From Sulfuricurvum sp. (GTDB lineage: Bacteria; Campylobacterota; Campylobacteria; Campylobacterales; Sulfurimonadaceae): 64,000 bases of DNA. How positions within the stretch are numbered: the first letter of the stretch is position 1; each line of letters begins with the position of its first letter. A program made the translations under genes and the position numbers. Below are positions 1 through 64,000 of this stretch, piece after piece. The DNA lies in NCBI GenBank assembly GCA_028714915.1, contig JAQTLL010000002.1:186001-250000 (forward strand), read 5' to 3'. The notes beneath the pieces were generated by a model that was given only the letters and a program-made list of their open reading frames with translations, did not search any database and was not told the DNA's origin.

Positions 1-24
1 TGCGCTTGAGAGGATGATGGCGTT

Positions 25-840
25 ATGATCGAACAATTTATCCGTGAAGTATTAGCTGAAGATGTGGGGCGTGGAGATTTGTATGCTCGTGTATCTGTAC
101 CTGTGGATGCCAGTGCGAAGATTATTGCCAAAAGTGATGGTGTATTTGCGGGGGAAGAGTATCTGCGTGTACTGGCTGGACTGGAAAAGTTTGAGATTTA
201 TTGGCATAAACGTGACGGGGAACGATTTGTGAGAGGGGAAGTGCTGTTAGGTCTTAGCGGGAATTCCCATACCCTCCTTCGTATCGAGCGGACATTGCTC
301 AATATGCTGTTGCATGCAAGTTCTATTGCAACTTTGACGCGACAATATGTCGATCTTGTAGCTCCCTACGGGACGAAACTGCTTGATACCCGAAAAACTC
401 GTCCGATGTTGCGCAATTTTGAGAAATATGCCACCCGTATCGGCGGAGCGACCAATCATCGGATGGGGCTGGATGATGCGCTGATGCTCAAAGATACCCA
501 TCTCAAAACGATTGAAAATTTAGAGCAGTTTATGGAAGAAGCGCGTGCCAAAATCCCTTTTACAGCGAAGATAGAGATTGAAGCCGAGACGATAGAGATG
601 GCAAAGAAGGCGATGGAAGTGGGGGCGGATATTGTGATGTGTGACAATATGACTCCTGAAGCATTGCGTGAAGTGGTGGAGTATAAATGGATCCATCATT
701 CAAGTGTTCTGCTTGAAGCCAGCGGAAATATTTCACTCAGCACCATTGAAAGCTATGCCAAAACGGGTGTGGATGCCATCAGTACAGGCTCCCTCATTCA
801 TCAGGCCAACTGGATTGATATGTCGATGAAAATGGACTAA
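25..840 (+). CDS. nadC: Nicotinate-nucleotide pyrophosphorylase (quinolinate phosphoribosyltransferase)
   Basis: The protein converts quinolinate and PRPP to nicotinate mononucleotide, the step that commits quinolinate to NAD synthesis in the cytosol. Its 271 residues are close to the family length of about 280. The PRPP and quinolinate site is visible as DTRKT at 121-125, GGATNHR at 140-146 and LKD at 155-157, followed by an acidic IEIEAE strand and MCDNM in the barrel domain. NadA and NadB normally accompany it and probably lie upstream of the window. FlhB starts 3 nt after its stop, so the two are likely co-transcribed. The related ModD family was considered, but the motif spacing fits NadC better. 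Confidence 0.92.
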   Translation: MIEQFIREVLAEDVGRGDLYARVSVPVDASAKIIAKSDGVFAGEEYLRVLAGLEKFEIYWHKRDGERFVRGEVLLGLSGNSHTLLRIERTLLNMLLHASSIATLTRQYVDLVAPYGTKLLDTRKTRPMLRNFEKYATRIGGATNHRMGLDDALMLKDTHLKTIENLEQFMEEARAKIPFTAKIEIEAETIEMAKKAMEVGADIVMCDNMTPEALREVVEYKWIHHSSVLLEASGNISLSTIESYAKTGVDAISTGSLIHQANWIDMSMKMD

Positions 841-843
841 GCA

Positions 844-1905
844 GTGGCAGACGACCAAGAAAAGACAGAAGAACCCACCGCCAAGAAGCTCGAAGATGCC
901 AGAGAAGAGGGGAATGTCCCCCGAAGTCAGGATACGGCGGGTGTCATTGTTTTATTTGTCGCTATTTTGGCACTTGTAATGCTGCTGCCCTTTATTGCAG
1001 AACATCTTTTGGGATTGGTCCGGTATTATTTTTCACTTATGAATCATCCCTTGGAAGAGACAAATCTCATTGACATGGCATTTGTAACAATGAAAGAGTT
1101 TTTGATTATGGCGTTGCCCTTTAGTCTTATTATTGCGATTGCCGGGGTAGCGGGTACGGTTTCACAGATAGGGTTTAATTTTACGACGAAGCCATTAACC
1201 CCTAATTTTTCGAAACTAGACCCCATTGCGGGACTCAAAAATATGCTTAGTATGCAAAAAGTACTCGAAGCGCTCAAAATTACCTTTAAATCCTTTGTTG
1301 CTATGGGAATTGGATTCCTCTTTTTTTGGTCATACATAAAAGAACTTCCGACGGTTGCCTTATTTGGTCTGTGGGAGCAGATGGGATGGTTTGAAGAGAA
1401 GGCGATTGTTTTGGCTTCGGTGATGCTGATTATTCTCTTTTTCTTTGCCATGATTGATTTGTTTCTTACTCGAAAACACTATTTTGATAAGCTCAAGATG
1501 TCATTGCAAGAGGTCAAGGATGAGATGAAAAATATGGAAGGGGATCCCCATATTAAAGCAAAAATCCGCCAAATCCAAATGCAGGCAGCACGTAAGAGGA
1601 TGATGTCAGCCGTACCTAATGCCGATGTCGTCATCACCAATCCGACCCATTATGCAGTGGCAATCAAATACGATGAGACGAAACATAACGCTCCTGTAGT
1701 GGTAGCAAAAGGGGTGGATAATATCGCCATTCAAATCAAAAAAATTGCTCGTGAAAATGGAGTCCATTTAGTTCAAAATCCCCCTTTGGCACGATCACTG
1801 TATGCTGAAGTAGAGATAGACCACCCTATCCCTGAGTTACTGTTCGCCGCAGTCGCGGAAGTATTGGCGTATGTCTATAAAATGGGTAAAAAGAGTAAGG
1901 GCTAA
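844..1905 (+). CDS. flhB: Flagellar export switch protein FlhB
   Basis: This is an inner-membrane component of the flagellar type III export apparatus that switches substrate specificity from rod/hook to filament. The 353-residue protein has a charged N-terminus (EKTEEPTAKK), four hydrophobic membrane segments between about residues 30 and 215, and a cytoplasmic domain with the autocleavage site NPTH, N at residue 266. The start is GTG, 3 nt after the nadC stop, with no strong ribosome binding site, which suggests translational coupling to nadC. Nothing is missing compared with the family. The next gene is on the opposite strand, so the nadC-flhB transcript ends near 1910. Confidence 0.97.
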   Translation: MADDQEKTEEPTAKKLEDAREEGNVPRSQDTAGVIVLFVAILALVMLLPFIAEHLLGLVRYYFSLMNHPLEETNLIDMAFVTMKEFLIMALPFSLIIAIAGVAGTVSQIGFNFTTKPLTPNFSKLDPIAGLKNMLSMQKVLEALKITFKSFVAMGIGFLFFWSYIKELPTVALFGLWEQMGWFEEKAIVLASVMLIILFFFAMIDLFLTRKHYFDKLKMSLQEVKDEMKNMEGDPHIKAKIRQIQMQAARKRMMSAVPNADVVITNPTHYAVAIKYDETKHNAPVVVAKGVDNIAIQIKKIARENGVHLVQNPPLARSLYAEVEIDHPIPELLFAAVAEVLAYVYKMGKKSKG

Positions 1906-1914
1906 AGAAGAGAT

Positions 1915-2856
1915 TTATGAACCTAGAGTTAGGTAGAGATACTCAAAAATTTCACCGCTTTTAGCAAGAATGTCACTATCATCTAATCCATTAGCACGAA
2001 TGGCAGTCAGTATGAGTTTTATCCCTTGGGCTTCAGGTGTGATGTATTTGTCATCATTGAGATCAAGTGTGTGAATAATTTTAGCGATAGCATTCATCGT
2101 ATTATCTTCAATACCGAATGATTTTAACAAAACCTCAAAAGTACATAAGTCGCCAATATGGGTAAAATCCGCTTGGTTCATGTCGTAAGTGACAATAGCA
2201 GACTTTGACGTATCGATCGTATTGGCAAAGATGAATTCTGCAGCAGGATCGATACATTTGCGAATAAGCCAAGCTGATGCCATCCGATCTACAAACGGAC
2301 GGGTGCGTGTCTGCCATTGTTTGCCTTGATAATTAGCACTATTTTGAAGATGAATTATTGGGGTAGAGGAAGATGCTGTCGATTCAAGAGCAGATTCTAA
2401 TCTATTTTGAGCGTTTTGAATTGCTTTTTGGAGTGTTTTACCTTTTTGAGAGTGAAAAAAATCGATTGCATAAAGTGCATCAAAGTCACGGATAATTTTT
2501 TTCAAGTTTTGTTGTGTTTCATATTCTTGGTTTAAATCAATATTAAATGTTCTAATTTTTTCCTCTACGGCGTTGTACGATGATTCTGCTTGTGCTTGGA
2601 AAAGTGCAATCACATTGGCATTATCCATCATCTCCAGTTTTTCAATGGTAACAAACTGCATCTCTCCGCCAAGGGTTTTGATCTCTTGGGAGAGCCATTG
2701 AAAAAATTCGTATTGGTCATCACTGAAGGGGAGAATATGAACACCGTCTTTGAGCGACAGCGTCCCCTCTTTTTGAAGCCTTCTATAAATCCGTAAACGG
2801 TTCCGTTCAGGCTTGGAAGGCATTGAATAAAACATTAATATCCAAGTAGAAATCAT
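1915..2856 (-). CDS. chrB: ChrB-like chromate resistance protein
   Basis: The 313-residue protein has the two-part ChrB architecture. The N-terminal part (about 1-105) carries the basic patch PERNRLRIYRRL and an ILPFSD strand. A coiled middle follows, and the C-terminal ChrB domain starts at about 186 with RPFVDRMASAWLIRK. ChrB proteins are known from chromate-resistance loci, where they act with the ChrA efflux pump as regulator or enzyme-like accessory. No ChrA is present here. The gene is last in a minus-strand operon, 9 nt after the octahaem cytochrome stop, so a role tied to periplasmic oxyanion reduction is inferred. The true substrate is unknown. A second in-frame ATG lies at residue 9. 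Confidence 0.8.
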   Translation of the reverse strand: MISTWILMFYSMPSKPERNRLRIYRRLQKEGTLSLKDGVHILPFSDDQYEFFQWLSQEIKTLGGEMQFVTIEKLEMMDNANVIALFQAQAESSYNAVEEKIRTFNIDLNQEYETQQNLKKIIRDFDALYAIDFFHSQKGKTLQKAIQNAQNRLESALESTASSSTPIIHLQNSANYQGKQWQTRTRPFVDRMASAWLIRKCIDPAAEFIFANTIDTSKSAIVTYDMNQADFTHIGDLCTFEVLLKSFGIEDNTMNAIAKIIHTLDLNDDKYITPEAQGIKLILTAIRANGLDDSDILAKSGEIFEYLYLTLGS

Positions 2857-2865
2857 ATATTCACT

Positions 2866-4179
2866 TTATTTAGTCCACTGGCTCATGCCCCATTTGGACA
2901 AAGATTGATCTGCCCAGTCAAGATTTTTATCTTTATGGCAATTTGTACACGCATTGGGAACATTATACTTTCGTGTCTCTTCAGGAGTGATAAATCCGAA
3001 AATATGGGTACGTACCGTTAGCGGTGATTCTTTCAGATGTTTACCCGTTTTCGGCATATGACATTCGATACAGCTTGATCCTGTAGACCCTGCTTTATGA
3101 TGGGTATGTGCTTCAATCGAGCTTTGGTGCGGTCCGATCGGTGAGCCTAACGAATGACACTTCATACACGCAGCATCTCCGACTGGCTTAGTGGTTGTGT
3201 TGTTAAGCTGATGCGGATCATGGCAATTCACACAGGTGATACCGTGTTTGTACATCATTGACTTCACAAATTCATTTCCCTGCGTTCGATTCTTTTTGCC
3301 GACACCGTTGCCGTAGAATTCATCGGTTTCATTACCGTCAAAGGGTGCTTTGGTTTTATAAATACTTAACGGTTTGCCGGGTTCATATCCTTGTGGATAA
3401 TCGCGAATATCTCCGAACAAAGAGTGCATATCAGTTGTCTCAAGGCGTTTGTCCCGATTACGCATATGGCATTGAAGACATACTTCAGTGGCACGTTTGG
3501 GATCGGCGTTTGTCGCTTTATAAATTTTATCCGCATCGTCTGGTTTTTTTACATGTTCACTTCCCGGACCATGACACGCTTCGCATGCTATTGCCGGTTC
3601 AGTCCGTTTTCCTTGGCTCATAACTCCGGTGAAGTGACATCCGTCACAAGTTTTGGATGTTCCAACTTTACTGTTGTTTTCTTCATATCCATCGTGATAC
3701 CAATCTTTGGTTGTACTGTAAGGCTGCCATTTTTTAAGCTGTGTATTCCATTGATAATTCCCTACTACAAAATCTTGTGTCCCGTTGATCTCTTTTGCCA
3801 TCATGTAGCGTTGTTTGAACTTACCGCCGATGGTATAAACGATATCTTCTTTTTTGAAGTTAGCCTCGCTTGGAAGTTTCATAAAATCAGCCAATATGGC
3901 AGAGGGGTCTTTGCTCACATTTTGAATCATCTTGGAATGATACGAGTGCTTCCATTGATCAAATTGATTTTCGTGACACTTCTTGCATTGTTGTGAACCT
4001 ACATAAAGAGCCTTTTTTTGCCCAATAGGCTGAATGTCAGCGTGTTCATCCACCTGATCTTTACTCAGTTGCTCAATAAACGGGATGATTTTTCCGTGTT
4101 TTTGAACCAAAGAGTACCCAAATGCACCCAACCCTAGTATGGATACTGCAAGCAGTGTCCAAATAATTTTTTGTCGCAT
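2866..4179 (-). CDS. Octahaem c-type cytochrome, membrane-anchored, periplasmic
   Basis: The 437-residue protein has one N-terminal hydrophobic segment (about 5-22, signal anchor or uncleaved signal) and eight CXXCH haem-binding motifs with Cys at 65, 178, 199, 234, 316, 338, 370 and 411. It therefore binds eight covalent c haems and faces the periplasm. Cytochrome c554-type and octahaem oxidoreductase families share this style of widely spaced motifs. Whether it is an enzyme or an electron conduit cannot be decided from sequence, because all sites are plain CXXCH and no CXXCK variant is seen. It lies between a predicted outer-membrane protein and a ChrB homologue, which suggests oxidation or reduction of a metal or sulfur oxyanion. 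Confidence 0.88.
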   Translation of the reverse strand: MRQKIIWTLLAVSILGLGAFGYSLVQKHGKIIPFIEQLSKDQVDEHADIQPIGQKKALYVGSQQCKKCHENQFDQWKHSYHSKMIQNVSKDPSAILADFMKLPSEANFKKEDIVYTIGGKFKQRYMMAKEINGTQDFVVGNYQWNTQLKKWQPYSTTKDWYHDGYEENNSKVGTSKTCDGCHFTGVMSQGKRTEPAIACEACHGPGSEHVKKPDDADKIYKATNADPKRATEVCLQCHMRNRDKRLETTDMHSLFGDIRDYPQGYEPGKPLSIYKTKAPFDGNETDEFYGNGVGKKNRTQGNEFVKSMMYKHGITCVNCHDPHQLNNTTTKPVGDAACMKCHSLGSPIGPHQSSIEAHTHHKAGSTGSSCIECHMPKTGKHLKESPLTVRTHIFGFITPEETRKYNVPNACTNCHKDKNLDWADQSLSKWGMSQWTK

Positions 4180-4190
4180 AATTTTTTCCT

Positions 4191-4931
4191 TTAATAACGT
4201 AATTGTAGACCCGCATAAAAGAGGGCAGCTTTTGAGGACTCTGGTGATATAAGTTCACGACCACTAGAGAATAAAAAACTAGTATAGGATGAGATCCAAT
4301 ACTTAAGACCGCCATTGGCAATCATCGTCGTATTCCCGCCACTGAGAGCAGAAGCGTTATGCAGTTCAGCTAAGAGTTCTAAATGCTCAAGCACTTCATA
4401 TCCGACCACAGCTCCGTATTCAATCTGATCACGGCTTCCTTTGATAGAGAGATAACCGAATTCACCCGTTACCGCCAATGTACCTATTTTTTTACTGATT
4501 TCGATAGGTAAAAAGAGTGCTTGATCGATGTCAGCAATACCATTATGATAATTTTTCTTGATTGGTACGAAGGTATATTGAGGATAGGTTGAAATAAGAA
4601 TATTACCGGCAGAATTTTCATAAAAGCGCCATTTTACCCCTATCTTAGTATTTCCTATCCCTTGGGTATGAGATTCACCGTCACGGAATAAAGAGACATA
4701 CGAACTTTCAACTTTAAGCTGTATGTTCTCTCCGACCCCGTAATTAATATCGATGATAGGCTGTTCATATCGCAAGGTGTTAGCTTGGATGTCGCCCTTG
4801 TAGGCAACATTGACTTCCAAATTGCCATTACCCGGTGTTTCGGGGTCATCCGTTATTATCGGAGGGCCGCCGGCAGCGTATATGCGTCCGATTAGCAATA
4901 CTGTAAAGGGAAGGGCTCGGTTTATAAGCAT
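4191..4931 (-). CDS. Outer-membrane beta-barrel protein of the Phenol_MetA_deg/transporter-like family
   Basis: The 246-residue protein has a signal peptide ending near Ala-Ala-Gly at about 19-21. The mature N-terminus is GGPPIITDDPETPG, a hallmark of a broad family of uncharacterised outer-membrane barrels often annotated as MetA-pathway phenol degradation or transporter. Alternating hydrophobic strands and a C-terminal GLQLRY fit a barrel. It is first in the minus-strand operon with the octahaem cytochrome (11-nt gap) and chrB. The ATG is followed upstream by in-frame stops, and no clear Shine-Dalgarno site is seen. The 103-bp repeat begins only 9 bases before it, so its leader may have been altered by recombination. 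Confidence 0.7.
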   Translation of the reverse strand: MLINRALPFTVLLIGRIYAAGGPPIITDDPETPGNGNLEVNVAYKGDIQANTLRYEQPIIDINYGVGENIQLKVESSYVSLFRDGESHTQGIGNTKIGVKWRFYENSAGNILISTYPQYTFVPIKKNYHNGIADIDQALFLPIEISKKIGTLAVTGEFGYLSIKGSRDQIEYGAVVGYEVLEHLELLAELHNASALSGGNTTMIANGGLKYWISSYTSFLFSSGRELISPESSKAALFYAGLQLRY

Positions 4932-4939
4932 ATACGACC

Positions 4940-5042
4940 ATTTTTATTAAGAATGTAACAGTTAGATAAAAATGTATCAACTATTACAAAAATATTATAG
5001 TATAAAAACTTTTATGAGCTTAAGGAAATACGTTAAAATATT
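4940..5042. repeat. 103-bp direct repeat, copy 1
   Basis: This stretch is repeated in the same orientation at 5806-5908, exactly 866 bp downstream, with one difference (G at 4974, A at 5840). Read on the minus strand it contains a TATAAT-like -10 within TTATACTATAATA and would serve as promoter and leader for the outer-membrane protein/cytochrome/chrB operon. It contains the interrupted palindrome at 4955-4987. No gene is encoded in it. Its right edge touches the decayed arsR region. Confidence 0.95.
4955..4987. promoter_or_regulatory. Interrupted palindrome inside repeat copy 1 (operator or RNA hairpin)
   Basis: The left arm GTAACAGTTAGATA mirrors the right arm TATCAACTATTAC, with one bulged A and one C/T difference, around an AT-rich spacer. 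Read from the minus strand it lies just downstream of the probable -10, in the leader of the cytochrome operon. It may be a regulator site or a leader hairpin. The regulator is unknown. Confidence 0.5.
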
Positions 5043-5072
5043 TTATGATTAGCCATGTTATAGTTTAGTCTC

Positions 5073-5230
5073 TCATTGTACTGTAAGCTTATCATCAAAA
5101 AATAGTTCTCGGTTGTTGTCAAAATTTTATCGATAGAGCAAGTATTACCCCCTTCAGTAAATATATTTTTAAAAAGTAAAAACCGCGTTTCATTACTGAG
5201 TGTCTTAAATATTTTGAGTTTTTGTTTCAT
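5073..5230 (-). pseudogene. Remnant of an ArsR/SmtB-family repressor with an internal deletion
   Basis: The minus-strand reading from the ATG at 5230 gives an ArsR-type N-terminus with the family motif KTLSNETRFLLF at about residues 9-20. It then leaves the family pattern after about 40 residues. In another frame the same DNA gives a tail NRELFFDDKLTVQ ending at a TGA at 5073-5075, which looks like an ArsR C-terminus. The simplest reading is loss of the central winged-helix part, which joined the two ends out of frame. If translated as is, it ends in the 103-bp repeat at 5033 after 65 residues. It stands divergent to the rhodanese gene, as ArsR regulators often do, and is probably non-functional. 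Confidence 0.65.
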
Positions 5231-5247
5231 ATCGAGTATGTGAATCC

Positions 5248-5276
5248 TTGACAGATTAGTTTTATTATTATACTAT
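5248..5276 (+). promoter_or_regulatory. Probable promoter of the rhodanese gene
   Basis: A perfect -35 hexamer TTGACA at 5248-5253 is followed by TACTAT at 5271-5276 with a 17-bp spacer. An overlapping TATACT at 5269-5274 would give a 15-bp spacer. A consensus -35 is unusual for this phylum, whose housekeeping promoters normally lack one. This may fit a segment acquired from elsewhere. Confidence 0.55.
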
Positions 5277-5285
5277 ATAAGGATA

Positions 5286-5301
5286 TTAGCTTTTTAGCTA
5301 A
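5286..5301. promoter_or_regulatory. Palindrome TTAGCT-TTTT-AGCTAA, candidate operator
   Basis: This is a perfect 6-bp inverted repeat with a 4-T spacer, lying just downstream of the probable rhodanese promoter. It would block transcription if bound, so it is a candidate site for the (now broken) divergent ArsR-type regulator. This is inference from position and symmetry only. Confidence 0.4.
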
Positions 5302-5324
5302 AATCATAAATACAAGGAATGAAG

Positions 5325-5786
5325 ATGAAAAAGATTCAAATAGTTCTACTGGTTGCAAGCTTGCTCGTAGGCTCATCAGTAATGGCGGGGCATCCAGAAA
5401 GTGAAAAATTGATCGATATTGCGAGACAAGAGGCAGGAGAGATGACTCCTAAGCAGCTTAAAGAGATGCTGGATGCTGAAAAAAAAGTAATTGTAATGGA
5501 TGTACGCGAAGAGAATCAACGTGCAGAGGGTGAAATATACGCTTCAAATATGATGGCGATGACACGCGGAAATTTAGAATTTGAAGTGCTCAATAAAATT
5601 AAAGATAAAAATGTTGTGATTGTCACCTATTGTCGTGGTGGAAGCCGTGGGGCATTGGCGGCACAAACACTCAGAAAGCTTGGATACGCCAAGGCTACTA
5701 CTCTTAAAGGTGGTCTTAAAGGATGGGCTGAAGAGGGATACCCGATTGAGACAGGGCTAGGCGTTACCCATTTGACCAAAGAATAA
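5325..5786 (+). CDS. Periplasmic single-domain rhodanese (sulfurtransferase)
   Basis: The 153-residue protein has a cleavable signal peptide (MKKIQIVLLVASLLVG, cut near AMAG-type VMAG at about 21) and one rhodanese domain. The active-site loop YCRGGSRG has the catalytic Cys at residue 103, and the domain ends with GLKGWAEEGYP. It should bind a persulfide and transfer sulfane sulfur in the periplasm. The ATG at 5325 is preferred over the one at 5319, because AAGGA at 5314-5318 is 6 nt from the former and only touches the latter. It lies in the 866-bp unit flanked by the 103-bp repeats, divergent from an arsR remnant. A role in sulfide or polysulfide handling is likely. Confidence 0.9.
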   Translation: MKKIQIVLLVASLLVGSSVMAGHPESEKLIDIARQEAGEMTPKQLKEMLDAEKKVIVMDVREENQRAEGEIYASNMMAMTRGNLEFEVLNKIKDKNVVIVTYCRGGSRGALAAQTLRKLGYAKATTLKGGLKGWAEEGYPIETGLGVTHLTKE

Positions 5787-5796
5787 TAAGGAGATT

Positions 5797-5835
5797 ATGA
5801 GAGAAATTTTTATTAAGAATGTAACAGTTAGATAA
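5797..5835 (+). pseudogene. Start of a gene cut off by repeat copy 2
   Basis: Ten bases after the rhodanese stop, a good ribosome binding site (AAGGAG at 5789-5794) precedes an ATG at 5797. The frame runs MREIFIKNVTVR and stops. The 103-bp repeat begins at 5806, inside the fourth codon. This looks like the first codons of the next gene in the original rhodanese operon, truncated at the recombination junction. The identity of the lost gene cannot be told from four native codons. Confidence 0.5.
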
Positions 5836-5908
5836 AAATATATCAACTATTACAAAAATATTATAGTATAAAAACTTTTATGAGCTTAAGGAAATACGTT
5901 AAAATATT
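5806..5908. repeat. 103-bp direct repeat, copy 2
   Basis: This is identical to 4940-5042 except at one base and in the same orientation. Here it lies 73 bp upstream of the porin start and supplies its promoter region, with an AT-rich TATTATAGTATAAA core that is usable on both strands. It includes the palindrome GTAACAGTTAGATA...TATCAACTATTAC at 5821-5853. Outside the repeat the two flanks are unrelated, so the junction is sharp at both ends. Confidence 0.95.
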
Positions 5909-5918
5909 ATAATAAAAT

Positions 5919-5946
5919 ATCGTTATGTAATAAATGATATAGCGAT
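5919..5946. promoter_or_regulatory. Inverted repeat in the porin leader
   Basis: ATCGTTATGT at 5919-5928 and ATATAGCGAT at 5937-5946 form a 10-bp stem with two G-U pairs as RNA and an 8-nt loop. It lies about 35 nt upstream of the porin ATG and is absent from the copy 1 flank. It may be a leader hairpin or a protein site. Confidence 0.35.
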
Positions 5947-5981
5947 TAAAAAGGTTTTTAATATATCTTAAGGAAGTTAAA

Positions 5982-7523
5982 ATGAAATTAGTGAATCTCA
6001 GTATTGCGGCATCAGTCGTATGTTTGTTGGCTGTTTCCGCTCAAGCGGCAGAAGATTTGGCAAGTGCGTTCAAAGAGGGGAAGCTCGACGGACGTATCCG
6101 ACTGCACTACATCGGAACCGATTGGGATCATAATGATGATTGGCTTAAAGGTTATAACAATACTGTTCTTAACAAGCCAAATGAAGACAGTCATGGTGCT
6201 GCTATAGGGGGAAGTTTAATTTATACAACAGCTCCTTTATACGGAGTAAGGGCCGGAGCGGGATTTTATACCACACACAGTTTAGGAATTCTTACGAATA
6301 CTGATAACGGTACGACAACGGGCAATGCAAAAAATACGACTGGATCAGATCTTTTTGCTCGTGGTCCTGGTGCAGCAACTAATTATGGTACGGGATACAG
6401 TGTTTTAGGACAAGCGTATCTCCAATACAATATTGCTAAATCTTCGGTCAAAGGGGGAAGATTCTTGATGAGCAATCCGTTCATCTCTCCCAATGACACG
6501 AAAATGATCCCGCTTGCCGTTGAAGGTGCCAGTTTTGTTTCCAATGATATTGCAGATACCACGATTCAGCTTGACTATGCTGATAAAATTAAAGAGCGGG
6601 GTATGACCTATTTTGGGTCGATGGCCGATACGGGCGATACACCTGATGCGATTAAAAACTATTACAATACCCACTATACAGCTGCCGGCGTTTCAAGCTT
6701 TGGACAACATTCAGCACCGGGCGTTGGAATTCTTGGTGTCAAAAATAAATCAATTAAAGACCTTGACCTTCAAGGATGGTACATGACATGGCCCGATATC
6801 ATCGATCAAGCGATGGCAGAAGCTAATTACAAAGTTAAAGCCGGAGATGTCGGTTTGGCTTTCGGCGCCCGCTATATGCAGCAAATAGACCACGGAGCTG
6901 GAGATATTATCAAACCAATGGATGGTTCGTCGGTTTATTCTAGTAAAGCTGTCACGGCTACGTCACCGACTGGAGGGACTTCTACAGTGCGATTAAAAGG
7001 AGATAATGATAACAGCGTTGATACCTATATGTACGCACTCCGTGCTATTGTCAATTACAAAGCGGCGCGATTTATGATAGCATATTCTCATACAGCCAGC
7101 GGTGGGGATTTGATCGCTCCGTGGCGCGCGTTTCCAACCGATGGGTATACGCGTTCGATGACGATCACGGACTGGAATGCGAACACCAAGGCCTATAAAG
7201 GTCAGCTTGATTATGACTTTAACAGTATGGTTACAGGCTTGAGTGCTTTGGTCAGTTATAGCTACTATAATCGTGACCCGTCAAAAGTGGGATATCAAGG
7301 TCAAACAGACCGTTATTATGGAAACGGGGATACGCATCAATGGAATGCAGATGTTAAATATGCTGTAGCTGGTATCAAAGGGTTGGAATTGAAACTTCGA
7401 ACGATGATTCAAAAAAATGATGTTGTAACAAATATTACAGGTAATACTGGTGGAGCTTCAGAAGGGGTTGGAATTGATACTTCTAATAAAGAGATGCGTG
7501 TTGAGATCAACTACCTATTCTAA
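5982..7523 (+). CDS. OprD-like outer-membrane porin
   Basis: The 513-residue protein has a clear signal peptide ending AQA at about residue 22, then AEDLASAFKEGKLDGRIRLHYI. That start and the C-terminal aromatic strand MRVEINYLF are typical of Campylobacterota members of the OprD/Opr porin family. The body is rich in alternating Tyr/Gly strands as expected for an 18-strand barrel. It would admit small solutes across the outer membrane. The start has AAGGA 8 nt upstream. The 103-bp repeat lies just upstream, and the cytochrome/ChrB operon has the same repeat in the opposite sense. Shared control with that operon is therefore likely. The substrate is not deducible. Confidence 0.85.
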   Translation: MKLVNLSIAASVVCLLAVSAQAAEDLASAFKEGKLDGRIRLHYIGTDWDHNDDWLKGYNNTVLNKPNEDSHGAAIGGSLIYTTAPLYGVRAGAGFYTTHSLGILTNTDNGTTTGNAKNTTGSDLFARGPGAATNYGTGYSVLGQAYLQYNIAKSSVKGGRFLMSNPFISPNDTKMIPLAVEGASFVSNDIADTTIQLDYADKIKERGMTYFGSMADTGDTPDAIKNYYNTHYTAAGVSSFGQHSAPGVGILGVKNKSIKDLDLQGWYMTWPDIIDQAMAEANYKVKAGDVGLAFGARYMQQIDHGAGDIIKPMDGSSVYSSKAVTATSPTGGTSTVRLKGDNDNSVDTYMYALRAIVNYKAARFMIAYSHTASGGDLIAPWRAFPTDGYTRSMTITDWNANTKAYKGQLDYDFNSMVTGLSALVSYSYYNRDPSKVGYQGQTDRYYGNGDTHQWNADVKYAVAGIKGLELKLRTMIQKNDVVTNITGNTGGASEGVGIDTSNKEMRVEINYLF

Positions 7524-7550
7524 AGGATAAAGGGATAATGAAATAGGAAA

Positions 7551-7577
7551 GCGATTATAGAAAGAGGGTATAATCGC
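7551..7577. promoter_or_regulatory. Perfect palindrome containing TATAAT on both strands; nrnA promoter or porin terminator
   Basis: GCGATTATA at 7551-7559 and TATAATCGC at 7569-7577 are perfect inverted repeats around a 9-nt spacer. The right arm carries the -10 hexamer TATAAT at 7569-7574, well placed for the TTG start of nrnA at 7604. The same DNA could form a terminator hairpin followed by a short T-run (7582-7588) for the porin transcript. Confidence 0.55.
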
Positions 7578-7603
7578 GAATATTTTTTGCGAAGAGGATC
7601 CCA

Positions 7604-8563
7604 TTGCAAGCGCTTATCGATTCTGCCCGCCACATCGTCCTTATTGCGCATGAGCATCCTGATGCAGATTCATTGGGGAGTGCGTGTGCATTTTACTCCT
7701 ACCTTTTACGATCCAAGACAAAAGTGACCCTTTTTTGTGTCACCTCTTCTTTGGATCAAAATCTCTCTTTTCTTCCATGGTTTGACGAAGTAACCGATAA
7801 ATTTCCCTCTAATACGGATTTGGTCATTAGCTTTGACTGTGGTAGTTTTGGGCGATTGGGGATTGACTACAGCGGTGAACTTATTAATTTTGATCATCAT
7901 ATCAGTAATGAATTGTATGGGACCCATAATTGTATTGATACCCAAGCTCTGAGCACGACACAGATAGTTTATGAGTGGTTCGTTACCAAGACAATCAAAA
8001 TCAATGGTAAAATGGCGAATGCGCTTTATGCAGGGTTGCTTGACGATACCCACTGTTTTAGTGATTCAAGTTGTACCAATGCAGTATTTGAGATGGCACA
8101 TTCGTTAATACAAGCAGGTGCTAATCATGCTTTGTGTGTGGAGGCGTTGTTTCACAGTCACTCTTTGGCTTCTTTTAGATTGAAATCGGAGATGTTAAAG
8201 CGGATGAAAATACTTCATGATGGGCGCGTGGCAGTGTTTGAAGTGGATCAAGCCCTTTTTGCCAGCTCAGGCGCTCTCTTGCGGGACTGTAAAGCAGTTG
8301 TGGATAAAGCATTGAGCCTTAAAACGGTTCAAATTGCACTTTTAGTGGTAGAGCTAAAGAGCGGCGGTGTTAAGGTTTCATTGCGAAGTGATGGAGTTAT
8401 CAATGCTGCTGAACTATTGCACTGTTATGGCGGAGGCGGACATAAAATCCGTGCAGGAGCTCGAATTGCAGAGTGTTCGCGTAAGTCAGTAATTAAAAAT
8501 TTAATGGATTCAATAAAAATAGCACTTGAGCTTACGGCACGAGTAAACATAGCGTTAGCGTAG
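7604..8563 (+). CDS. nrnA: DHH-family phosphoesterase, NrnA-like (nanoRNase / pAp phosphatase)
   Basis: The cytosolic 319-residue enzyme has the DHH domain motifs AHEHPDADSLGSA near the N-terminus, SFDCGSFGRL, NFDHHISNELYG and DDTHC. It ends with a DHHA1 domain containing CYGGGGHKIRAGA. Such proteins hydrolyse 2-5-nt RNAs and 3'-phosphoadenosine 5'-phosphate. The start codon is TTG at 7604, preceded by GAGGA 5-9 nt upstream, and no ATG fits better. The last 12 codons and the TAG stop lie inside the first copy of the two-hairpin element (8528-8595), so the native C-terminus may have been replaced by it. Confidence 0.85.
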   Translation: MQALIDSARHIVLIAHEHPDADSLGSACAFYSYLLRSKTKVTLFCVTSSLDQNLSFLPWFDEVTDKFPSNTDLVISFDCGSFGRLGIDYSGELINFDHHISNELYGTHNCIDTQALSTTQIVYEWFVTKTIKINGKMANALYAGLLDDTHCFSDSSCTNAVFEMAHSLIQAGANHALCVEALFHSHSLASFRLKSEMLKRMKILHDGRVAVFEVDQALFASSGALLRDCKAVVDKALSLKTVQIALLVVELKSGGVKVSLRSDGVINAAELLHCYGGGGHKIRAGARIAECSRKSVIKNLMDSIKIALELTARVNIALA

Positions 8564-8595
8564 TTTGTTGGGACGAGTTCCAATAAGCGTTTAAA
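8528..8595 (+). repeat. Two-hairpin repeated element, copy 1
   Basis: This 68-nt element is shared with 12284-12353 and 16970-17035. The first part matches copy 3 at about 27 of 36 positions and carries a short stem (TTAC/GTAA). A spacer TAGCGTTAGCGTAG holds the nrnA stop codon. The second hairpin is TTGTTGG-GACGAGTT-CCAATAA, followed by GCGTTTAAA. Its 3' end is 27 nt upstream of the M23 peptidase start. It may act as terminator, attenuator or RNA-processing site. Confidence 0.7.
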
Positions 8596-8622
8596 ATAAT
8601 AAAATATTACGGAGGTATTGGT

Positions 8623-9993
8623 GTGAGAAGACGAGGAAATGGTTCGGGTGCAGTTGGATTGATTTTGGGTGCGGTAGCGATTGGTGCCATTGGATTTATG
8701 GCATTTTCGCCACTTTTTGAGCGAGAAGATCCAAAATTAACGATCAGCCGAGATGGTTACTGGAATTTTCAAGACCCAATCAATGTAGACGTTGAAGATG
8801 TAAGCGGTTTGAAATCTTTTACGGCTACTATCGTAGGTCCACATGATGAGTGGGTGGTAGTAGATGAAGCAACTCCTTCCAAAGAGACCAAGAAAACTTT
8901 TCAAATTCTCCCCCCTAAAGGTAAACGAAACGCTGAAGCGCAAAGTGTTGTGTTGAAAATCAAAGCAACCGATAACAGTCTTTGGGGATTGTTTATGGGT
9001 AATACCATAAAAAAAGAGGTTACGTTAGTAATCGACCAGCGTCGTCCGATCCTTTCCGTCATCGCAAGCTCGTATAAAATTCAAAAGGGCGGTTCTGCCA
9101 TCGTAGTTTTTAAAGCGGAAGATGATCAGATGGAAAGCTTGAAAATTGAAACAACTATCGGAAAAACATTTAGTGCCCAACCTTTTTATAAAAAAGGATA
9201 TTATGCCTCATTGCTCGCATGGCCTGTTCAAAGCGAGAGCTTTAGTGCAACAGTGGTCGCTCGTGATAAGGCAGGAAATGAGACGCGAGGAAGTGTCCCT
9301 TTACGACTTAAAGATCATGCATATAAAGTCTCTAAGATTGAACTTAGTGACGCGTTTTTGGATGGCAAGATTGCTGAACTGGCAAGTGTGTATGAGCAAA
9401 CTACAGGGGTAAATGACCGACTGGAGCAATTTCGTATTATCAACGAAAAAGTACGTGCGGATAATGAAAAAGTGATTCATACCATTACTTCTAAAGTTTC
9501 CAATGCGATGATTGGTGATTTTAGACCTGTCCCTTTTTATCCTTTGGTAAACGGTCAGAAAGTAGCCGATTTCGGAGATCACCGTATTTACAGCTACAAA
9601 GGTCAAGCAAATATTTCTCAAGCCTACCATATGGGTCTGGATTTGGCGAGTGTTCATTTGGGGGCTATTACCAGCTCAAACGGGGGCAAGGTTGTTTTCT
9701 CGGCACCTAATGGTATTTATGGAAATCTTCCGATTATCGATCATGGCTTTGGTCTGTACACGTTGTATGGGCACTGTTCTGAAGTACATGTTCATGAAAA
9801 GGATAATACTCAAGCTGGACAAGAGATCGCTAAAACGGGGATGAGCGGGTATGCTATGGGAGATCATCTCCATTTTGGTATCTTGGTTCAGGGGATCGAA
9901 GTACGTCCGGAAGAGTGGATGGACAGCAAATGGATTGCAGATAATATTACCAGTGTGATTGATACAGCTAAAATGTTTATCGATCAACAGTAA
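8623..9993 (+). CDS. M23 (LytM-type) zinc metallopeptidase, membrane-anchored
   Basis: The 456-residue protein has one N-terminal membrane segment (GLILGAVAIGAIGFMAF, about 10-26), a long beta-rich periplasmic region, and a C-terminal M23 domain. The zinc site is seen as YHMGLD (H..GLD) and DHLHFG, with YGHCSEV between. It should cleave peptide cross-links in peptidoglycan. Relatives at this locus, directly before lpxC, are known in Campylobacter. Cell-shape peptidases of this class set curvature in the phylum, so a shape role is possible but not shown. The start is GTG with a strong GGAGGT 6 nt upstream. An internal Ala-Ser-Asn insert is not evident and all motifs are intact. Confidence 0.88.
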   Translation: MRRRGNGSGAVGLILGAVAIGAIGFMAFSPLFEREDPKLTISRDGYWNFQDPINVDVEDVSGLKSFTATIVGPHDEWVVVDEATPSKETKKTFQILPPKGKRNAEAQSVVLKIKATDNSLWGLFMGNTIKKEVTLVIDQRRPILSVIASSYKIQKGGSAIVVFKAEDDQMESLKIETTIGKTFSAQPFYKKGYYASLLAWPVQSESFSATVVARDKAGNETRGSVPLRLKDHAYKVSKIELSDAFLDGKIAELASVYEQTTGVNDRLEQFRIINEKVRADNEKVIHTITSKVSNAMIGDFRPVPFYPLVNGQKVADFGDHRIYSYKGQANISQAYHMGLDLASVHLGAITSSNGGKVVFSAPNGIYGNLPIIDHGFGLYTLYGHCSEVHVHEKDNTQAGQEIAKTGMSGYAMGDHLHFGILVQGIEVRPEEWMDSKWIADNITSVIDTAKMFIDQQ

Positions 9994-10000
9994 AAACAGT

Positions 10001-10006
10001 TATAAT
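10001..10006 (+). promoter_or_regulatory. -10 element TATAAT upstream of lpxC
   Basis: TATAAT lies 36 nt before the lpxC ATG in the short gap after the M23 gene, preceded by an AAAAACAGT tract. Promoters of this phylum rely mainly on the -10 box, so lpxC and the genes after it probably have their own start of transcription here. Confidence 0.6.
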
Positions 10007-10041
10007 GGGAAATAATTCTCTAGCATGAGGAAGCAGTAGTT

Positions 10042-10929
10042 ATGAAACGACAAACAACAATCGGTAAAAAAGTTGAATTGGTAGGAATCGGATTGCACAA
10101 AGGTATTCCGGTCCACTTGCGTCTTGAACCGATGGAGAGCAATAGCGGAATTGTCTTTTTTAGAAGCGATGCGGGTGTCTCGATTCCATTGACACCCGAG
10201 AGCGTGGTGGATACCAAAATGGCGACTGTGATTGGTAAAGACGGGGTATTTATCTCCACGATTGAACACATGCTCTCTGCTATTTATGCTTATGGGATTG
10301 ATAATCTTCGTGTTATTGTGGATGCGGATGAGGTTCCTGTCATGGATGGTTCTTCGATGAGCTTCTGTATGCTTTTGGATGAGGCAGGGCTTGTGGAGCT
10401 CGATGCCCCAAAGAAAATTATGCGGATAAAAAAAGAGGTTGAAGTACGTGAGGGGGAGAAGTACGTCAAGCTCTCTCCTTCCAATGATCTTAGTTATGAC
10501 TTTACGATTAAATTTTCTCATCCCGTGATCGATAAACAAAGCTATGTTTTGAAATTTACCAAAGAAAACTACAAAAAAGAGATTGCGAGAGCCCGTACTT
10601 TTGGTTTTGTTCATGAGGTACAGTATTTGCGTTCAAAAGGGCTTGCTTTGGGCGGAAGTTTGGAAAATGCGGTGGTTTTGGACGATAAAAAAGTCCTTAA
10701 TCCCGAAGGATTACGTTTTACCGATGAGTTTGTCCGCCATAAGATTCTCGATGCTATCGGAGATATGTCGTTAATCGGAATGAACTTTATCGGGAATTAT
10801 GAGGCATTTGCGGGAAGTCATGATTTGAATCATAAGCTGACGATGGAATTGTTAAAAGATCCTGCGAACTATGAGATCGTTGAGCTGGTTACCGCAGAGT
10901 CAAAAGAGTTGGCAAAAGCGTATGCATGA
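10042..10929 (+). CDS. lpxC: UDP-3-O-acyl-N-acetylglucosamine deacetylase
   Basis: This is the zinc enzyme of the committed step of lipid A synthesis in the cytosol. The 295-residue protein starts [20 protein letters not shown], as in the family, and shows the zinc ligand in TIEHMLSA and the two ligands in [10 protein letters not shown]. The MDGSS substrate loop and catalytic His in GSHDLNHKL are also present. The ATG has AGGAAG about 10 nt upstream. The TsaB-like gene overlaps its end by 8 nt. The order lpxC, TsaB-like, thrB, ylxR, infB is the one seen in Helicobacter and Campylobacter. Confidence 0.97.
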
Positions 10930-11377
10930 TGCGGTTGTCATTGCACTGGGGAGTCCTGTTTTAGTCGGTGTTTACGATGAGTCGGGGAAACTGGTCGAAG
11001 CTATTAAGAGTGAGAAGGTGGGGTCGGATGCGTTAAGTGAAATTTTCGATGATTTCTTGGAGCGCTATTCGTTTCGTCATTTGGTGTATGCGAATGGACC
11101 GGGGAGTTTTATGGGGATAAAAGTGACCTATCTTTTTTTAAAAACACTCAGTATCATCAAAAAAATCCCCCTCTTGGCAATAGATGGGTTCTTTTTCAAT
11201 GAAAATCACCCCATCAAAGCAGTAGGAAAGCTCTATTTCGTTAAAAATAGTACTACGATTTCGACGACGGCGCTGGAACAGCCAGTTTTAAAAGGCTTTG
11301 AGCTTCCAAACGTCATAAATGTCGAAAATTTTAATACCGATAACGCCCCTTATTATGGAATTGATGCGGTCGGATAA
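10922..11377 (+). CDS. Short TsaB/YeaZ-like protein
   Basis: The 151-residue protein has the N-terminal ASKHA fold seen in TsaB, with [15 protein letters not shown] near the start and the family motif [18 protein letters not shown] in the middle. TsaB is the partner of TsaD in the complex that makes t6A37 in tRNAs. It is much shorter than enterobacterial TsaB (about 230 residues). Short forms at this locus are usual in the phylum, so it is probably the native TsaB rather than a fragment. The ATG at 10922 overlaps the lpxC stop. An upstream in-frame start at 10871 would lie inside lpxC and adds no family sequence. Confidence 0.65.
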
Positions 11378-11386
11378 GGAACAAGA

Positions 11387-12268
11387 GTGTTTGTAAGTGT
11401 ACCTGCAACCAGTGCCAACTTAGGGCCCGGTTTTGACTCATTAGGATTAGCGGTTGATTTGCGTAACCGTGTTGAGCTCGTCCCTTCACGATTTTTTACG
11501 GTTTCAATCAAAGGGGAGGGGGAGAATAATCCTCGTCTCAAAGGGAACAATCTGTTTGTGAGTATTTTTAACGAGCATTATCGCCGTTTGACTCAGAAGC
11601 GCCAAAATTTTAAATTTACGTTTTACAACCAAATACCTATGTCGCGCGGACTTGGGAGTTCATCTGCCGTTATCGTCAGTGCGATAAGTTGTGCGCATGA
11701 AGCGGCGGGGGTAAAAGTCTCTAAACGGCGTATTCTCAACTATGCATTGGTCTATGAAACTCATCCTGATAACATCACTCCTGCGGTAATGGGGGGGTTT
11801 AATTCGGCAATGGTGGAGAAGCAAAAAGTATTTTCGCAACAAAAACATATGCCCGATTATCTTAAAGCCGTTGTGGTTATCCCTAATAAGCCAATTTCTA
11901 CAGCAAAATCACGAACAACTCTTCCTCGATCGTATAGCAAAGAAAATGCGGTATTTAATCTCTCACATACGGCAGTTACGGTTGGGGCATTTTATAATGA
12001 AGATTGGGAGATGCTGCGTCTCTCCACACAAGACCGTTTTCATCAGAGATTGCGGATGAAAATGTTGCCTGAGTTGTTTGATGTACAACGAATTGCCTAT
12101 GAAAATGGTGCGCTTATGAGTACGTTATCGGGAAGCGGATCGACTTTTTTCAATATGGTGTATGACCAAGATGCGTCATCAATGGCCGATAAATTTATCA
12201 ATGCGTTTCCGGATTTTGAAGTAAAAATATTAAACTTTGATAACGATGGACTAGTTGTCGAACGATAA
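11387..12268 (+). CDS. thrB: Homoserine kinase
   Basis: This is a GHMP-family kinase that phosphorylates homoserine in threonine synthesis. The 293-residue protein begins [18 protein letters not shown] and has the ATP-binding motif [17 protein letters not shown], plus the C-terminal LSGSGSTFF glycine loop. The start is GTG with AAGGA 6 nt upstream. It follows the TsaB-like gene by 9 nt in the same operon. After its stop comes the third copy of the two-hairpin element, so the transcript may end or be processed there before ylxR. Confidence 0.95.
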
Positions 12269-12283
12269 GTAAAAGCAAAGCGC

Positions 12284-12353
12284 GGGCTTACTGCCGAAGT
12301 AAACCCAGTGTTAACGTAGTATAAGGGGCTTTGCTCCTTATACGTTAAGTAAA
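12284..12353 (+). repeat. Two-hairpin repeated element, copy 3
   Basis: Hairpin 1 is GGGCTTAC-TGCCGAA-GTAAACCC with one mismatch. After AGTGTTAACGTA comes hairpin 2, GTATAAGG/CCTTATAC at 12319-12326 and 12336-12343, extended by a G-U and a G-C pair around a CTTTG loop. CGTTAAGTAAA follows. It fills the gap between thrB and ylxR and ends 17 nt before the ylxR start. The loop of hairpin 2 differs from that of copies 1 and 2. Confidence 0.7.
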
Positions 12354-12369
12354 GAAAGAATTTGGTATA

Positions 12370-12624
12370 ATGGCGCAAAATAGTAGTCATCCCGTACGCA
12401 TGTGTATTGTTTGTCGTGAACGATTCGAGCAATCGACATTAATACGACTCCAATGCCGTGAAGGCAATTTAGAATCTTACGTCGGGATGGGGCGAAGTTT
12501 TTATCTGTGCTTCGCGTGCACAGAGCATAAAAAAACTTCGGGGCAACTCGCCCGCCACTGCAAGAGCAATACCCCCGTACAGCTCATGAATCGTTTAAAG
12601 GAGATCGTCGTTAATGATGGATAA
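12370..12624 (+). CDS. ylxR: YlxR-family (DUF448) small RNA-binding-like protein
   Basis: The 84-residue protein shows the YlxR signature [13 protein letters not shown] near the start and [13 protein letters not shown] in the middle, with the four Cys that often bind a metal in this family. YlxR genes are usually linked to infB and nusA. The known members affect RNase P or transcription in other bacteria, but the role here is not established. The ATG at 12370 is the only start that keeps the conserved PVRMCIVC. It sits inside a TATAATG sequence, so that TATAAT cannot be the promoter of this start. The end overlaps infB by 11 nt. Confidence 0.85.
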
Positions 12625-15148
12625 AGTAAGAGTTCATGAAATAGCCAAGGAACTTGGAATCAATTCTAAAGAGGTGGTGGATAAAGCGGCCATTATGGGA
12701 TTGAATGTAAAAACTGCTTCAAGTACAGTATCAATGGAAGAAGCTGAAAAAATTATGAACTACATCATGAGTGGTGCGGCGCATGAGTCGAGTGCTCCAA
12801 AAGTCTCAACCTACGAAGCGCCTGTTGAAGCACCTGCTATCGTTGCTGCTGTTGCTGCTATCGTTGTTCCTGAAACGTCAACTGTGCCTGACGTGGCTCC
12901 TGTTACAGAAGCAACTCAAGAGATTGCACCAGAAATTGAAATTCCAAAACGTTCAGGTTTGAAAATTGTTAAAAAAGCACGCCCTGTTGAAGCGGTTGCC
13001 GCACCTGTTCGTTATGAAAATATCAACGTCTCACAATATGGTAAAGTAAGTGCGGAAGTACAGCGTGAGCTGGAAGCAAAAAAAGCAAAAAAACTTCATA
13101 GCAATGCCCCTACGCAAAGAAAAGAACAAGGGACTCGCCTTGATATTTTTGATGGCGGCATGTCTGATATTTCGATGGATTATGAAGATGAGCAAGTCGT
13201 ATTGCTTGATTTTAGTGATTTAAATGCGAAGTTACCGCCAGAAGAAGAGCAAAAGCCAAAAGAGAAAAAACCTATTGGGCGAAATGCAGGAAAAAAACAA
13301 GGGGCTAATCGTGGTAAACCGCGTCAAGTTTCGCGTGAATCCCGTAAAAAATATACCAAAGATGCCAAAGAAGATGAAGTTATTACGCACGTGGAAATTC
13401 CTGAAGATGTCCGTGTCTATGAATTCGCTGAAAAAGTAGGACAAAGTATTTCTGCGGTTATTAAAGTCCTTTTTGACCTTGGAATGATGGTTACTAAAAA
13501 TGACTTTTTGGGCAAAGATGAAATCGAAATTTTGGCGAGCGAGTTTGGTGTAGAAGTGACCACCATCGATCCGAAAGACGCGTTTAATCTTGAGACTGCA
13601 TACGATGAAGAGCACGAGGACAGTGAAGGTTCGGTAGAACGTCCTCCGGTTATCACTATTATGGGGCACGTTGACCATGGTAAAACGTCTCTTCTTGATG
13701 CGATTCGTAATGCTAAAGTAGCACACGGTGAAGCAGGTGGGATTACGCAACACATCGGTGCGTATTCGGTAGAGCAAAAAGGCAAACTGATTACGTTCTT
13801 GGATACTCCGGGACACGAAGCCTTTAGTGCGATGCGTTCACGCGGTGCACAACTCACGGATATTATTGTTATCGTTGTAGCAGCAGACGATGGTGTCAAG
13901 CCTCAAACCCGTGAATCGGTTCAGCATGCAAAAGATGCCAAGGTTCCTGTCATCGTTGCGGTAAATAAAATGGATAAACCGGGAGCTAATCCTGATATGG
14001 TTAAAGCGCAAATGGCTGAGCTTGGATTAAATCCTACTGAGTGGGGCGGAGATGTCGAGTTTGTAGGAGTTTCTGCAAAAGCAATGACAGGTATTGATGA
14101 GCTTTTAGAAGCTATTTTACTTCAATCCGAAGTAATGGAGCTTAAAGCAAATCCAACTGTAATGGCAAAAGCTGTGGTTGTTGAGAGTACGCTTGAAAAA
14201 GGGCGTGGACCGGTTGCTACGGTAATCGTTCAAAACGGAACACTTCACGTCGGCGACAACATTGTTTGTGGTGGTGCATATGGACGTGTTCGTGCATTGA
14301 TTAATGATCGTAAAGCACAGCTTAAAGAGATTGGACCAAGCCAAACGGCTGTGGTGGTTGGTTTGAGCGACGTACCTCCATCGGGTGAAGTTATGATGGC
14401 AATGGAGAGCGATCGTGAAGCGCGTGAAGTAGCACAAAAACGTGCTGAGTATGATCGTCACCGTGAACTTTCATTGAGTACTAAAGCATCCTTTGATGAC
14501 TTGACATCGTTGATTGCCGAGGGTCGTATTAAAGCCCTTAAGGTGGTTCTTAAAACGGACGTTCACGGTTCTCTAGAAGCGATTAAATCGGCTCTTGCAG
14601 ACTTGCGGAATGAAGAAGTAAAAGTTGAAGTTATCTCCAGCGGTGTGGGTGGAATTACTGAAAATGACGTTGCACTGGTAAACAATAGTGAAAACTGTGT
14701 CCTATTAGGGTTCAATGTCCGACCAACAGGTAATGTCAATGCCATGGCAAAACAAATGAGTGTAGAGATCAAAACCTACTCTATTATTTATCAGCTTATC
14801 GACGATGTCAAATTACTGCTCGGTGGTATGATGGCACCGCAATATCGTGAAGAAAATACCGGTCAAGCAGAAGTTCGTGATACATTCCCAATGCCAAAAG
14901 GGTCAGGAACCATCGCAGGATGTGTAGTTGTTGACGGCAAGCTTGTCCGTGGAGGTATGGTACGTGTTATCCGTGACGGTGTTGTTATCCACGAAGGTGA
15001 TTTGACCTCTCTAAGACGTTTCAAAGACGATGTGAAAGAGGTTGGTAAAGGATTTGATTGTGGTGTTGTTCTAAACGGCTATACCGATGTTAAAGTGGGT
15101 GACGTTGTTGAAACCTTCAAGAAAATTGAGAAAAAAGTAACCCTGTGA
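12614..15148 (+). CDS. infB: Translation initiation factor IF-2
   Basis: This GTPase brings fMet-tRNA to the ribosome. The 844-residue protein has an IF2_N domain ([21 protein letters not shown]), an Ala/Val/Pro/Glu-rich linker at about 60-120, a second charged linker rich in Lys, then the G domain with [14 protein letters not shown] from about 351, DTPGHEAF and NKMDKP. Domains II-IV follow with the usual [10 protein letters not shown]. Two ATGs in a row are possible starts (12614, 12617), with AAAGGAGA about 10 nt upstream. The gene overlaps ylxR and is followed by rbfA with a GTGA overlap, so the three are translationally coupled. Confidence 0.98.
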
Positions 15149-15510
15149 CTCCGGCTCAGATAAAAATTAAACGGACAGAATCGATGCTCAAAGAGCTGAT
15201 TCCAGAAGCTATTTCAGGACTCTCAGATGCGCGTGTCCGCGAAGTAGATGTGATCGATGTCAAATGTTCACGAGGACGCAGTGATGCGAAAGTCTATCTT
15301 GACCCTCATCATTATACTGCTCAAGAGCAAGCTGCATTTATAAAATTACTTGAAAAAGTGCGTCCTATTATTGAGGAACACTGTATGAAAGATCAAGGGT
15401 GGTTCCGCTCACCTCGTTTAACGTTTGTCTTTGACGATACGTTAGAGCGCAGTAAAAATATTGAAGCATTATTTGCCAAAATTGCCAAGGAGAAAAAAGA
15501 TGAGTCTTGA
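15145..15510 (+). CDS. rbfA: Ribosome-binding factor A
   Basis: This is a small KH-like factor that binds the 30S subunit and helps 16S rRNA 5' end maturation, especially in the cold. The 121-residue protein starts [19 protein letters not shown] and ends with the family pattern [22 protein letters not shown]. The start is GTG overlapping the infB stop (GTGA), which shows translational coupling. RimP overlaps its 3' end. The length and order infB-rbfA-rimP match Campylobacter and Helicobacter. Confidence 0.93.
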
Positions 15511-15931
15511 GCGCGATATTAAAAAAATGGTCGAATCCATCGGTCTTTCTCTTTATGACACACAAATTTTAAATGAAAATGAGAATACAATTTACCGAGT
15601 GAGTGTTACTGCGCCGGGCGGTGTTACTTTGGATCAATGTGCCCAGTTGACTCATTTGATTAATCCTCTGCTTGACGTAACTCCGCCTATGAGCGGTGAA
15701 TACCGTCTGGAAGTGAGTTCTCCGGGGATTGAGCGCCGTCTTAAAACGTTGGAGCATTTTGCTCAATCGGTTGGAGAAAAAGTGGCTTTTTCTACTATCA
15801 CTAAAGATAAGTTCGAAGGTGAACTGCTCAGTGTTAATGGTGAAGAAATTACGGTTTTAACCAAAGAAGAGGGTGAGCAAAAAGTCCCTTTTCGCTCTAT
15901 TAGCAAGGCAAAAACTTACTTCGAGTGGTAA
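15500..15931 (+). CDS. rimP: Ribosome maturation factor RimP
   Basis: The 143-residue protein assists early 30S subunit assembly. It begins [20 protein letters not shown] and contains the typical DYRLEVSSPGIER-like segment EYRLEVSSPGIERRL. The Sm-like C-terminal part follows, with FEGELLSVNGEEITV. The ATG at 15500 is chosen because AAGGAG lies 7 nt upstream. An in-frame ATG at 15461 would add 13 residues with no family match inside rbfA. The end overlaps the ribD start region. Confidence 0.92.
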   Translation: MSLERDIKKMVESIGLSLYDTQILNENENTIYRVSVTAPGGVTLDQCAQLTHLINPLLDVTPPMSGEYRLEVSSPGIERRLKTLEHFAQSVGEKVAFSTITKDKFEGELLSVNGEEITVLTKEEGEQKVPFRSISKAKTYFEW

Positions 15932-16935
15932 TGAAAATCTCTCACACCGCTATGAACCTCGCCATTAATGCGGCGTGGGAGTATCAACTTTTAACTTTCC
16001 CAAATCCTGCTGTCGGGGCCGTGTGTATCGGTTTATCAGGTGAAATACTCTCCATCGGTGCTCACAAATGCGCAGGCGGACCTCATGCCGAGGTATATGC
16101 GCTTCGTGATGCCTACGTGACTCTAAGCGGTGACGAAACGATTGCTCTGAGTGACGATTCTGCACACATCCACAATTATTTACGAAAAAATCATAATAAT
16201 CTTTTTCAAAATATCTCCATGGCAGTAACGCTAGAGCCCTGTGCACACAGCGGTAAAACCCCTTCGTGCGCTTTACTGATTCGTGATTTGGGGATAAAGA
16301 CGCTCTTTATTTCTTGTAAAGATTCCAATCCAATTGCGGCAAATGGTATGAGCATTTTAGAAGAGGCTGGGATACCGTGTACATTTGGTGTTATGGAAGA
16401 AGAGGGACGTAAACTTCTTGAACCGTTTTTACTATGGCAAAATAAACCTTTCGTCTTTTTCAAATGGGCACAACGACTCGATGGAACAGTGAACAATGGA
16501 ATTATTAGCTCTCAAACGTCTCGTGAGCACGTTCATGCCTTGCGGAATTGTTGTGACCTAATCGTTGTTGGCGGTAATACGGTTCGCCATGACCGCCCCA
16601 CATTGGATGCACGACTGGTAGTGGGAAAAGCTCCTGATGTATTGATTTATTCACACGACAAAGATTTTGACACCACTATTCCCCTGTTTTCTATCCCCAA
16701 TCGTAGAGTATTTATTGAGCCTTCATTGGAAAAGATAAAAGAGTATTCTTTGGTGATGATTGAGGGTGGAGCGGCTATGATGGAGGTGACAGAGGATGTG
16801 TGTGACTGGCATTTGTGTTACATTGCGCCCATAATCGGTGGCGGAAGTATGAGTATGGGAGCGGCTACAGAGAGTTTTGAGGTTCTGCACGCTAAAATCA
16901 GCGATAATATTCTCCTTTGGATGAGAAAGAAATAG
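15931..16935 (+). CDS. ribD: Bifunctional riboflavin deaminase/reductase RibD
   Basis: The protein carries out two consecutive steps of riboflavin synthesis. It first deaminates the pyrimidine and then reduces the ribose. The N-terminal deaminase has the zinc site GPHAEVYAL and LEPCAHSGKTPSCA. The C-terminal reductase domain begins near FVFFKWAQRLDGTVNNG. The total is about 335 residues, slightly short of the usual 360. The ATG at 15931 overlaps the rimP stop. A GTG two codons earlier is possible. No strong Shine-Dalgarno site is seen, which fits translational coupling. Confidence 0.93.
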   Translation: MKISHTAMNLAINAAWEYQLLTFPNPAVGAVCIGLSGEILSIGAHKCAGGPHAEVYALRDAYVTLSGDETIALSDDSAHIHNYLRKNHNNLFQNISMAVTLEPCAHSGKTPSCALLIRDLGIKTLFISCKDSNPIAANGMSILEEAGIPCTFGVMEEEGRKLLEPFLLWQNKPFVFFKWAQRLDGTVNNGIISSQTSREHVHALRNCCDLIVVGGNTVRHDRPTLDARLVVGKAPDVLIYSHDKDFDTTIPLFSIPNRRVFIEPSLEKIKEYSLVMIEGGAAMMEVTEDVCDWHLCYIAPIIGGGSMSMGAATESFEVLHAKISDNILLWMRKK

Positions 16936-16969
16936 GAAAATAAAATTTAATAAGCACGTATGTGCGCAT

Positions 16970-17035
16970 GGGCCTCCTGCCGAAGGAAGCTTAGCGCTAG
17001 CGTAGACAACAGGACGAGTTCTGTTGGCGTTTAAA
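16970..17035 (+). repeat. Two-hairpin repeated element, copy 2
   Basis: Hairpin 1 is GGGCCTCC-TGCCGAA-GGAAGCTT, with the same loop as copy 3 and altered paired bases. TAGCGCTAGCGTAG follows. Hairpin 2 is CAACAG-GACGAGTT-CTGTTG, with the same loop as copy 1 and a different stem. The terminal GCGTTTAAA runs straight into the ubiE ribosome binding site (AAAGG at 17033-17037). A small extra hairpin GCAC-GTAT-GTGC lies just upstream at 16954-16965. Confidence 0.7.
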
Positions 17036-17043
17036 GGAAACAA

Positions 17044-17751
17044 GTGACCAAACAAGAAAAAATCGTATCTATGTTTAATGATATTGCTCCGACGTACGAT
17101 CGGGCAAATCGTGTTTTGAGTATGGGTGTTGATACGATTTGGCGAAAAAAAGCGTGTAATCTTGCCTTTAGTTATTGCGGGAAAGAGGCACTTTCCATTG
17201 TGGATGTAGCGTGCGGTACAGGCGATATGATGGGATATTGGAAGCGTATCGGTGATGAAAACAGCATTCATATTGATGAGATTATTGGTGTTGACCCTAG
17301 CGATGGGATGGTCGGTGTCGGACGTGAAAAATTCCCGCAAATGTCATTTTACATCGCTCCTGCAACGGTGCTTCCAAGAGAGGATAATTCTGCGGACATT
17401 ATCAGTATTTCATACGGTATTCGTAATGTCATGGAGCGACAAGCAGCCCTTGTTGAATTTAGCCGTGTTCTCAAAACAGGCGGATTGGTTGTTATTCTCG
17501 AATTTATGAAAAATGAAAATCCTTCTGCTTTAGGTAAAGTACGTGATTGGTATATGAACAATATCCTCCCTCGTATCGGCGGACTGATCTCTAATAACTA
17601 TGAAGCATATCGCTATCTTCCTGATTCGATCGAAGGATTTTTGACGGTCGGAAAAATGGAAAAAGAGCTTGAAGAAGCAGGATTTGAGATGCTGTATACA
17701 CAAAGTTTTTCGATGGACATTTCGACGTTAATGATTGCTCGAAAAAAATAA
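17044..17751 (+). CDS. ubiE: Demethylmenaquinone methyltransferase (UbiE/MenG)
   Basis: This SAM-dependent methyltransferase carries out the last step of menaquinone synthesis. The 235-residue protein has VFSM-type start VSMFNDIAPTYDRANRVLSMG, motif I VDVACGTGDMMGYW and SISYGIRNV, as expected for UbiE. Menaquinone is the main quinone of this phylum, so a menaquinone role is more likely than ubiquinone. The start is GTG with AAAGG 6 nt upstream. The binding site overlaps the end of the two-hairpin element. xseA follows 4 nt after its stop. Confidence 0.93.
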   Translation: MTKQEKIVSMFNDIAPTYDRANRVLSMGVDTIWRKKACNLAFSYCGKEALSIVDVACGTGDMMGYWKRIGDENSIHIDEIIGVDPSDGMVGVGREKFPQMSFYIAPATVLPREDNSADIISISYGIRNVMERQAALVEFSRVLKTGGLVVILEFMKNENPSALGKVRDWYMNNILPRIGGLISNNYEAYRYLPDSIEGFLTVGKMEKELEEAGFEMLYTQSFSMDISTLMIARKK

Positions 17752-17755
17752 CGTT

Positions 17756-19009
17756 ATGGCCTCCACTCTTAGTGTTAGCGGACTAAACGAACAAATCAAG
17801 ACGCTGTTGGAAACAACATTTGAATTTGTCAGTGTTGAAGGGGAACTTTCGCGCGTTACCAAACATGGCAGCGGTCACATCTATTTCACCCTCAAAGATG
17901 CTAATTCCTCGATAAAATGTGTCATGTTCCGAGGCAATGCGGCACGGTTAAAGTTTTCTCTTGATGAGGGGGCGCATATTGTCATTCATGGAGCGCTTAG
18001 TCTCTATACCCCGCGCGGAGAATATCAGATTAACTGCGTCAGTGCCGAGCCTTACGGGGCAGGGGCATTAGCCGTAGCGTTCGAGCAGCTCAAAAAAAAG
18101 CTTGAACAAAAAGGCTATTTTGATCCTTCTCATAAAAAACCGTTCCCTAAATTTCCGCAAAAAATCGTGTTGGTGACATCGGCTACAGGTGCAGCTTTGC
18201 AAGATATGCAGCGTGTTGCTGCTCACAGGTGGCCTTTGGTAAATCTCATTGTGATAGATGTACTGGTGCAAGGGGTTAGTGCGGCTACAATGATTGCGGA
18301 TGGCTTGCGCTATGCAGATATGCTCAATGTGGATGCGGTTATCGTCGGGCGTGGCGGTGGAAGTGTTGAGGATTTATGGGCATTTAACGAAGAGGTCGTT
18401 GCGGATGCACTTTTTGCGATGGCTACACCGGTTATTTCAGCCGTGGGACATGAAATTGATTGGGTAATCAGTGATTATGTTGCCGATTTACGTGCTCCCA
18501 CCCCCAGTGCTGCGATGCAGATGCTTCTTCCTGATGCTGCGGAGATGATGCAGAGTATCGATGAGATGCGCTATGGTGCATATGGGATGATTATGCAACG
18601 ATTAGAGCGAAAACGCGAACAGCTTTTATCGATGCAAGAGGCGTTTAAACGCAATGGTGTTGAACATCGTTTAGAGGTGCAACGAGAGCTTGTAAAAGAG
18701 TTAAGAGAGCGAATAAATACTCAAATAATAAGAATTTTAGAGCAAAAAGCAGGTGAGCTTTCCCCCCTTAGAGAGCGTTTAGTACAAGCAATAGAGAATG
18801 TTGTACGTCAAAAACAAAACATAATATCTCAAATGATGCAAGCGTACGAATCCCAACATCCGAAACATAAAAACAAACGAGGGTTTGCCCAGATAACACG
18901 TGATGGCAAAGTGATTGATTTGGATGAGCTGAGTATCGGCGATGAGTATGTAGCAATGAACGATAAAACAGCTATTACTTCAAAGGTTGTGAAAAAAGTG
19001 ACGATGTAA
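17756..19009 (+). CDS. xseA: Exodeoxyribonuclease VII large subunit
   Basis: The 417-residue protein degrades single-stranded DNA with the small subunit XseB. It has an N-terminal OB fold (SVEGELSRVTKHGSGHIYFTLKD), the catalytic domain motifs LVTSATGAALQDM and VGRGGGSVEDLWAFN, and a long coiled-coil C-terminus. The ATG at 17756 gives the family-typical start MASTLSVSGLNEQIK. An in-frame ATG 21 nt earlier overlaps ubiE. A hairpin terminator follows its stop. XseB is not in the window. Confidence 0.95.
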   Translation: MASTLSVSGLNEQIKTLLETTFEFVSVEGELSRVTKHGSGHIYFTLKDANSSIKCVMFRGNAARLKFSLDEGAHIVIHGALSLYTPRGEYQINCVSAEPYGAGALAVAFEQLKKKLEQKGYFDPSHKKPFPKFPQKIVLVTSATGAALQDMQRVAAHRWPLVNLIVIDVLVQGVSAATMIADGLRYADMLNVDAVIVGRGGGSVEDLWAFNEEVVADALFAMATPVISAVGHEIDWVISDYVADLRAPTPSAAMQMLLPDAAEMMQSIDEMRYGAYGMIMQRLERKREQLLSMQEAFKRNGVEHRLEVQRELVKELRERINTQIIRILEQKAGELSPLRERLVQAIENVVRQKQNIISQMMQAYESQHPKHKNKRGFAQITRDGKVIDLDELSIGDEYVAMNDKTAITSKVVKKVTM

Positions 19010-19014
19010 TATTT

Positions 19015-19041
19015 GTCATCCCCGGCTCGATCGGGGATGAC
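19015..19041. terminator. Bidirectional hairpin terminator between xseA and sppA
   Basis: GTCATCCCC at 19015-19023 pairs perfectly with GGGGATGAC at 19033-19041. It lies in the 40-bp gap between convergent genes. Similar GTCATCCCC palindromes occur as repeats in many genomes, so it may also be one unit of a dispersed palindromic repeat. Confidence 0.75.
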
Positions 19042-19049
19042 GGGAAGTA

Positions 19050-19922
19050 TTATTTCAATGTTACCGGCGGAAAGTACAGGTGTGCAAGCGTTGCCCCCTC
19101 AGCAGCAAATTTCTTGAAAAATCTATCCATAGGATCTTCTTTGTTCCAAACAGGATCGCTGACATGAGCGAGATCGGCAGTGCGCTTTTTGGCATCAAAC
19201 TCTACACCAAGTGCATCAACGAGTTTGACCTCTTTGGCTTGAGCTGCGGTAAAGATATGAGCATCTGCATAGTCGCTGCTGCGATTTAAATCCAGCTTAC
19301 GTGCACGGGCAACATCTCCGACAAAAAGAGTGTAGGTACCACCGATTACTTTTTCAAGCTCAGCACGCTCTACATTACTCCACGGCCGATCAAACGTCCC
19401 TACTTGTTTGTAGGTCCCTGCATGAACCACTTGGGTTTTCACTCCTACTTTTTGCATCAGTTCGGAGATGTCAGCCCCTTCCATGATAACACCGATGGAG
19501 CCAACCATGCTTCCGGGATTGGCAATGATCTCGTTTCCCCAAATAGCAGAGTAATATCCACCGCTTGCCATAATACCTGCGGCATAGATGACGACGGGTT
19601 TGGTCTCTCTCAGACGTTTTATAGCGTACGCAATTTCAACCGAGGGGGCAACGGCTCCACCGGGAGAATCGATACTAAACAATACCCCTTTGACATCTTT
19701 ATTTTCTCTTGCTTCATCAAGTTGTTCGACGATTGATGTCGCATCTATGATGGGACCCGCCAAGGAAATTTTTTGCAGATTGTAAGAGGTCAAACCCTCT
19801 TCGCTTGAGGGGAGTATGAGCCATACGATGAACAGTACGAGCAGTGTCGCTTTAAAATTATTTTGTATAAATCGTAATCCGTTTGCTAGGCAAGAGCCTA
19901 TTTTTTTAATCCATTCCATCAT
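19050..19922 (-). CDS. sppA: Signal peptide peptidase SppA (S49 family)
   Basis: The 290-residue protein is a membrane-bound Ser/Lys protease that clears cleaved signal peptides. One membrane segment lies at about 22-39 (ATLLVLFIVWLILP). The protease domain shows FSIDSPGGAV, MASGGYYSA and the region of the nucleophile GSMVGSIGV. It is the short, single-domain form usual outside the enterobacteria. Two adjacent ATGs (19922, 19919) are possible starts. It starts 2 nt after the end of the upstream amidohydrolase gene, so both are one operon, an order known from Campylobacter. Confidence 0.93.
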   Translation of the reverse strand: MMEWIKKIGSCLANGLRFIQNNFKATLLVLFIVWLILPSSEEGLTSYNLQKISLAGPIIDATSIVEQLDEARENKDVKGVLFSIDSPGGAVAPSVEIAYAIKRLRETKPVVIYAAGIMASGGYYSAIWGNEIIANPGSMVGSIGVIMEGADISELMQKVGVKTQVVHAGTYKQVGTFDRPWSNVERAELEKVIGGTYTLFVGDVARARKLDLNRSSDYADAHIFTAAQAKEVKLVDALGVEFDAKKRTADLAHVSDPVWNKEDPMDRFFKKFAAEGATLAHLYFPPVTLK

Positions 19923-19924
19923 AA

Positions 19925-21139
19925 CTATCCTTTTACTTTTTCTCCGACAATATAGACCGATTCAATATGCGGTGGTTGCAACAGCAGATGAATCGGCAGT
20001 TGATCGTTGATCTCATAATTTACCCGCGTAACGAGTAAATCTGCATCATAAGAAGGTGCGATTGTACCACAGTTTAGTCGTAACGCGTCCGCCGCATCCA
20101 CGGTAACGCTTCTCCAAAGTTTACGGGAGAGTTCTGGCAAATTGTGGTCAGGGTGCATAAAAAGGGCAATTTTCATCTCTTCAAATAGATTCAGAGTGTA
20201 GTTGGAACTTAGCCCATCGGTTCCGCATACCCAGCGGATATTGTGACTATTCAGCCGTTGTACATCAAGCACACCGTTGCCCAGAAGGCGGTTGGAGATG
20301 GGGCAGTGGATGATGGTGTGATTGCCTTGTTGGAGTGTCACCAGTTCATCTTCTTTTGCATGAATGACATGGGTAAACAGTGTCGGTACTTCTTTGAAAT
20401 AGGCTAAAAATTCTTCTACCGTATTGGCGGCGGTGGTTTGTTTGAGAAAGTTTTGAAAAAACGGTTGCAAATCTCCGCTATTGGTATCGAGCCATTGGCG
20501 CTCAGCCGGACTTTCCAGTAAATGGGCAGTGACACGAATCTCATTTTCGAGAGCATATTTGAGTGCTTTTTGGATGAGTATGCGATGGACGGAGTAGGGG
20601 GAGTGGATGGCAATTGAGGGATAAAATCCTTCTCGCTTTACCGTTTGTGATGCAAATAAACGCTCTTGAAAATTACCGTACAGCGCATCTGCCATGAGAG
20701 GGTCTGAGCCTATGAGTTCATTAAAATAGACTACTTTTTGAGGGGTATTGGCACAAGCATCCAAATCAAAACCATACGAGCTCACCGCCCCAAATGCCGT
20801 AATACCATTGTCCAGCATCTCTTGCGTGGCACGCTCCATACACTCACTCTCACAGCTGTGAATGAGCTCATCTCGATTGGCGATAACACTCGAAAGCCAC
20901 GGCATAAATTCACCATACGTAAGAGTTGAACGATTGGCACTGAACTCCAGATGAACGTGTGCATTGATAAGACCGCTCATAATGACTGACCCCTCGCCTA
21001 GTTCTTGGCACTGTGCACCGTATTGAGCGCGGAGTTCACTGTTGGGGGCAATAGTAAGAATGGTTTTGTCAAAAACAATGCCGTGATTTCGTAAAATAGT
21101 GTCGGGGGTAAAAATGGCATCGGCGAGAAGTATCTGCAA
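19925..21139 (-). CDS. Amidohydrolase, aminofutalosine/SAH deaminase-like
   Basis: The 404-residue protein belongs to the metal-dependent deaminase branch of the amidohydrolases. The metal ligands are visible as NAHVHLEF (HxH), a His in TAHLLES, a His in FTHVIHAKEDE and the Asp in CGTDGLSSN. Relatives are annotated as aminofutalosine deaminase or chlorohydrolase. Menaquinone in this phylum is made by the futalosine route, so a role there is possible. However, many members use the nucleosidase branch, which does not need a deaminase, so the substrate is open. It shares an operon with sppA and faces the CheY-like gene divergently. Confidence 0.75.
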   Translation of the reverse strand: MQILLADAIFTPDTILRNHGIVFDKTILTIAPNSELRAQYGAQCQELGEGSVIMSGLINAHVHLEFSANRSTLTYGEFMPWLSSVIANRDELIHSCESECMERATQEMLDNGITAFGAVSSYGFDLDACANTPQKVVYFNELIGSDPLMADALYGNFQERLFASQTVKREGFYPSIAIHSPYSVHRILIQKALKYALENEIRVTAHLLESPAERQWLDTNSGDLQPFFQNFLKQTTAANTVEEFLAYFKEVPTLFTHVIHAKEDELVTLQQGNHTIIHCPISNRLLGNGVLDVQRLNSHNIRWVCGTDGLSSNYTLNLFEEMKIALFMHPDHNLPELSRKLWRSVTVDAADALRLNCGTIAPSYDADLLVTRVNYEINDQLPIHLLLQPPHIESVYIVGEKVKG

Positions 21140-21166
21140 GTGAGAGCCTTTGAAAATTTTAATAGC

Positions 21167-21204
21167 AGTATAGCAGAACCTTTTTAACGATAATTTGCTA
21201 CAAT
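21167..21204. promoter_or_regulatory. Divergent promoters for the amidohydrolase and the CheY/CheC/GGDEF operon
   Basis: TATACT on the minus strand (21172-21167) is placed 28 nt upstream of the amidohydrolase ATG. TACAAT on the plus strand (21199-21204) is 30 nt upstream of the GTG of the response regulator. No -35 boxes are seen on either side, which is normal for this phylum. Confidence 0.5.
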
Positions 21205-21233
21205 TTATTTAGAAGTAAAATGCAGGAGTGAAG

Positions 21234-21593
21234 GTGAAGATACTGGTTGCAGATGATTCAAAATTGGCACGATTATCGCTGATGAAAATAGTCAAAGAAC
21301 TTGAGCCTAGTTGTGAAGTTATTGAAGCGGACAATGGTCAGATTGCTATTGAAAAATTCCAAGAGAATTCTCCTTCAATTGTATTTTTGGATTTAACAAT
21401 GCCCATTATTGATGGATATGAAGCATTGACACAGATTCTTGAGATAAATCCAAAAGCCCAAGTGGTTGTGGTTACGGCGGATATTCAGAGTCAGGCTCAA
21501 GCACAAGTAATGGCGTTAGGAGCAAAGATGGTGATACCAAAGCCTATCAGCAGTGAAAAAATGCAAACTGTTTTACAACAGCTTGTATTCTAA
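21234..21593 (+). CDS. CheY-like single-domain response regulator
   Basis: The 119-residue protein is a lone receiver domain with the acidic pair in VADDSK, the phosphoacceptor Asp in FLDLTMP, Thr in VVTADI and Lys in PKPIS. The start is taken as GTG at 21234 because CAGGAG at 21223-21228 gives a 5-nt spacing. The GTG at 21228 would overlap that site. It is first of three genes (receiver, CheC-like phosphatase, diguanylate cyclase), so the CheC protein probably dephosphorylates this receiver. Confidence 0.88.
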   Translation: MKILVADDSKLARLSLMKIVKELEPSCEVIEADNGQIAIEKFQENSPSIVFLDLTMPIIDGYEALTQILEINPKAQVVVVTADIQSQAQAQVMALGAKMVIPKPISSEKMQTVLQQLVF

Positions 21594-21605
21594 GAGGAAA
21601 TAGTA

Positions 21606-22223
21606 GTGAAATTAATTGAATTTAGCGGAGATCATTTGGATGTTCTGCGGGAGCTTATGAATATTGCTGTGGGAAATGCGACGGCGAGTATTGCTGATTT
21701 GTTGAAAGCTTTCGGGACGATGCATATTCCTAAAATTACGATTAGTGATATTACGGGATTAAAGCAGTATATACAAGACACCATCCCAAGTGAGAATAGT
21801 CACTATGTGACCAAACAGCTTTTTGGAGGTCCGTTGGGGGGTGAATTTATTTTTGTCATTACCGATGAATCAGCTATTAATTTGGGAAATCATCTTTATG
21901 ATATAGATGCCCCAAATGATGCTGATATTTATGATGCCGTTATTGAACTGACCAATATTTTAAGTGCCACGATGATAAGCCGATTGACCGAAGAATTGAA
22001 TGTAAAAGTCCAGTTTTTTGTCCCTTCAACGCAAATTATTAAAGGGAATGATTTAATTGATTTAGATGAAGCTCAAGGGTATGTACAGGTTATTATTATC
22101 AGCACACAAATGGAGTTTCAAAATCAAAATATCAATGGACATATTTTTATTCTGACTAAAGATGCGATGATTCAAAGCCTCAAAGACCTTATTGATCAAA
22201 AACTTGAAGAGTTGTATGCATGA
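21606..22223 (+). CDS. CheC-family CheY-P phosphatase
   Basis: The 205-residue protein has both CheC active-site helices, seen as LRELMNIAVGNATASIADLL near the N-terminus and VIELTNILSATMISRL in the second half. Each carries the E-x-x-N pair that dephosphorylates CheY-P. No CheD is nearby, and CheD is the usual partner of CheC in other phyla. The start is GTG with AAGAGGAA upstream. The diguanylate cyclase overlaps its stop by 4 nt. The context indicates a small signalling module in which receiver phosphorylation is reset by this protein. Confidence 0.85.
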   Translation: MKLIEFSGDHLDVLRELMNIAVGNATASIADLLKAFGTMHIPKITISDITGLKQYIQDTIPSENSHYVTKQLFGGPLGGEFIFVITDESAINLGNHLYDIDAPNDADIYDAVIELTNILSATMISRLTEELNVKVQFFVPSTQIIKGNDLIDLDEAQGYVQVIIISTQMEFQNQNINGHIFILTKDAMIQSLKDLIDQKLEELYA

Positions 22224-23503
22224 CAAAGCTGGTTGATTATCCCAATATTTTATTGGATGCACTTGAGCATGGAGTGATGATTGTCGATGAAGAGTTTAAT
22301 GTTGTGTATTGGAATCAATGGTTGGAAATTAATACAGCCCATTCGTATGCGAGTATGGTGGGAAAATCACTTTTAACGTTTTATCCGGATATTGATTATC
22401 GAACACTGCAGCGAAAAATCAGAACAACGCTTAGGCTTAATTCTCCTACGTTTTACGATGCTTCATTGAATAATCGCTTTATTCCCATCCCTCGAAATAA
22501 AATTACCAGTTCTGTTTTGAATACGATGCAGTTGCAGGTAACGATTTCACCCTATGTTGTCGAGCAAAGAATGGTGATGATTGCTGTTTATGATATTAGT
22601 GATTTGCATGAATTGAAGCTGAAACTGCAACAGCAGATGAAAAAAATAGCACAACTTAATGTGGAACTTCAGCACGATAAACAGATTATTGATGATAATT
22701 TGTTAATTGTTAAAACAGATGGAGACTTTCATATTATTGAAGTTTCAAAGGCATTTAACGCCTTTTTTGGGTTTAAGGAAAATGAATTAATCGGGTGGCC
22801 GTTGCAAATAATTTATTCGGATAAAACGCCCCTGTCTGAATATACGCATATGAAAAAAACGCTTCAAGATTTGGAGCGTTGGAGTGGTGAAATTGAAATC
22901 CTATCCAAACAAAGCAAAGCATTGTGGATGGATGCTGTGGTGACACCGTGGATTGACCATTTAGGTATATTGAGCAGTTATACGGCAATTTATCATGATA
23001 TAACCGATAAAAAACGGCTTGAGCTTCTGGCAACTACCGATCCTTTGACCAAACTTTATAATCGTTATAGATTTGATGAAATTTTTGATATTACGTTGAT
23101 GCGGGAACATTGGAAAACAGGTGATTCTTTTGCTCTTGTAATAGCAGATATTGACCATTTTAAACAAATAAATGATGCTTACGGGCATCAAAGAGGGGAT
23201 GAAGTGCTTGTGTGTATTGCCGAAGTCCTTCGGCACACACTGCGCGAAGGGGATACGTTGGCGCGATGGGGAGGAGAGGAGTTTATCTTTTTACTGCCGC
23301 ATGTAGATGCGCGCAGAGCAATCCTTGTAGCGGAAAAACTAAGAGTGGCTGTTGAGCAACTAAATTTATTTGTGAACGTTCAGTTATCGTTTGGAGTGAG
23401 TCTGTTTGTTGCAGGCGATACGCAAGAAACACTTTTGAATCGTGCCGATACCGCTTTGTATAAAGCCAAGGAGAATGGCAGAAACAAAGTTGAATTACTT
23501 TGA
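22220..23503 (+). CDS. PAS-PAS-GGDEF diguanylate cyclase
   Basis: The 427-residue soluble protein has two PAS domains (about 10-125 and 155-260) joined by a coiled coil near LKLKLQQQMKKIAQLNVELQ. A C-terminal GGDEF domain has the active motif RWGGEEF. The inhibitory site RxxD is present as REGD five residues before GGEEF. It should make cyclic di-GMP with product inhibition and has no EAL domain. No membrane segment is seen, so the signals sensed by PAS are cytosolic. It overlaps the CheC gene by 4 nt, which ties second-messenger production to the receiver/phosphatase pair. Confidence 0.93.
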   Translation: MTKLVDYPNILLDALEHGVMIVDEEFNVVYWNQWLEINTAHSYASMVGKSLLTFYPDIDYRTLQRKIRTTLRLNSPTFYDASLNNRFIPIPRNKITSSVLNTMQLQVTISPYVVEQRMVMIAVYDISDLHELKLKLQQQMKKIAQLNVELQHDKQIIDDNLLIVKTDGDFHIIEVSKAFNAFFGFKENELIGWPLQIIYSDKTPLSEYTHMKKTLQDLERWSGEIEILSKQSKALWMDAVVTPWIDHLGILSSYTAIYHDITDKKRLELLATTDPLTKLYNRYRFDEIFDITLMREHWKTGDSFALVIADIDHFKQINDAYGHQRGDEVLVCIAEVLRHTLREGDTLARWGGEEFIFLLPHVDARRAILVAEKLRVAVEQLNLFVNVQLSFGVSLFVAGDTQETLLNRADTALYKAKENGRNKVELL

Positions 23504-23531
23504 TGAAAGTTCCTTGTAATCTAGTAGTGCG

Positions 23532-23537
23532 TATAAT
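23532..23537 (+). promoter_or_regulatory. -10 element TATAAT for the aroQ-flhF-fliA operon
   Basis: TATAAT lies 33 nt before the aroQ ATG in the 66-bp gap after the diguanylate cyclase. It probably starts the long transcript from aroQ to fliY, in which most genes overlap or are separated by a few bases. Confidence 0.6.
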
Positions 23538-23569
23538 CTATCTTTAAAAGTTAAATCGAAGGTTTTTGT

Positions 23570-24046
23570 ATGAAGATAGCGGTAATTCAAGGTCCAAATC
23601 TTAATATGTTGGGTGTGCGTGATCAGCAAGTATACGGTCCGATGCGTTTAGAGCAAATCCATGCTCAAATGAAAGATTTTGCAGGGCAAAACGGGATTGA
23701 TATTGATTTTTACCAAAGTAATTTAGAGGGTGAGATTGTTGATAAAATCCAAGAGTGTTATGGAGATGCGGATGGAATCATCATTAATCCTGCCGCGTAT
23801 TCCCATACATCAATTGCTATTCGTGATGCGATCAGTGCGGTGAGTATCCCGACGATTGAAGTCCATATCAGCAATATTTATCGCCGTGAAGAGTTTCGTC
23901 AAAAAAGTATGACAGCTCCTGTATGTACCTCGTCAATTATCGGATTTGGACCATTTGGGTATCATTTGGCAATGATGGGGATGATGCAGATTTTGAGTGA
24001 AATTCAAGCAATACAACGTGCACAGCAAGGCACTGTAGAAGAATAA
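23570..24046 (+). CDS. aroQ: 3-dehydroquinate dehydratase, type II
   Basis: This cytosolic enzyme is the third step of the shikimate pathway. The 158-residue protein has the type II motifs [18 protein letters not shown] with the catalytic Tyr, [16 protein letters not shown] with the catalytic His, and [15 protein letters not shown]. It leads the operon with folK and the flagellar genes, an order shared with Campylobacter and Helicobacter. The mixing of aromatic, folate and flagellar genes is therefore ancestral and not a sign of rearrangement. Confidence 0.96.
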
Positions 24047-24048
24047 TC

Positions 24049-24573
24049 ATGTTTCTTGCGCGAGCGTTGGATAAGAAGCATACGATTTATGTCAGTCGAA
24101 GATTTCCTTCCAAACTGCACGTAAATAATAATCACCGATTCTCGGTTATTTTGGGAGTGGGTGGTAATGTAGGTGATGTCAGACGGCGCATGGAACATTT
24201 GTGGGTTTATTTGGGGAGACTCTCCCAGCTTACAAGAGTTCAAAGCGGAGTGATTTTAAAAAATCCCCCGTTTGGGTATACCCAGCAAGATGATTTTTAC
24301 AACACAGTAATTAAGATTTCAACATCGCTTTCTCCTCGAGCACTTTTACGGGTATTGTGGAGAATTGAAAAGCGTTTTGGGAGGGTTCGTAGTTTCACGA
24401 ATGCTCCAAGAACACTTGATTTGGATATGATATTCTTTGATAAACGGATACTTGATTATCCAGAATTAAAAATCCCCCATCCTCATTGGGAAAAGCGTTC
24501 TAGTGTGGTGATACCATTGAAAAGTATGGCTCGAAACACGATACGGAGACACTATGAAAATCTTAACGTTTAG
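24049..24573 (+). CDS. folK: 2-amino-4-hydroxy-6-hydroxymethyldihydropteridine pyrophosphokinase
   Basis: This enzyme transfers pyrophosphate from ATP to the pterin in folate synthesis. The 174-residue protein has a basic extension of about 30 residues before the conserved VILGVGGNVGDVRRRM. The substrate motif KRFGRVRSFTNAPRTLDLDMIF follows, with the metal-binding D-x-D. It begins 2 nt after aroQ, and its end overlaps flhF by 20 nt. The N-terminal extension is a feature of the version found at this locus, and its role is unknown. Confidence 0.9.
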   Translation: MFLARALDKKHTIYVSRRFPSKLHVNNNHRFSVILGVGGNVGDVRRRMEHLWVYLGRLSQLTRVQSGVILKNPPFGYTQQDDFYNTVIKISTSLSPRALLRVLWRIEKRFGRVRSFTNAPRTLDLDMIFFDKRILDYPELKIPHPHWEKRSSVVIPLKSMARNTIRRHYENLNV

Positions 24574-25816
24574 CGGTTCTACTCCGGCTGAGGCCCTAAA
24601 AAAAGCACAGCTTGAAGTGGGCGAAGATGCAATGCTGATTGAAACACGTGAAATACAAAAAAAATCGCTTGGTAAAACTGCTCTTTATGAAATTGTGGTC
24701 GGTGTGGAAGAAAACACTGCTCCCCGCACTCCTCAACGTCAAGCCCAACCGTTGACCAAGCAGCGCCCCCTTACCGAAAAAAGCAATGATGTTTTGTATA
24801 ACATATCCGAAGCAGCAAAACAAATTTCTAAAATTGCAAAAGTCACCGAAGAAGATCGCCCCTCCAAGCAGATTCCAGAAGCACCAAATGAAGATCTCAA
24901 AAAAATCAAAGATGAGATTGAAAAACTGGGGGATAAAGTCAAGCTTATTCAAAATATGTTTTGGAATGAAAAGTCACCGAAAAACAGTCTCCCTATCCCC
25001 CCTGAATTTGCAGAGATTTACCGTCTTGCACGTACCAGCGGTATGAATCAAGAGCATTTGGATGAAATAATGCAGCTCACGCTGGAGCATATGCCCTCCA
25101 AAATGCGTGAAAATTCCGAAACCGTTAAGCGTTATTTTCAAGTACTTTTGCGGAAAATGATTCCTGTTCGCTTAGAGAGCGCTCCCAAAATGGGGGCTAA
25201 AAAAGTGGTGATGCTCGTGGGCCCTACGGGAGTGGGCAAAACAACTTCTATCGCAAAGCTTGCTGCTCGATACTCCTATTTTTTAGAGAAAAAATACAAA
25301 GTAGGATTGGTGGTACTGGACACGTATCGTATCGGGGCGGTAGAGCAGTTGATGCAATACGCACGAATGATGAAACTGGGCATTGAAACAGTAGTCGATC
25401 CGCCAGAATTTTCTACCGCTTTAAACTCCTTACAGTACAGCGATTATATTTTGATTGATACAATGGGTTCTTCCCCGTATGACAAGAGTAAAATCGAAAA
25501 AATTTATGAGTGTTTACGCTCTAATACTACCCATTACAGCGTAGACGTGATTCTTGTTTTGCCCAGTTCCATTAAATATGAAGATTTAAAATCAACGTAT
25601 GAGAATTTTGCCCCACTGGGAATTGATACGATGATGTTTACAAAACTCGATGAAACAAGAGGTTTCGGTAATATTTTTTCCCTAGTCTATGAGACCAAAG
25701 TCCCTATCAGCTACTTCTCAATCGGACAAGAAGTTCCCGAAGATTTAGTTGTTTCCAGCAGTGACTTTTTAATCGACTGCTTGCTCAACGGATTCCGTAA
25801 GGGTGAAAACTTATGA
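24554..25816 (+). CDS. flhF: Flagellar biosynthesis GTPase FlhF
   Basis: This SRP-type GTPase sets the polar site and number of flagella and, in Campylobacter and Helicobacter, is needed for expression of the later flagellar genes. The 420-residue protein has the FlhF B domain at the start (KILTFSGSTPAEALKKAQ), a charged linker at about 50-150, and an NG domain with P-loop GPTGVGKTTS from 223, DTYRIGAVEQL and TKLDETRGFG. The start overlaps folK. FlhG begins 4 nt before its stop (ATGA). Confidence 0.96.
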   Translation: MKILTFSGSTPAEALKKAQLEVGEDAMLIETREIQKKSLGKTALYEIVVGVEENTAPRTPQRQAQPLTKQRPLTEKSNDVLYNISEAAKQISKIAKVTEEDRPSKQIPEAPNEDLKKIKDEIEKLGDKVKLIQNMFWNEKSPKNSLPIPPEFAEIYRLARTSGMNQEHLDEIMQLTLEHMPSKMRENSETVKRYFQVLLRKMIPVRLESAPKMGAKKVVMLVGPTGVGKTTSIAKLAARYSYFLEKKYKVGLVVLDTYRIGAVEQLMQYARMMKLGIETVVDPPEFSTALNSLQYSDYILIDTMGSSPYDKSKIEKIYECLRSNTTHYSVDVILVLPSSIKYEDLKSTYENFAPLGIDTMMFTKLDETRGFGNIFSLVYETKVPISYFSIGQEVPEDLVVSSSDFLIDCLLNGFRKGENL

Positions 25817-26685
25817 GTCACCAAGCCACAAAACTTGAAGCACTGGTAAAGCAAAATTCACACGCAACATCTAAAAAAACCCGTTTTATCGCGATTACGA
25901 GCGGTAAAGGGGGTGTCGGAAAGAGTACTATCAGCTCCAATATGGCACATGTTATGGCAAAAAATGGACTCAAGGTAGGGATTTTTGATGCGGATATAGG
26001 ACTTGCCAATCTTGATGTGATGTTTAATGTCAAAATTAAAAAAAATATTTTGCATGTTCTTCGCGGAGAAGCTACCGTTGAGGAAATTTTGGTTCCGATT
26101 GAGAAAAATCTTGTCTTAATCCCCGGTGAGAGCGGCGAAGAGATTTTTAAATATGCTTCGTCGGGATTGTTTGAGCGCTTTATGGATGAAGCCCATGTTT
26201 TGGATGATTTGGATGTGATGATTATTGATACGGGAGCGGGAATCGGCGAGCATATTCAGCTTTTTTTACGCGCATGCGATGATGTCATTGTCGTTACTGT
26301 TCCTGACCCTGCTGCCATTACTGATGCCTATGCGACGATAAAAGTCACCTCACGTCTTCGAAATGATATTAGTGTTATTATGAATCAGGTTCGCAGTGCG
26401 CAAGAAGCCACTGCCTTGTTTGAGAAAATTCAAAAAGTGGCGCTTGCAAATATCGGTGAGCAATTGAAACTTAATTTTTTAGGACAAATCACGGCGGATC
26501 CAAAAGTCTCCATCAGTGTCAAAAAAAGGGCATTGTATACGAGAGAATTTCCCACTTCAACCCCTGCGGTTGAGCTGGAAATGATTGTGAAGAAAATTGC
26601 AAAGAAATTGGAACGAAATGTGCTCGTTACTGCTCAGGAGAGTGGACTCGGCGGCTTCTTTAAGCGTCTGATGGAACACTTTTGA
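25813..26685 (+). CDS. flhG: FlhG/FleN MinD-like ATPase
   Basis: This is the partner of FlhF that limits flagellar number and, in Campylobacter, also influences division-site placement. The 290-residue protein has the deviant Walker A SGKGGVGKSTISSN from 30, FDADIGLANLDV and IIDTGAGIG (Walker B). A basic and amphipathic C-terminus (GGFFKRLMEHF) could act as membrane-targeting helix. Translational coupling to flhF is shown by the ATGA overlap. Confidence 0.95.
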   Translation: MSHQATKLEALVKQNSHATSKKTRFIAITSGKGGVGKSTISSNMAHVMAKNGLKVGIFDADIGLANLDVMFNVKIKKNILHVLRGEATVEEILVPIEKNLVLIPGESGEEIFKYASSGLFERFMDEAHVLDDLDVMIIDTGAGIGEHIQLFLRACDDVIVVTVPDPAAITDAYATIKVTSRLRNDISVIMNQVRSAQEATALFEKIQKVALANIGEQLKLNFLGQITADPKVSISVKKRALYTREFPTSTPAVELEMIVKKIAKKLERNVLVTAQESGLGGFFKRLMEHF

Positions 26686-26704
26686 TATTCCTTCAAGGTA
26701 TATA

Positions 26705-27028
26705 ATGCGCGGGCAGAATTTCGTCTCTTTCTTAACAGTACAAGGATTTCTCTTTGGTATTGTATTTGGAATATTGCAGTCGACCTCTGCTGAAAACTTT
26801 TTGGGACTGGTAATTTTGATTACCATATTCTTTTATTTATTTGCCCATTTGTGTGTCGGGTTCTATTTTCAAACGTTGGGCGTTAAAGTTCATCCGTTTC
26901 CAAAGCATTCACACGAGAGAAGTTTGGACAATTATGTTCGTGAAATTAATCGTCGTGAGCAATTTATTGATGCCTACTACATTCATAAATCGGAGCTGCT
27001 AAGCGATGACGAGAAGGTGAGCGTATGA
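26705..27028 (+). CDS. Small membrane protein between flhG and fliA
   Basis: The 107-residue protein has two hydrophobic helices (about 8-28 and 33-55), with a short loop and a basic, soluble C-terminal half rich in His, Arg and Glu. A small membrane protein sits at the same place in Campylobacter and Helicobacter flagellar operons, so conserved position rather than a domain supports it as a real gene. The function is unknown. The ATG overlaps a TATAATG string but has AAGG 6 nt upstream. fliA overlaps the end by 4 nt. Confidence 0.8.
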   Translation: MRGQNFVSFLTVQGFLFGIVFGILQSTSAENFLGLVILITIFFYLFAHLCVGFYFQTLGVKVHPFPKHSHERSLDNYVREINRREQFIDAYYIHKSELLSDDEKVSV

Positions 27029-27714
27029 GTGGCGCAGGTGTGTATTGCCAAGAATTGAAACACCAAGAGGATCAGCTTGCCTTGCAATATCTTCCGGCGG
27101 TCAAGGCAATGTCGTTTCGTCTCAAAGAGAGGCTTCCAAGTTCCATCGATTATATGGATTTGTGCGCGATTGGGACAGAAGAACTTGTTAAACTTGCCCG
27201 TCGGTATGACGAAGCGCAAAATGATTCGTTTTGGGGATACGCTAAAACAAGAGTGTATGGAGCAATGTTGGACTATCTCAGGTCACTGGATGTTGTGAGT
27301 CGTGCCAGCAGACGGTTGATTAAAGAGATCGATGTAGCAATTGAACATTATCTGGCAGAATATGACAGTGAACCGACGAATAAAGAACTGGCGGGTATAT
27401 TGGGGATTGAGGAAGAAAAAATCCATGAAGCCCGTATCGCTTCTGATATTTATACTGTTTTACCGTTGGATGATCAGTTGGGAAATGAGGGTGAGGGCGG
27501 AACGCTAGAGCGTATGGAGTATGAGGAGTTAGTGGATGTTATAAAAGAAGTTCTGATAGGATTTGAGACCCGAGAACAGATGATTATTCAGCTCTATTAT
27601 TTCGAGGAACTGACGTTGAAAGAGATCAGTGAGATTGTCAATATCACCGAATCGCGTATTTCGCAGATTCACAAATCGGTAATTCGACGTATTAAAGAAA
27701 TGGTAAGGGGGTAA
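27025..27714 (+). CDS. fliA: Flagellar sigma-28 factor
   Basis: This alternative sigma factor is for late flagellar genes such as flagellin. The 229-residue protein has region 2 (DYMDLCAIGTEELVKLARRYD), YAKTRVYGAMLDYLRSLD, region 3 with DSEPTNKELAGILGI, and region 4 with LKEISEIVNITESRISQIHKS as the helix-turn-helix. No anti-sigma gene (flgM) lies in the window. It is transcribed with the switch genes fliM and fliY, 3 nt downstream. Confidence 0.95.
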   Translation: MSGAGVYCQELKHQEDQLALQYLPAVKAMSFRLKERLPSSIDYMDLCAIGTEELVKLARRYDEAQNDSFWGYAKTRVYGAMLDYLRSLDVVSRASRRLIKEIDVAIEHYLAEYDSEPTNKELAGILGIEEEKIHEARIASDIYTVLPLDDQLGNEGEGGTLERMEYEELVDVIKEVLIGFETREQMIIQLYYFEELTLKEISEIVNITESRISQIHKSVIRRIKEMVRG

Positions 27715-27717
27715 AAG

Positions 27718-28812
27718 ATGGCTGATATTTTATCCCAAGAAGAGATTGATGCCTTATTGGATGTTGTGGATGATGAAGGTGATGTTTCACTGGAAGGTGA
27801 AGAAGAAAATCTATTTCCAAACCGTCAGATAACACTCTATGATTTTAAGCGTCCAAATCGCGTATCTAAAGAACAATTGCGGGCATTCCGCGGTATTCAT
27901 GACAAGATGGCGCGTTCGATCTCCTCTCAAATATCTTCCATTATGCGCTCTATTGTTGAGATACAGCTTCATTCTGTCGATCAGATGACGTATGGGGAGT
28001 TTTTGATGTCGCTTCCCAATCCGACGAGCTTTAACGTCTTTTCGATGAAGCCATTGGAGGGAAACGGTGTTTTGGAGATTAACCCTTCCATCGCTTTTCC
28101 TATGTTGGATCGTATTTTGGGGGGGAAGGGCGAACCTTTTGAGGCGAATCGAGAGTTTTCTGATATTGAACTTTCCCTATTTGAAACTATTTTGCGGGTT
28201 ATGATGGCAACACTGCGTGAAGCATGGGGCCCCGTAACAGAGCTCTACCCTCAAATCGAGTCCAAAGAATCAAGCCCGAATGTTGTTCAAATCGTGGCGC
28301 AAAATGAGATTGTTGTTATGGTAGTTATGGAGATTATTATCGGTCACAGTTCGGGGATGATGAATATATGTTATCCTGTTATTGCCTTGGAACCGATATT
28401 GCCAAAACTTGCCAGCCGTGATTTGATGCTTAATGAGACAAGTTCTAAAAAAAGCCGTAATCAAGAGCTTCAAGTCCTTCTAGGCGGTGCTCATGTCAAT
28501 GTAGACGTGAATCTTGGGTATGCCCAGTTGAGTCTTCATGAATTGCTGGACATTGAAGAGGGGGATATTTTACGTCTCAATCTCCCCGCAAATGATGTTG
28601 TAAGTGTAAGTGTTGATGGTAAAGAGCGTTTCATAGCCCAAATGGGATTACGGCGTTTTCGAAAATCGGTTCAAATCACCGAAGTAATTGATACTGAAAA
28701 AGATGCAGTCAAGCGTGCACTTAAAGAGTTTGAAACAAAACGCAAAGAGCGGATTATTGGTGCCAAAGAGATAATAAAGACTCATGATGAGTTTGATGAG
28801 GATGAAAGATGA
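27718..28812 (+). CDS. fliM: Flagellar motor switch protein FliM
   Basis: This C-ring component binds CheY-P and sets rotation direction. The 364-residue protein begins MADILSQEEIDALLDVV, the CheY-P-binding peptide. The CheC-like middle domain with GGKGEPFEANREFSDIE follows, then the C-terminal SpoA domain (AHVNVDVNLGYAQLSLHELL). A charged C-terminal extension of about 40 residues follows. fliY overlaps its stop (ATGA). Confidence 0.97.
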   Translation: MADILSQEEIDALLDVVDDEGDVSLEGEEENLFPNRQITLYDFKRPNRVSKEQLRAFRGIHDKMARSISSQISSIMRSIVEIQLHSVDQMTYGEFLMSLPNPTSFNVFSMKPLEGNGVLEINPSIAFPMLDRILGGKGEPFEANREFSDIELSLFETILRVMMATLREAWGPVTELYPQIESKESSPNVVQIVAQNEIVVMVVMEIIIGHSSGMMNICYPVIALEPILPKLASRDLMLNETSSKKSRNQELQVLLGGAHVNVDVNLGYAQLSLHELLDIEEGDILRLNLPANDVVSVSVDGKERFIAQMGLRRFRKSVQITEVIDTEKDAVKRALKEFETKRKERIIGAKEIIKTHDEFDEDER

Positions 28813-29681
28813 GTGATTTTACCGGATTATTTTCTACCGAAACAACGGCGACAATTGAGGGACTGACAGGTCAAGCACCGACGGTTACGTTTAAAAATGC
28901 TGAAATTATTTCGATTGTCAGCAATGTTATTCCACCGATTGCCTCAGTGCAGTTAAGCTTTAGCGGAGCAGCTTCTGGACGAGGGATGATTATGGTCCCT
29001 CCAATGTTGGCTACTGCCCTTGGTGATATGATGCTAGGGGGTGATGGCGAGGGCAAAGAGGAGATGAATGATGAAGATCTTGATGCCCTTAAAGAGATTA
29101 TTTCCAATATTACCGGAGCGATGAGTACGACACTAGGGTCTCAAAAAGAACTCCCAAAATTTTCGATTAAAACAGACAGTGCCGTTTTTATTGGCGAGAG
29201 TGAAGAGATTAATCTTGATCCGTATGCAAAGATGTATGTTTTTTCTTTTGTTTTGGGCAGTATAAATTCTTTGGTGATGTTTGCGGTAGATTCATCAATT
29301 GTAAGTGCGCTGGATGGATCTCATAGCGTGATGTCTCATGAGGATGTCAGCGAGAGAGATTCAGGATACGCGAGCCAAGATACAATGAACAAAGGGCGTC
29401 GACTCGATGAGGGAGAGATGAAAAACATCGGGCTCATTATGGATGTCAAACTCCCTGTCCGTGTTCGTATCGGCAAGAAAAAAATGTTGCTTAAAGATGT
29501 TTTGAGCATGGATATTGGTTCAGTAATTGAGCTTAATCAGCTGGCTAATGATCCGTTGGATATTTTGGTTGATGATCACGTGATTGCCCAAGGCGAAGTC
29601 GTTATTGTGGATGGTAACTTTGGAGTCCAAATTACTTCCATCGGGACAAAACGTGACCGTTTGACCAAGTTAAAAGGATAA
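28809..29681 (+). CDS. fliY: Flagellar motor switch protein FliY
   Basis: This is the C-ring protein that combines a CheC-like middle domain with a FliN-type SpoA C-terminus (DVKLPVRVRIGKKKMLLKDVL). The middle domain shows the CheC-type helix DLDALKEIISNITGAMST. In Campylobacterota FliY coexists with a separate FliN. The 290-residue length is usual there. It ends the flagellar group; the LOG-family gene follows 3 nt later in the same direction. Confidence 0.93.
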   Translation: MSDFTGLFSTETTATIEGLTGQAPTVTFKNAEIISIVSNVIPPIASVQLSFSGAASGRGMIMVPPMLATALGDMMLGGDGEGKEEMNDEDLDALKEIISNITGAMSTTLGSQKELPKFSIKTDSAVFIGESEEINLDPYAKMYVFSFVLGSINSLVMFAVDSSIVSALDGSHSVMSHEDVSERDSGYASQDTMNKGRRLDEGEMKNIGLIMDVKLPVRVRIGKKKMLLKDVLSMDIGSVIELNQLANDPLDILVDDHVIAQGEVVIVDGNFGVQITSIGTKRDRLTKLKG

Positions 29682-29684
29682 GTA

Positions 29685-30470
29685 ATGGCGCATTATCGAG
29701 GAAGAAAAAAAGAGTATCCGAGCAGCCGTTATGTTAAAGATATTAAGTCAGCAGATGTATGGAGTGTCTTTAAAATTATTGCCGATTTTGTTCAAGGATT
29801 CGATGAGCTTGGGGATTTAGGACCTTCTGTTACTATTTTTGGCAGCGCTCGTGTCGATGAAAATCATCCCTACTACAAACAAGCGATGCAACTCTCCGAT
29901 ATGCTTGGAGCTCGAGGTTATAATGTGATTACGGGCGGTGGTCCAGGAGTTATGGAAGCAGCAAACCGAGGAGCATACGCGCACGAAGAGGTGGAGTCCA
30001 TCGGACTTAATATTGAGCTTGCTTCTGAACAGCAGCCTAACCCTTATATTACGAAGGGACGGTCGTTTGATTATTTTTTCTCTCGCAAAGTGATGTTGGT
30101 TAAATATTCTATGGCATACGTGATCTTTCCGGGAGGTTTTGGAACGCTTGATGAGATGTTCGAAGCATTAACTCTGATTCAAACCCGAAAAGTATGGGGT
30201 GTACGCCTTTTTGTTATTGGGACAGAATTTTACGCACCGCTTATAGAGTTTATACGGACGAAAGTGTTAGCAGAGGGGATGATTGATGAACGTGATATAA
30301 ATTTGATGACTTTGAGTGATGATTTGAATTTTGTGATGAGCGAGATTGAAAAATCATTGAGGGCACAAATGAATGACTTAGAAAAAGAGGGGTTAAATAA
30401 TACAAAATATTATCAATCTCTTTCTTCCTATGTTACGGATCGATGTAATACGGACGGGGAGAGTGTTTAA
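29685..30470 (+). CDS. LOG-family nucleotide monophosphate nucleosidase-like protein
   Basis: The 261-residue protein has the LOG motif GGGPGVMEAANRGA and PGGFGTLDEMFEALTL, known from cytokinin-activating phosphoribohydrolases and bacterial PpnN-like enzymes that split nucleoside monophosphates. The basic N-terminal extension MAHYRGRKKEYPSSRY is common in the bacterial group. The substrate here is not known. Its stop overlaps the mnmA start by one base, so it is co-transcribed with mnmA. Confidence 0.85.
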   Translation: MAHYRGRKKEYPSSRYVKDIKSADVWSVFKIIADFVQGFDELGDLGPSVTIFGSARVDENHPYYKQAMQLSDMLGARGYNVITGGGPGVMEAANRGAYAHEEVESIGLNIELASEQQPNPYITKGRSFDYFFSRKVMLVKYSMAYVIFPGGFGTLDEMFEALTLIQTRKVWGVRLFVIGTEFYAPLIEFIRTKVLAEGMIDERDINLMTLSDDLNFVMSEIEKSLRAQMNDLEKEGLNNTKYYQSLSSYVTDRCNTDGESV

Positions 30471-31489
30471 TGGCACAAAAAGTACTAATCGGTATGAGCG
30501 GAGGTGTCGATTCGACTGTTTCGACGTTATTGTTAAAAGAGCAAGGTTATGAAGTGGAAGGAGTGTATATGAAGTTACACTCAAAACCGGGGTATCATGA
30601 AATTCACCAAGAGCGTGCTCAAAGAGCAGCTGATTTTGCGGGAGTGAAGCTCCATATTCTCGATTTGCAAGAAAAATTCAATGAAAAAGTCTTTACTCCG
30701 TTTATCGAGATCTACAAAGAGGGAAAAACGCCTAACCCGTGTGCATTGTGTAATCGCAATATCAAATTTGGAGCAATGGTGCAGTTTGCGGATTCTTTGG
30801 GAGCAGATTTTGTAGCAACTGGACATTATATCCGTCATAACGGGCAATATCTTCAGATGGCAGAAGATGATACCAAAGATCAAAGCTATTTTCTTTTCTA
30901 TATCGATCCCGCGATTGTTCCCCGTCTCCTTTTTCCTCTGGGTGAAAAACACAAAACGGACATAAAAGCGTATGCGGCAGGTATTTCAGGATTGGAATCG
31001 TTTGCATCGCAAGGAGAATCGAGCGAAATTTGTTTTGTGGAAACGACCTACGCCGAGGTGTTAAAACCGTATGTCAATGTCGATGTTGAGGGGGAAGTTC
31101 TAAACCTTGAGGGAAAAGTGGTCGGAAAACATAAGGGCTATATGCACTACACCATTGGAAAACGTAAAGGCTTTAGTGTTCATGGTGCTCATGATCCTCA
31201 TTTTGTGGTTGAAATCAGACCCGATACCAATCAAATCGTAGTCGGTCCTCGTGAGGCGCTAGAGTGCCATCGTGTCGTGCTGGAGAATGTCAATATGTTT
31301 GATGACCGTGTCAATTTTGAATGCGATGTGAAACTTCGCTATCGCACGACGGCTGTACGTTGCAGTGTTGTTATTGAGGGCGACCATGCTACGGTGGAGT
31401 TGCATGAGAGCGTGTTAGGTGTGGCATCGGGACAAGCGGGTGTTTTTTACGAGGGTGATAAACTGCTTGGCGGCGGATGGATCGTTTGA
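30470..31489 (+). CDS. mnmA: tRNA-specific 2-thiouridylase MnmA
   Basis: The enzyme thiolates U34 of tRNAs for Lys, Glu and Gln, using persulfide sulfur. The 339-residue protein has the ATP pyrophosphatase loop GMSGGVDSTVSTLLL at about 7-21, the catalytic Cys in NPCALCNRNIKFG and the second Cys in SSEICFVE. The terminal beta-barrel contains TIGKRKGF. The transporter gene overlaps its 3' end by 13 nt. Confidence 0.96.
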   Translation: MAQKVLIGMSGGVDSTVSTLLLKEQGYEVEGVYMKLHSKPGYHEIHQERAQRAADFAGVKLHILDLQEKFNEKVFTPFIEIYKEGKTPNPCALCNRNIKFGAMVQFADSLGADFVATGHYIRHNGQYLQMAEDDTKDQSYFLFYIDPAIVPRLLFPLGEKHKTDIKAYAAGISGLESFASQGESSEICFVETTYAEVLKPYVNVDVEGEVLNLEGKVVGKHKGYMHYTIGKRKGFSVHGAHDPHFVVEIRPDTNQIVVGPREALECHRVVLENVNMFDDRVNFECDVKLRYRTTAVRCSVVIEGDHATVELHESVLGVASGQAGVFYEGDKLLGGGWIV

Positions 31490-32718
31490 TCGGATCTAAA
31501 AAACGTATTATTGCCGCAGGAATCATCGGTAACGTTATTGAATATTATGATTTTGCCCTTATTGGTTTTTTAGCGGTGATGATGGGGAAGCTCTTTTTCC
31601 CTTCCGATGATCCGTTTCTCTCATTGCTGGGTTCTTTTGGAGCGTTTGCGGCTGGGATGATTATGCGTCCTGTGGGTGCTGCGATTTTTGGTCATATCGG
31701 AGATCGTATTGGGCGGCGCTTTGCTTTGATGGCATCATTGATGTTGATGGCATTGCCGACATTTCTCATTGGATTTTTACCGACGTACGGACAAGTCGGG
31801 ATTATGGCACCGATACTTCTCGTTGCACTTCGTATGATTCAAGGGCTCTCTGTCGGGGGTGAATACGCCAGCTCCATCGTCTATCTCGTAGAACAATCCA
31901 GCCCCAATCGTCAAAATCTTTACGGCTCTTTCGTCTCTGTCGGAGCGAAAATCGGGATGGCGTTGGGTTCGGCACTGTGCGGTGGATTGCTCTGGTATCT
32001 GGGGGAAGATGCGATGGGTGAGTGGGGATGGAGAATCCCGTTTATTGTGAGTATTGTCATCGCAGCGGCAGGGGTGTATCTGCGCCGAAATCTCACCGAT
32101 AACTATCAGCCCCATGAAGATAAAACGATTCCTTTGGTGGCAATTTTCAAAGAGCACAAAAAGGTTTTTGGACAATTTCTTATCGTTGCCTCGGTCATTT
32201 GGATGTTTTACTACACCTTGTTTATCTATCTCCCCATTTGGCTTGAATCAAGTGCGGGATTGACCAAAGCGCAAGCGGGAAATATTAATACCATTTCTAT
32301 CGTTTTAGGGGTGATTTTTATCCCTTTGATGGCAATGGTAGCTGATAGATTTGGCTCGATTCGTGTTATGAGAACTGCTTCATTTTTTACCGCAATCACC
32401 ATCTATCCGTTGATGTATGTGATGATGCATGGCGGATTTTACGGGGCATTAGCGGCAACATCGGTCATGGTGCTATTACTCTGTGCTTATCAAGCACCGA
32501 TATTTTCAGCCGTTGTTCATGCACTTGAGTATCATGGATACCGAGCCTCATTTACGGCATTGATTTTAGGGAGTGCGGCAGGTCTTGTAGGAGGGATTAC
32601 TCCGGCATTGATGACATCACTGGTAGAATTTAGCGGTAATGTGTATGCCCCTTCCTATTTGATTATGATTGCTTCCTTGATTGCCCTGAATACTTTGGGA
32701 CGGATTAAAAGCTACTAA
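31477..32718 (+). CDS. MFS transporter of the metabolite:H+ symporter (MHS) type
   Basis: The 413-residue inner-membrane protein has about 12 hydrophobic segments. It carries the MHS/ProP-type start IGNVIEYYDFALIGFLA, the MFS signature GHIGDRIGRRFALM between helices 2 and 3, and GLSVGGEYASSIVYL in helix 4. It should import an organic acid or osmolyte with protons. The substrate cannot be told from sequence. The ATG lies inside the end of mnmA, with GGCGGA just upstream. The convergent mtgA gene ends 2 nt after it, with no room for a long terminator. Confidence 0.88.
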   Translation: MDRLIGSKKRIIAAGIIGNVIEYYDFALIGFLAVMMGKLFFPSDDPFLSLLGSFGAFAAGMIMRPVGAAIFGHIGDRIGRRFALMASLMLMALPTFLIGFLPTYGQVGIMAPILLVALRMIQGLSVGGEYASSIVYLVEQSSPNRQNLYGSFVSVGAKIGMALGSALCGGLLWYLGEDAMGEWGWRIPFIVSIVIAAAGVYLRRNLTDNYQPHEDKTIPLVAIFKEHKKVFGQFLIVASVIWMFYYTLFIYLPIWLESSAGLTKAQAGNINTISIVLGVIFIPLMAMVADRFGSIRVMRTASFFTAITIYPLMYVMMHGGFYGALAATSVMVLLLCAYQAPIFSAVVHALEYHGYRASFTALILGSAAGLVGGITPALMTSLVEFSGNVYAPSYLIMIASLIALNTLGRIKSY

Positions 32719-32720
32719 AA

Positions 32721-33593
32721 CTACTGTGTCACATTCCCCTCATCCTTCATAAAAACAGAAGGTTCAGGAGGGCTTTCGCCCAGTGATGGCTCACCTTTTT
32801 CCACTGAGGAATCATTAGTGGCGCTATCAAATAATGACTCCACGGAACCATTCGTTTCAGTTGATTTCTCCTCTTTTGCAGGGGTCATGACTTCTTTATA
32901 GATGGATTGGATGACACCTCGACGCCGCATGGTTTTGTAGATAATACGAGCACGGTTTTTGACGTATTTTTGATTTCCTGTCGGATTGTATCTGATAGGA
33001 TTTGGGAGAACAGCGGCGAGATGCGAAGCTTCGTCTGCTGTAAGATTTTTGGCACTTTTGTGGTAATAATGATGTGCGGCGGCTTGAATACCGAATATCC
33101 CATCTCCCCATTCAGCTACGTTGAGATAAATCTCTAAAATACGGCGTTTGGAGAGAGTCTTTTCGATACGCCATGTGATGATGGCCTCTTTGATTTTTCG
33201 CACCGGATTTTTACTCGGTGACAGGTAGAGATTTTTAGAGAGTTGCTGGCTAATGGTGCTGCCTCCCGCAAGTGTTCCTTTTTTGATACTTCGCTCGATG
33301 GCATTTTCCATCCCTTTGACATCAAATCCGTCATGTTTCCAAAATCCGTCATCTTCTCCGATAAGGACCGCTTTGATAATATTGGGAGAGATTTTATCCA
33401 TGCTTACCCATTGTTGGGTGATGTGTATATTACGATTTTCGTCTGCCCATTGGCTTTGGCGATATTCCATAAAGGCAGTGGGTACAGGGCGAACTTTTTT
33501 TAGATCGTTGATATTAGGATAAATGAAATAACGCCCGATATCGAGTGCTCCCAGTACGGTAAGGATAAGGATAATTTTCCAAAATAACTTCAT
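32721..33593 (-). CDS. mtgA: Monofunctional peptidoglycan glycosyltransferase MtgA
   Basis: This GT51 enzyme polymerises lipid II into glycan strands. The 290-residue protein has one N-terminal membrane helix, the donor site motif EDDGFWKHDGFDVKGM, GGSTISQQLSKNLYLSP and RRILEIYLNVAEWGDG. After about residue 235 there is a low-complexity Ser/Glu/Pro tail (EEKSTETNGSVESLF), which is longer than usual for MtgA. The ATG at 33593 overlaps the upstream stop (ATGA). An earlier in-frame ATG would lie inside that gene. Confidence 0.93.
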   Translation of the reverse strand: MKLFWKIILILTVLGALDIGRYFIYPNINDLKKVRPVPTAFMEYRQSQWADENRNIHITQQWVSMDKISPNIIKAVLIGEDDGFWKHDGFDVKGMENAIERSIKKGTLAGGSTISQQLSKNLYLSPSKNPVRKIKEAIITWRIEKTLSKRRILEIYLNVAEWGDGIFGIQAAAHHYYHKSAKNLTADEASHLAAVLPNPIRYNPTGNQKYVKNRARIIYKTMRRRGVIQSIYKEVMTPAKEEKSTETNGSVESLFDSATNDSSVEKGEPSLGESPPEPSVFMKDEGNVTQ

Positions 33594-34213
33594 TTTATTT
33601 CCAGTTTGGGCAAGTGCCATTGTTTGGTATAGGCCAAGAGACGCAAAGTGATGGCGAGGGTTGCGATGAGTGCCACGCTAAGGGTATTGAGATTCCAAAG
33701 AGCATTGGAAAGAATGAGCAAGACGGCGACGATAAGAGCAATAGAACCGTAAAAATCGCTGATGAGGACGGAGGGGATTTGATTAATCATCGTGTCACGC
33801 AATACGCCTCCCCCGATAGCGGTTAAAAAGCTCAAGATTATGACCCCAAAAAAGTTAAATTCGGCATTGATAGCCAGCAGAGCACCGGTGATGCTAAATG
33901 CTACCAGACCGATAGTATCGCTGATGACAAAAAGCCACTGGCGTTCTAACTCCTCACGCAGATTATTACGAAATATAAAAGCAATTAAAACGGTCAAAAA
34001 TACGGTAATGGCAGGATAATATTCATTAAAAGCAAAAGGGGTACGATCCAAGATAACATCACGAACCACCCCGCCGCCAAGTGCAGTAATGGAGGCAGAA
34101 ATCATAATTCCAAGAAGATCCAGCTTGTGACGCACTCCAATTAAAAAACCGCTCAAAGCAAAAGCGATAATTCCGAGAATATCGGCGACAACAACCAGAT
34201 TAAATTCAAACAT
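33590..34213 (-). CDS. UPF0126/TRIC-like membrane channel protein (YicG family)
   Basis: The 207-residue inner-membrane protein has seven hydrophobic helices built from two repeats, each with a glycine-rich signature: GGGVVRDVILDRTPF and GGGVLRDTMINQIPS. Members are structurally related to trimeric intracellular cation channels, and some bacterial relatives are linked to glycine uptake. The exact substrate is unknown. It overlaps the carbonic anhydrase gene by 8 nt and mtgA by 4 nt, so all three are one transcript with ppk1 likely at the head. Confidence 0.88.
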   Translation of the reverse strand: MFEFNLVVVADILGIIAFALSGFLIGVRHKLDLLGIMISASITALGGGVVRDVILDRTPFAFNEYYPAITVFLTVLIAFIFRNNLREELERQWLFVISDTIGLVAFSITGALLAINAEFNFFGVIILSFLTAIGGGVLRDTMINQIPSVLISDFYGSIALIVAVLLILSNALWNLNTLSVALIATLAITLRLLAYTKQWHLPKLEIK

Positions 34214-34742
34214 TAGAGGTACGGTAGTTTTCTTTGAAGCTTACGTATCGGCGTGCTGAGGCATAAAGTTCGGACACTTCTTCATCGGTGAGTTCACGGA
34301 CAACTTTGGCAGGGCTTCCCATGATGAGTGAGCGGGGAGGGAATACTTTATTTTTAGTAACCAATGCCCCCGCACCGACGATAGATTCTTTACCGATCAC
34401 CGCTCCATCGAGTATGGTCGCACTCATTCCGATAAGACAGGCATCTTCAATAGTACAGCCATGAAGCATGACACGATGCCCTACGGTGACATCGTTGCCG
34501 ATAATAGTGGGATGACCGTCACTCATATCATCACGTTTGTGATGGGTAACGTGAATCATGCTCAAATCTTGAATATTGCTGCGATCTCCGATTTTGATAT
34601 AGTGGACATCCCCGCGTACGACGCACCCAAACCAAATGCTCACATCCTCCCCCATCTCAACTCGACCGATAATATCGGCAGAGGGGGCAATCCAAACACG
34701 ATCGTTTAGGGTTGGAGTGTAGTTAAGGTAATTTCCGATCAT
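34206..34742 (-). CDS. Gamma-carbonic-anhydrase-like hexapeptide protein
   Basis: The 178-residue protein is a left-handed beta-helix of the gamma-carbonic anhydrase/YrdA family. The metal-site residues are seen in VRGDVHYIKIGDRSNIQD, MIHVTHHK and TVGHRVMLHGC, which provide three His ligands. Many such proteins are inactive as anhydrase or of unknown role, so hydration of CO2 is possible but not certain. It lies 14 nt downstream of ppk1. Confidence 0.88.
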   Translation of the reverse strand: MIGNYLNYTPTLNDRVWIAPSADIIGRVEMGEDVSIWFGCVVRGDVHYIKIGDRSNIQDLSMIHVTHHKRDDMSDGHPTIIGNDVTVGHRVMLHGCTIEDACLIGMSATILDGAVIGKESIVGAGALVTKNKVFPPRSLIMGSPAKVVRELTDEEVSELYASARRYVSFKENYRTSNV

Positions 34743-34756
34743 TGATGTTCCTTGGG

Positions 34757-36856
34757 TTAGCTTTCCTTAAACAAGCGCGACGAGAGTTGCTGCATGTAGT
34801 TGGGAGACTGTTTTTTGGCAGAATTATATACTTTATTGGTTGTGGTTTCAACAATTTGATGAGAGTTGATGACACTGCTGCTTTCATGAGTAATTTTGAT
34901 ATAGGTTCCATTACTTTGAAGTTCGTGAGCGAGAACATTATCAGAAATTTGTAATTGTAAAATTTGGATAAGTTTAGCGGACGCCTCTTCACCCGCGATT
35001 GGGGTCAGAAGTTCGATTCGGCGCAGCAGATTACGAGGCATCCAATCCGCACTGGAGATATAGGTTTGAGGGGTAGAGTGTTTAAAGTAAAAAATTCGGG
35101 CATGTTCGAGATATTTGCCGATAATGGAGATGACACGGATATTCTCGCTGACACCGGGAACCCCAGGACGCAAACAACACACGCCTCGGATGATGAGCTG
35201 AATTTTAACCCCTGCGATAGAGGCTTTGTAGAGTGCTTTGATGATGTCATCATCGACGAGAGCATTCATTTTGGCGATAATCACCCCTTCACTTCCCATG
35301 CGTGTTTCGTTGTGGATAAGAGAGAGAATTTTAGGTTTAATCTGCGTCGGAGCCATATAAAGCTCGTTGAGCTTCCCTTTTTTACTAAAGCCCGTAAGGA
35401 AGTGAAAGAAGCGGGTCATGTCGTTTGTAATGGCATCGTTGGAGGTCATATAGCTGATGTCGGTGTAGACGGTTGCCGTGGAGGGGTTATAGTTTCCGGT
35501 TCCGATATGAGCGTATTGTTTAAGTTTTCCTCCCACACGACGGGTGATGAGAGCAGCCTTGGCATGAACTTTAAATCCTGAAATGCCGTAGATAACATGG
35601 GCTCCGGCATTTTCAAGGGCTTTTGCCCAGATGAGGTTGTTCTCTTCATCGAAACGGGCTTTGAGCTCCACCATAACGGTCACTTGTTTGCCTGATTCAG
35701 CTGCAGCGATGAGGGATTGGACAATAACAGACTTGGAGCCTGAGCGATAGAGAGTCATACGGATGGAGACCACATCGGGATCTTTTGCAGCGACTTGAAT
35801 GAGACGGACAACGGGTTCAAAACTCTCTACCGGATGAAAGATAACCAAATCTTGTTTATCCAAAATAGAGTATAGATTTTCGTCTGAATTGAGAGGCGGG
35901 AGATTGCGCGGTTTAAAACTTGGGCTGGTGAGATGGGCAAAATCTTTATTTCCCACCACTTGCCAAAGTGCTCCAAGATTTAGGTAGGTTTGAAAACGGT
36001 AGATGTCGTCTTTAAAAACATTGGCATGACGGTTAAAGAAGTTTAAGAGGTCATCATCGGCATGATTGCTCAGCTCCAGCCGAACCAATTCCCCTTTTTT
36101 ACGAAGCTTGAGCCCCTCTTCGAGCATCTCCATGAAATCATCAGCTTCCTCTTCTTCGATGGCGATGTCGGCATTACGGGTAACACGAAATGCAGAGAAT
36201 TTGATGAGCTCATACCCTGGAAACAGATCATCGATATGCTCAGCAACAATGCTTCCAATAGGGATATAAATACGGTTGTCTATATCAACAAAACGTGGAA
36301 GTACTCTGGGAACACGAATAATCCCATAGCGTTCAATATTTTCATTATCTTTGTCTCGAAGTTTGACGATCAGTCCAAAACTAAGGTTGTTGAGATGGGG
36401 GAAAGGGTGAGTAGCATCGACGGCAATAGGGACAATAACCGGATAAATGTTTTCAAAAAAGTAACGATCAAGAATCTGTCTTTGAGGTACTGTAACTTCT
36501 TTATAGGATTTAAAAAAAATCCCCTCTTTTTCCAATGAGTTCATAATCCCGAGCAAACACCCTTCAACCGCTTGTTGCTCAGTATGGAGATAAGTACGGA
36601 TCTCACGTAGCTGATGAAGAGGAGTAAAGCGATCTGCGCCGGAGACGTTGACCCCTGCGCTAAAGAGCTTTTTCAAGCCTGCAACACGAATCATGTAAAA
36701 TTCATCGAGATTGGTTCCATAAATTGCAAGAAATTTTAATCGTTCAAGTAAAGGTAATGATTCGTCTTGTGCTTGCCCTAAAACACGGGTATTAAACTGA
36801 AGCCATGAGAGCTCACGGTTGATATAAAGGGCTGGATCTTTTAAATTACTATGCAT
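34757..36856 (-). CDS. ppk1: Polyphosphate kinase 1
   Basis: The enzyme reversibly forms polyphosphate from ATP at the membrane face. The 699-residue protein starts YINRELSWLQFNTRVL as in all PPK1. It has ATP contacts in SIRMTLYRSGSKSVIV, the phosphohistidine in GFKVHAKAALITRR, and HIGTGNYNPSTATVYTD. The full four-domain length is present. It appears to be the first gene of the minus-strand operon that runs to mtgA. Polyphosphate aids motility and stress survival in Campylobacter. Confidence 0.97.
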   Translation of the reverse strand: MHSNLKDPALYINRELSWLQFNTRVLGQAQDESLPLLERLKFLAIYGTNLDEFYMIRVAGLKKLFSAGVNVSGADRFTPLHQLREIRTYLHTEQQAVEGCLLGIMNSLEKEGIFFKSYKEVTVPQRQILDRYFFENIYPVIVPIAVDATHPFPHLNNLSFGLIVKLRDKDNENIERYGIIRVPRVLPRFVDIDNRIYIPIGSIVAEHIDDLFPGYELIKFSAFRVTRNADIAIEEEEADDFMEMLEEGLKLRKKGELVRLELSNHADDDLLNFFNRHANVFKDDIYRFQTYLNLGALWQVVGNKDFAHLTSPSFKPRNLPPLNSDENLYSILDKQDLVIFHPVESFEPVVRLIQVAAKDPDVVSIRMTLYRSGSKSVIVQSLIAAAESGKQVTVMVELKARFDEENNLIWAKALENAGAHVIYGISGFKVHAKAALITRRVGGKLKQYAHIGTGNYNPSTATVYTDISYMTSNDAITNDMTRFFHFLTGFSKKGKLNELYMAPTQIKPKILSLIHNETRMGSEGVIIAKMNALVDDDIIKALYKASIAGVKIQLIIRGVCCLRPGVPGVSENIRVISIIGKYLEHARIFYFKHSTPQTYISSADWMPRNLLRRIELLTPIAGEEASAKLIQILQLQISDNVLAHELQSNGTYIKITHESSSVINSHQIVETTTNKVYNSAKKQSPNYMQQLSSRLFKES

Positions 36857-36886
36857 GATGCGTACCTATTATTATGTTGTTGCGAT

Positions 36887-36899
36887 TATAGTATACTTT
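36887..36899. promoter_or_regulatory. Back-to-back -10 elements for ppk1 and the TPR gene
   Basis: TATAAT on the minus strand (36892-36887) lies 31 nt upstream of the ppk1 start. TATACT on the plus strand (36894-36899) lies 20 nt upstream of the TPR start. The two boxes are adjacent, so the polymerases would compete for the same 40 bp. Confidence 0.55.
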
Positions 36900-36918
36900 G
36901 ATTACAAAAAGGAGTTCT

Positions 36919-37515
36919 ATGAGTATATTTGCCATTATTATGTTGGGAGCAACAGGATTTTTTGCTTATCAAATTTATCGCCATGTTCAAATATTGGAAG
37001 ATCCTATAGAGAAATATGAAGAGCCAGCCCCGGTTTCTACTAAATCTATTTTAATAAATAATTCAACTGCGTTGGTCGATGAAGCAGACGAAGCCTACAG
37101 TGAGGGAGATTTAGAGAGGGCATTGGATAAACTAAACCGTGCTAACACTCTTTCTCCCAATAACACCGAAATTCTTAATAAGCTTGCCTTTATTCATGGA
37201 AAAATGGGAGATACGCAAGAAGCCATTGCCTTATACCTCCGTTCGATTGAACTGGATGGTACGGATGATTTAACCCACAACGCCATTGCCTCGATGTATA
37301 AAGAACAAGGTTCGCTGCTTCTTGCACAAGAGCATTATGAAAAAGCATTAGAGATTGATGAACACTATGCCATTACGTACTACAACTACGGAAATCTTTT
37401 GAATGAAATGGGAGAGGGCGATAAGGCAGCGAAGATGTACACTCACGCACTGACTTTGAAAGAAGATTTTCCTGAAGCACGCAAAGCGCTGGAACAATTA
37501 AAGGAAGCCAAGTGA
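36919..37515 (+). CDS. Membrane-anchored TPR protein
   Basis: The 198-residue protein has one N-terminal membrane helix (MSIFAIIMLGATGFFAYQIY) and at least three tetratricopeptide repeats from about residue 55 (for example AEEAYSEGDLERAL-like DEAYSEGDLERALDKLNRAN, and AQEHYEKALEIDEHYAITY). It likely scaffolds other proteins at the inner membrane. The partner is unknown. The ATG at 36919 has AAGGAG 6 nt upstream and is preferred over a TTG 21 nt earlier. The next gene overlaps its stop (GTGA). Confidence 0.8.
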   Translation: MSIFAIIMLGATGFFAYQIYRHVQILEDPIEKYEEPAPVSTKSILINNSTALVDEADEAYSEGDLERALDKLNRANTLSPNNTEILNKLAFIHGKMGDTQEAIALYLRSIELDGTDDLTHNAIASMYKEQGSLLLAQEHYEKALEIDEHYAITYYNYGNLLNEMGEGDKAAKMYTHALTLKEDFPEARKALEQLKEAK

Positions 37516-38252
37516 ATCAGAATCAAGCCCGCTTGGCGGTACTGATTGATGCGGACAATTCGCAACCCTCCATTATTGCAGGATTATTGGATGAAATCGC
37601 CGGACATGGAGTAGCGAGTGTTAAGCGGATTTACGGGGATTGGACAGACGTAAAGCTCAAGGGATGGAAAAATGTATTGCTTGAACACGGACTTCATCCG
37701 ATGCAGCAATTCGCTTACACGACAGGGAAAAATGCAACTGACAGTGCTATGATTATTGACGCAATGGATTTGCTGTATACGAAAAACTTTGATGGTTTTT
37801 GTATTGTTTCCAGTGACAGCGATTTTACCCGACTTGCCAGCCGTATTCGGGAATCAGGGATTAAGGTGTACGGCTTTGGAGAGCAAAAAACACCCAAATC
37901 GTTTATCGGTGCATGCGACAAATTTATCTATACCGAAAATCTTCGCCGCTCTATTACGACGCCTACGATTGCCCCTTCGACTGTTAAACATGATACAAAA
38001 GCTCTATTGGAATTGGTACGCAATGCCGTCGAAGACACGACGAACGAAGCCGGGTGGTCGTATATGGGGGCTATCGGTCAAAATTTGATCAACAAATCCC
38101 CCGAATTTGACCCGCGCAGTTTTGGGTACAAAAAATTGGTCGATTTGATTGAAGGGTTGGGAGAATTTGAGTTCAAATATTCTGATCCTCTCTCAGGTTC
38201 TCAATCGATTCACGTGAGAGTGAAGCGTAAAAAAAGGAGTTATGAAAAATGA
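37512..38252 (+). CDS. NYN-domain nuclease-like protein with C-terminal LOTUS/OST-HTH domain
   Basis: The 246-residue cytosolic protein has an N-terminal NYN (PIN-like, LabA/DUF88) domain with the acidic residues in VLIDADNSQPS, DSAMIIDAMDLLYT and VSSDSDFTRLASRIRE, the pattern of a metal-dependent RNase. The C-terminal part from about 165 (LLELVRNAVEDTTNEAGWSY, DPRSFGYKKLVDLIEGLG) fits a LOTUS/OST-HTH RNA-binding domain. A role in RNA decay or processing is inferred from the domains. It is coupled to the TPR gene upstream and to the Nif3-like gene downstream. Confidence 0.82.
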   Translation: MNQNQARLAVLIDADNSQPSIIAGLLDEIAGHGVASVKRIYGDWTDVKLKGWKNVLLEHGLHPMQQFAYTTGKNATDSAMIIDAMDLLYTKNFDGFCIVSSDSDFTRLASRIRESGIKVYGFGEQKTPKSFIGACDKFIYTENLRRSITTPTIAPSTVKHDTKALLELVRNAVEDTTNEAGWSYMGAIGQNLINKSPEFDPRSFGYKKLVDLIEGLGEFEFKYSDPLSGSQSIHVRVKRKKRSYEK

Positions 38253-38971
38253 CCGTTCGAGATATTTACACCTTTTTAGATGAACTTTCCCCTTTTGCAC
38301 TTCAAGAGAGCTGGGATAATTCGGGACTCTTAGTCGGTAATTTTGACCAAGATATCTCTACTATAGTTCTTTCGATTGATATGGACGAAGCGTTGATTGA
38401 CTCCATTCCTGATAATGCGTTACTCATTACTCACCACCCCATTATCTTTGGAGGGCTCAAGCAGTTACAATTTAACCAATACCCTGCCAAACTTCTTGCC
38501 CCGATGATTCGTAAGAATATTTCCAATATCGCCATGCACACAAATTTTGATCATACCCATCTCAATGAGTACGTTGCAACAAAAGTATTAGGGTATGAGA
38601 TACTTGCCAAAGAGGGATTTGTTGCCTATTTTGGCGTGAATGAACCGTTCGACCTTTTTGCCGCTAAAATCAAAAAAGTGATGGGGCTTGAGCATATCCG
38701 AAGCGTACAGTGTCACGAGCATATCCGTTCGTGTGCTTTGGTAACCGGTTCCGGTGCATCACTAATGCGAAATATCCAAGCAGATTGTTTTTTAACCGGA
38801 GACATCAAATACCACGATGCGATGGAAGCAAAAGCCATTGGATTGTCGATGATGGACATCGGTCATTATGAAAGTGAGTGCTATTTTGGAGAGATATTGG
38901 CAACACACTTGGAAAAATTAGGTTTGAGTGTTATAATTTCACCATCAAAAAACCCATTCTCTTATCATTGA
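38249..38971 (+). CDS. Nif3-like dinuclear metal-centre protein (GTP cyclohydrolase I type 2 family)
   Basis: The 240-residue protein has the NIF3 signature: SPFALQESWDNSGLLVG at the start, LLITHHPIIFGGLK, MHTNFDHTHLNEYVA and TGDIKYHDAMEA with MDIGHYESE at the end. The conserved His, Asp and Glu residues bind two metals. The family role is unsettled, although it is often named GTP cyclohydrolase type 2. The next gene, a zinc-ribbon coiled-coil protein, is the partner seen beside Nif3 throughout the phylum. Confidence 0.9.
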   Translation: MTVRDIYTFLDELSPFALQESWDNSGLLVGNFDQDISTIVLSIDMDEALIDSIPDNALLITHHPIIFGGLKQLQFNQYPAKLLAPMIRKNISNIAMHTNFDHTHLNEYVATKVLGYEILAKEGFVAYFGVNEPFDLFAAKIKKVMGLEHIRSVQCHEHIRSCALVTGSGASLMRNIQADCFLTGDIKYHDAMEAKAIGLSMMDIGHYESECYFGEILATHLEKLGLSVIISPSKNPFSYH

Positions 38972-38998
38972 GATGAAGCACCCCCAAAAAGGCACATT

Positions 38999-39724
38999 AT
39001 GAACAAACATTTAGAGCAGCTAATCGACTTGTCGTTGATTGACAAAGAGATCGATGCGTTCGAGCCGCAAATTGACGAAGCAAACCTTCAGTATGACGCT
39101 CTTTTAGCCACAAAAACAGCTTTAGTAAGTGAGATTTCAACCCTCTCTGGTGAGATCAAAGATGAGCAAGTTAAGAAGCAAAAAAATGAGCTTCACCTTG
39201 CAGAACTTTCTGCAAAATTAGAAGATAACAGCAAAAAAAGTGCTGAAATCAAAACTGAACGTGAGATGAAATCACTTCAGCTTGAAGAAGAAATTGCAAA
39301 AGAGCAAGTTAATTTCGCTAATGAAGAGATTGGACGTTTGGAAAAACTTATCGATCACAAAAAAGCAAAAATTGAAGAACTTGAGACAAAAGCATCCGAA
39401 GTAGAAGGAAAACTTTCAGGGGTAAAAGCCGATGTTGATGTAAAATTGGCACGAATTGATGAAGAACGCAAAGTAATATTCGCCAAAAAAGAGATTCTTG
39501 TGGGCGCAATGAATCAAAAAGGGCTCTCTTTCTATCAAAAAATTCGTCGTTGGGCTAAAAATACGACAGCTGTACCAGTTCGTAATCAAGCGTGTATGGG
39601 ATGCTATATGGCATTGAGTGACAAAGTGTATTCAGAAGTCATCAAAGGTGAAGAGATTACAATGTGCCCTCATTGCGGACGTCTTTTGTATCTTGAGCCT
39701 GTCACTGAAGAGATGGGTGCGTAA
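38999..39724 (+). CDS. Coiled-coil protein with C-terminal zinc ribbon (CT398/CdsZ-like)
   Basis: The 241-residue protein is a long antiparallel coiled coil (about 10-175), rich in Glu, Lys and Ala. It ends in a zinc ribbon with four Cys in CMGCYMAL and CPHCGRLLYL. Members of this family have been linked to assembly or export of large complexes and to RpoN in Chlamydia, but in this phylum the role is unknown. The constant neighbour Nif3 suggests a joint function. Confidence 0.85.
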   Translation: MNKHLEQLIDLSLIDKEIDAFEPQIDEANLQYDALLATKTALVSEISTLSGEIKDEQVKKQKNELHLAELSAKLEDNSKKSAEIKTEREMKSLQLEEEIAKEQVNFANEEIGRLEKLIDHKKAKIEELETKASEVEGKLSGVKADVDVKLARIDEERKVIFAKKEILVGAMNQKGLSFYQKIRRWAKNTTAVPVRNQACMGCYMALSDKVYSEVIKGEEITMCPHCGRLLYLEPVTEEMGA

Positions 39725-39732
39725 ATTTTTTC

Positions 39733-40893
39733 GTGAAGGTGTTTGACCTTTTTTACACCTTCCTAGCCACCGTTCTTTTTATGGTGGCTCTTCCCTTTAT
39801 AATTTTTCTATCTTTTAAAAAAAAATACCAATCCTCCATTCCTTCTCGTTTTTTTCTCTATAACAATCGCCCCTTCAAAGATCATGATATTTGGTTTCAT
39901 GTCTGCTCTTTAGGAGAAGCCAAAGCAATCGCCCCGATATTAGAGCGCCTAAAAGGGCTTAAAATCGCCATCAGCGTTATTACCCATACAGGATATGAGG
40001 CAGCATCCAAATACACCGCAGAGGTACGTTATCTCCCTTTTGAGCCATGGTTATGGTTTTGGATTCGTCGCCCCAAGACAGTCGTAGTCTTAGAAGCTGA
40101 GTTTTGGTATCTTTTATTTAGCATTGCTGCTCTTCGAGGTGCACGGGTGATCGCACTTAATGCACGTATCAGTGATCGAAGTTTTCCGAAATATTATAAG
40201 ATGAAGTGGTTCTATACGAGACTCTTTGAGAAGTGCGATCTTATTTTATGCCAAAGCAGTGAGGATAGGGGACGTTTTATTGCCCTTGGTGCACACAACG
40301 TTGAAGTGGTCGGAAACATCAAGTTGGCGCAAAAGATTGAAGCGACCAAAGCGTATCTCAAACCCGATGGATTACTTATTGTTGCGGGAAGTACCCATGA
40401 GGGAGAAGAAGAGGGGATACTTCGAGGATTTATGGAATATCGTGCCCTTAATCCTTACGCAAAACTCCTCATTGTCCCTCGTCATCCTGAACGCTTTACC
40501 AAAGTAGCGGACCTCATTGGTCGCACTGCCCCAAACTATAGTTTTTCACGTTGGAGCCAGACCCAAACAATTGGAGATGATATTACCCTCATCGATACCA
40601 TGGGAGAACTCAATAACCTCTACGCCATCAGTGATATAGCAATTTTGGGAGGAGCATTTGCTCCCATCGGAGGACACAATCCTCTTGAACCTGCCCGTTT
40701 TGGATGTAAGATTATTACGGGAGAGCATTTCTTTTTACAGCGAGAACTTTTTAAGTACGTTTCTCATGTTCAGTTTGTGGGATTAGACGGTGTTGCGGAA
40801 GCATTGAAATATGCTGAAATGTTGCCTCCGTCGCAGATTAACGGCAATGTTGATTTAGAAAGAGTGATTGGGTATTTGAAAGAGAGATTTTGA
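39733..40893 (+). CDS. waaA: 3-deoxy-D-manno-octulosonic acid (Kdo) transferase
   Basis: This inner-membrane enzyme adds Kdo to lipid IV-A. The 386-residue protein has an N-terminal membrane segment (about 5-27), the GT30 acceptor-side motif WFHVCSLGEAKAIAPI with the catalytic Glu, and the nucleotide-sugar domain with VAGSTHEGEEEGIL and GGAFAPIGGHNPLEPA. The start is GTG 8 nt after the zinc-ribbon gene stop. A hairpin terminator follows the gene and separates it from the convergent malic enzyme. Confidence 0.93.
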   Translation: MKVFDLFYTFLATVLFMVALPFIIFLSFKKKYQSSIPSRFFLYNNRPFKDHDIWFHVCSLGEAKAIAPILERLKGLKIAISVITHTGYEAASKYTAEVRYLPFEPWLWFWIRRPKTVVVLEAEFWYLLFSIAALRGARVIALNARISDRSFPKYYKMKWFYTRLFEKCDLILCQSSEDRGRFIALGAHNVEVVGNIKLAQKIEATKAYLKPDGLLIVAGSTHEGEEEGILRGFMEYRALNPYAKLLIVPRHPERFTKVADLIGRTAPNYSFSRWSQTQTIGDDITLIDTMGELNNLYAISDIAILGGAFAPIGGHNPLEPARFGCKIITGEHFFLQRELFKYVSHVQFVGLDGVAEALKYAEMLPPSQINGNVDLERVIGYLKERF

Positions 40894-40908
40894 TTATAGC
40901 GGGATGTT

Positions 40909-40926
40909 TTCTACCCGAAGGTAGAA
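40909..40926. terminator. Bidirectional hairpin terminator between waaA and maeB
   Basis: TTCTACC and GGTAGAA form a perfect 7-bp stem with a CGAA tetraloop. Short runs of T lie on both sides. The position in a 36-bp gap between convergent genes supports termination in both directions. Confidence 0.65.
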
Positions 40927-40929
40927 CTA

Positions 40930-42213
40930 TTATTTGGCTTGGTTTGCCATTCTTGTGAGTTTTTCTTTGTAGGCAGCCATATCAAAGTTTTTTACTCTGG
41001 CAACGCCGTCGGCGATTGCTGCTTCAGCTACCGCATACGATACCCATTCCATTAGTCGTTTGTCGAAAGGAGAAGGGATAATATACTCTTTTCCATAGAC
41101 CATATCGGTTCTACTGTGTGCTTTTGCAACATAATCAGGTACTGGCTCTTTCGCAAGTGCGGCCAAAGCTTTTGAAGCTGCCATTTTCATGTTTTCAGTG
41201 ATTTTAGTCGCTCTGACATCAAGTGCACCACGGAAGATAAACGGGAAGCCCAAAACATTGTTGACTTGGTTTGCAAAGTCACTTCTGCCGGTACCGATAA
41301 TAAGATCATCTCTCACTGATTTTGCAAGATCAGGCATGATTTCAGGTGTCGGGTTTGCACACGCAAAGATGATCGGATTACTTGCCATGGAAGCAACCAT
41401 ATCTTTGCTGATTTGTTCAGGACCTGAAAGACCAAGGATCATATCAGCATTTTGTGCCGCATCTTCAGGAGTTCTGTCTTCCGTATCGATTGCATAGGCT
41501 TTTTTCTGTTCGTTAAGGTCTGTTCTTCCGGTATGGATAACACCTTTAGAATCAAGCATCGTGATATTTTTAACACCAAGTTGTTTGTACATATTGGCAC
41601 ACGCGATTCCGCTTGCACCTGCTCCAATAACAACTACTTTAAGATCTTCGGCTTTTTTACCGCTCATCTCAAGAACATTGATCAACCCGGCAGTTGTGAT
41701 GACCGCAGTTCCGTGTTGGTCATCATGGAAAACAGGAACATTACAAATCTCTTTTAATCGCTCTTCGATTTCAAAACATCTTGGAGCACTGATGTCTTCC
41801 AAATTGATCCCACCAAAGGTATCAGCGATTGCTGCAACTGTTCTAATGATCTCCTCGGTATCTTTGGTATTAAGTTCAATATCAATGGCATCAACGTGAG
41901 CAAATGATTTGAACAATACGCATTTGCCTTCCATGACAGGTTTTCCTGCCAAATGCCCAATATCTCCAAGACCAAGAACCGCCGTTCCATCGGAGATAAC
42001 AGCTACTAGGTTTCCTTTGTTGGTATAATCGTACGCAGTACTTATGTCTTTTTCGATTTCAAGACAAGGATAGGCAACGCCTGGGCTATACGCCATGGAT
42101 AACTCATCTACTGTATCACAAGGTTTTGTGATAAGCGTTCCTGTCTTTCCGTTTGTGTCGAATTCATTCTTGGCTTTATGATATTCTAGTGATTCTTGCT
42201 CAAAAGTTGACAT
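40930..42213 (-). CDS. maeB: NAD(P)-dependent malic enzyme
   Basis: The enzyme oxidatively decarboxylates malate to pyruvate. The 427-residue protein is the short bacterial type without a phosphotransacetylase domain. Visible motifs are [42 protein letters not shown] with the metal-binding Asp, and the dinucleotide site [14 protein letters not shown]. It is transcribed alone from its own promoter. In autotrophic members of the phylum it may run either way to balance the reductive TCA cycle, which is an inference. Confidence 0.93.
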
Positions 42214-42240
42214 GTATTTTCCCTCTTTAAGTTTGAAACG

Positions 42241-42246
42241 ATTATA
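42241..42246 (-). promoter_or_regulatory. -10 element TATAAT for maeB
   Basis: Read on the minus strand, TATAAT at 42246-42241 lies 27 nt upstream of the maeB ATG. The rest of the 232-bp gap to the pseudouridine synthase (42247-42445) is AT-rich, carries three AGTAAC copies near 42287-42322, and shows no gene. Confidence 0.55.
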
Positions 42247-42445
42247 TCTTTTATTTTGACACTATTAGCCTTTTGTGATACATATAGTAACATATAGAGA
42301 GGCATAGAGTTTCATTTAGTAACACAGCTTGATTTCAAAGCCAATTGCATGTGAGCCATTTCCGATAACTTACCTGCATTGAAGCACACTCATGTTAAAA
42401 TAATCAACATATACGGATTGAAAAGTACAACCTGAGGATAATATT

Positions 42446-43183
42446 ATGGAAAAACCAAAAGCATATAAACTGTTAGCAGCACAAGAAGAAATCAGCAATT
42501 CTGAGGCCAAATCACTGATCGATCGCGGTTTGGTCTATGTGGGTAATTCCAAGGTATTGATTGCACGGGGTGAAATCAGTGCTAAAACACATTTTATCGT
42601 TCAAAAGGTAGAAAAAGCGCATCCTATTTATGAAGATGACAACCTGATTGTCATTGACAAGCCTGCCTTTGTAAACTCCGATGAGATTGAGCGACAATTT
42701 AAAGGTTCTCAGCTTCTTCATAGACTTGACCGTGAAACAAGCGGTGTGTTGATGTTGGTAAAAAATGAAGAATATCGCCTTAAAGCCATTGGTGAGTTTA
42801 AAAAAGACAATGTTTATAAAGAGTATGTCGCGTGGGTAGATGGAATCATAAGTGAGCCATTTGTTATCGACCAGCCTCTTATCACTGAGAAAAAAGGGAA
42901 CAAGGCGTATACGAAAGTAGCCAAAAATGGTAAGCCAGCCATTACGGAAGTAACCCCGCTGGAAGTATCCGGGAAAAAGACGAAAGTTCAGCTGATTATT
43001 CATCACGGACGAACGCACCAAATTCGTGCACACATGAAATACGCTCTTCATCCAATAGTAGGTGATGAGAGCTACGGCGGACGACAGGCGAAACGTGTTA
43101 TGTTGCATGCGAAGAAAGTAACTATTTTAGGATTGACATTTATAGCGTCAGAGCCGAAAATATTTGGACATTTTGGCAGTTAA
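42446..43183 (+). CDS. RluA-family pseudouridine synthase
   Basis: The 245-residue protein isomerises uridine in rRNA or tRNA. It has a short S4-like N-terminal part (about 10-65) and the catalytic motif HRLDRETSGVLML with the active Asp. The family regions VIDKPAFVN and HHGRTHQIRAHM follow. It is smaller than RluC or RluD and its target base is not known. The ATG has GAGGA upstream. It is not clearly linked to neighbours, because ffh has its own promoter. Confidence 0.88.
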   Translation: MEKPKAYKLLAAQEEISNSEAKSLIDRGLVYVGNSKVLIARGEISAKTHFIVQKVEKAHPIYEDDNLIVIDKPAFVNSDEIERQFKGSQLLHRLDRETSGVLMLVKNEEYRLKAIGEFKKDNVYKEYVAWVDGIISEPFVIDQPLITEKKGNKAYTKVAKNGKPAITEVTPLEVSGKKTKVQLIIHHGRTHQIRAHMKYALHPIVGDESYGGRQAKRVMLHAKKVTILGLTFIASEPKIFGHFGS

Positions 43184-43210
43184 AAAAGCGTAATTAAAGT
43201 AAAAATTAAG

Positions 43211-43216
43211 TATAAT
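43211..43216 (+). promoter_or_regulatory. -10 element TATAAT for ffh
   Basis: TATAAT in TTAAGTATAATCC, 45 nt before the GTG start of ffh, is preceded by A-rich DNA as in other promoters of this phylum. A strong AGGAG at 43251-43255 then precedes the start. Confidence 0.6.
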
Positions 43217-43260
43217 CCGAAACTTTTTATACCCTATAACCGTACTATTTAGGAGTTCAA

Positions 43261-44607
43261 GTGTTTGATACGCTCACCGAATCATTTACATCCGCTATAC
43301 GCAAGATTCGTTTTCATGACGATGAAAAAGCACTTACCAAGGCATTGGGCGAGCTTAAAAAAGCGTTATTAAAAGCAGATGTTCATCACAAAGTAGTGAA
43401 AGATCTTATTGATTCGGTTGAACTTCAAGTAAAACAAAACGGTATTGGCAAAGACCAATTTTTGGATGCGCTTCGCAGTTCATTGTATGAGCTTTTGAAG
43501 GTCAAAGGAAATTCGGGCTTTGTGTATGCACCGTCAGCTCCTACGGTTATTTTAATGACCGGATTGCAAGGTTCAGGGAAAACTACCACCACGGGTAAGC
43601 TTGCAAACTACCTTAAAATTCGTCAGAAAAAACGTGTTTTGGTTGTTGCAGCAGACTTACAGCGTCTTGCGGCGGTAGAGCAGCTTCGTCAAGTGTGTGC
43701 GGGTATTGAAGTTGAGCTTTACAGCGACGAAACAACCAAAAGTCCGTCTGAAGTAGTCAAAGGGGCGCTTGCGTACGCGCAAAAACTTCTTGTTGATGTT
43801 GTGTTAATTGATACGGCAGGACGTTTGGCAATCGATGATGCCCTTATGGATGAGCTAGCTGAGGTCAAGCGTGCTGCAAACCCTCATGAAATTTTCTACG
43901 TTGCCGATTCCCTCTCGGGTCAAGATGCAGTGCGTACAGCGGAAAGTTTCAATGAAAAAATCGGTATTGATGGTGTCATCCTCACGAAATACGACGGGGA
44001 TTCCAAAGGCGGTGTTGCGCTAGGGATTGCTTCACAAATTCAAGTTCCGTTGCGCTTTATCGGTGCGGGTGAGAAGATGGAAGATTTAGAAATCTTTTTA
44101 CCTGATCGTATCGTCAATCGTCTTATGGGTCTTGGAGATATTGAAGGGCTTGCGGAAAAAACGGCTTCGATTATCGATGAGAAAAAAGCAAAGCAGCTCA
44201 CCAAAAAGATCAAAAAAGGGGAATTCAATTTTAATGACTTCCTAGAGCAAATGGAAAGTCTCAAAAAAATGGGGAGCATGAAATCCATCATGGGGATGAT
44301 TCCTGGGATGGGCGCAATGGCATCGGCACTCAAAGATTTTGATTTGGAAAACTCAGGTGAATTGAAACGGATTAAAGCATTGGTTTCCTCTATGACGATG
44401 AAAGAGCGTGAAGATCCTGAATTGCTTAATAACAGCCGAAAAGCACGTTTGGCAAGAGGATGCGGTTTGAATATTGTTGATATTAATCGTATCTTGAAAC
44501 AGTTTAAAAATGCTTCAAAAATGGCAAAGCGTTTTTCAGGTAAAAAAGGGATGCAAGACCTCCAAAATATGATGGGGCAAATGCAAGGTTCAAAAATTCC
44601 ACGCTAA
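43261..44607 (+). CDS. ffh: Signal recognition particle GTPase Ffh
   Basis: The protein binds signal sequences of nascent inner-membrane proteins and delivers them to FtsY. The 448-residue protein has the N domain, G domain with P-loop GLQGSGKTTTTGKLAN from 101, DTAGRLAIDD, TKYDGDSKGGVALG, and a methionine-rich M domain (MKSIMGMIPGMGAMAS). The start is GTG with AGGAG 5 nt upstream. A long hairpin follows before rpsP. This ffh-rpsP-khpA-rimM-trmD-rplS order is conserved in bacteria. Confidence 0.98.
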   Translation: MFDTLTESFTSAIRKIRFHDDEKALTKALGELKKALLKADVHHKVVKDLIDSVELQVKQNGIGKDQFLDALRSSLYELLKVKGNSGFVYAPSAPTVILMTGLQGSGKTTTTGKLANYLKIRQKKRVLVVAADLQRLAAVEQLRQVCAGIEVELYSDETTKSPSEVVKGALAYAQKLLVDVVLIDTAGRLAIDDALMDELAEVKRAANPHEIFYVADSLSGQDAVRTAESFNEKIGIDGVILTKYDGDSKGGVALGIASQIQVPLRFIGAGEKMEDLEIFLPDRIVNRLMGLGDIEGLAEKTASIIDEKKAKQLTKKIKKGEFNFNDFLEQMESLKKMGSMKSIMGMIPGMGAMASALKDFDLENSGELKRIKALVSSMTMKEREDPELLNNSRKARLARGCGLNIVDINRILKQFKNASKMAKRFSGKKGMQDLQNMMGQMQGSKIPR

Positions 44608-44610
44608 ACG

Positions 44611-44654
44611 GAACGTTAAGCAGGAGATTTTTTTAAATCTCTGACTTAGCGTTC
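44611..44654 (+). terminator. Long hairpin between ffh and rpsP, terminator or attenuator
   Basis: GAACGTTAAG and CTTAGCGTTC form an outer 10-bp stem with one G-U pair. CAG-G-AGATTT and AAATCTCTG continue it inside, with a TTTT loop and one bulge on each arm. The hairpin is nearly 20 bp long. No long T-run follows directly, so attenuation or mRNA protection before the ribosomal protein operon is as likely as termination. Confidence 0.65.
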
Positions 44655-44742
44655 TAGTCATTTTGTGGTTTCTTTTTGCTTTTATGGGCAAAACACTCTT
44701 CAAAGTAACTGTGCGCAAAAATATTATTTAAAAGGATCTAAA

Positions 44743-44973
44743 ATGGCAACAGTCATTCGTCTAACCCGTATGGGTCGTAAAAAACAACCTTTCTACCGTA
44801 TCGCAGTAACAGACAGCCGTAAGCGTCGTGATGGTGGTTGGATTGAATTGATCGGTTATTATAACCCAATGACAGACCCTATTACGGTTAAAGTAGACGA
44901 AGAGCGTCTTACGTATTGGATGAGCGTTGGTGCTCAAATGTCAGATCGCGTTAAAAAAATTACAGGTAAATAA
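44743..44973 (+). CDS. rpsP: 30S ribosomal protein S16
   Basis: The 76-residue protein of the small ribosomal subunit begins [19 protein letters not shown] and contains [13 protein letters not shown], as in all S16 proteins. The ATG at 44743 is chosen because of AAAGGA 8 nt upstream and family length. An in-frame GTG/ATG further upstream would add 26 residues without similarity. The preceding 135 bp include the hairpin at 44611-44654 and otherwise only AT-rich leader. Confidence 0.98.
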
Positions 44974-44975
44974 AT

Positions 44976-45215
44976 ATGATTGCTGACTTCGTCGCTGGTT
45001 TTGCCAAGCTAGTTGCCACCTATCCTGAGGATGTTCGAGTGGAATTTTACGAGCGCGATGAAGTAACAGAAATTTTATTGTACGCTAATCAAGCCGATGT
45101 AGGTAAGCTCATCGGTAAAGAGGGAAAGATGATCGGTGCGATCAAAACTGTCATTTCTGGTTGTAAAGCCAAAGATGGAAAGAGTTATCGTATCAATGTC
45201 GAACCGCTTTCGTAA
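44976..45215 (+). CDS. khpA: KH-domain RNA-binding protein (KhpA/YlqC family)
   Basis: The 79-residue single KH domain has the loop GKLIGKEGKMIGAIKTVI, the GxxG core that contacts RNA. KhpA acts with KhpB in RNA binding linked to cell shape in Gram-positives. In this phylum a general RNA role is assumed. It lies between rpsP and rimM, as in many bacteria. RimM overlaps its end by 20 nt. Confidence 0.9.
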   Translation: MIADFVAGFAKLVATYPEDVRVEFYERDEVTEILLYANQADVGKLIGKEGKMIGAIKTVISGCKAKDGKSYRINVEPLS

Positions 45216-45750
45216 TTCTCCTAATCCTGATCTTCTTCATGTCGCCACCTTGGGTCGTGTTGTCGGTCTGAAGGGTGATATAAAACTTAACCTCCATACT
45301 GATTTTCCGGAACAATTTGCCAAAGGTGCAACCTTTGATTTAGAAAACGGTAAAACCATAACTCTCCAAAATTATAACCCCGATCGGGAGCTCGCGCATA
45401 TTGTGGGATACGATACGCCTGAAACGGCAAAAGTGCTCACCAATGCAAAACTCTTTACCACGCACGAAGCAACGCGTAATCGTTGTAAGCTTGCTGAGGG
45501 GGAGTTTTTTTGGTTTGATTTACCGGGGCTTAATGTTTTTGAAGGAGAAAAACTTTTGGGAACGGTTGTGGAAGTTGAGCGTATCGGACCACAGGACTAT
45601 TTGTTTATTAAAACGGATAATGCTTTGGTGTTGCAAGAGCTTCCTGCTACATTTTTAATCCCTTATATTGACCGTTTTGTCCTCAATATTGATTTAGAAA
45701 CGAAAAAAATTAGCGTGGATGGTGGCATCGACTTACTCGAGGCATCATAA
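45196..45750 (+). CDS. rimM: Ribosome maturation factor RimM
   Basis: The protein binds S19 and assists 30S head assembly. The 185-residue protein begins with [19 protein letters not shown], the RimM N-domain, and has the PRC-barrel part [20 protein letters not shown] and [18 protein letters not shown]. The start at 45196 overlaps khpA and gives a plausible N-terminus. An ATG 60 nt upstream is possible but adds non-family sequence. It is followed by trmD, whose ATG shares one base with the stop. Confidence 0.92.
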
Positions 45751-46445
45751 TGCGATTTACCTACGTTACCCTCTTTGCCAATTTGATTGAAGGATATTTT
45801 CAAGATTCTATTTTGAAGCGTGCCATTGAATCGGGGAAGTTTGAGGTTGCGTATCTCAATCCCAGAGATTACAGTGCATCAAAACACTCTAAAGTCGATG
45901 ATACGGCAGTAGGGGGAGGTGCTGGGATGGTTATGACTCCTCAGCCTCTTTTTGACGCACTCAATGTATTGGAAGATGATGCTTATATCATTTTTGCTGC
46001 ACCAGTAGGAAAACAATTTACCCAAAACGATGCCAAGCGTCTCGCTTTAAAGTCGCACGTTGTTTTTGTAAGCGGACGGTATGAGGGGATTGATGAGCGG
46101 GTAATTGAAACGTTCGCGGATGAAGTGTTTAGCATCGGTGATTATGTCCTTACCGGAGGAGAACTTCCATCGCTTGTCATGAGTGATGCAATTGTTAGAA
46201 ATATTGATGGCGTTCTTGGAAACAGTGAATCACTTGAATATGAAAGCTTTGAAACGCCACTTTTAGAAGCACCTTCTTTTGGGAAACCACCTATTTACGA
46301 GAAAATGGGTGTTCCATCAGAATATTTAAAGGGAAATCACAGTAAAATTCTAGCACTAAAATTAGCTTTGTCTGAATGTAAAACAAAATATTTCAGACCC
46401 CAACAGCTACTAAAGCATAAAATAAGGACTTCTTATGAAAAATAA
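45750..46445 (+). CDS. trmD: tRNA (guanine37-N1)-methyltransferase
   Basis: This SPOUT-class enzyme methylates G37 to prevent frameshifting. The 231-residue protein shows [32 protein letters not shown] and the knotted SAM site [17 protein letters not shown]. Its 3' end overlaps rplS by 11 nt, which is tight coupling of a modification enzyme to a ribosomal protein gene. Confidence 0.97.
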
Positions 46446-46797
46446 ATACATTGCTAGCTTCGAGCAAGCACAAATCGCTGGGAAAGATATTCCTTTATTT
46501 CGTGCAGGTGATACGCTTCGTCTTGCTGTTAGCATTACAGAGGGTGAAAAAACTCGTGTACAAAGTTATGAGGGTGTATGTATCTCTATTCGTGGAGAAG
46601 GCACTGGTCGTACTATTACTGTTCGTAAAATCGGAGCAAACGCTATCGGTATCGAGCGTGTATTCCCAATCTACAGCGATAGCTTAGAGAAAATCGAAGT
46701 ACTTCGTCGTGGTCGTGTTCGTCGTGCGAAATTGTTCTATCTTCGTGACCTTGCTGGTAAAAAAGCACGTATCAAAGAAATTCGTCGCGCTAAATAA
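46435..46797 (+). CDS. rplS: 50S ribosomal protein L19
   Basis: The 120-residue protein sits at the 30S-50S interface. It contains [32 protein letters not shown] and the basic [23 protein letters not shown] tail split over two strands. The ATG has AAGGA 7 nt upstream and overlaps trmD. It closes the ffh-to-rplS group and is followed by a UUCG hairpin. Confidence 0.98.
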
Positions 46798-46805
46798 TTC
46801 TTCAT

Positions 46806-46823
46806 GCTACTCTTCGGAGTGGC
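46806..46823. terminator. UUCG hairpin terminator after rplS
   Basis: GCTACTC and GAGTGGC pair with one G-U wobble around a TTCG tetraloop, a very stable RNA hairpin. It lies in the 88-bp gap between convergent rplS and smpB. The T-rich DNA further on (46844-46890) may help termination in both directions. Confidence 0.65.
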
Positions 46824-46885
46824 AAAGCTCCTTACCCTTCAGTATTTTAAATCCGTTATTTTATTTTATTTCTCATACCACTCTA

Positions 46886-47338
46886 TTATTCTCCTTTGAG
46901 AGCTCGTTCCATGTCTCGTTTAAGACTTTTCTCTTTTAAGTCATCTCGTTTATCGTAAAGTTTTTTCCCTTTTGCGATAGCGACTTGCATCTTGAAAATA
47001 TTGCGATCATTGAGATAAATACTTAGAGGTACGAGAGTAAACCCCTCTTTTTCAACGGCTTTGAACATCTTGTCAATTTGTTTTTTATGGAGGAGCAGTT
47101 TTCGGCTTCCCCGTTCTTCATGCGCGTAAAAATGGTGTGTTGTGGCGAGAATACCAATGTGAACATTAAATAAAAAGGCTTCCCCTCGGACAATTTTGAT
47201 AAATCCCTCTTTGAGATTAACCCGTCCTGCTCGTAACGCTTTTACTTCAGAGCCGTGAAGGACAAGTCCTGCTTCAAACTTCTCTTCGATATGGTAGTCA
47301 AAAAAGGCTTTTTTATTGGTGGCTATGTTTTCGCCCAT
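46886..47338 (-). CDS. smpB: SsrA-binding protein SmpB
   Basis: The protein binds tmRNA and guides it to stalled ribosomes in trans-translation. The 150-residue protein has [38 protein letters not shown] and the basic tail with [20 protein letters not shown]. The tmRNA gene itself is not in the window. It is the last gene of the minus-strand operon that starts at uvrD, and its first base is the last base of the ispE stop. Confidence 0.97.
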
Positions 47339-48108
47339 TATACTTTTTCCTTTGCTCTAAAAAAGCTACTGCCGCTGCCGCTGAAAAACCATCCCTCTTT
47401 TTCGGCAAGTTTACTATAGCATTCTAGTGCGGCTTTGTAGAGATCATTTGCCTCTTTGGGCTCCATGGTTGTTAAAATGTCTCGTGACGGTGTTGCTTCG
47501 AGGGTTGATGCTTCTGCTGTAGTTATGGGTGCATAGAGTGACTTACGGTAGTAGCGATAGACAGTAGGGGTGCTGATTTGGATGGGCGGGGTAATCGTTT
47601 CAAAATCAATAAGTTTCTCATTGTAGGGCTTTACGATTTCTCCGATTCCGCTGACATTGGCACTCTCGTAGCCGTAGACGAAGAAGGGGACATCTGCACC
47701 CACGGATGAGCCAATTTCAGAGAGTTCTTCGATGCTTAGCCCAAGATGGAGGGTGTCGTTGCACAGATGAAGATAGGTGGCGGCATCGGAACTCCCTCCG
47801 CCTAAACCCGCATAGGAAGGGATTTGTTTATCAACACATACGGCATTTTCTTCCATTAGGGTTGATAATGCATTTGAACGGGTATAGGCAAGGAGGTATT
47901 TATAGGCTTTGTAAATGGTGTTAGAATGTATCTCACAGTCAAAATTTCCTCTGATTTCAAACTCAGGGGTCGATTTTGGTTCAAACCACAGGGTGTCAAA
48001 AAGAGAGGAGACCCGCATAAATCGTGAGGTGATGGTGTGGTATTCTCCTCGCATCCCTGTGATTTTTAAAAAAATATTGACTTTCGCAAAGGCTTTGTAA
48101 CGTTTCAT
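47338..48108 (-). CDS. ispE: 4-diphosphocytidyl-2-C-methyl-D-erythritol kinase
   Basis: This GHMP kinase belongs to the MEP pathway to isoprenoids. The 256-residue protein has [18 protein letters not shown] at the start, the ATP loop [18 protein letters not shown] and GVDVPFF-type [10 protein letters not shown]. The C-terminal GSGSSFF is present. The length is somewhat below the usual 280-300. It overlaps csrA by 4 nt and abuts smpB. Confidence 0.94.
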
Positions 48109-48335
48109 AGTTTGAATTTTTGGGCAAGTTGATGCAAGAGGGATTCGTCATGTTCAGCAGAAGCTTCTTTGTTGGAATCTTCTACGGCACGGATAAGTTC
48201 ACTGCGAAGAATACGGACATTACTAGGGGCTTCAATGCCGAGCTTAACGACCCCTTTGTCGATAGCGACCACCTTGAGCATTATTGAATCTCCAATAAGG
48301 ATAGATTCATCAAGTTTGCGTGAGAGTATTAGCAT
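48105..48335 (-). CDS. csrA: Carbon storage regulator CsrA
   Basis: This small RNA-binding dimer represses translation of target mRNAs, including flagellin in Campylobacter. The 76-residue protein begins MLILSRKLDESILIGD and shows VKLGIEAPSNVRILRSEL, with the RNA-contacting Arg near 44. The length is slightly above the usual 61-75. Its place between truB and ispE is typical of the phylum. In Campylobacter the antagonist FliW acts on CsrA, and no fliW lies in the window. Confidence 0.96.
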   Translation of the reverse strand: MLILSRKLDESILIGDSIMLKVVAIDKGVVKLGIEAPSNVRILRSELIRAVEDSNKEASAEHDESLLHQLAQKFKL

Positions 48336-49150
48336 GCCTCAACCTTATTGAGAATATAGTGAACTTTATCGTCGGCAATCTCGATAATGGAGATTGTTTC
48401 ATCGTTATCAATCCAGTAGGTGCCATTGCTCTCGTTATTAAAAAGAGTACGATCTAACGGTTGACCTAAAAGAATGGTTTCTTTAGTGCCATTATACCTA
48501 TTTTTGGGGATACCAAGTCCAGTTTTGATGTCGATTGCTTTTTCATTATCGAATATAAACTGTCCTTCACTCAGACGTTCTAATGCGCTAAGTGAACCTG
48601 AACATCCCAGCACATCTGCAATCATTTCACCCAGTGAGCGAATATAGCTCCCCTCAGAAACGCTTGCTTCAAACGTAACAAAGGGGTGACAATAGTGGAG
48701 CATTTTTATCTCATGAATGGTAGAAGTGATAGTTTTTAGTTCCACTTCAATACCAGCACGGGCAAATTCGTAGGCACGTTTGCCATTGAGCCTTTTTGCA
48801 CTGAATTTGGGAGGAAGATAGGTGAGTTCTCCTTGAAGTGAGGAAATAACGGCTTTTATTTTTTCGACTTGAAAAGGTTCAAGTGTTTGGATCTCTTCTA
48901 CCCCTTCAATATCAAGGGTTGGGGAATACGCACCCAGCCACAGTGTTGCCCGATAGCGTTTGGGCGTTTTGTTTAAAAAGCGAAAGAGTCGTCCATGATT
49001 ACCAAAAGCGACAATCAAAACCCCTTTTGCAAAAGGGTCAAGGGTTCCTGAAAAGCCCGCTTTTTTTACCCCATAACGACGTTTTATCCGCCCTAAAAAA
49101 TGGTTAGAACTTATCCCTGCAGGCTTATAGGCTACAAAAAGACGATTCAA
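48329..49150 (-). CDS. truB: tRNA pseudouridine55 synthase TruB
   Basis: The enzyme makes pseudouridine 55 in the T loop of tRNAs. The 273-residue protein has the catalytic motif GFSGTLDPFAKGVLIV with the active Asp and YRATLWLGAYSPTLDIEG. GSYIRSLGEMIADVLG and the PUA-like end follow. It starts one base after the uvrD stop and overlaps csrA by 7 nt, so translation is coupled along the operon. Confidence 0.96.
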   Translation of the reverse strand: MNRLFVAYKPAGISSNHFLGRIKRRYGVKKAGFSGTLDPFAKGVLIVAFGNHGRLFRFLNKTPKRYRATLWLGAYSPTLDIEGVEEIQTLEPFQVEKIKAVISSLQGELTYLPPKFSAKRLNGKRAYEFARAGIEVELKTITSTIHEIKMLHYCHPFVTFEASVSEGSYIRSLGEMIADVLGCSGSLSALERLSEGQFIFDNEKAIDIKTGLGIPKNRYNGTKETILLGQPLDRTLFNNESNGTYWIDNDETISIIEIADDKVHYILNKVEAC

Positions 49151-51205
49151 TTATAATTTCTCTACAAAGGAGGCGAGAATATCCCGTTTATTGCCACCAA
49201 AGTTGATGAGAAGTTTAAACTCACGTCCTGACTTGCTCACACCCTCGACACGTCCGGCTCCGAATATTTTATGGCGCACTAAATCCCCTTTTTTATAGGC
49301 AGTATTTTTTTCCAAAATGAGAGATCCCTCACACAGTCCCGCTTCATTGATAAAGCGGCTTTTTTGCAGCTCGGTGCGACGACCTTTGTAAAAACGGCTG
49401 TTGACACTTGATAAGGTGAGATTGCTTTTGGCACGGGTAAAAGCAACGTACCCAAGGCGACGCTCTTCCTCCAGATCACTTCCATCTCCGATGAGGGGCA
49501 AAAATCCCTCTTCCATCCCGATCACAAAGAGGTGTTCAAATTCCAATCCTTTGGAAGCATGGATACTCATAATGTAGATGCTCTCCCCTTCGACTTGATC
49601 TTGATCGCTTTGGAGGGTAATGTCGTTGAGAAATTCGGCGAGAGAGGCTTCTGGATTTTGTTTGACATAATCACGGAACAGTCCGTAAAATTCATCCACA
49701 TTTGAGATCTTGTCGGCTTCATCGGGGAGCCCTTTTAGAGTTTCTTTGATTTTGAAGCGCTTTTCAAGCTGATCGATAAATTGATAAATGGCTTCCTCGG
49801 CAATATCGCGCAATTCGATGATTTCTCGGATAAAACTGCGTAATTCCCCGACACTTTTTTTACGTGCCAAGCTTTCAAGTTCGGTATCGGATAAGGTATC
49901 AATAAATTCAAACATCGATTTGCCTGCAGCCATTGCGGAGAGTTCGAGTTTTTCGATAGTTGCTTTTCCAAGACCGCGTTTAGGTTTATTGATGATGCGT
50001 TTGAGGGAAAAATTATCATGGACATTGGTGATAACACGTAAATAGCTAATGAGGTCTTTGACTTCGGCGCGGTCGTAAAAACGCAACCCTCCTACGAGCT
50101 TGTAGGCCACTCCGGCACGATTTAGCCCCTCTTCAAGAGAACGGCTGAGGGCATTGATTCGATACAGTACGGCAATTTCATTGGCACGAACACCGCTGTC
50201 TAAGAGGCGACGAATCTCTTTCGCCACCTTTTGAGACTCTTCGCTTTCGTCGTGCGCACTGAGAACTTTGACCTCCTCCCCACCTGTTTTTGTGGCAATG
50301 AGGGTTTTGCCTAATCGTGAGCGGTTATGTTCAATAAGGGAATTGGCAACGGTGAGAATGGCTTGTGTGGAGCGGTAGTTGTGTTCGAGTTTGACGATGG
50401 TCGTGTTGGGAAAGTCTTGGTCGAACTCCAAAATATTGCGAACATGTGCTCCTCGCCATCCATAGATGCTTTGATCGTCATCACCCACGACACAAAGGTT
50501 ATTATGGGTAGAACAGAGTTTTTGTAGCAACCGAAGTTGCAGTTCATTTGTATCTTGGTACTCATCAATCATAATGTAGCGGTATTTTTCACTGGTTTGA
50601 GTGCAAAGTTCATTATTTTCATCCAGCAGTTTATAGGTAAGGCATAGAAGATCATCAAAGTCGACCAAATTGTTATCGAGTAAATAGGCTTGATACTCTT
50701 CGTAAATTTTAGCAATATGTTTGTAGTTGGTAAGTTCAGCTTGTGCGTAGGCTTCGGTAGGGTCAATGAGAGAGTTTTTGTAACGAGAAATTTCACTGGC
50801 AATGAGTGCTGTAGGTAAATCGGCATTAATTTTTTTGAGAATCTTTTTTTTATCATCACTGTCAATAACTACAAAGGTATTGCTCCGTCCCAGTAGGTGA
50901 ATGTGAAATTTTAAAAATAATAATCCAAACTTATGAAACGTACACAGCAGCGGAGGATAGCTATTTTGTGAGATAAGTCCCATGGCACGTTCGCGCATCT
51001 CTTTGGCTGCTTTGTTGGTAAAGGTAAGTGTGAGTGTTTGGCTAGAGGGGACACCAACAGAGTCCAGCAGATAGGCGAGTCGCGACGTAATAGTTTTTGT
51101 TTTTCCGCTTCCTGCGCCTGCTAAAATGAGAAGAGGTCCATCGATTTGCTCAACTGCTGTTCGTTGAGCATCGTTGAGACTATCAAAAATTTTATTCATA
51201 TCCAC
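49151..51205 (-). CDS. uvrD: UvrD/PcrA-type DNA helicase
   Basis: This superfamily 1 3'-5' helicase is for repair and replication restart. The 684-residue protein has Walker A LILAGAGSGKTKTI, motif II IDEYQDTN, GDDDQSIYGWRGA, and LEHNYRSTQ. MSIHASKGLEFEHLFVIGMEEG and the final motif VAFTRAK follow. GTG at 51205 has AAGG 6 nt upstream. ATG at 51199 is an alternative two codons in. It heads the operon uvrD-truB-csrA-ispE-smpB. Confidence 0.95.
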   Translation of the reverse strand: MDMNKIFDSLNDAQRTAVEQIDGPLLILAGAGSGKTKTITSRLAYLLDSVGVPSSQTLTLTFTNKAAKEMRERAMGLISQNSYPPLLCTFHKFGLLFLKFHIHLLGRSNTFVVIDSDDKKKILKKINADLPTALIASEISRYKNSLIDPTEAYAQAELTNYKHIAKIYEEYQAYLLDNNLVDFDDLLCLTYKLLDENNELCTQTSEKYRYIMIDEYQDTNELQLRLLQKLCSTHNNLCVVGDDDQSIYGWRGAHVRNILEFDQDFPNTTIVKLEHNYRSTQAILTVANSLIEHNRSRLGKTLIATKTGGEEVKVLSAHDESEESQKVAKEIRRLLDSGVRANEIAVLYRINALSRSLEEGLNRAGVAYKLVGGLRFYDRAEVKDLISYLRVITNVHDNFSLKRIINKPKRGLGKATIEKLELSAMAAGKSMFEFIDTLSDTELESLARKKSVGELRSFIREIIELRDIAEEAIYQFIDQLEKRFKIKETLKGLPDEADKISNVDEFYGLFRDYVKQNPEASLAEFLNDITLQSDQDQVEGESIYIMSIHASKGLEFEHLFVIGMEEGFLPLIGDGSDLEEERRLGYVAFTRAKSNLTLSSVNSRFYKGRRTELQKSRFINEAGLCEGSLILEKNTAYKKGDLVRHKIFGAGRVEGVSKSGREFKLLINFGGNKRDILASFVEKL

Positions 51206-51231
51206 GCGCGCCTTATTGCTTAATATGTTTT

Positions 51232-51237
51232 ATTATA
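51232..51237 (-). promoter_or_regulatory. -10 element TATAAT for the uvrD operon
   Basis: On the minus strand TATAAT (51237-51232) lies 26 nt upstream of the uvrD start. The 129-bp gap is shared with the divergent LysR gene promoter. Confidence 0.55.
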
Positions 51238-51271
51238 GCCCAATTTCTCTCAAAGTATGAAAAAACTGAAT

Positions 51272-51284
51272 ACCTTGCCAAGGT
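51272..51284. promoter_or_regulatory. Palindrome ACCTTG-C-CAAGGT, candidate LysR operator
   Basis: A perfect 6-bp inverted repeat with one central base lies 13 bp upstream of the TATAAT of the LysR gene. The position fits autoregulation by the LysR protein. The regulator-site link is an inference. Confidence 0.45.
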
Positions 51285-51297
51285 CATAATAATAGGT

Positions 51298-51303
51298 TAT
51301 AAT
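51298..51303 (+). promoter_or_regulatory. -10 element TATAAT for the LysR-family gene
   Basis: TATAAT in GGTTATAATACG is 31 nt before the ATG. The palindrome at 51272-51284 sits where a regulator would touch RNA polymerase. Confidence 0.6.
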
Positions 51304-51334
51304 ACGTGCATAGATTTTACTTATAGGAATTATT

Positions 51335-52234
51335 ATGTTAAAAGACTTTGCGAAACTCTTGACTTTCTTGACGGTAGTTAAAGAAAAAAGCTTTTCAAAA
51401 GCATCTGCAAAACTTGGAATCTCACAGCCTGCGGTAACGCAGCAGATTAAATTTATTGAAGATTATCTTGATACACGTGTTGTTGAGCGGAAGAAAAATG
51501 GGATTAAGCTCACAAAAGAGGGTGAAGATTTGTATCGTATTGCGACAAAACTCGAAAAAGCCATTCTTAGCAGTGAAAAAGATTTATTAAAAATTATCAA
51601 TAAAGAATTTACCTTTGTGGTTGGAGCATCGTACGCTATTGGAAACTATGTTCTTCCGACATATCTTGCTGCGCTTAAAGATAAAATCAATAATGAAGTT
51701 CATGTTCGTGTTGCTTTTTCGCAGGATATTATCGATCAGCTTGTAGATAAAAAAATTGACATCGCCCTTATTGAATCACCGATATTCCAAGACGGGATTA
51801 TTTATCGTGAATGGGAAGAGGATGAATTGGTGATTTTTTCCAATCAGCCTATTCCTAAGCAGCTTCGTAAAGAGGATTTATATAAATTCGACTGGATTTG
51901 CCGTGATGAGAATTCTCACACCCGTAAGCTGACTTCAGAAGTCTTTGAAGAGATAGGGGTTGAATGCTCCGGTTTCAGTGTGATTGGTGTAGTTGCAAGC
52001 TCAACTGCAATTAAAGAGACAATTATTCGTTCTCCTAAAAATGCCCAACGCCCTGTTGTCTCCGTTATCTCTCGTCACGTGATCCAAGATGAGGTAGAAG
52101 AGGGCAAGTTGTTCGAAGCACGGATTAAAAACTATAAAATCAAACGTAAATTCTACATCGCTTACAGCAAAGAGCGTAAGCATGATGCCTTTATTGATAA
52201 TGTTGTTACTTACTTATTAGGGCTAAAGCTTTAA
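51335..52234 (+). CDS. LysR-family transcriptional regulator
   Basis: The 299-residue protein has an N-terminal winged helix (about 1-65) with SFSKASAKLGISQPAVTQQI as helix-turn-helix. A substrate-binding-like domain from about 90 has IALIESP. A single LysR protein in this style, close to CysB-type regulators in layout, is common in the phylum. The effector is unknown. CysK lies 1.4 kb away, so a link to sulfur metabolism is conceivable but not supported by direct evidence. It is convergent with a small secreted protein gene, overlapping it by 4 nt. Confidence 0.88.
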   Translation: MLKDFAKLLTFLTVVKEKSFSKASAKLGISQPAVTQQIKFIEDYLDTRVVERKKNGIKLTKEGEDLYRIATKLEKAILSSEKDLLKIINKEFTFVVGASYAIGNYVLPTYLAALKDKINNEVHVRVAFSQDIIDQLVDKKIDIALIESPIFQDGIIYREWEEDELVIFSNQPIPKQLRKEDLYKFDWICRDENSHTRKLTSEVFEEIGVECSGFSVIGVVASSTAIKETIIRSPKNAQRPVVSVISRHVIQDEVEEGKLFEARIKNYKIKRKFYIAYSKERKHDAFIDNVVTYLLGLKL

Positions 52235-52446
52235 TTGTATATTTTAGCCTTCTCTTCATTATTGGGGTAGTAGGGCTTGAAAGTATTTTCTTCCATTTGA
52301 CCTTTATTAACCGAAACAATACTGTCTGCGAGAGGACAATAAGGCTTAAAAACAATTTGTTCCCATGAACCTTTATCGTAATGAACGATGTCTTCTGCCT
52401 GTGCTGATGCGATAAATAAAAAGATAGTGGCGATTGTTTTTTTCAT
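52231..52446 (-). CDS. Small secreted protein with two internal repeats
   Basis: The 71-residue product has a signal peptide (MKKTIATIFLFIASAQA) that leaves a mature protein of about 54 residues. The mature part is a tandem of two similar units: DKGSWEQIVFKPYCP and NKGQMEENTFKPYYP. I do not recognise the family. An AGGAAG site 6 nt before the ATG and a well-placed FNR/CRP-type promoter support a real gene. The single Cys and aromatic repeats give no function. Expression is probably tied to oxygen or energy state through the upstream box. Confidence 0.7.
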   Translation of the reverse strand: MKKTIATIFLFIASAQAEDIVHYDKGSWEQIVFKPYCPLADSIVSVNKGQMEENTFKPYYPNNEEKAKIYN

Positions 52447-52476
52447 AATTCAACTTCCTGTTTTTGATTTAACGGA

Positions 52477-52519
52477 AGCATATCTTAAATAGGACAAAAA
52501 TACTCTTGATTAAAATCAA
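52477..52519 (-). promoter_or_regulatory. Class II FNR/CRP-type promoter of the small secreted protein gene
   Basis: TTGAT-TAAA-ATCAA at 52506-52519 is a perfect FNR/CRP-family palindrome. On the minus strand a -10 like TATGCT lies at 52482-52477. The box centre is then about 41.5 bp upstream of the expected start of transcription near 52471, the classic class II position. The cognate regulator is not in the window. Confidence 0.6.
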
Positions 52520-52545
52520 TAAATAGGATAAAAATAGTCCTATTT
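52487..52545. repeat. Repeated AAATAGGA half-sites flanking the FNR-type box
   Basis: AAATAGGACAAAAATACTC (52487-52505) recurs as AAATAGGATAAAAATAGTC (52521-52539), 34 bp apart. TCCTATTT (52538-52545) is the inverse of AAATAGGA. The outer arms AAATAGGAC and GTCCTATTT are perfect 9-bp inverted repeats that enclose the FNR-type palindrome. The inner pair can form a hairpin that may end the transcript of the upstream minus-strand gene. Confidence 0.65.
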
Positions 52546-52578
52546 AAATTTTTTGATAATTAAATATATAAGAATAGG

Positions 52579-53037
52579 CTATTTTTTCAAAAATTTCTGA
52601 TTTTCAGGATTTGAAAGAAAAGTACTCATAGAGTTTTGAACTCCTTCATTTTTTTCACTATTGGCAGGAGATATTCGCTCATTTGGAAGGGCGAGATTGA
52701 CAAATGCCGGGGTGTCATCAATGATAATTTGTACAATAGAGAGAAGGGGAATGCTTACAAAACTACCAATGTTTTCTTGACCAAATCCTGCTTCAAAAAT
52801 TAAAATATCATTATCAATTCGAGCACTTTCAAAGGTGTATCCGGCAAGAAAAAAAAGAGTCATGGTTCTAAATTCATCTGCAATATGTTTGGGGAGCGAA
52901 GGGTCGAACGTAACGGACTCGATTTTACATAAAACACCAAAATTTTGATCATTTTCAAATAGATAAATGAGCATATCACGAACATGGTTTCCCATGAGTC
53001 TGGCAAAAGAAGAACTTTTAATAATATCGTATAACAT
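52579..53037 (-). CDS. Conserved protein with SspB-like pattern
   Basis: The 152-residue protein has no signal or membrane segment. The middle shows IADEFRTMTLFFLAGYTFESARI and then ILIFEAGFGQENIGSFVSIPLLSIVQII, which resembles the beta strands of the SspB adaptor. Those strands run from an F-D-A-R-F-G-G-type strand to a VPL-x-A-V-L-x-I strand. A polar, Ser/Asn-rich tail follows, as in SspB, whose tail binds ClpX. On this basis a protease-adaptor role is possible, but the similarity is by eye only. It lies 18 nt downstream of the aminotransferase class IV gene. Confidence 0.55.
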   Translation of the reverse strand: MLYDIIKSSSFARLMGNHVRDMLIYLFENDQNFGVLCKIESVTFDPSLPKHIADEFRTMTLFFLAGYTFESARIDNDILIFEAGFGQENIGSFVSIPLLSIVQIIIDDTPAFVNLALPNERISPANSEKNEGVQNSMSTFLSNPENQKFLKK

Positions 53038-53055
53038 GTTGATTAACCTATTTTT

Positions 53056-53643
53056 TTATGTTTGGGCAATTATACCATTATCCATCTCAATGAACCCTAT
53101 CATCGCATTCATAAGGGCAATTTTTGGTGCCTTAAGTGCATCAGAAATGCTTAAAACAGCAGGAGTTATTTTTCCTTCATCTATCAGTCGTGAGCGTGTC
53201 GTCCCCTCAAGAAGAGGTGTTTCAGGGGTGAACCATTGGTTATTGATAAAAAAGGCAATATTGGCAATAGTGGTGTCGGTGAGGCAGCCATTTTGGACAA
53301 TGAGTATGTCGTCACATCCATCGCGGGCATCAAAGAGTTTGTCCAGCGAACTGCGATCGGAATATTTGGATGAATACTTTATGGTATTGTCCTGAATCAA
53401 ACGAAGTGAGATAATTTTTTTGGGAATGTAGGGATGATACTCAATACTGCATTGCGCTTCATCATATAAAAAACGGCATCGATAAAGGGCAGCGTCAGGT
53501 GGATTGATGAGTTCTGAGAGGTTATAGGACGTACTAATATTAAATTTTTGTAATGTGCTATCCAGCCGTCGTTGGTGATAGAAGAGATGATGTGCAACTC
53601 CTTGATTGCACAAGATGGTCTCCAAAAATGATTTAGGCTTCAA
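53056..53643 (-). CDS. pabC: Aminotransferase class IV, aminodeoxychorismate-lyase-like
   Basis: The 195-residue protein starts with FLETILCNQG and has the likely PLP lysine in IKYSSKYSDRSSL. DDILIVQNGCLTDTTIANIAFF and the TPETPLLEGTTRSRL glycine-threonine loop follow, all typical of fold type IV. It is about 70-80 residues shorter than most PabC or branched-chain enzymes, chiefly in the N-terminal part. Compact forms like this occur in the phylum. The start overlaps the cysK stop by 11 nt. Its probable job is making 4-aminobenzoate for folate, which would complement folK, but D-amino acid or branched-chain activity cannot be excluded. Confidence 0.7.
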   Translation of the reverse strand: MKPKSFLETILCNQGVAHHLFYHQRRLDSTLQKFNISTSYNLSELINPPDAALYRCRFLYDEAQCSIEYHPYIPKKIISLRLIQDNTIKYSSKYSDRSSLDKLFDARDGCDDILIVQNGCLTDTTIANIAFFINNQWFTPETPLLEGTTRSRLIDEGKITPAVLSISDALKAPKIALMNAMIGFIEMDNGIIAQT

Positions 53644-54556
53644 ACAGTGCTGTACTTAGGTAACGTTCTGCAGTATCACAAAGGATAGTAACAACTGTTT
53701 TACCCTGATTTTCAGGGCGAGAAGCTATCTCAATGGCTGCATAAACATTTGCACCCGCTGAGATACCCACAAGAATTCCCTCCTCACGTGCAAGCTTTTT
53801 GGCAGTAGCGATAGCATCTTCATTACTAACTATTATGACTTCATTGTAGAGAGTGGTATTAAGTACATCGGGAATAAAGCCTGCCCCAATACCTTGAATT
53901 TTATGAGGTCCTGCTCTCCCTCCTGAGAGGACACATGAGTCTTTTGGTTCTACGGCAATGATTTGAATGTTGGGTAAAACGGCGCGTAATGCTTCTCCTG
54001 TCCCTGTAAGAGTCCCCCCCGTTCCTACTGCAGCTACAAAAATATCCACTTTGCCATCCGTATCCCGTAGAATTTCTTGTGCAGTCGTTGTACGATGAAT
54101 CTGGGGATTGGCAGGATTAGAAAATTGCTGTAAAACAAGTGAGTTAGGGGTGTTCTGACAGAGCGCATCGGCTTCATCGATTGCCCCTTTCATTCCTTGA
54201 GATGCAGGAGTTAAAACAAGATTGGCTCCGAGAGCATATAGTAAATTCCGTCGTTCGATACTCATGGATTCTGGCATAGTGAGGGTGAGGTTGAGTCCCA
54301 AAGCAGCACAAATGGAAGCAAGTGCAATGCCTGTATTCCCACTGGTTGGCTCTATAATCAAGGTTTCTTTTGTGATTTTGCCTTCATCCACTGCTGTTTT
54401 AATCATGTTAAAGCCTATGCGGTCTTTGACAGAGCTTGTGGGATTCATAAATTCGCATTTCCCCAATAGTGTAGCACCAGAGGCTTGAGAAGGGATGTTG
54501 AGACGTACAAGAGGTGTATTTCCTATAAGTTCAGTGATATTGGCAGCGATATTCAT
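53633..54556 (-). CDS. cysK: Cysteine synthase (O-acetylserine sulfhydrylase)
   Basis: This PLP enzyme makes cysteine from O-acetylserine and sulfide. The 307-residue protein has the PLP lysine in NPTSSVKDRIGF, the substrate loop EPTSGNTGIALA, the phosphate-binding GTGGTLTGTG and the C-terminal GISAGANVYAA. It is first of a minus-strand group with pabC-like and the SspB-like gene. Upstream TATTATAAAAT on the minus strand is a likely -10. Confidence 0.95.
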   Translation of the reverse strand: MNIAANITELIGNTPLVRLNIPSQASGATLLGKCEFMNPTSSVKDRIGFNMIKTAVDEGKITKETLIIEPTSGNTGIALASICAALGLNLTLTMPESMSIERRNLLYALGANLVLTPASQGMKGAIDEADALCQNTPNSLVLQQFSNPANPQIHRTTTAQEILRDTDGKVDIFVAAVGTGGTLTGTGEALRAVLPNIQIIAVEPKDSCVLSGGRAGPHKIQGIGAGFIPDVLNTTLYNEVIIVSNEDAIATAKKLAREEGILVGISAGANVYAAIEIASRPENQGKTVVTILCDTAERYLSTALFEA

Positions 54557-54644
54557 ACTACAGATTCCCCTTTTTTAAAATTTTATAATACCATAAATGG
54601 CTAAAACCAATACTAATTACAACTATTGTACTCGTATATAAATT

Positions 54645-54666
54645 TATTTTATTGCTATTTTATTGC
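54645..54666. repeat. Tandem 11-bp repeat upstream of accC
   Basis: TATTTTATTGC is present twice in a row, followed by a third partial TATTCTTG. It lies in the AT-rich 159-bp gap between divergent cysK and accC, about 50 nt upstream of the accC start. Such small tandem units can change copy number and alter promoter spacing. Confidence 0.6.
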
Positions 54667-54715
54667 TATTCTTGTTGGTTACACTTGTGTTTACAAAAAC
54701 TAAAGGGTGAGGCAG

Positions 54716-56176
54716 ATGGCAGAGCAAACAAAAATCAATAAGATCTTGATAGCAAATCGTGGTGAGATTGCATTGCGCATTATTCGAGCGTGTAAAGAGC
54801 TTGGGAAAAAAAGTGTTGTTATTTTTTCTGAAGTAGACGTAAACGGCGTTTGGGTACGTAAAGCAGATGAATGTTATCCGATTATGGGAGACCCGATTGC
54901 TGCATATTTAGACTATGAGCGTATTATTTCATTGGCTAAAAAAGCAGATTGTGATGCGATTCATCCGGGGTATGGTTTTCTCTCTGAAAGTGCTGAATTT
55001 GCACAGGCATGTGCGGATAATGGATTGATTTTTATAGGACCAAAACCTGAACACATTGCCCTTTTCGGGGACAAAATGGCCTCTAAAGTCGCAATGCGCG
55101 AAGTCGGTGTCCCGATGCTTCCGGGCACAGATGAGCCGATTGACAACATCGATGATGCCCAAAAGATAGCAACGGAGATTGGTTTCCCCATTATTATTAA
55201 AGCGGCTTTTGGTGGTGGCGGACGCGGTATGCGTATCGTTGAAAAAGCAGAAGATTTTAAAGAGATGTATATATCGGCAACCAATGAAGCATTACGATTT
55301 TTTAATCGTGGTGAAACATTTATTGAAAAATATCTCAAAAATCCTCGTCATATCGAGATCCAAATCGTAGCGGATAAATACGGCAATGTTATCCATTTGG
55401 GAGACCGTGACTGTTCTATTCAACGTCGTCACCAAAAAGTGATTGAAATTGCTCCATCACCGTTGCTCAATGAAGATACGCGCCGTGAGCTTTATCGTGT
55501 TTCAACCAAAGCAATGTTCAAGCTAGGCTATGAAAGCGTCGGGACAATCGAATATCTGGTCGATCAAGACGATAATTTCTATTTTATTGAAATGAATACG
55601 CGCGTGCAGGTTGAGCATCCGGTTACAGAGATTATCTCAGGAATTGATTTGATTCAACGGATGATTGAAATTTCTGAGGGTGATCCATTGAAATTCTTGC
55701 AAGAAGAGATCAAGCTTCGAGGCTACGCGATTGAATTTCGTATCAATGCTGAGAATCCAAAGCTTGGATTCGTTCCATCACCGGGTCTTATCACCAACTA
55801 TCTGGCTCCCGGTGGTCCAGGTGTGCGTTTGGACAGTATGGCGTATACCAACTACCAAATTCCATCCAATTATGATTCTATGATCGGGAAGCTTATTGTT
55901 TCAGCATTGACATGGGAAGACGCTGTACGCAAAGCGCGACGTGCTCTTGATGAATTTATTATCGAGGGGATACCTACCAATATTTCTCTTCACCGTCAAA
56001 TTGTCTGCGACCAAGATTTTATCGACGGAAAACTGGACACGGGTTATTTGGATACTAAATTGAGCACCTTTAATCTTGATGCTATCCATAATATGCAAAA
56101 CGAAGAGATAAAGATGAAGCAAATTGAGCAGATCATTGCTGCGATTAACGCTAAGAATTTAACAGTACGACACTAA
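54716..56176 (+). CDS. accC: Biotin carboxylase subunit
   Basis: The ATP-grasp enzyme carboxylates biotin on its carrier protein, for acetyl-CoA carboxylase or a two-subunit pyruvate carboxylase. The 486-residue protein has KILIANRGEIALRIIRA, HPGYGFLSES, the glycine loop KAAFGGGGRGMRIV, and EMNTRVQVEHPVTE. The C-terminus is longer than E. coli AccC (449) by a charged, Asn/Lys/Gln-rich tail. AccB is not adjacent. ATG at 54716 follows AAAGGG by 8 nt; a GTG three codons earlier is possible. The convergent lnt gene overlaps its end by 4 nt. Confidence 0.93.
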   Translation: MAEQTKINKILIANRGEIALRIIRACKELGKKSVVIFSEVDVNGVWVRKADECYPIMGDPIAAYLDYERIISLAKKADCDAIHPGYGFLSESAEFAQACADNGLIFIGPKPEHIALFGDKMASKVAMREVGVPMLPGTDEPIDNIDDAQKIATEIGFPIIIKAAFGGGGRGMRIVEKAEDFKEMYISATNEALRFFNRGETFIEKYLKNPRHIEIQIVADKYGNVIHLGDRDCSIQRRHQKVIEIAPSPLLNEDTRRELYRVSTKAMFKLGYESVGTIEYLVDQDDNFYFIEMNTRVQVEHPVTEIISGIDLIQRMIEISEGDPLKFLQEEIKLRGYAIEFRINAENPKLGFVPSPGLITNYLAPGGPGVRLDSMAYTNYQIPSNYDSMIGKLIVSALTWEDAVRKARRALDEFIIEGIPTNISLHRQIVCDQDFIDGKLDTGYLDTKLSTFNLDAIHNMQNEEIKMKQIEQIIAAINAKNLTVRH

Positions 56177-57390
56177 AATACCACTCCACTTCCTCCGCCA
56201 TTGGCGGAATGAAATACTATAGAATTATTTTTTCGTGCATAAAATCGGATTAAAATATTTTGTAATGTTGGCTCAATGGAGGGTTGAAACCATCCATTAT
56301 TACTGGTTGCAATAAGATAGCGAGCGTCTGGTGTATACAGCTCCTCTCTCGTAGCTTCATAGCAGATAGCATTGCGAAATTTTACCCCTTTGATAACAAA
56401 GTCGGTTGGTTTATCCGCCGTGACAAAGTCAGATCCTCCTCCAAAAATTTGACGATTAACCCACCCTTTTAAAAACGATGGAAGAGGAATATATTCCCCG
56501 AAAGGGACGAGGATCATTTTTTTGGCTACAGTGATTTTTCCATGGTCAAAAAGATATGACACATTGTAATTGAGATTATTTTCATCGTGCAGTGTTCCTG
56601 TGAGAATAGCAATAGAGTCAGATTTTTGTTGCAGTTCTTTCATTAACATCGGAGCGTGATTCATGTAGAGGGTAAAGGCGGCTTCTGGGAGAACGACGAG
56701 ATCGTATCCTTGCGCTATGGCTTCATCGATACTGGCTAGATTGTTGTTGATGGTATCTTCGAGTATAAATTCTTGCCATTTTAAATCTTGCGGAATGTTA
56801 GTTGAGATTAATTTTATTTTTAGTGGCGGTAGTGGAGGAGGGGTATAAGTGGTTTGCATGGCCAAGGGGAGCAATAGCAGAGGGAGAACTTTTTTCTGTC
56901 GATAAAACCATGATGTGGAGGCTAAAAGTGCCAAAACAAAGGCAAACTGCCATTTTTCAAAACCGAGATAACTTTCCACAAAAATAAGCTCCGGCTGCAT
57001 CCAGTTAAAATCCATCGGCCATACGTAGGTCAAGCCAAAGAGAATAAATGCACGAAGCCATGGATTGCTTGTTATCCCAAGTGCTCCATAATAAAGAGTA
57101 TAGACGAAACCAAACCCAAGAGCCACGAGCCATGTAGCCCATCCAAGCCCATAATATTGAAAACTGTATCCAATCCAATAGCACCAAAAAAGACCGATCC
57201 AAAATCCTGTCAGGGGAAGCATAATACGAGGAGCATACAGCAGTCCATAAAGAGCGCCAAGAGCCGCAAGGGTATTGATAAGTCGAATCGTGATATGAAA
57301 GTATTCAAAATAGATAAAAGCACTGAATCCAAGTGCGATAAGCAACGGGATGATGAGTAGGTTATAGGGGATGGCGATCGGTAATTTCAT
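56173..57390 (-). CDS. lnt: Apolipoprotein N-acyltransferase
   Basis: The inner-membrane enzyme adds the third acyl chain to lipoproteins. The 405-residue protein has about six membrane helices in the first 180 residues, then a periplasmic nitrilase domain. The triad is seen as Glu in VVLPEAAF, Lys in VAKKMILVPFGEY and Cys in NAICYE. It is shorter than E. coli Lnt (512), mostly in loops and the end. Its -10 (TATAAT on the minus strand at 57402-57397) lies only 6 nt upstream of the ATG, so the mRNA may be leaderless. Confidence 0.92.
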   Translation of the reverse strand: MKLPIAIPYNLLIIPLLIALGFSAFIYFEYFHITIRLINTLAALGALYGLLYAPRIMLPLTGFWIGLFWCYWIGYSFQYYGLGWATWLVALGFGFVYTLYYGALGITSNPWLRAFILFGLTYVWPMDFNWMQPELIFVESYLGFEKWQFAFVLALLASTSWFYRQKKVLPLLLLPLAMQTTYTPPPLPPLKIKLISTNIPQDLKWQEFILEDTINNNLASIDEAIAQGYDLVVLPEAAFTLYMNHAPMLMKELQQKSDSIAILTGTLHDENNLNYNVSYLFDHGKITVAKKMILVPFGEYIPLPSFLKGWVNRQIFGGGSDFVTADKPTDFVIKGVKFRNAICYEATREELYTPDARYLIATSNNGWFQPSIEPTLQNILIRFYARKNNSIVFHSANGGGSGVVF

Positions 57391-57396
57391 GGGCGA

Positions 57397-57402
57397 ATTA
57401 TA
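57397..57402 (-). promoter_or_regulatory. -10 element TATAAT next to the lnt start codon
   Basis: On the minus strand CTATAATTCG places TATAAT 6 nt before the lnt ATG. If used, transcription would begin at or very near the A of the start codon, giving a leaderless mRNA. No Shine-Dalgarno motif lies between them. Confidence 0.5.
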
Positions 57403-57423
57403 GCGATGTTAATCTCTTTTGAG

Positions 57424-57429
57424 TATAAT
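57424..57429 (+). promoter_or_regulatory. -10 element TATAAT for yajC-secD-secF
   Basis: TATAAT in GAGTATAATGC is 33 nt before the yajC ATG. An AAGGA ribosome binding site follows at 57450-57454. The box lies 22 bp from the divergent lnt -10. Confidence 0.6.
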
Positions 57430-57462
57430 GCAAGAACTTTTATATATCCAAGGATCCATAAC

Positions 57463-57729
57463 ATGGCAATAGTCACTCAACTACTCCCTTTTGTCTTTTT
57501 GATAGCGATTATGTACTTCGTCATCATTCGTCCACAACAAAAACAAGCGAAGAAACACGCTGAGGTTCTGGCCGCCCTTACAAAAGGGGACAAGATAGTT
57601 ACCAACGGCGGTTTGATCGTCGAGATTAAAAAAGTCGAAGAGACATTTTTCGTAGTAAAATTTAATAATGACGTAGAGGGGCGTTTAGTCAAAGATGCTG
57701 TTGCGCGAAAGTACGAGGATGAAGCTTAA
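57463..57729 (+). CDS. yajC: Sec translocase accessory subunit YajC
   Basis: The small inner-membrane protein associates with SecDF. The 88-residue protein has one membrane helix (LLPFVFLIAIMYFVII) followed by RPQQKQAKKHAEVLAAL and GDKIVTNGGLIVEI, the family core. The ATG at 57463 has AAGGA 8 nt upstream. An in-frame ATG 57 nt earlier would lie in the promoter region. secD begins inside its 3' end. Confidence 0.95.
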   Translation: MAIVTQLLPFVFLIAIMYFVIIRPQQKQAKKHAEVLAALTKGDKIVTNGGLIVEIKKVEETFFVVKFNNDVEGRLVKDAVARKYEDEA

Positions 57730-59293
57730 TTTTCGTCTTGTTTTACTGATTGCTGCTACCGTTTTTGGAATTATTTTCTCGTTACCATCGTTAACTCAAA
57801 GCGAACGTGGTGCAAAAGTGACTTTGGGTCTGGATTTGCAGGGCGGGTTGCATATGTTGCTGGGGGTTAAAACCGAAGAAGCGGTTACTTCTCAGCTTAA
57901 ATCGATTGCCGCAGGTATAAGTCGATTTGCTGAGCATAATGACATTATGATCGATAGTTTAAATGCGAGCAGCGATACGGTAACGTTTGAATTGCTCGAT
58001 AATGATGATGCAGTATTGTTTGATGGCTATTTTAAAAAAATAGAAGGGACAGTTGTCCGAGCATCAGGAGGGAGCTATAGCATCTCAATGACCCCAGTGG
58101 CAGTAGAGAAGCTAAAAGTTCAAGCCGTCGATCAGGCGATTGAAACGATTCGTAACCGACTCGATCAATTTGGTCTTGCAGAACCTACCGTGGCAAAGCA
58201 GGGTGTGGATAAAATCTTGGTTGAACTTCCCGGTATCAAAACTCAAGAAGAGGAGCAGCGTGCCCGTGAATTGATTTCACGTGCGGCGAAACTCGAACTT
58301 ATGGCGGTTGATGAAGATCGTGCCATGCGCGTTCATGAGCTAAGTGATACCGAAGTAATGGGGTATGGAGATAAAATTCTTGCAGATGCCTTGCAACCAA
58401 AAATGAAACATTTGGTGCGTGAAATTCCTATTCTTGACGGGACGATGCTCACCAATGCTCAAGTGGGATACGATCAGAACAATAACCCAACTATTAACTT
58501 TACACTTAATTCTGAGGGTGCACAGATTTTCGGCGATTTTACCGCTAAAAGCGTTGGAAAACGGCTCGCGATTGTTCTTGATGGAAAAGTTTATTCAGCA
58601 CCGGTGATTAATGAACGTATTGGCGGTGGAAGCGGTCAAATCAGTGGTAATTATACGACGGCTGAAGCCAATGACTTGGCGATAGCCCTGCGTTCCGGTG
58701 CATTGCTTGCTCCGATCTATATGATGGAGAAGCGCTCGGTAGGACCAAGTTTGGGAGCAGATAGTATTCGCGCATCTCTGCTTGCTCTTGTGAGCGGTTT
58801 TGGGCTTGTTATTTTGTTTATGATGTTCTATTACGGTCTTGCAGGGGTCATTGCAAACCTTGCGGTTGTAATCAATCTTTTCATCATTTTGGCATTGATG
58901 TCTCTTATGGGGGCTACTCTAACTCTTCCTGGGATGGCAGGTATTGTCTTGCATATAGGACTTGCGGTGGATGCAAATATTATTATCAATGAGCGGATAC
59001 GTGAAGGATTTAGAGCCGGAGTTCCAACGCGTCGCGCAATTGCCGAGGGGTATTCTAAAGCAATGAGAGCAATCTTAGATTCGAATGTGACACAAATTTT
59101 GGCATGTACTATTTTGTATGTGTATGGAACGGGTGCTATCAAAGGATTTGCGGTAACGCTTAGTATGGGGCTTTTGGCTTCTATGCTTACTGCTATCGTC
59201 GGATCGTATGGAATTTATCAATTGTTTATGGAGCGTATTGAGAAAAATAAAAACTACACTTTGTGGTTTGGTATGACGAGAAAGGCTAAATAA
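57719..59293 (+). CDS. secD: Protein translocase subunit SecD
   Basis: This membrane component uses the proton gradient to pull preproteins across the inner membrane. The about 523-residue protein has an N-terminal helix, GLDLQGGLHMLLGV, and a periplasmic P1 domain with RIGGGSGQISG. Five C-terminal helices carry MMFYYGLAGVIANLAVVIN and LHIGLAVDANIIINERIREG. The start at 57719 overlaps the yajC stop and gives the usual MKLNFRL. An ATG at 57695 (eight codons earlier) is possible, because the 57719 start has its GAGG directly adjacent. Confidence 0.95.
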   Translation: MKLNFRLVLLIAATVFGIIFSLPSLTQSERGAKVTLGLDLQGGLHMLLGVKTEEAVTSQLKSIAAGISRFAEHNDIMIDSLNASSDTVTFELLDNDDAVLFDGYFKKIEGTVVRASGGSYSISMTPVAVEKLKVQAVDQAIETIRNRLDQFGLAEPTVAKQGVDKILVELPGIKTQEEEQRARELISRAAKLELMAVDEDRAMRVHELSDTEVMGYGDKILADALQPKMKHLVREIPILDGTMLTNAQVGYDQNNNPTINFTLNSEGAQIFGDFTAKSVGKRLAIVLDGKVYSAPVINERIGGGSGQISGNYTTAEANDLAIALRSGALLAPIYMMEKRSVGPSLGADSIRASLLALVSGFGLVILFMMFYYGLAGVIANLAVVINLFIILALMSLMGATLTLPGMAGIVLHIGLAVDANIIINERIREGFRAGVPTRRAIAEGYSKAMRAILDSNVTQILACTILYVYGTGAIKGFAVTLSMGLLASMLTAIVGSYGIYQLFMERIEKNKNYTLWFGMTRKAK

Positions 59294-59295
59294 AC

Positions 59296-60267
59296 ATGGA
59301 ACTTTTTAAAGAAGACAAAATTTATAACTTTCTAGGACGTGGGAAAATCTTTTTTATCGCGTCGTTTGTTTTATTTTTCCTTGCAATTGCACTGATCTCG
59401 GTAAAAGGGTTCTCTTTTGGAATCGATTTTACCGGCGGAACGGTCGTACAGGTTAAATACGCAGATGTGGCACCTATTGATAAAATACGGGAAAGCTTGA
59501 AAAAAAATGAGCTGTTTGCACACGCTACGGTCACTGAGTTTGGTTCACCTCAAGAAGTTGTTATTAAAACGCCTGCCTCGACGATGGGATTGAGCAATGA
59601 CATTGGCGATACCACGAAAAAGATTCTTGCAGGGACAGGTGATTTTGAGATTCGCCGTGTTGATATGGTAGGACCAAAAGTGGGTGATGAATTGCGGGTT
59701 AAGGGATTAACTGCGTTTTTGCTTACACTCCTTGCAATTATGGCAACGGTAACGTTTCGCTATGAGTGGCGTTTTGCCCTTGCCGCAATTATTGCGATTG
59801 TTCACGATATTATTATTACCTTTGGCTTTGTATCGTATTTTGAGGTTGATTTTAATATCGAAAGTGTTGCGGCATTGTTGATGATTTTGGGCTATTCGAT
59901 TCACGATACGATTATTGTGTATGACCGTATTCGTGAACACATTGAAGAGTCTAAAAATACCGATTTTATTATGATAGTCAACGAAGCGGTATCCCGTACC
60001 CAATCACGAACGACACTCACGTCATTGACAGTATTCTTCGTTGTATTGACTTTGTTTGTTTTCGGCGGTGACATTATGATGGGCTTTAGCTTCCCGATGT
60101 TGATCGGAGTCATTGTCGGTACATATAGCTCAATTTTCGTTGCGGCACAACTGGTCGTTTGGACAGGATTTAATGTTGCAGGTTACCGTCAGATGTTGGC
60201 AGAAAAAGTAAAAAATCGAGTCGATAAAGAGAAAATGCGTGCTCAATTCGAGCAGGGCATTGTCTAA
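59296..60267 (+). CDS. secF: Protein translocase subunit SecF
   Basis: This is the partner of SecD. The 323-residue protein has the first helix (FFIASFVLFFLAIALISV), FGIDFTGGTVVQVKY, and the helices with ATVTFRYEWRFALAAIIAIVHD. ILGYSIHDTIIVYDRIREH follows, as in all SecF. It starts 2 nt after secD. A strong hairpin follows the stop. In related genomes leuS follows soon after, whereas here about 2.4 kb of accessory DNA intervenes. Confidence 0.96.
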   Translation: MELFKEDKIYNFLGRGKIFFIASFVLFFLAIALISVKGFSFGIDFTGGTVVQVKYADVAPIDKIRESLKKNELFAHATVTEFGSPQEVVIKTPASTMGLSNDIGDTTKKILAGTGDFEIRRVDMVGPKVGDELRVKGLTAFLLTLLAIMATVTFRYEWRFALAAIIAIVHDIIITFGFVSYFEVDFNIESVAALLMILGYSIHDTIIVYDRIREHIEESKNTDFIMIVNEAVSRTQSRTTLTSLTVFFVVLTLFVFGGDIMMGFSFPMLIGVIVGTYSSIFVAAQLVVWTGFNVAGYRQMLAEKVKNRVDKEKMRAQFEQGIV

Positions 60268-60278
60268 AATTCTTCTTT

Positions 60279-60304
60279 AAAATTCCCGTGAAAACGGGAA
60301 TTTT
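60279..60304 (+). terminator. Hairpin terminator after secF
   Basis: AAAATTCCCG and CGGGAATTTT form a perfect 10-bp stem (plus a T-A pair) with a GAAA-type loop. It ends 12 nt after the secF stop with T residues in the right arm. It marks the boundary of the sec operon and of the accessory insertion. Confidence 0.85.
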
Positions 60305-60327
60305 GAAATATTAAAGGTTGAGTATTT

Positions 60328-60462
60328 ATGACCATTTCTAAAATAAAAATCAATCTCCAAGAACTCATCCAAAATCCCCCCCCTCAAACGTTTTCTTCTA
60401 ACCTTTTGCTCGTATACGGGTTTCAAAAATCAACTATTATCCGTTTGCAAGTACCTCTATAA
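60328..60462 (+). pseudogene. 44-codon fragment resembling the N-terminus of a type IIG-like DNA methyltransferase
   Basis: The frame from ATG 60328 (AAAGG about 10 nt upstream) encodes 44 residues with the pattern TFSSNLLLVYGFQKSTIIRL in the middle. By eye this resembles the conserved opening of large restriction-modification enzymes, which run F-x3-LL-x-AYG-x-x-K-x-T-I-x-RL. It stops after QVPL, while such enzymes are hundreds of residues longer. It is probably the stump of a gene that was replaced by the present insertion. It could instead be a real small peptide. The identification is from memory and weak. Confidence 0.35.
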
Positions 60463-60474
60463 AAAGATCATGTA

Positions 60475-61644
60475 ATGGCTGAAAATAAATACCTTAAAAA
60501 ATTTATTCCAGAAGATTATATAAGCGGTAATAGTTTAATTGCAGATTATGAGGGCAATATTTCAATTGTTGATAATCGAATCACTTTTGCGTATTTAGAA
60601 TTTGATGCAAAAGTAAAAATTAATACTAATTGTTTAGTTCTCTCAAAAGATACAAATGATATTTTGGATCAAGAAATTTACAGTTTTAAAGGTAAAAATG
60701 ACGATGATTCAACATATCCAGTAACATTTGAAACGCTTAATTATGAATTTACGGGATGTGTATTTAATAATAATGTAAATTTTAATCCACTCGAAAATAG
60801 CACTGCAACAGTTGATTATTGTACATTTAAAAAATATTTTTATATAAATGATGAGTATGACCATGATAATAAGAAAATAAAAATTAATCAAATCATAATA
60901 GAGAATTCAACCTTTGAAAATGACTTTGGAATTTACAAAGCAGAAATAAATACTATTAAAATAAAAAATGTCGATTTTGAAGCATTGTCAGAATTCAATG
61001 AAGTTGTCTTTCAAGAAGAGTTCGATTTCAGAGAGATAACCTATAAAGGTTTTACATTATTTGATAAGTGTATTTTTAATACAAAAGCTGAATTTGAATA
61101 CATTATATTTGAAAAATTTACCTCATTTAGAGGTTCGATGTTTAATAAAGGGGTGACTTTAGATTATACAAGCGGTGACAAAGAAATTAATTTTTTTGGG
61201 ATAAATGGACTTGAAAGTAAAGAATCCAAAGAAAATACATCACGGGAAACATATCGTATTATCAAAAATAACTTTGAAAAAATTGGTAATAAAATTGAAG
61301 CAAATAAATACCATGCTTTAGAATTGGATCAAAAAAGAAGAGAGCTTGAAAAGAATAAATGGCAGAATAAACTAGATTATATTGTATTTAAATTACATGA
61401 TTTAAGCTCTGAACATTCTACAAATTGGTTTTTAGCTTTATTTTGGATATTTATTGTCAGCTTTTTTACTAATATATGGTTAAGCAATGAGTTAAGCATT
61501 AATTGTTTATTTAAATATATAAATATTTTGTCAAAGATTGAAGATTTTGGTGATTCATATTTGGCAATGGTTTTTAATAAAGTATCATTGGGGTATTTGT
61601 ATTATCAATTTTTAACAGCGGTTAGAAAAGATACGAGAAAGTAG
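60475..61644 (+). CDS. Pentapeptide-repeat-like protein with C-terminal membrane segment
   Basis: The 389-residue protein begins with a soluble half of irregular A(D/N)LXX-like beta-helix strands, with many Phe at every fifth position (for example FTGCVFNNNVNF, FDKCIFNTKAEFEYIIF, FRGSMFNKGV). A charged helical segment ETYRIIKNNFEKIGNKIEAN and KRRELEKNKWQNK follows. One strong membrane helix (NWFLALFWIFIVSFFTNIWL) and a possible second hydrophobic stretch precede the basic end RKDTRK. Proteins of this layout are scattered across bacteria, some beside defence genes. The function is unknown. Base composition is markedly more AT-rich than the sec and leuS genes around it, which points to transfer. 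Confidence 0.7.
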   Translation: MAENKYLKKFIPEDYISGNSLIADYEGNISIVDNRITFAYLEFDAKVKINTNCLVLSKDTNDILDQEIYSFKGKNDDDSTYPVTFETLNYEFTGCVFNNNVNFNPLENSTATVDYCTFKKYFYINDEYDHDNKKIKINQIIIENSTFENDFGIYKAEINTIKIKNVDFEALSEFNEVVFQEEFDFREITYKGFTLFDKCIFNTKAEFEYIIFEKFTSFRGSMFNKGVTLDYTSGDKEINFFGINGLESKESKENTSRETYRIIKNNFEKIGNKIEANKYHALELDQKRRELEKNKWQNKLDYIVFKLHDLSSEHSTNWFLALFWIFIVSFFTNIWLSNELSINCLFKYINILSKIEDFGDSYLAMVFNKVSLGYLYYQFLTAVRKDTRK

Positions 61645-61651
61645 GTAATAC

Positions 61652-62686
61652 ATGAAAGAGATAGATCGCTCAAATGAATATAACTCCTTTTTAGTAGATA
61701 TTAAAAATCAAATAAAAGTCTCTCAACAAAAAGCATTTAGTGCCATCAATCAAGAGATGATACTACTCTATTTTAACATTGGATTAGCGATAGAAAAACG
61801 GCAAAATGAGTTGGGATGGGGTGCAAAAGTTATTGATAAACTGAGTCGAGATATTTTGCGCGAGTTTCCAAATATGAGCGGATTTTCAACGAGAAATATT
61901 AAACTTATGGTGCAGTTTTATAAAGAGTATGCCAATGATGAAATTGGGCAACTGTCGGTTGCACAAATTCCGTGGACACACAATATCATTTTAATTCAAA
62001 AAATTAAAGATAAAGTATTACGATATTGGTACATACAAAAAACCCTTGAAAATGGCTGGAGCAAAGACGTTTTAAGTCTGATGATCAAAAGTGAAGTGCA
62101 TAAGCGGGAAGGCAATCTTGTCTCTAATTTTAAAAATATTTTACCTCCGTTTGAGAGCGATTTTGTGCAACAGTCCTTTAAAGACCCGTATAGATTTGAC
62201 TTTTTGACCATCACGGAACCATTTAGGGAAAGAGAGCTTGAAAACAATCTTATCAAGCATATGGAAAGATTTTTAATCGAGCTGGGAAGCGGATTTGCCT
62301 TTGTAGGACGACAATACAAGCTTGAAGTCGGTGATGATGAGTTTTATATTGATTTGCTTTTTTATCATCTTAAGCTTCGATGCTTTGTCGTGATTGAGCT
62401 TAAAAAAGGGAAATTTAAACCTGAGTATTCGGGACAGGTAAATTTTTATTGCAGTGCCGTTGATAGTGTCTTAGCGCAAAAAGAGGATAATCCGACCATT
62501 GGGCTGATACTTTGCCAAGAGAAAAATGAGATCGTTGCAGAGTATTCTTTGCGAAACATGTCTCAACCTATTGGAATATCAGAATATCAACTGACTGAAA
62601 TTTTGCCAAAAGAGTTCGAGTCAAGTCTGCCGACAATAGAGATGATAGAAAATGAACTGAATATCGGCTTGGAAGAGATAGGCTAA
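61652..62686 (+). CDS. YhcG/DUF1016-family PDDEXK nuclease-like protein
   Basis: The 344-residue protein has an N-terminal DUF1016 helix-turn-helix region (about 15-100) with NQEMILLYFNIGLAIEKRQ and FSTRNIKLMVQFYKEY. The C-terminal PDDEXK domain shows its acidic site as the Asp in EFYIDLLFYHLKL and ELK in FVVIELKKGKF, then YSGQVNFYCSAVD. These are the signatures of an intact nuclease. The family is widespread beside restriction-modification and toxin-like loci, and its biological role is poorly known. It starts 7 nt after the pentapeptide-like gene, so the two are probably one transcript. Confidence 0.88.
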   Translation: MKEIDRSNEYNSFLVDIKNQIKVSQQKAFSAINQEMILLYFNIGLAIEKRQNELGWGAKVIDKLSRDILREFPNMSGFSTRNIKLMVQFYKEYANDEIGQLSVAQIPWTHNIILIQKIKDKVLRYWYIQKTLENGWSKDVLSLMIKSEVHKREGNLVSNFKNILPPFESDFVQQSFKDPYRFDFLTITEPFRERELENNLIKHMERFLIELGSGFAFVGRQYKLEVGDDEFYIDLLFYHLKLRCFVVIELKKGKFKPEYSGQVNFYCSAVDSVLAQKEDNPTIGLILCQEKNEIVAEYSLRNMSQPIGISEYQLTEILPKEFESSLPTIEMIENELNIGLEEIG

Positions 62687-62773
62687 AATATGAATTATAA
62701 ATCATATTGAGAGAATCTCTGGTGTTCGTGGATAATGGGAAGTAAAAAATTTAATAGAGTGCTTATCGGAAAT

Positions 62774-62786
62774 GCGATAAAATCGC
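62774..62786 (+). promoter_or_regulatory. Probable leuS promoter region with palindrome GCGAT-AAA-ATCGC
   Basis: In the 136-bp gap after the nuclease gene, GCGATAAAATCGC holds a -10-like TAAAAT at 62778-62783, about 40 nt before the leuS start. GAGA-AT-TCTC and a TATGA...TCATA repeat occur near 62690-62733. No gene is seen in the gap. Confidence 0.4.
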
Positions 62787-62822
62787 TGATAACTATATGA
62801 ACTATTTAGGGTAACAAAAGGT

Positions 62823-64000
62823 ATGAATTATTCTCCATCGATCATAGAACAAAAGTGGCAAAAATTTTGGGCTGAAAATAAAAGTTTTGAGCCGAGTGAA
62901 GATTTTACAAAAACAAAAAAATACATATTAAGTATGTTTCCCTTTCCTAGCGGAAGACTTCATATGGGACATGTACGAAACTATACCCTCAGCGATACGT
63001 TTGCCCGTTATTATCGCCAACAGGGTTTCAATGTTCTTCATCCTATCGGTTTTGACAGTTTTGGAATGCCTGCTGAAAATGCGGCGATTAAAAACGGTTC
63101 TCATCCTAAAAATTGGACGTACGACAACATTGATTACATGAAAAAAGAGTTTGCATCCTTGGGTTTTTCATTTTCAAAAGAGCGAGAGCTTGCAACCAGT
63201 GATGAGCTTTATACGAAGTTTGAGCAGGGCTTTATTATCGATATGTATGAAAAAGGGCTTCTTTATCGTAAAAAAGGGATGTTAAACTGGTGTCCGCATG
63301 ATTTGACTGTTTTGGCGAATGAGCAAGTCGTTGACGGATGTTGCTGGAGATGCGATACCCCGATTGTCAAAAAAGATATGAACCAGTACTATTTTAAGAT
63401 TACCCAGTACGGTGACGAACTGTTGGATGATCTGAAAAAACTTGAGGGCGGTTGGCCGAAACAAGTACTTACGATGCAGGAAAACTGGATCGGAAAATCA
63501 AACGGTTTGGCGTTTGATCTGTTCTTTGATGCAGCAAGCAAGGCAAAACTAAACTCAAATTTCGAGAGCTTTGATGTCTTTACGACTCGTCCTGATACGA
63601 TTTACGGAGTTTCCTATACTGCGTTAGCCCCTGAGCATCCTATTGTCTCTTATATGATGGATAATGCGTTGCTTGATAATGACGTTATTGCTCAAATCAA
63701 AGAGATGAAAAACAGTTCCTCTATTGATAGACAAAAAGAGAAATCAGGGGTAGCCTTAGGGCTTGAAGTGCTTCATCCTTTGACGGGGGCAAAAGTGCCT
63801 GTTTGGGTGGCTAATTTTGTTCTGATGGATTACGGCAGCGGTGCGGTGATGGCCGTTCCTGCCCATGATGATCGAGATTTTGATTTTGCTAATAAGTATG
63901 ATTTGCCAATTCATGCCGTTATTAAACCTTTGGAGGGTGAATTGGATTTAAGCAAAGCCTACACCGAAGTAGGGGTGCTGTTTAATTCACAGCAGTTTAA
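62823..64000 (+). CDS. leuS: Leucyl-tRNA synthetase (5' part, cut by window end)
   Basis: This class I synthetase charges tRNA-Leu. About 392 codons are present of roughly 820, and the frame is open to the window end. The start [15 protein letters not shown], the ATP motif [17 protein letters not shown] with HMGH at 47-50, and [17 protein letters not shown] are typical LeuS. The editing domain begins within the window with [11 protein letters not shown]-like [10 protein letters not shown] and GTGAV-like [16 protein letters not shown]. The ATG at 62823 has AAAAGG very close upstream. In relatives leuS stands near secF. Confidence 0.95.

Follow-up and report, generated by a model that had tools for sequence, protein, structure and literature searches.

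A rhodanese-bearing cassette fragment between two copies of a probable operon control region in Sulfuricurvum sp.

The window, i.e., the whole 64,000-nucleotide stretch of Sulfuricurvum DNA analysed here, contains two 103-bp direct repeats (R1 and R2), between which lies an intact rhodanese gene. The repeat is neither an attachment site nor a transposon end; it most likely represents the promoter and operator of the adjacent leftward operon (4931 to 1915), which encodes an outer membrane protein-like (OMP-like) protein, a multiheme cytochrome, and a ChrB-like protein. By its gene content, the DNA between the two copies derives from a Sulfuricurvum cassette, of which it is a remnant; in that cassette, DUF3147-arsR and DsrE-rhodanese-DsrE-DsbD are arranged divergently. 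With moderate confidence, we consider that a microhomology-type (illegitimate) event placed this cassette fragment at the control region and, in doing so, duplicated the promoter. Three features had been overlooked in the first-pass annotation of this DNA: the probable identity of the repeat as the control region of the neighbouring operon, the ends of the insert inside two identifiable genes, and the roughly 7 bp (AATATTT) which the join at R1 has in common with donor-type sequence. The scar is unusually readable and well preserved, yet it is of a known kind of event and not a new system. The features are listed in Table 1.

Table 1. Positions of the features in the window
Feature	Position	Strand	Basis or remark
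chrB-like gene (ChrB_N and ChrB_C), last in operon	1915..2856	-	PF09828, E=4e-39; PF20229, E=3e-8
Multiheme c-type cytochrome gene	2866..4179	-	Pfam Cytochrome_C554/c3/c7-type matches; the homologue in another genus of the family is 81% identical and likewise adjoins OMP and chrB
OMP-like gene, family unassigned, first gene of operon	4191..4931	-	Outer-membrane location and signal peptide assigned by visual inspection
R1 (repeat copy 1), most likely the native promoter/operator of the OMP-cytochrome-chrB operon	4940..5042	-	Adjoins the OMP start codon on its upstream side; upstream homology in G405
Inverted repeat TGTAATAGTT-N15-AACTGTTACA in R1, putative operator	4954..4988	-	2 such sites in the genome
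TATAAT -10 box in R1	4994-4999	-	Spotted by eye
DUF3147 gene start remnant	5036..5061	-	97% over 30 bp to L111 (G015); DUF3147 name from pSULKU02 annotation
arsR-family regulator gene with internal deletion	5074..5230	-	5' part (5126-5230) fused to the last 52 bases (5074-5125)
Rhodanese promoter TTGACA-N17-TACTAT and palindrome TTAGCTTTTTAGCTAA (putative ArsR-family operator)	5248..5301	+	Promoter-like sequence
Rhodanese gene, intact; product has a signal peptide and the active-site loop CRGGSR	5319..5786	+	PF00581, E=5e-16
Truncated start ATGAGAGAA of the gene after the rhodanese gene	5797..5805	+	dsrE begins here in many relatives
R2 (repeat copy 2), probable lone promoter copy without operon	5806..5908	-	Points left, antisense to the rhodanese gene; contains an inverted repeat (5820-5854) and a -10 box (5860-5865)
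ModE-type operator ATCGTTATGTA-N6-GATATAGCGAT, putative control site of the porin gene	5919..5946	.	20/22 positions to an assumed ModE-type consensus, best in the 64-kb window
OprD-family porin gene	5982..7523	+	PF03573, E=4e-16

The repeat pair and the adjoining operon

The description of the repeats in the first-pass annotation proved accurate. R1 and R2 lie in direct orientation at a spacing of 866 bp and are identical in 102 of 103 bases, the sole mismatch being G at 4974 and A at 5840; their edges are sharp, with flanking bases that differ beyond both ends of each copy. No exact repeat of at least 20 bp was found elsewhere in the 64-kb window, the core pattern of the repeat gave 0 matches in 100 shuffles, and a scan of the whole genome (2.1 Mb; a draft assembly of 21 contigs, 91% complete) recovered the two known copies only. 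A draft of this kind could contain a chimeric join made via a collapsed 103-bp repeat, but such an artefact is very improbable here, as the copies have distinct and sensible flanks and the assembly offers neither a third location nor an alternative flank for the repeat; moreover, the one-base difference between them argues against a simple assembly duplication.

The earlier statement that a transposase and terminal inverted repeats are lacking was likewise borne out: no inverted repeats bracketing the 866-bp unit were found, and no obvious transposase or integrase near the unit appears in the ORF list, of which part of the unnamed entries was run against family libraries. Since tRNA genes are missing from positions 1 to 14000 of the window and the repeat occurs in two copies only, a transposon, MITE, or tRNA-linked island was ruled out; terminal inverted repeats, a transposase, and multicopy ends, the hallmarks of transposons, IS elements, and MITEs, were not seen at the repeat pair. 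A structured RNA was rejected as well, there being no Rfam match within the repeat up to E=0.1.

That the repeat most likely serves the operon as promoter and operator is suggested by homology upstream of a related operon and by a shared inverted repeat near the TATAAT box. Specifically, in G405, a genome from another genus of the family whose OMP, cytochrome, and ChrB proteins are 49, 81, and 67% identical to those of the window (L156/L157/L253), the DNA just upstream of the OMP gene aligns with the repeat over 61 bp (78.7%, E=4e-6). Both repeat copies contain the inverted repeat TGTAATAGTT-N15-AACTGTTACA, which in the host genome is confined to them and sits just downstream of the TATAAT box in the direction of the operon. 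In L157, its counterpart, likewise spaced by 15 bp, is located upstream of the OMP gene; another stands upstream of the cytochrome gene in L161, where both arms are perfect across 11 bp. The motif marks a subgroup: it is weak in L158 and differently spaced in L159, and most of the 80 cytochrome loci of the wider set lack it in their upstream DNA. A simple promoter consensus scan gave no excess over shuffles; the promoter activity of the repeat is presumed from its sequence. The inverted repeat is better explained as a putative operator than as an integron attC-type site. The locus also offers a candidate operator, restricted to one operon, for the OMP-multiheme cytochrome-ChrB operon of Sulfurimonadaceae, through which the regulator of this operon becomes testable.

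The operon itself is patchily distributed. Its gene order recurs in L156/L157, L158, and L159, and related sets with one or two cytochrome copies exist in other genera (L156-L163), one of them (L163) in a record labelled Planctomycetota. The OMP gene, whose product gave no match in Pfam or NCBIfam, is present in 1 of 41 Sulfuricurvum-type genomes: it occurs once in the host, and the 40 remaining genomes lack it.

On the right side of the pair, the ModE-type site starts 10 bp past R2. The repeat was therefore rejected as the porin's own promoter: the ModE-type operator of the porin stands right of R2, and in related loci the resemblance of the porin upstream DNA to the window begins only near position 5953. 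Consequently, R2 is probably not the main control element of the porin gene. Porin orthologues of 65 to 69% identity were found in G003, G007, G008, G012, and G019, and in relatives they adjoin modA/ModE genes. The host ModE gene is located on contig C3 (L264) and has no such porin beside it, so that a porin of the molybdate-linked group is found here far from the host mod locus with its own near-consensus putative ModE operator. As a separate observation, L249 (G008, contig C4) carries two ModE-type sites at about 4649-4790, ahead of an unidentified ORF.

In the window, the operon, the repeat-flanked unit, and the porin gene lie between flhB and a DHH-family gene. The two adjoin one another in G063 (L142/L247) and are separated by a porin gene in G018 (L244); in the window, the gap (1905-7604) holds about 5.7 kb of mixed modules and thus looks like a landing site for insertions.

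The DNA between the repeats

As had been proposed, a broken arsR gene and an intact gene for a periplasmic rhodanese lie between the repeats. The two arsR parts align with separated stretches of the intact arsR genes of relatives, and a promoter with palindrome similar to that ahead of the rhodanese gene is present upstream of the rhodanese genes of the family and in the arsR-dsrE gap of the host's own cassette on contig C5. The start codon of the DUF3147 remnant has decayed to ATA, and the last 7 bp of this remnant (5036-5042) coincide with the end of R1 in the microhomology AATATTT. At the other edge, the insert cuts the gene after the rhodanese gene at its start; judging by relatives, many of which have dsrE there, this gene is presumably dsrE. 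The insert retains, as remnants, the layout of the cassette minus the first dsrE: arsR and the rhodanese gene diverge, DUF3147 follows arsR, and the presumed dsrE follows the rhodanese gene.

This cassette is widespread in the genus and is plasmid-borne in S. kujiense (pSULKU02, NC_014755.1, 53476-59209), where DUF3147 and an HTH regulator gene precede DsrE-rhodanese-DsrE-DsbD-DUF255-OprD porin and where a recombinase gene and IS21 genes are found in the surroundings. The host's own cassette comprises arsR, dsrE, and dsbD and has neither the rhodanese gene nor the first dsrE, which have been cleanly lost from it (L081, C5 of host genome G000, 5040-5960). The same clean loss of both genes was seen in a second cassette in G010 (contig C19, L080). 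An origin of the insert as a recent copy of the C5 cassette was ruled out, given an identity of only 76% and the missing rhodanese gene on C5. Comparison with relatives, which the first-pass annotation had proposed as a check, showed that, within the genus, the order repeat-arsR-rhodanese-repeat is confined to the host genome.

Since the C5 cassette lacks the gene, the rhodanese gene of the window is the only copy of its orthologue in the genome; of the 41 genus genomes, 22 contain an orthologue (E up to 1e-30). The dN/dS values against relatives range from 0.07 to 0.10, which is consistent with a retained function, although much of the divergence built up in other lineages. The closest relatives of the rhodanese are those of G006 and G032 (87 and 86% identity, support 90 and 91), whereas the arsR, DsrE, and DsbD of the host C5 cassette are 88 to 95% identical to those of G002, G007, and G012. 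Horizontal acquisition of the rhodanese gene by transfer within the genus is likely rather than established, because grouping of the rhodanese with G002, G007, and G012 was not rejected in the AU test (p=0.168). In L085 and L086 (G006 and G032), the dsrE gene right after the rhodanese gene is decayed.

Origin of the arrangement

As we infer the mechanism, the order of events, and the effect on expression, the locus would initially have consisted of chrB-cytochrome-OMP with a single control region, followed by the ModE-controlled porin gene. A fragment of the mobile Sulfuricurvum cassette would then have entered at the control region independently of RecA, either by template switching during repair or by fragment capture at a staggered break, with entry and exit points offset by 103 bp; owing to this offset, a copy of the control region would have remained at either end of the insert. 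Both routes, the former with two offset template switches, would yield the product in a single event. Afterwards, R1 would still serve the operon, and R2 would be a promoter-only copy pointing antisense into the rhodanese gene. The latter would have come through undamaged, together with its own promoter and operator, while arsR suffered its internal deletion and the first dsrE was lost.

One line of evidence for this insertion route is the left join. The transition from R1 to the insert falls in AATATTT, which is common to the repeat and to the DUF3147 gene starts of relatives (those in G016 and G019 were compared); these 7 bp of microhomology were scored at this one junction and on the sequences of relatives, of which G016 has one base different there. 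A stretch of about 7 bp shared by the R1 join and donor-type sequence would point to illegitimate joining rather than to a Campbell-type crossover.

The latter had been put forward in the first-pass annotation and survives as the second-best reading, tentative and clearly less probable than the microhomology-type insertion. According to it, the repeat was already part of the incoming DNA, for instance of a segment DUF3147 fragment-R-OMP derived from a related strain. One end would have recombined with the repeat or operon in residence; joining of the other would have been illegitimate or due to the same crossover. The near identity and direct orientation of the copies would be expected from such a process, homologous recombination with a repeat-bearing donor would leave an identical product, and there is a documented bacterial precedent for illegitimate recombination facilitated by homology during DNA uptake (PMC3240628). 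The cassette is, moreover, borne on a plasmid in S. kujiense, and a DUF3147-type gene follows chrB in L159, so that operon and cassette genes can be neighbours. However, a circle in which the promoter was already fused to the cassette would be required, and no such arrangement was found: the repeat adjoins the cassette in no genome searched and, like the OMP gene, is present in none of the 40 other genomes of the genus, the PLSDB plasmids having been queried with the rhodanese and cytochrome proteins only. In addition, the right-hand end base shared by both copies would have to be a coincidence.

An operon duplication with subsequent deletion was kept as a further rival and is unlikely. In this case, a second OMP-cytochrome-chrB operon between the rhodanese gene and R2 would have been deleted, leaving its promoter behind. 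A deletion join could indeed look like the start of R2, which lies within about 9 bp of the expected OMP start and abuts the truncated next gene, but beside R2 there is no coding remnant of OMP, cytochrome, or chrB, the genome has a single OMP gene, and more events are required.

As to consequences, excision or amplification of the 866-bp unit would be possible from its layout. That R2 drives an antisense RNA across the rhodanese gene into the operon, so that the regulator of the operon, perhaps ChrB, controls the rhodanese level, or that excision and amplification of the unit operate reversibly appears quite unlikely. From the locus one can read how a gene that has dropped out of its native cassette may persist at a new position with no mobile element involved, a whole probable promoter/operator having been duplicated around the insert.

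Comparison with known systems

The pSULKU02 cassette shares with the insert its gene order, its orientation, and the style of promoter and palindrome. In contrast to the plasmid cassette, the insert is a remnant, with arsR deleted internally, the first dsrE lost, and both DUF3147 and the gene after the rhodanese gene cut at their starts.

Among recombination events, illegitimate (microhomology-mediated or templated) insertions come close to the present case in that a direct copy of the target bounds the insert, a short stretch is shared at a junction (here as judged on relatives), and no transposase is involved. Here, by contrast, the duplicated target is a probable promoter/operator, and the proposed mechanism is deduced from the product and from one junction. 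Homology-facilitated illegitimate recombination resembles it in the size of the foreign fragment, about 1 kb, and in having at least one illegitimate end (PMC3240628), whereas at this locus no donor with homology to the repeat was found.

Composite transposons and pairs of MITEs also place direct copies around a gene. The present pair differs from both in having no terminal inverted repeats, no visible transposase, and only two copies, each of which corresponds to what is most likely a native promoter region. The pair also cautions against taking long direct repeats on either side of a gene for integration sites as a matter of course.
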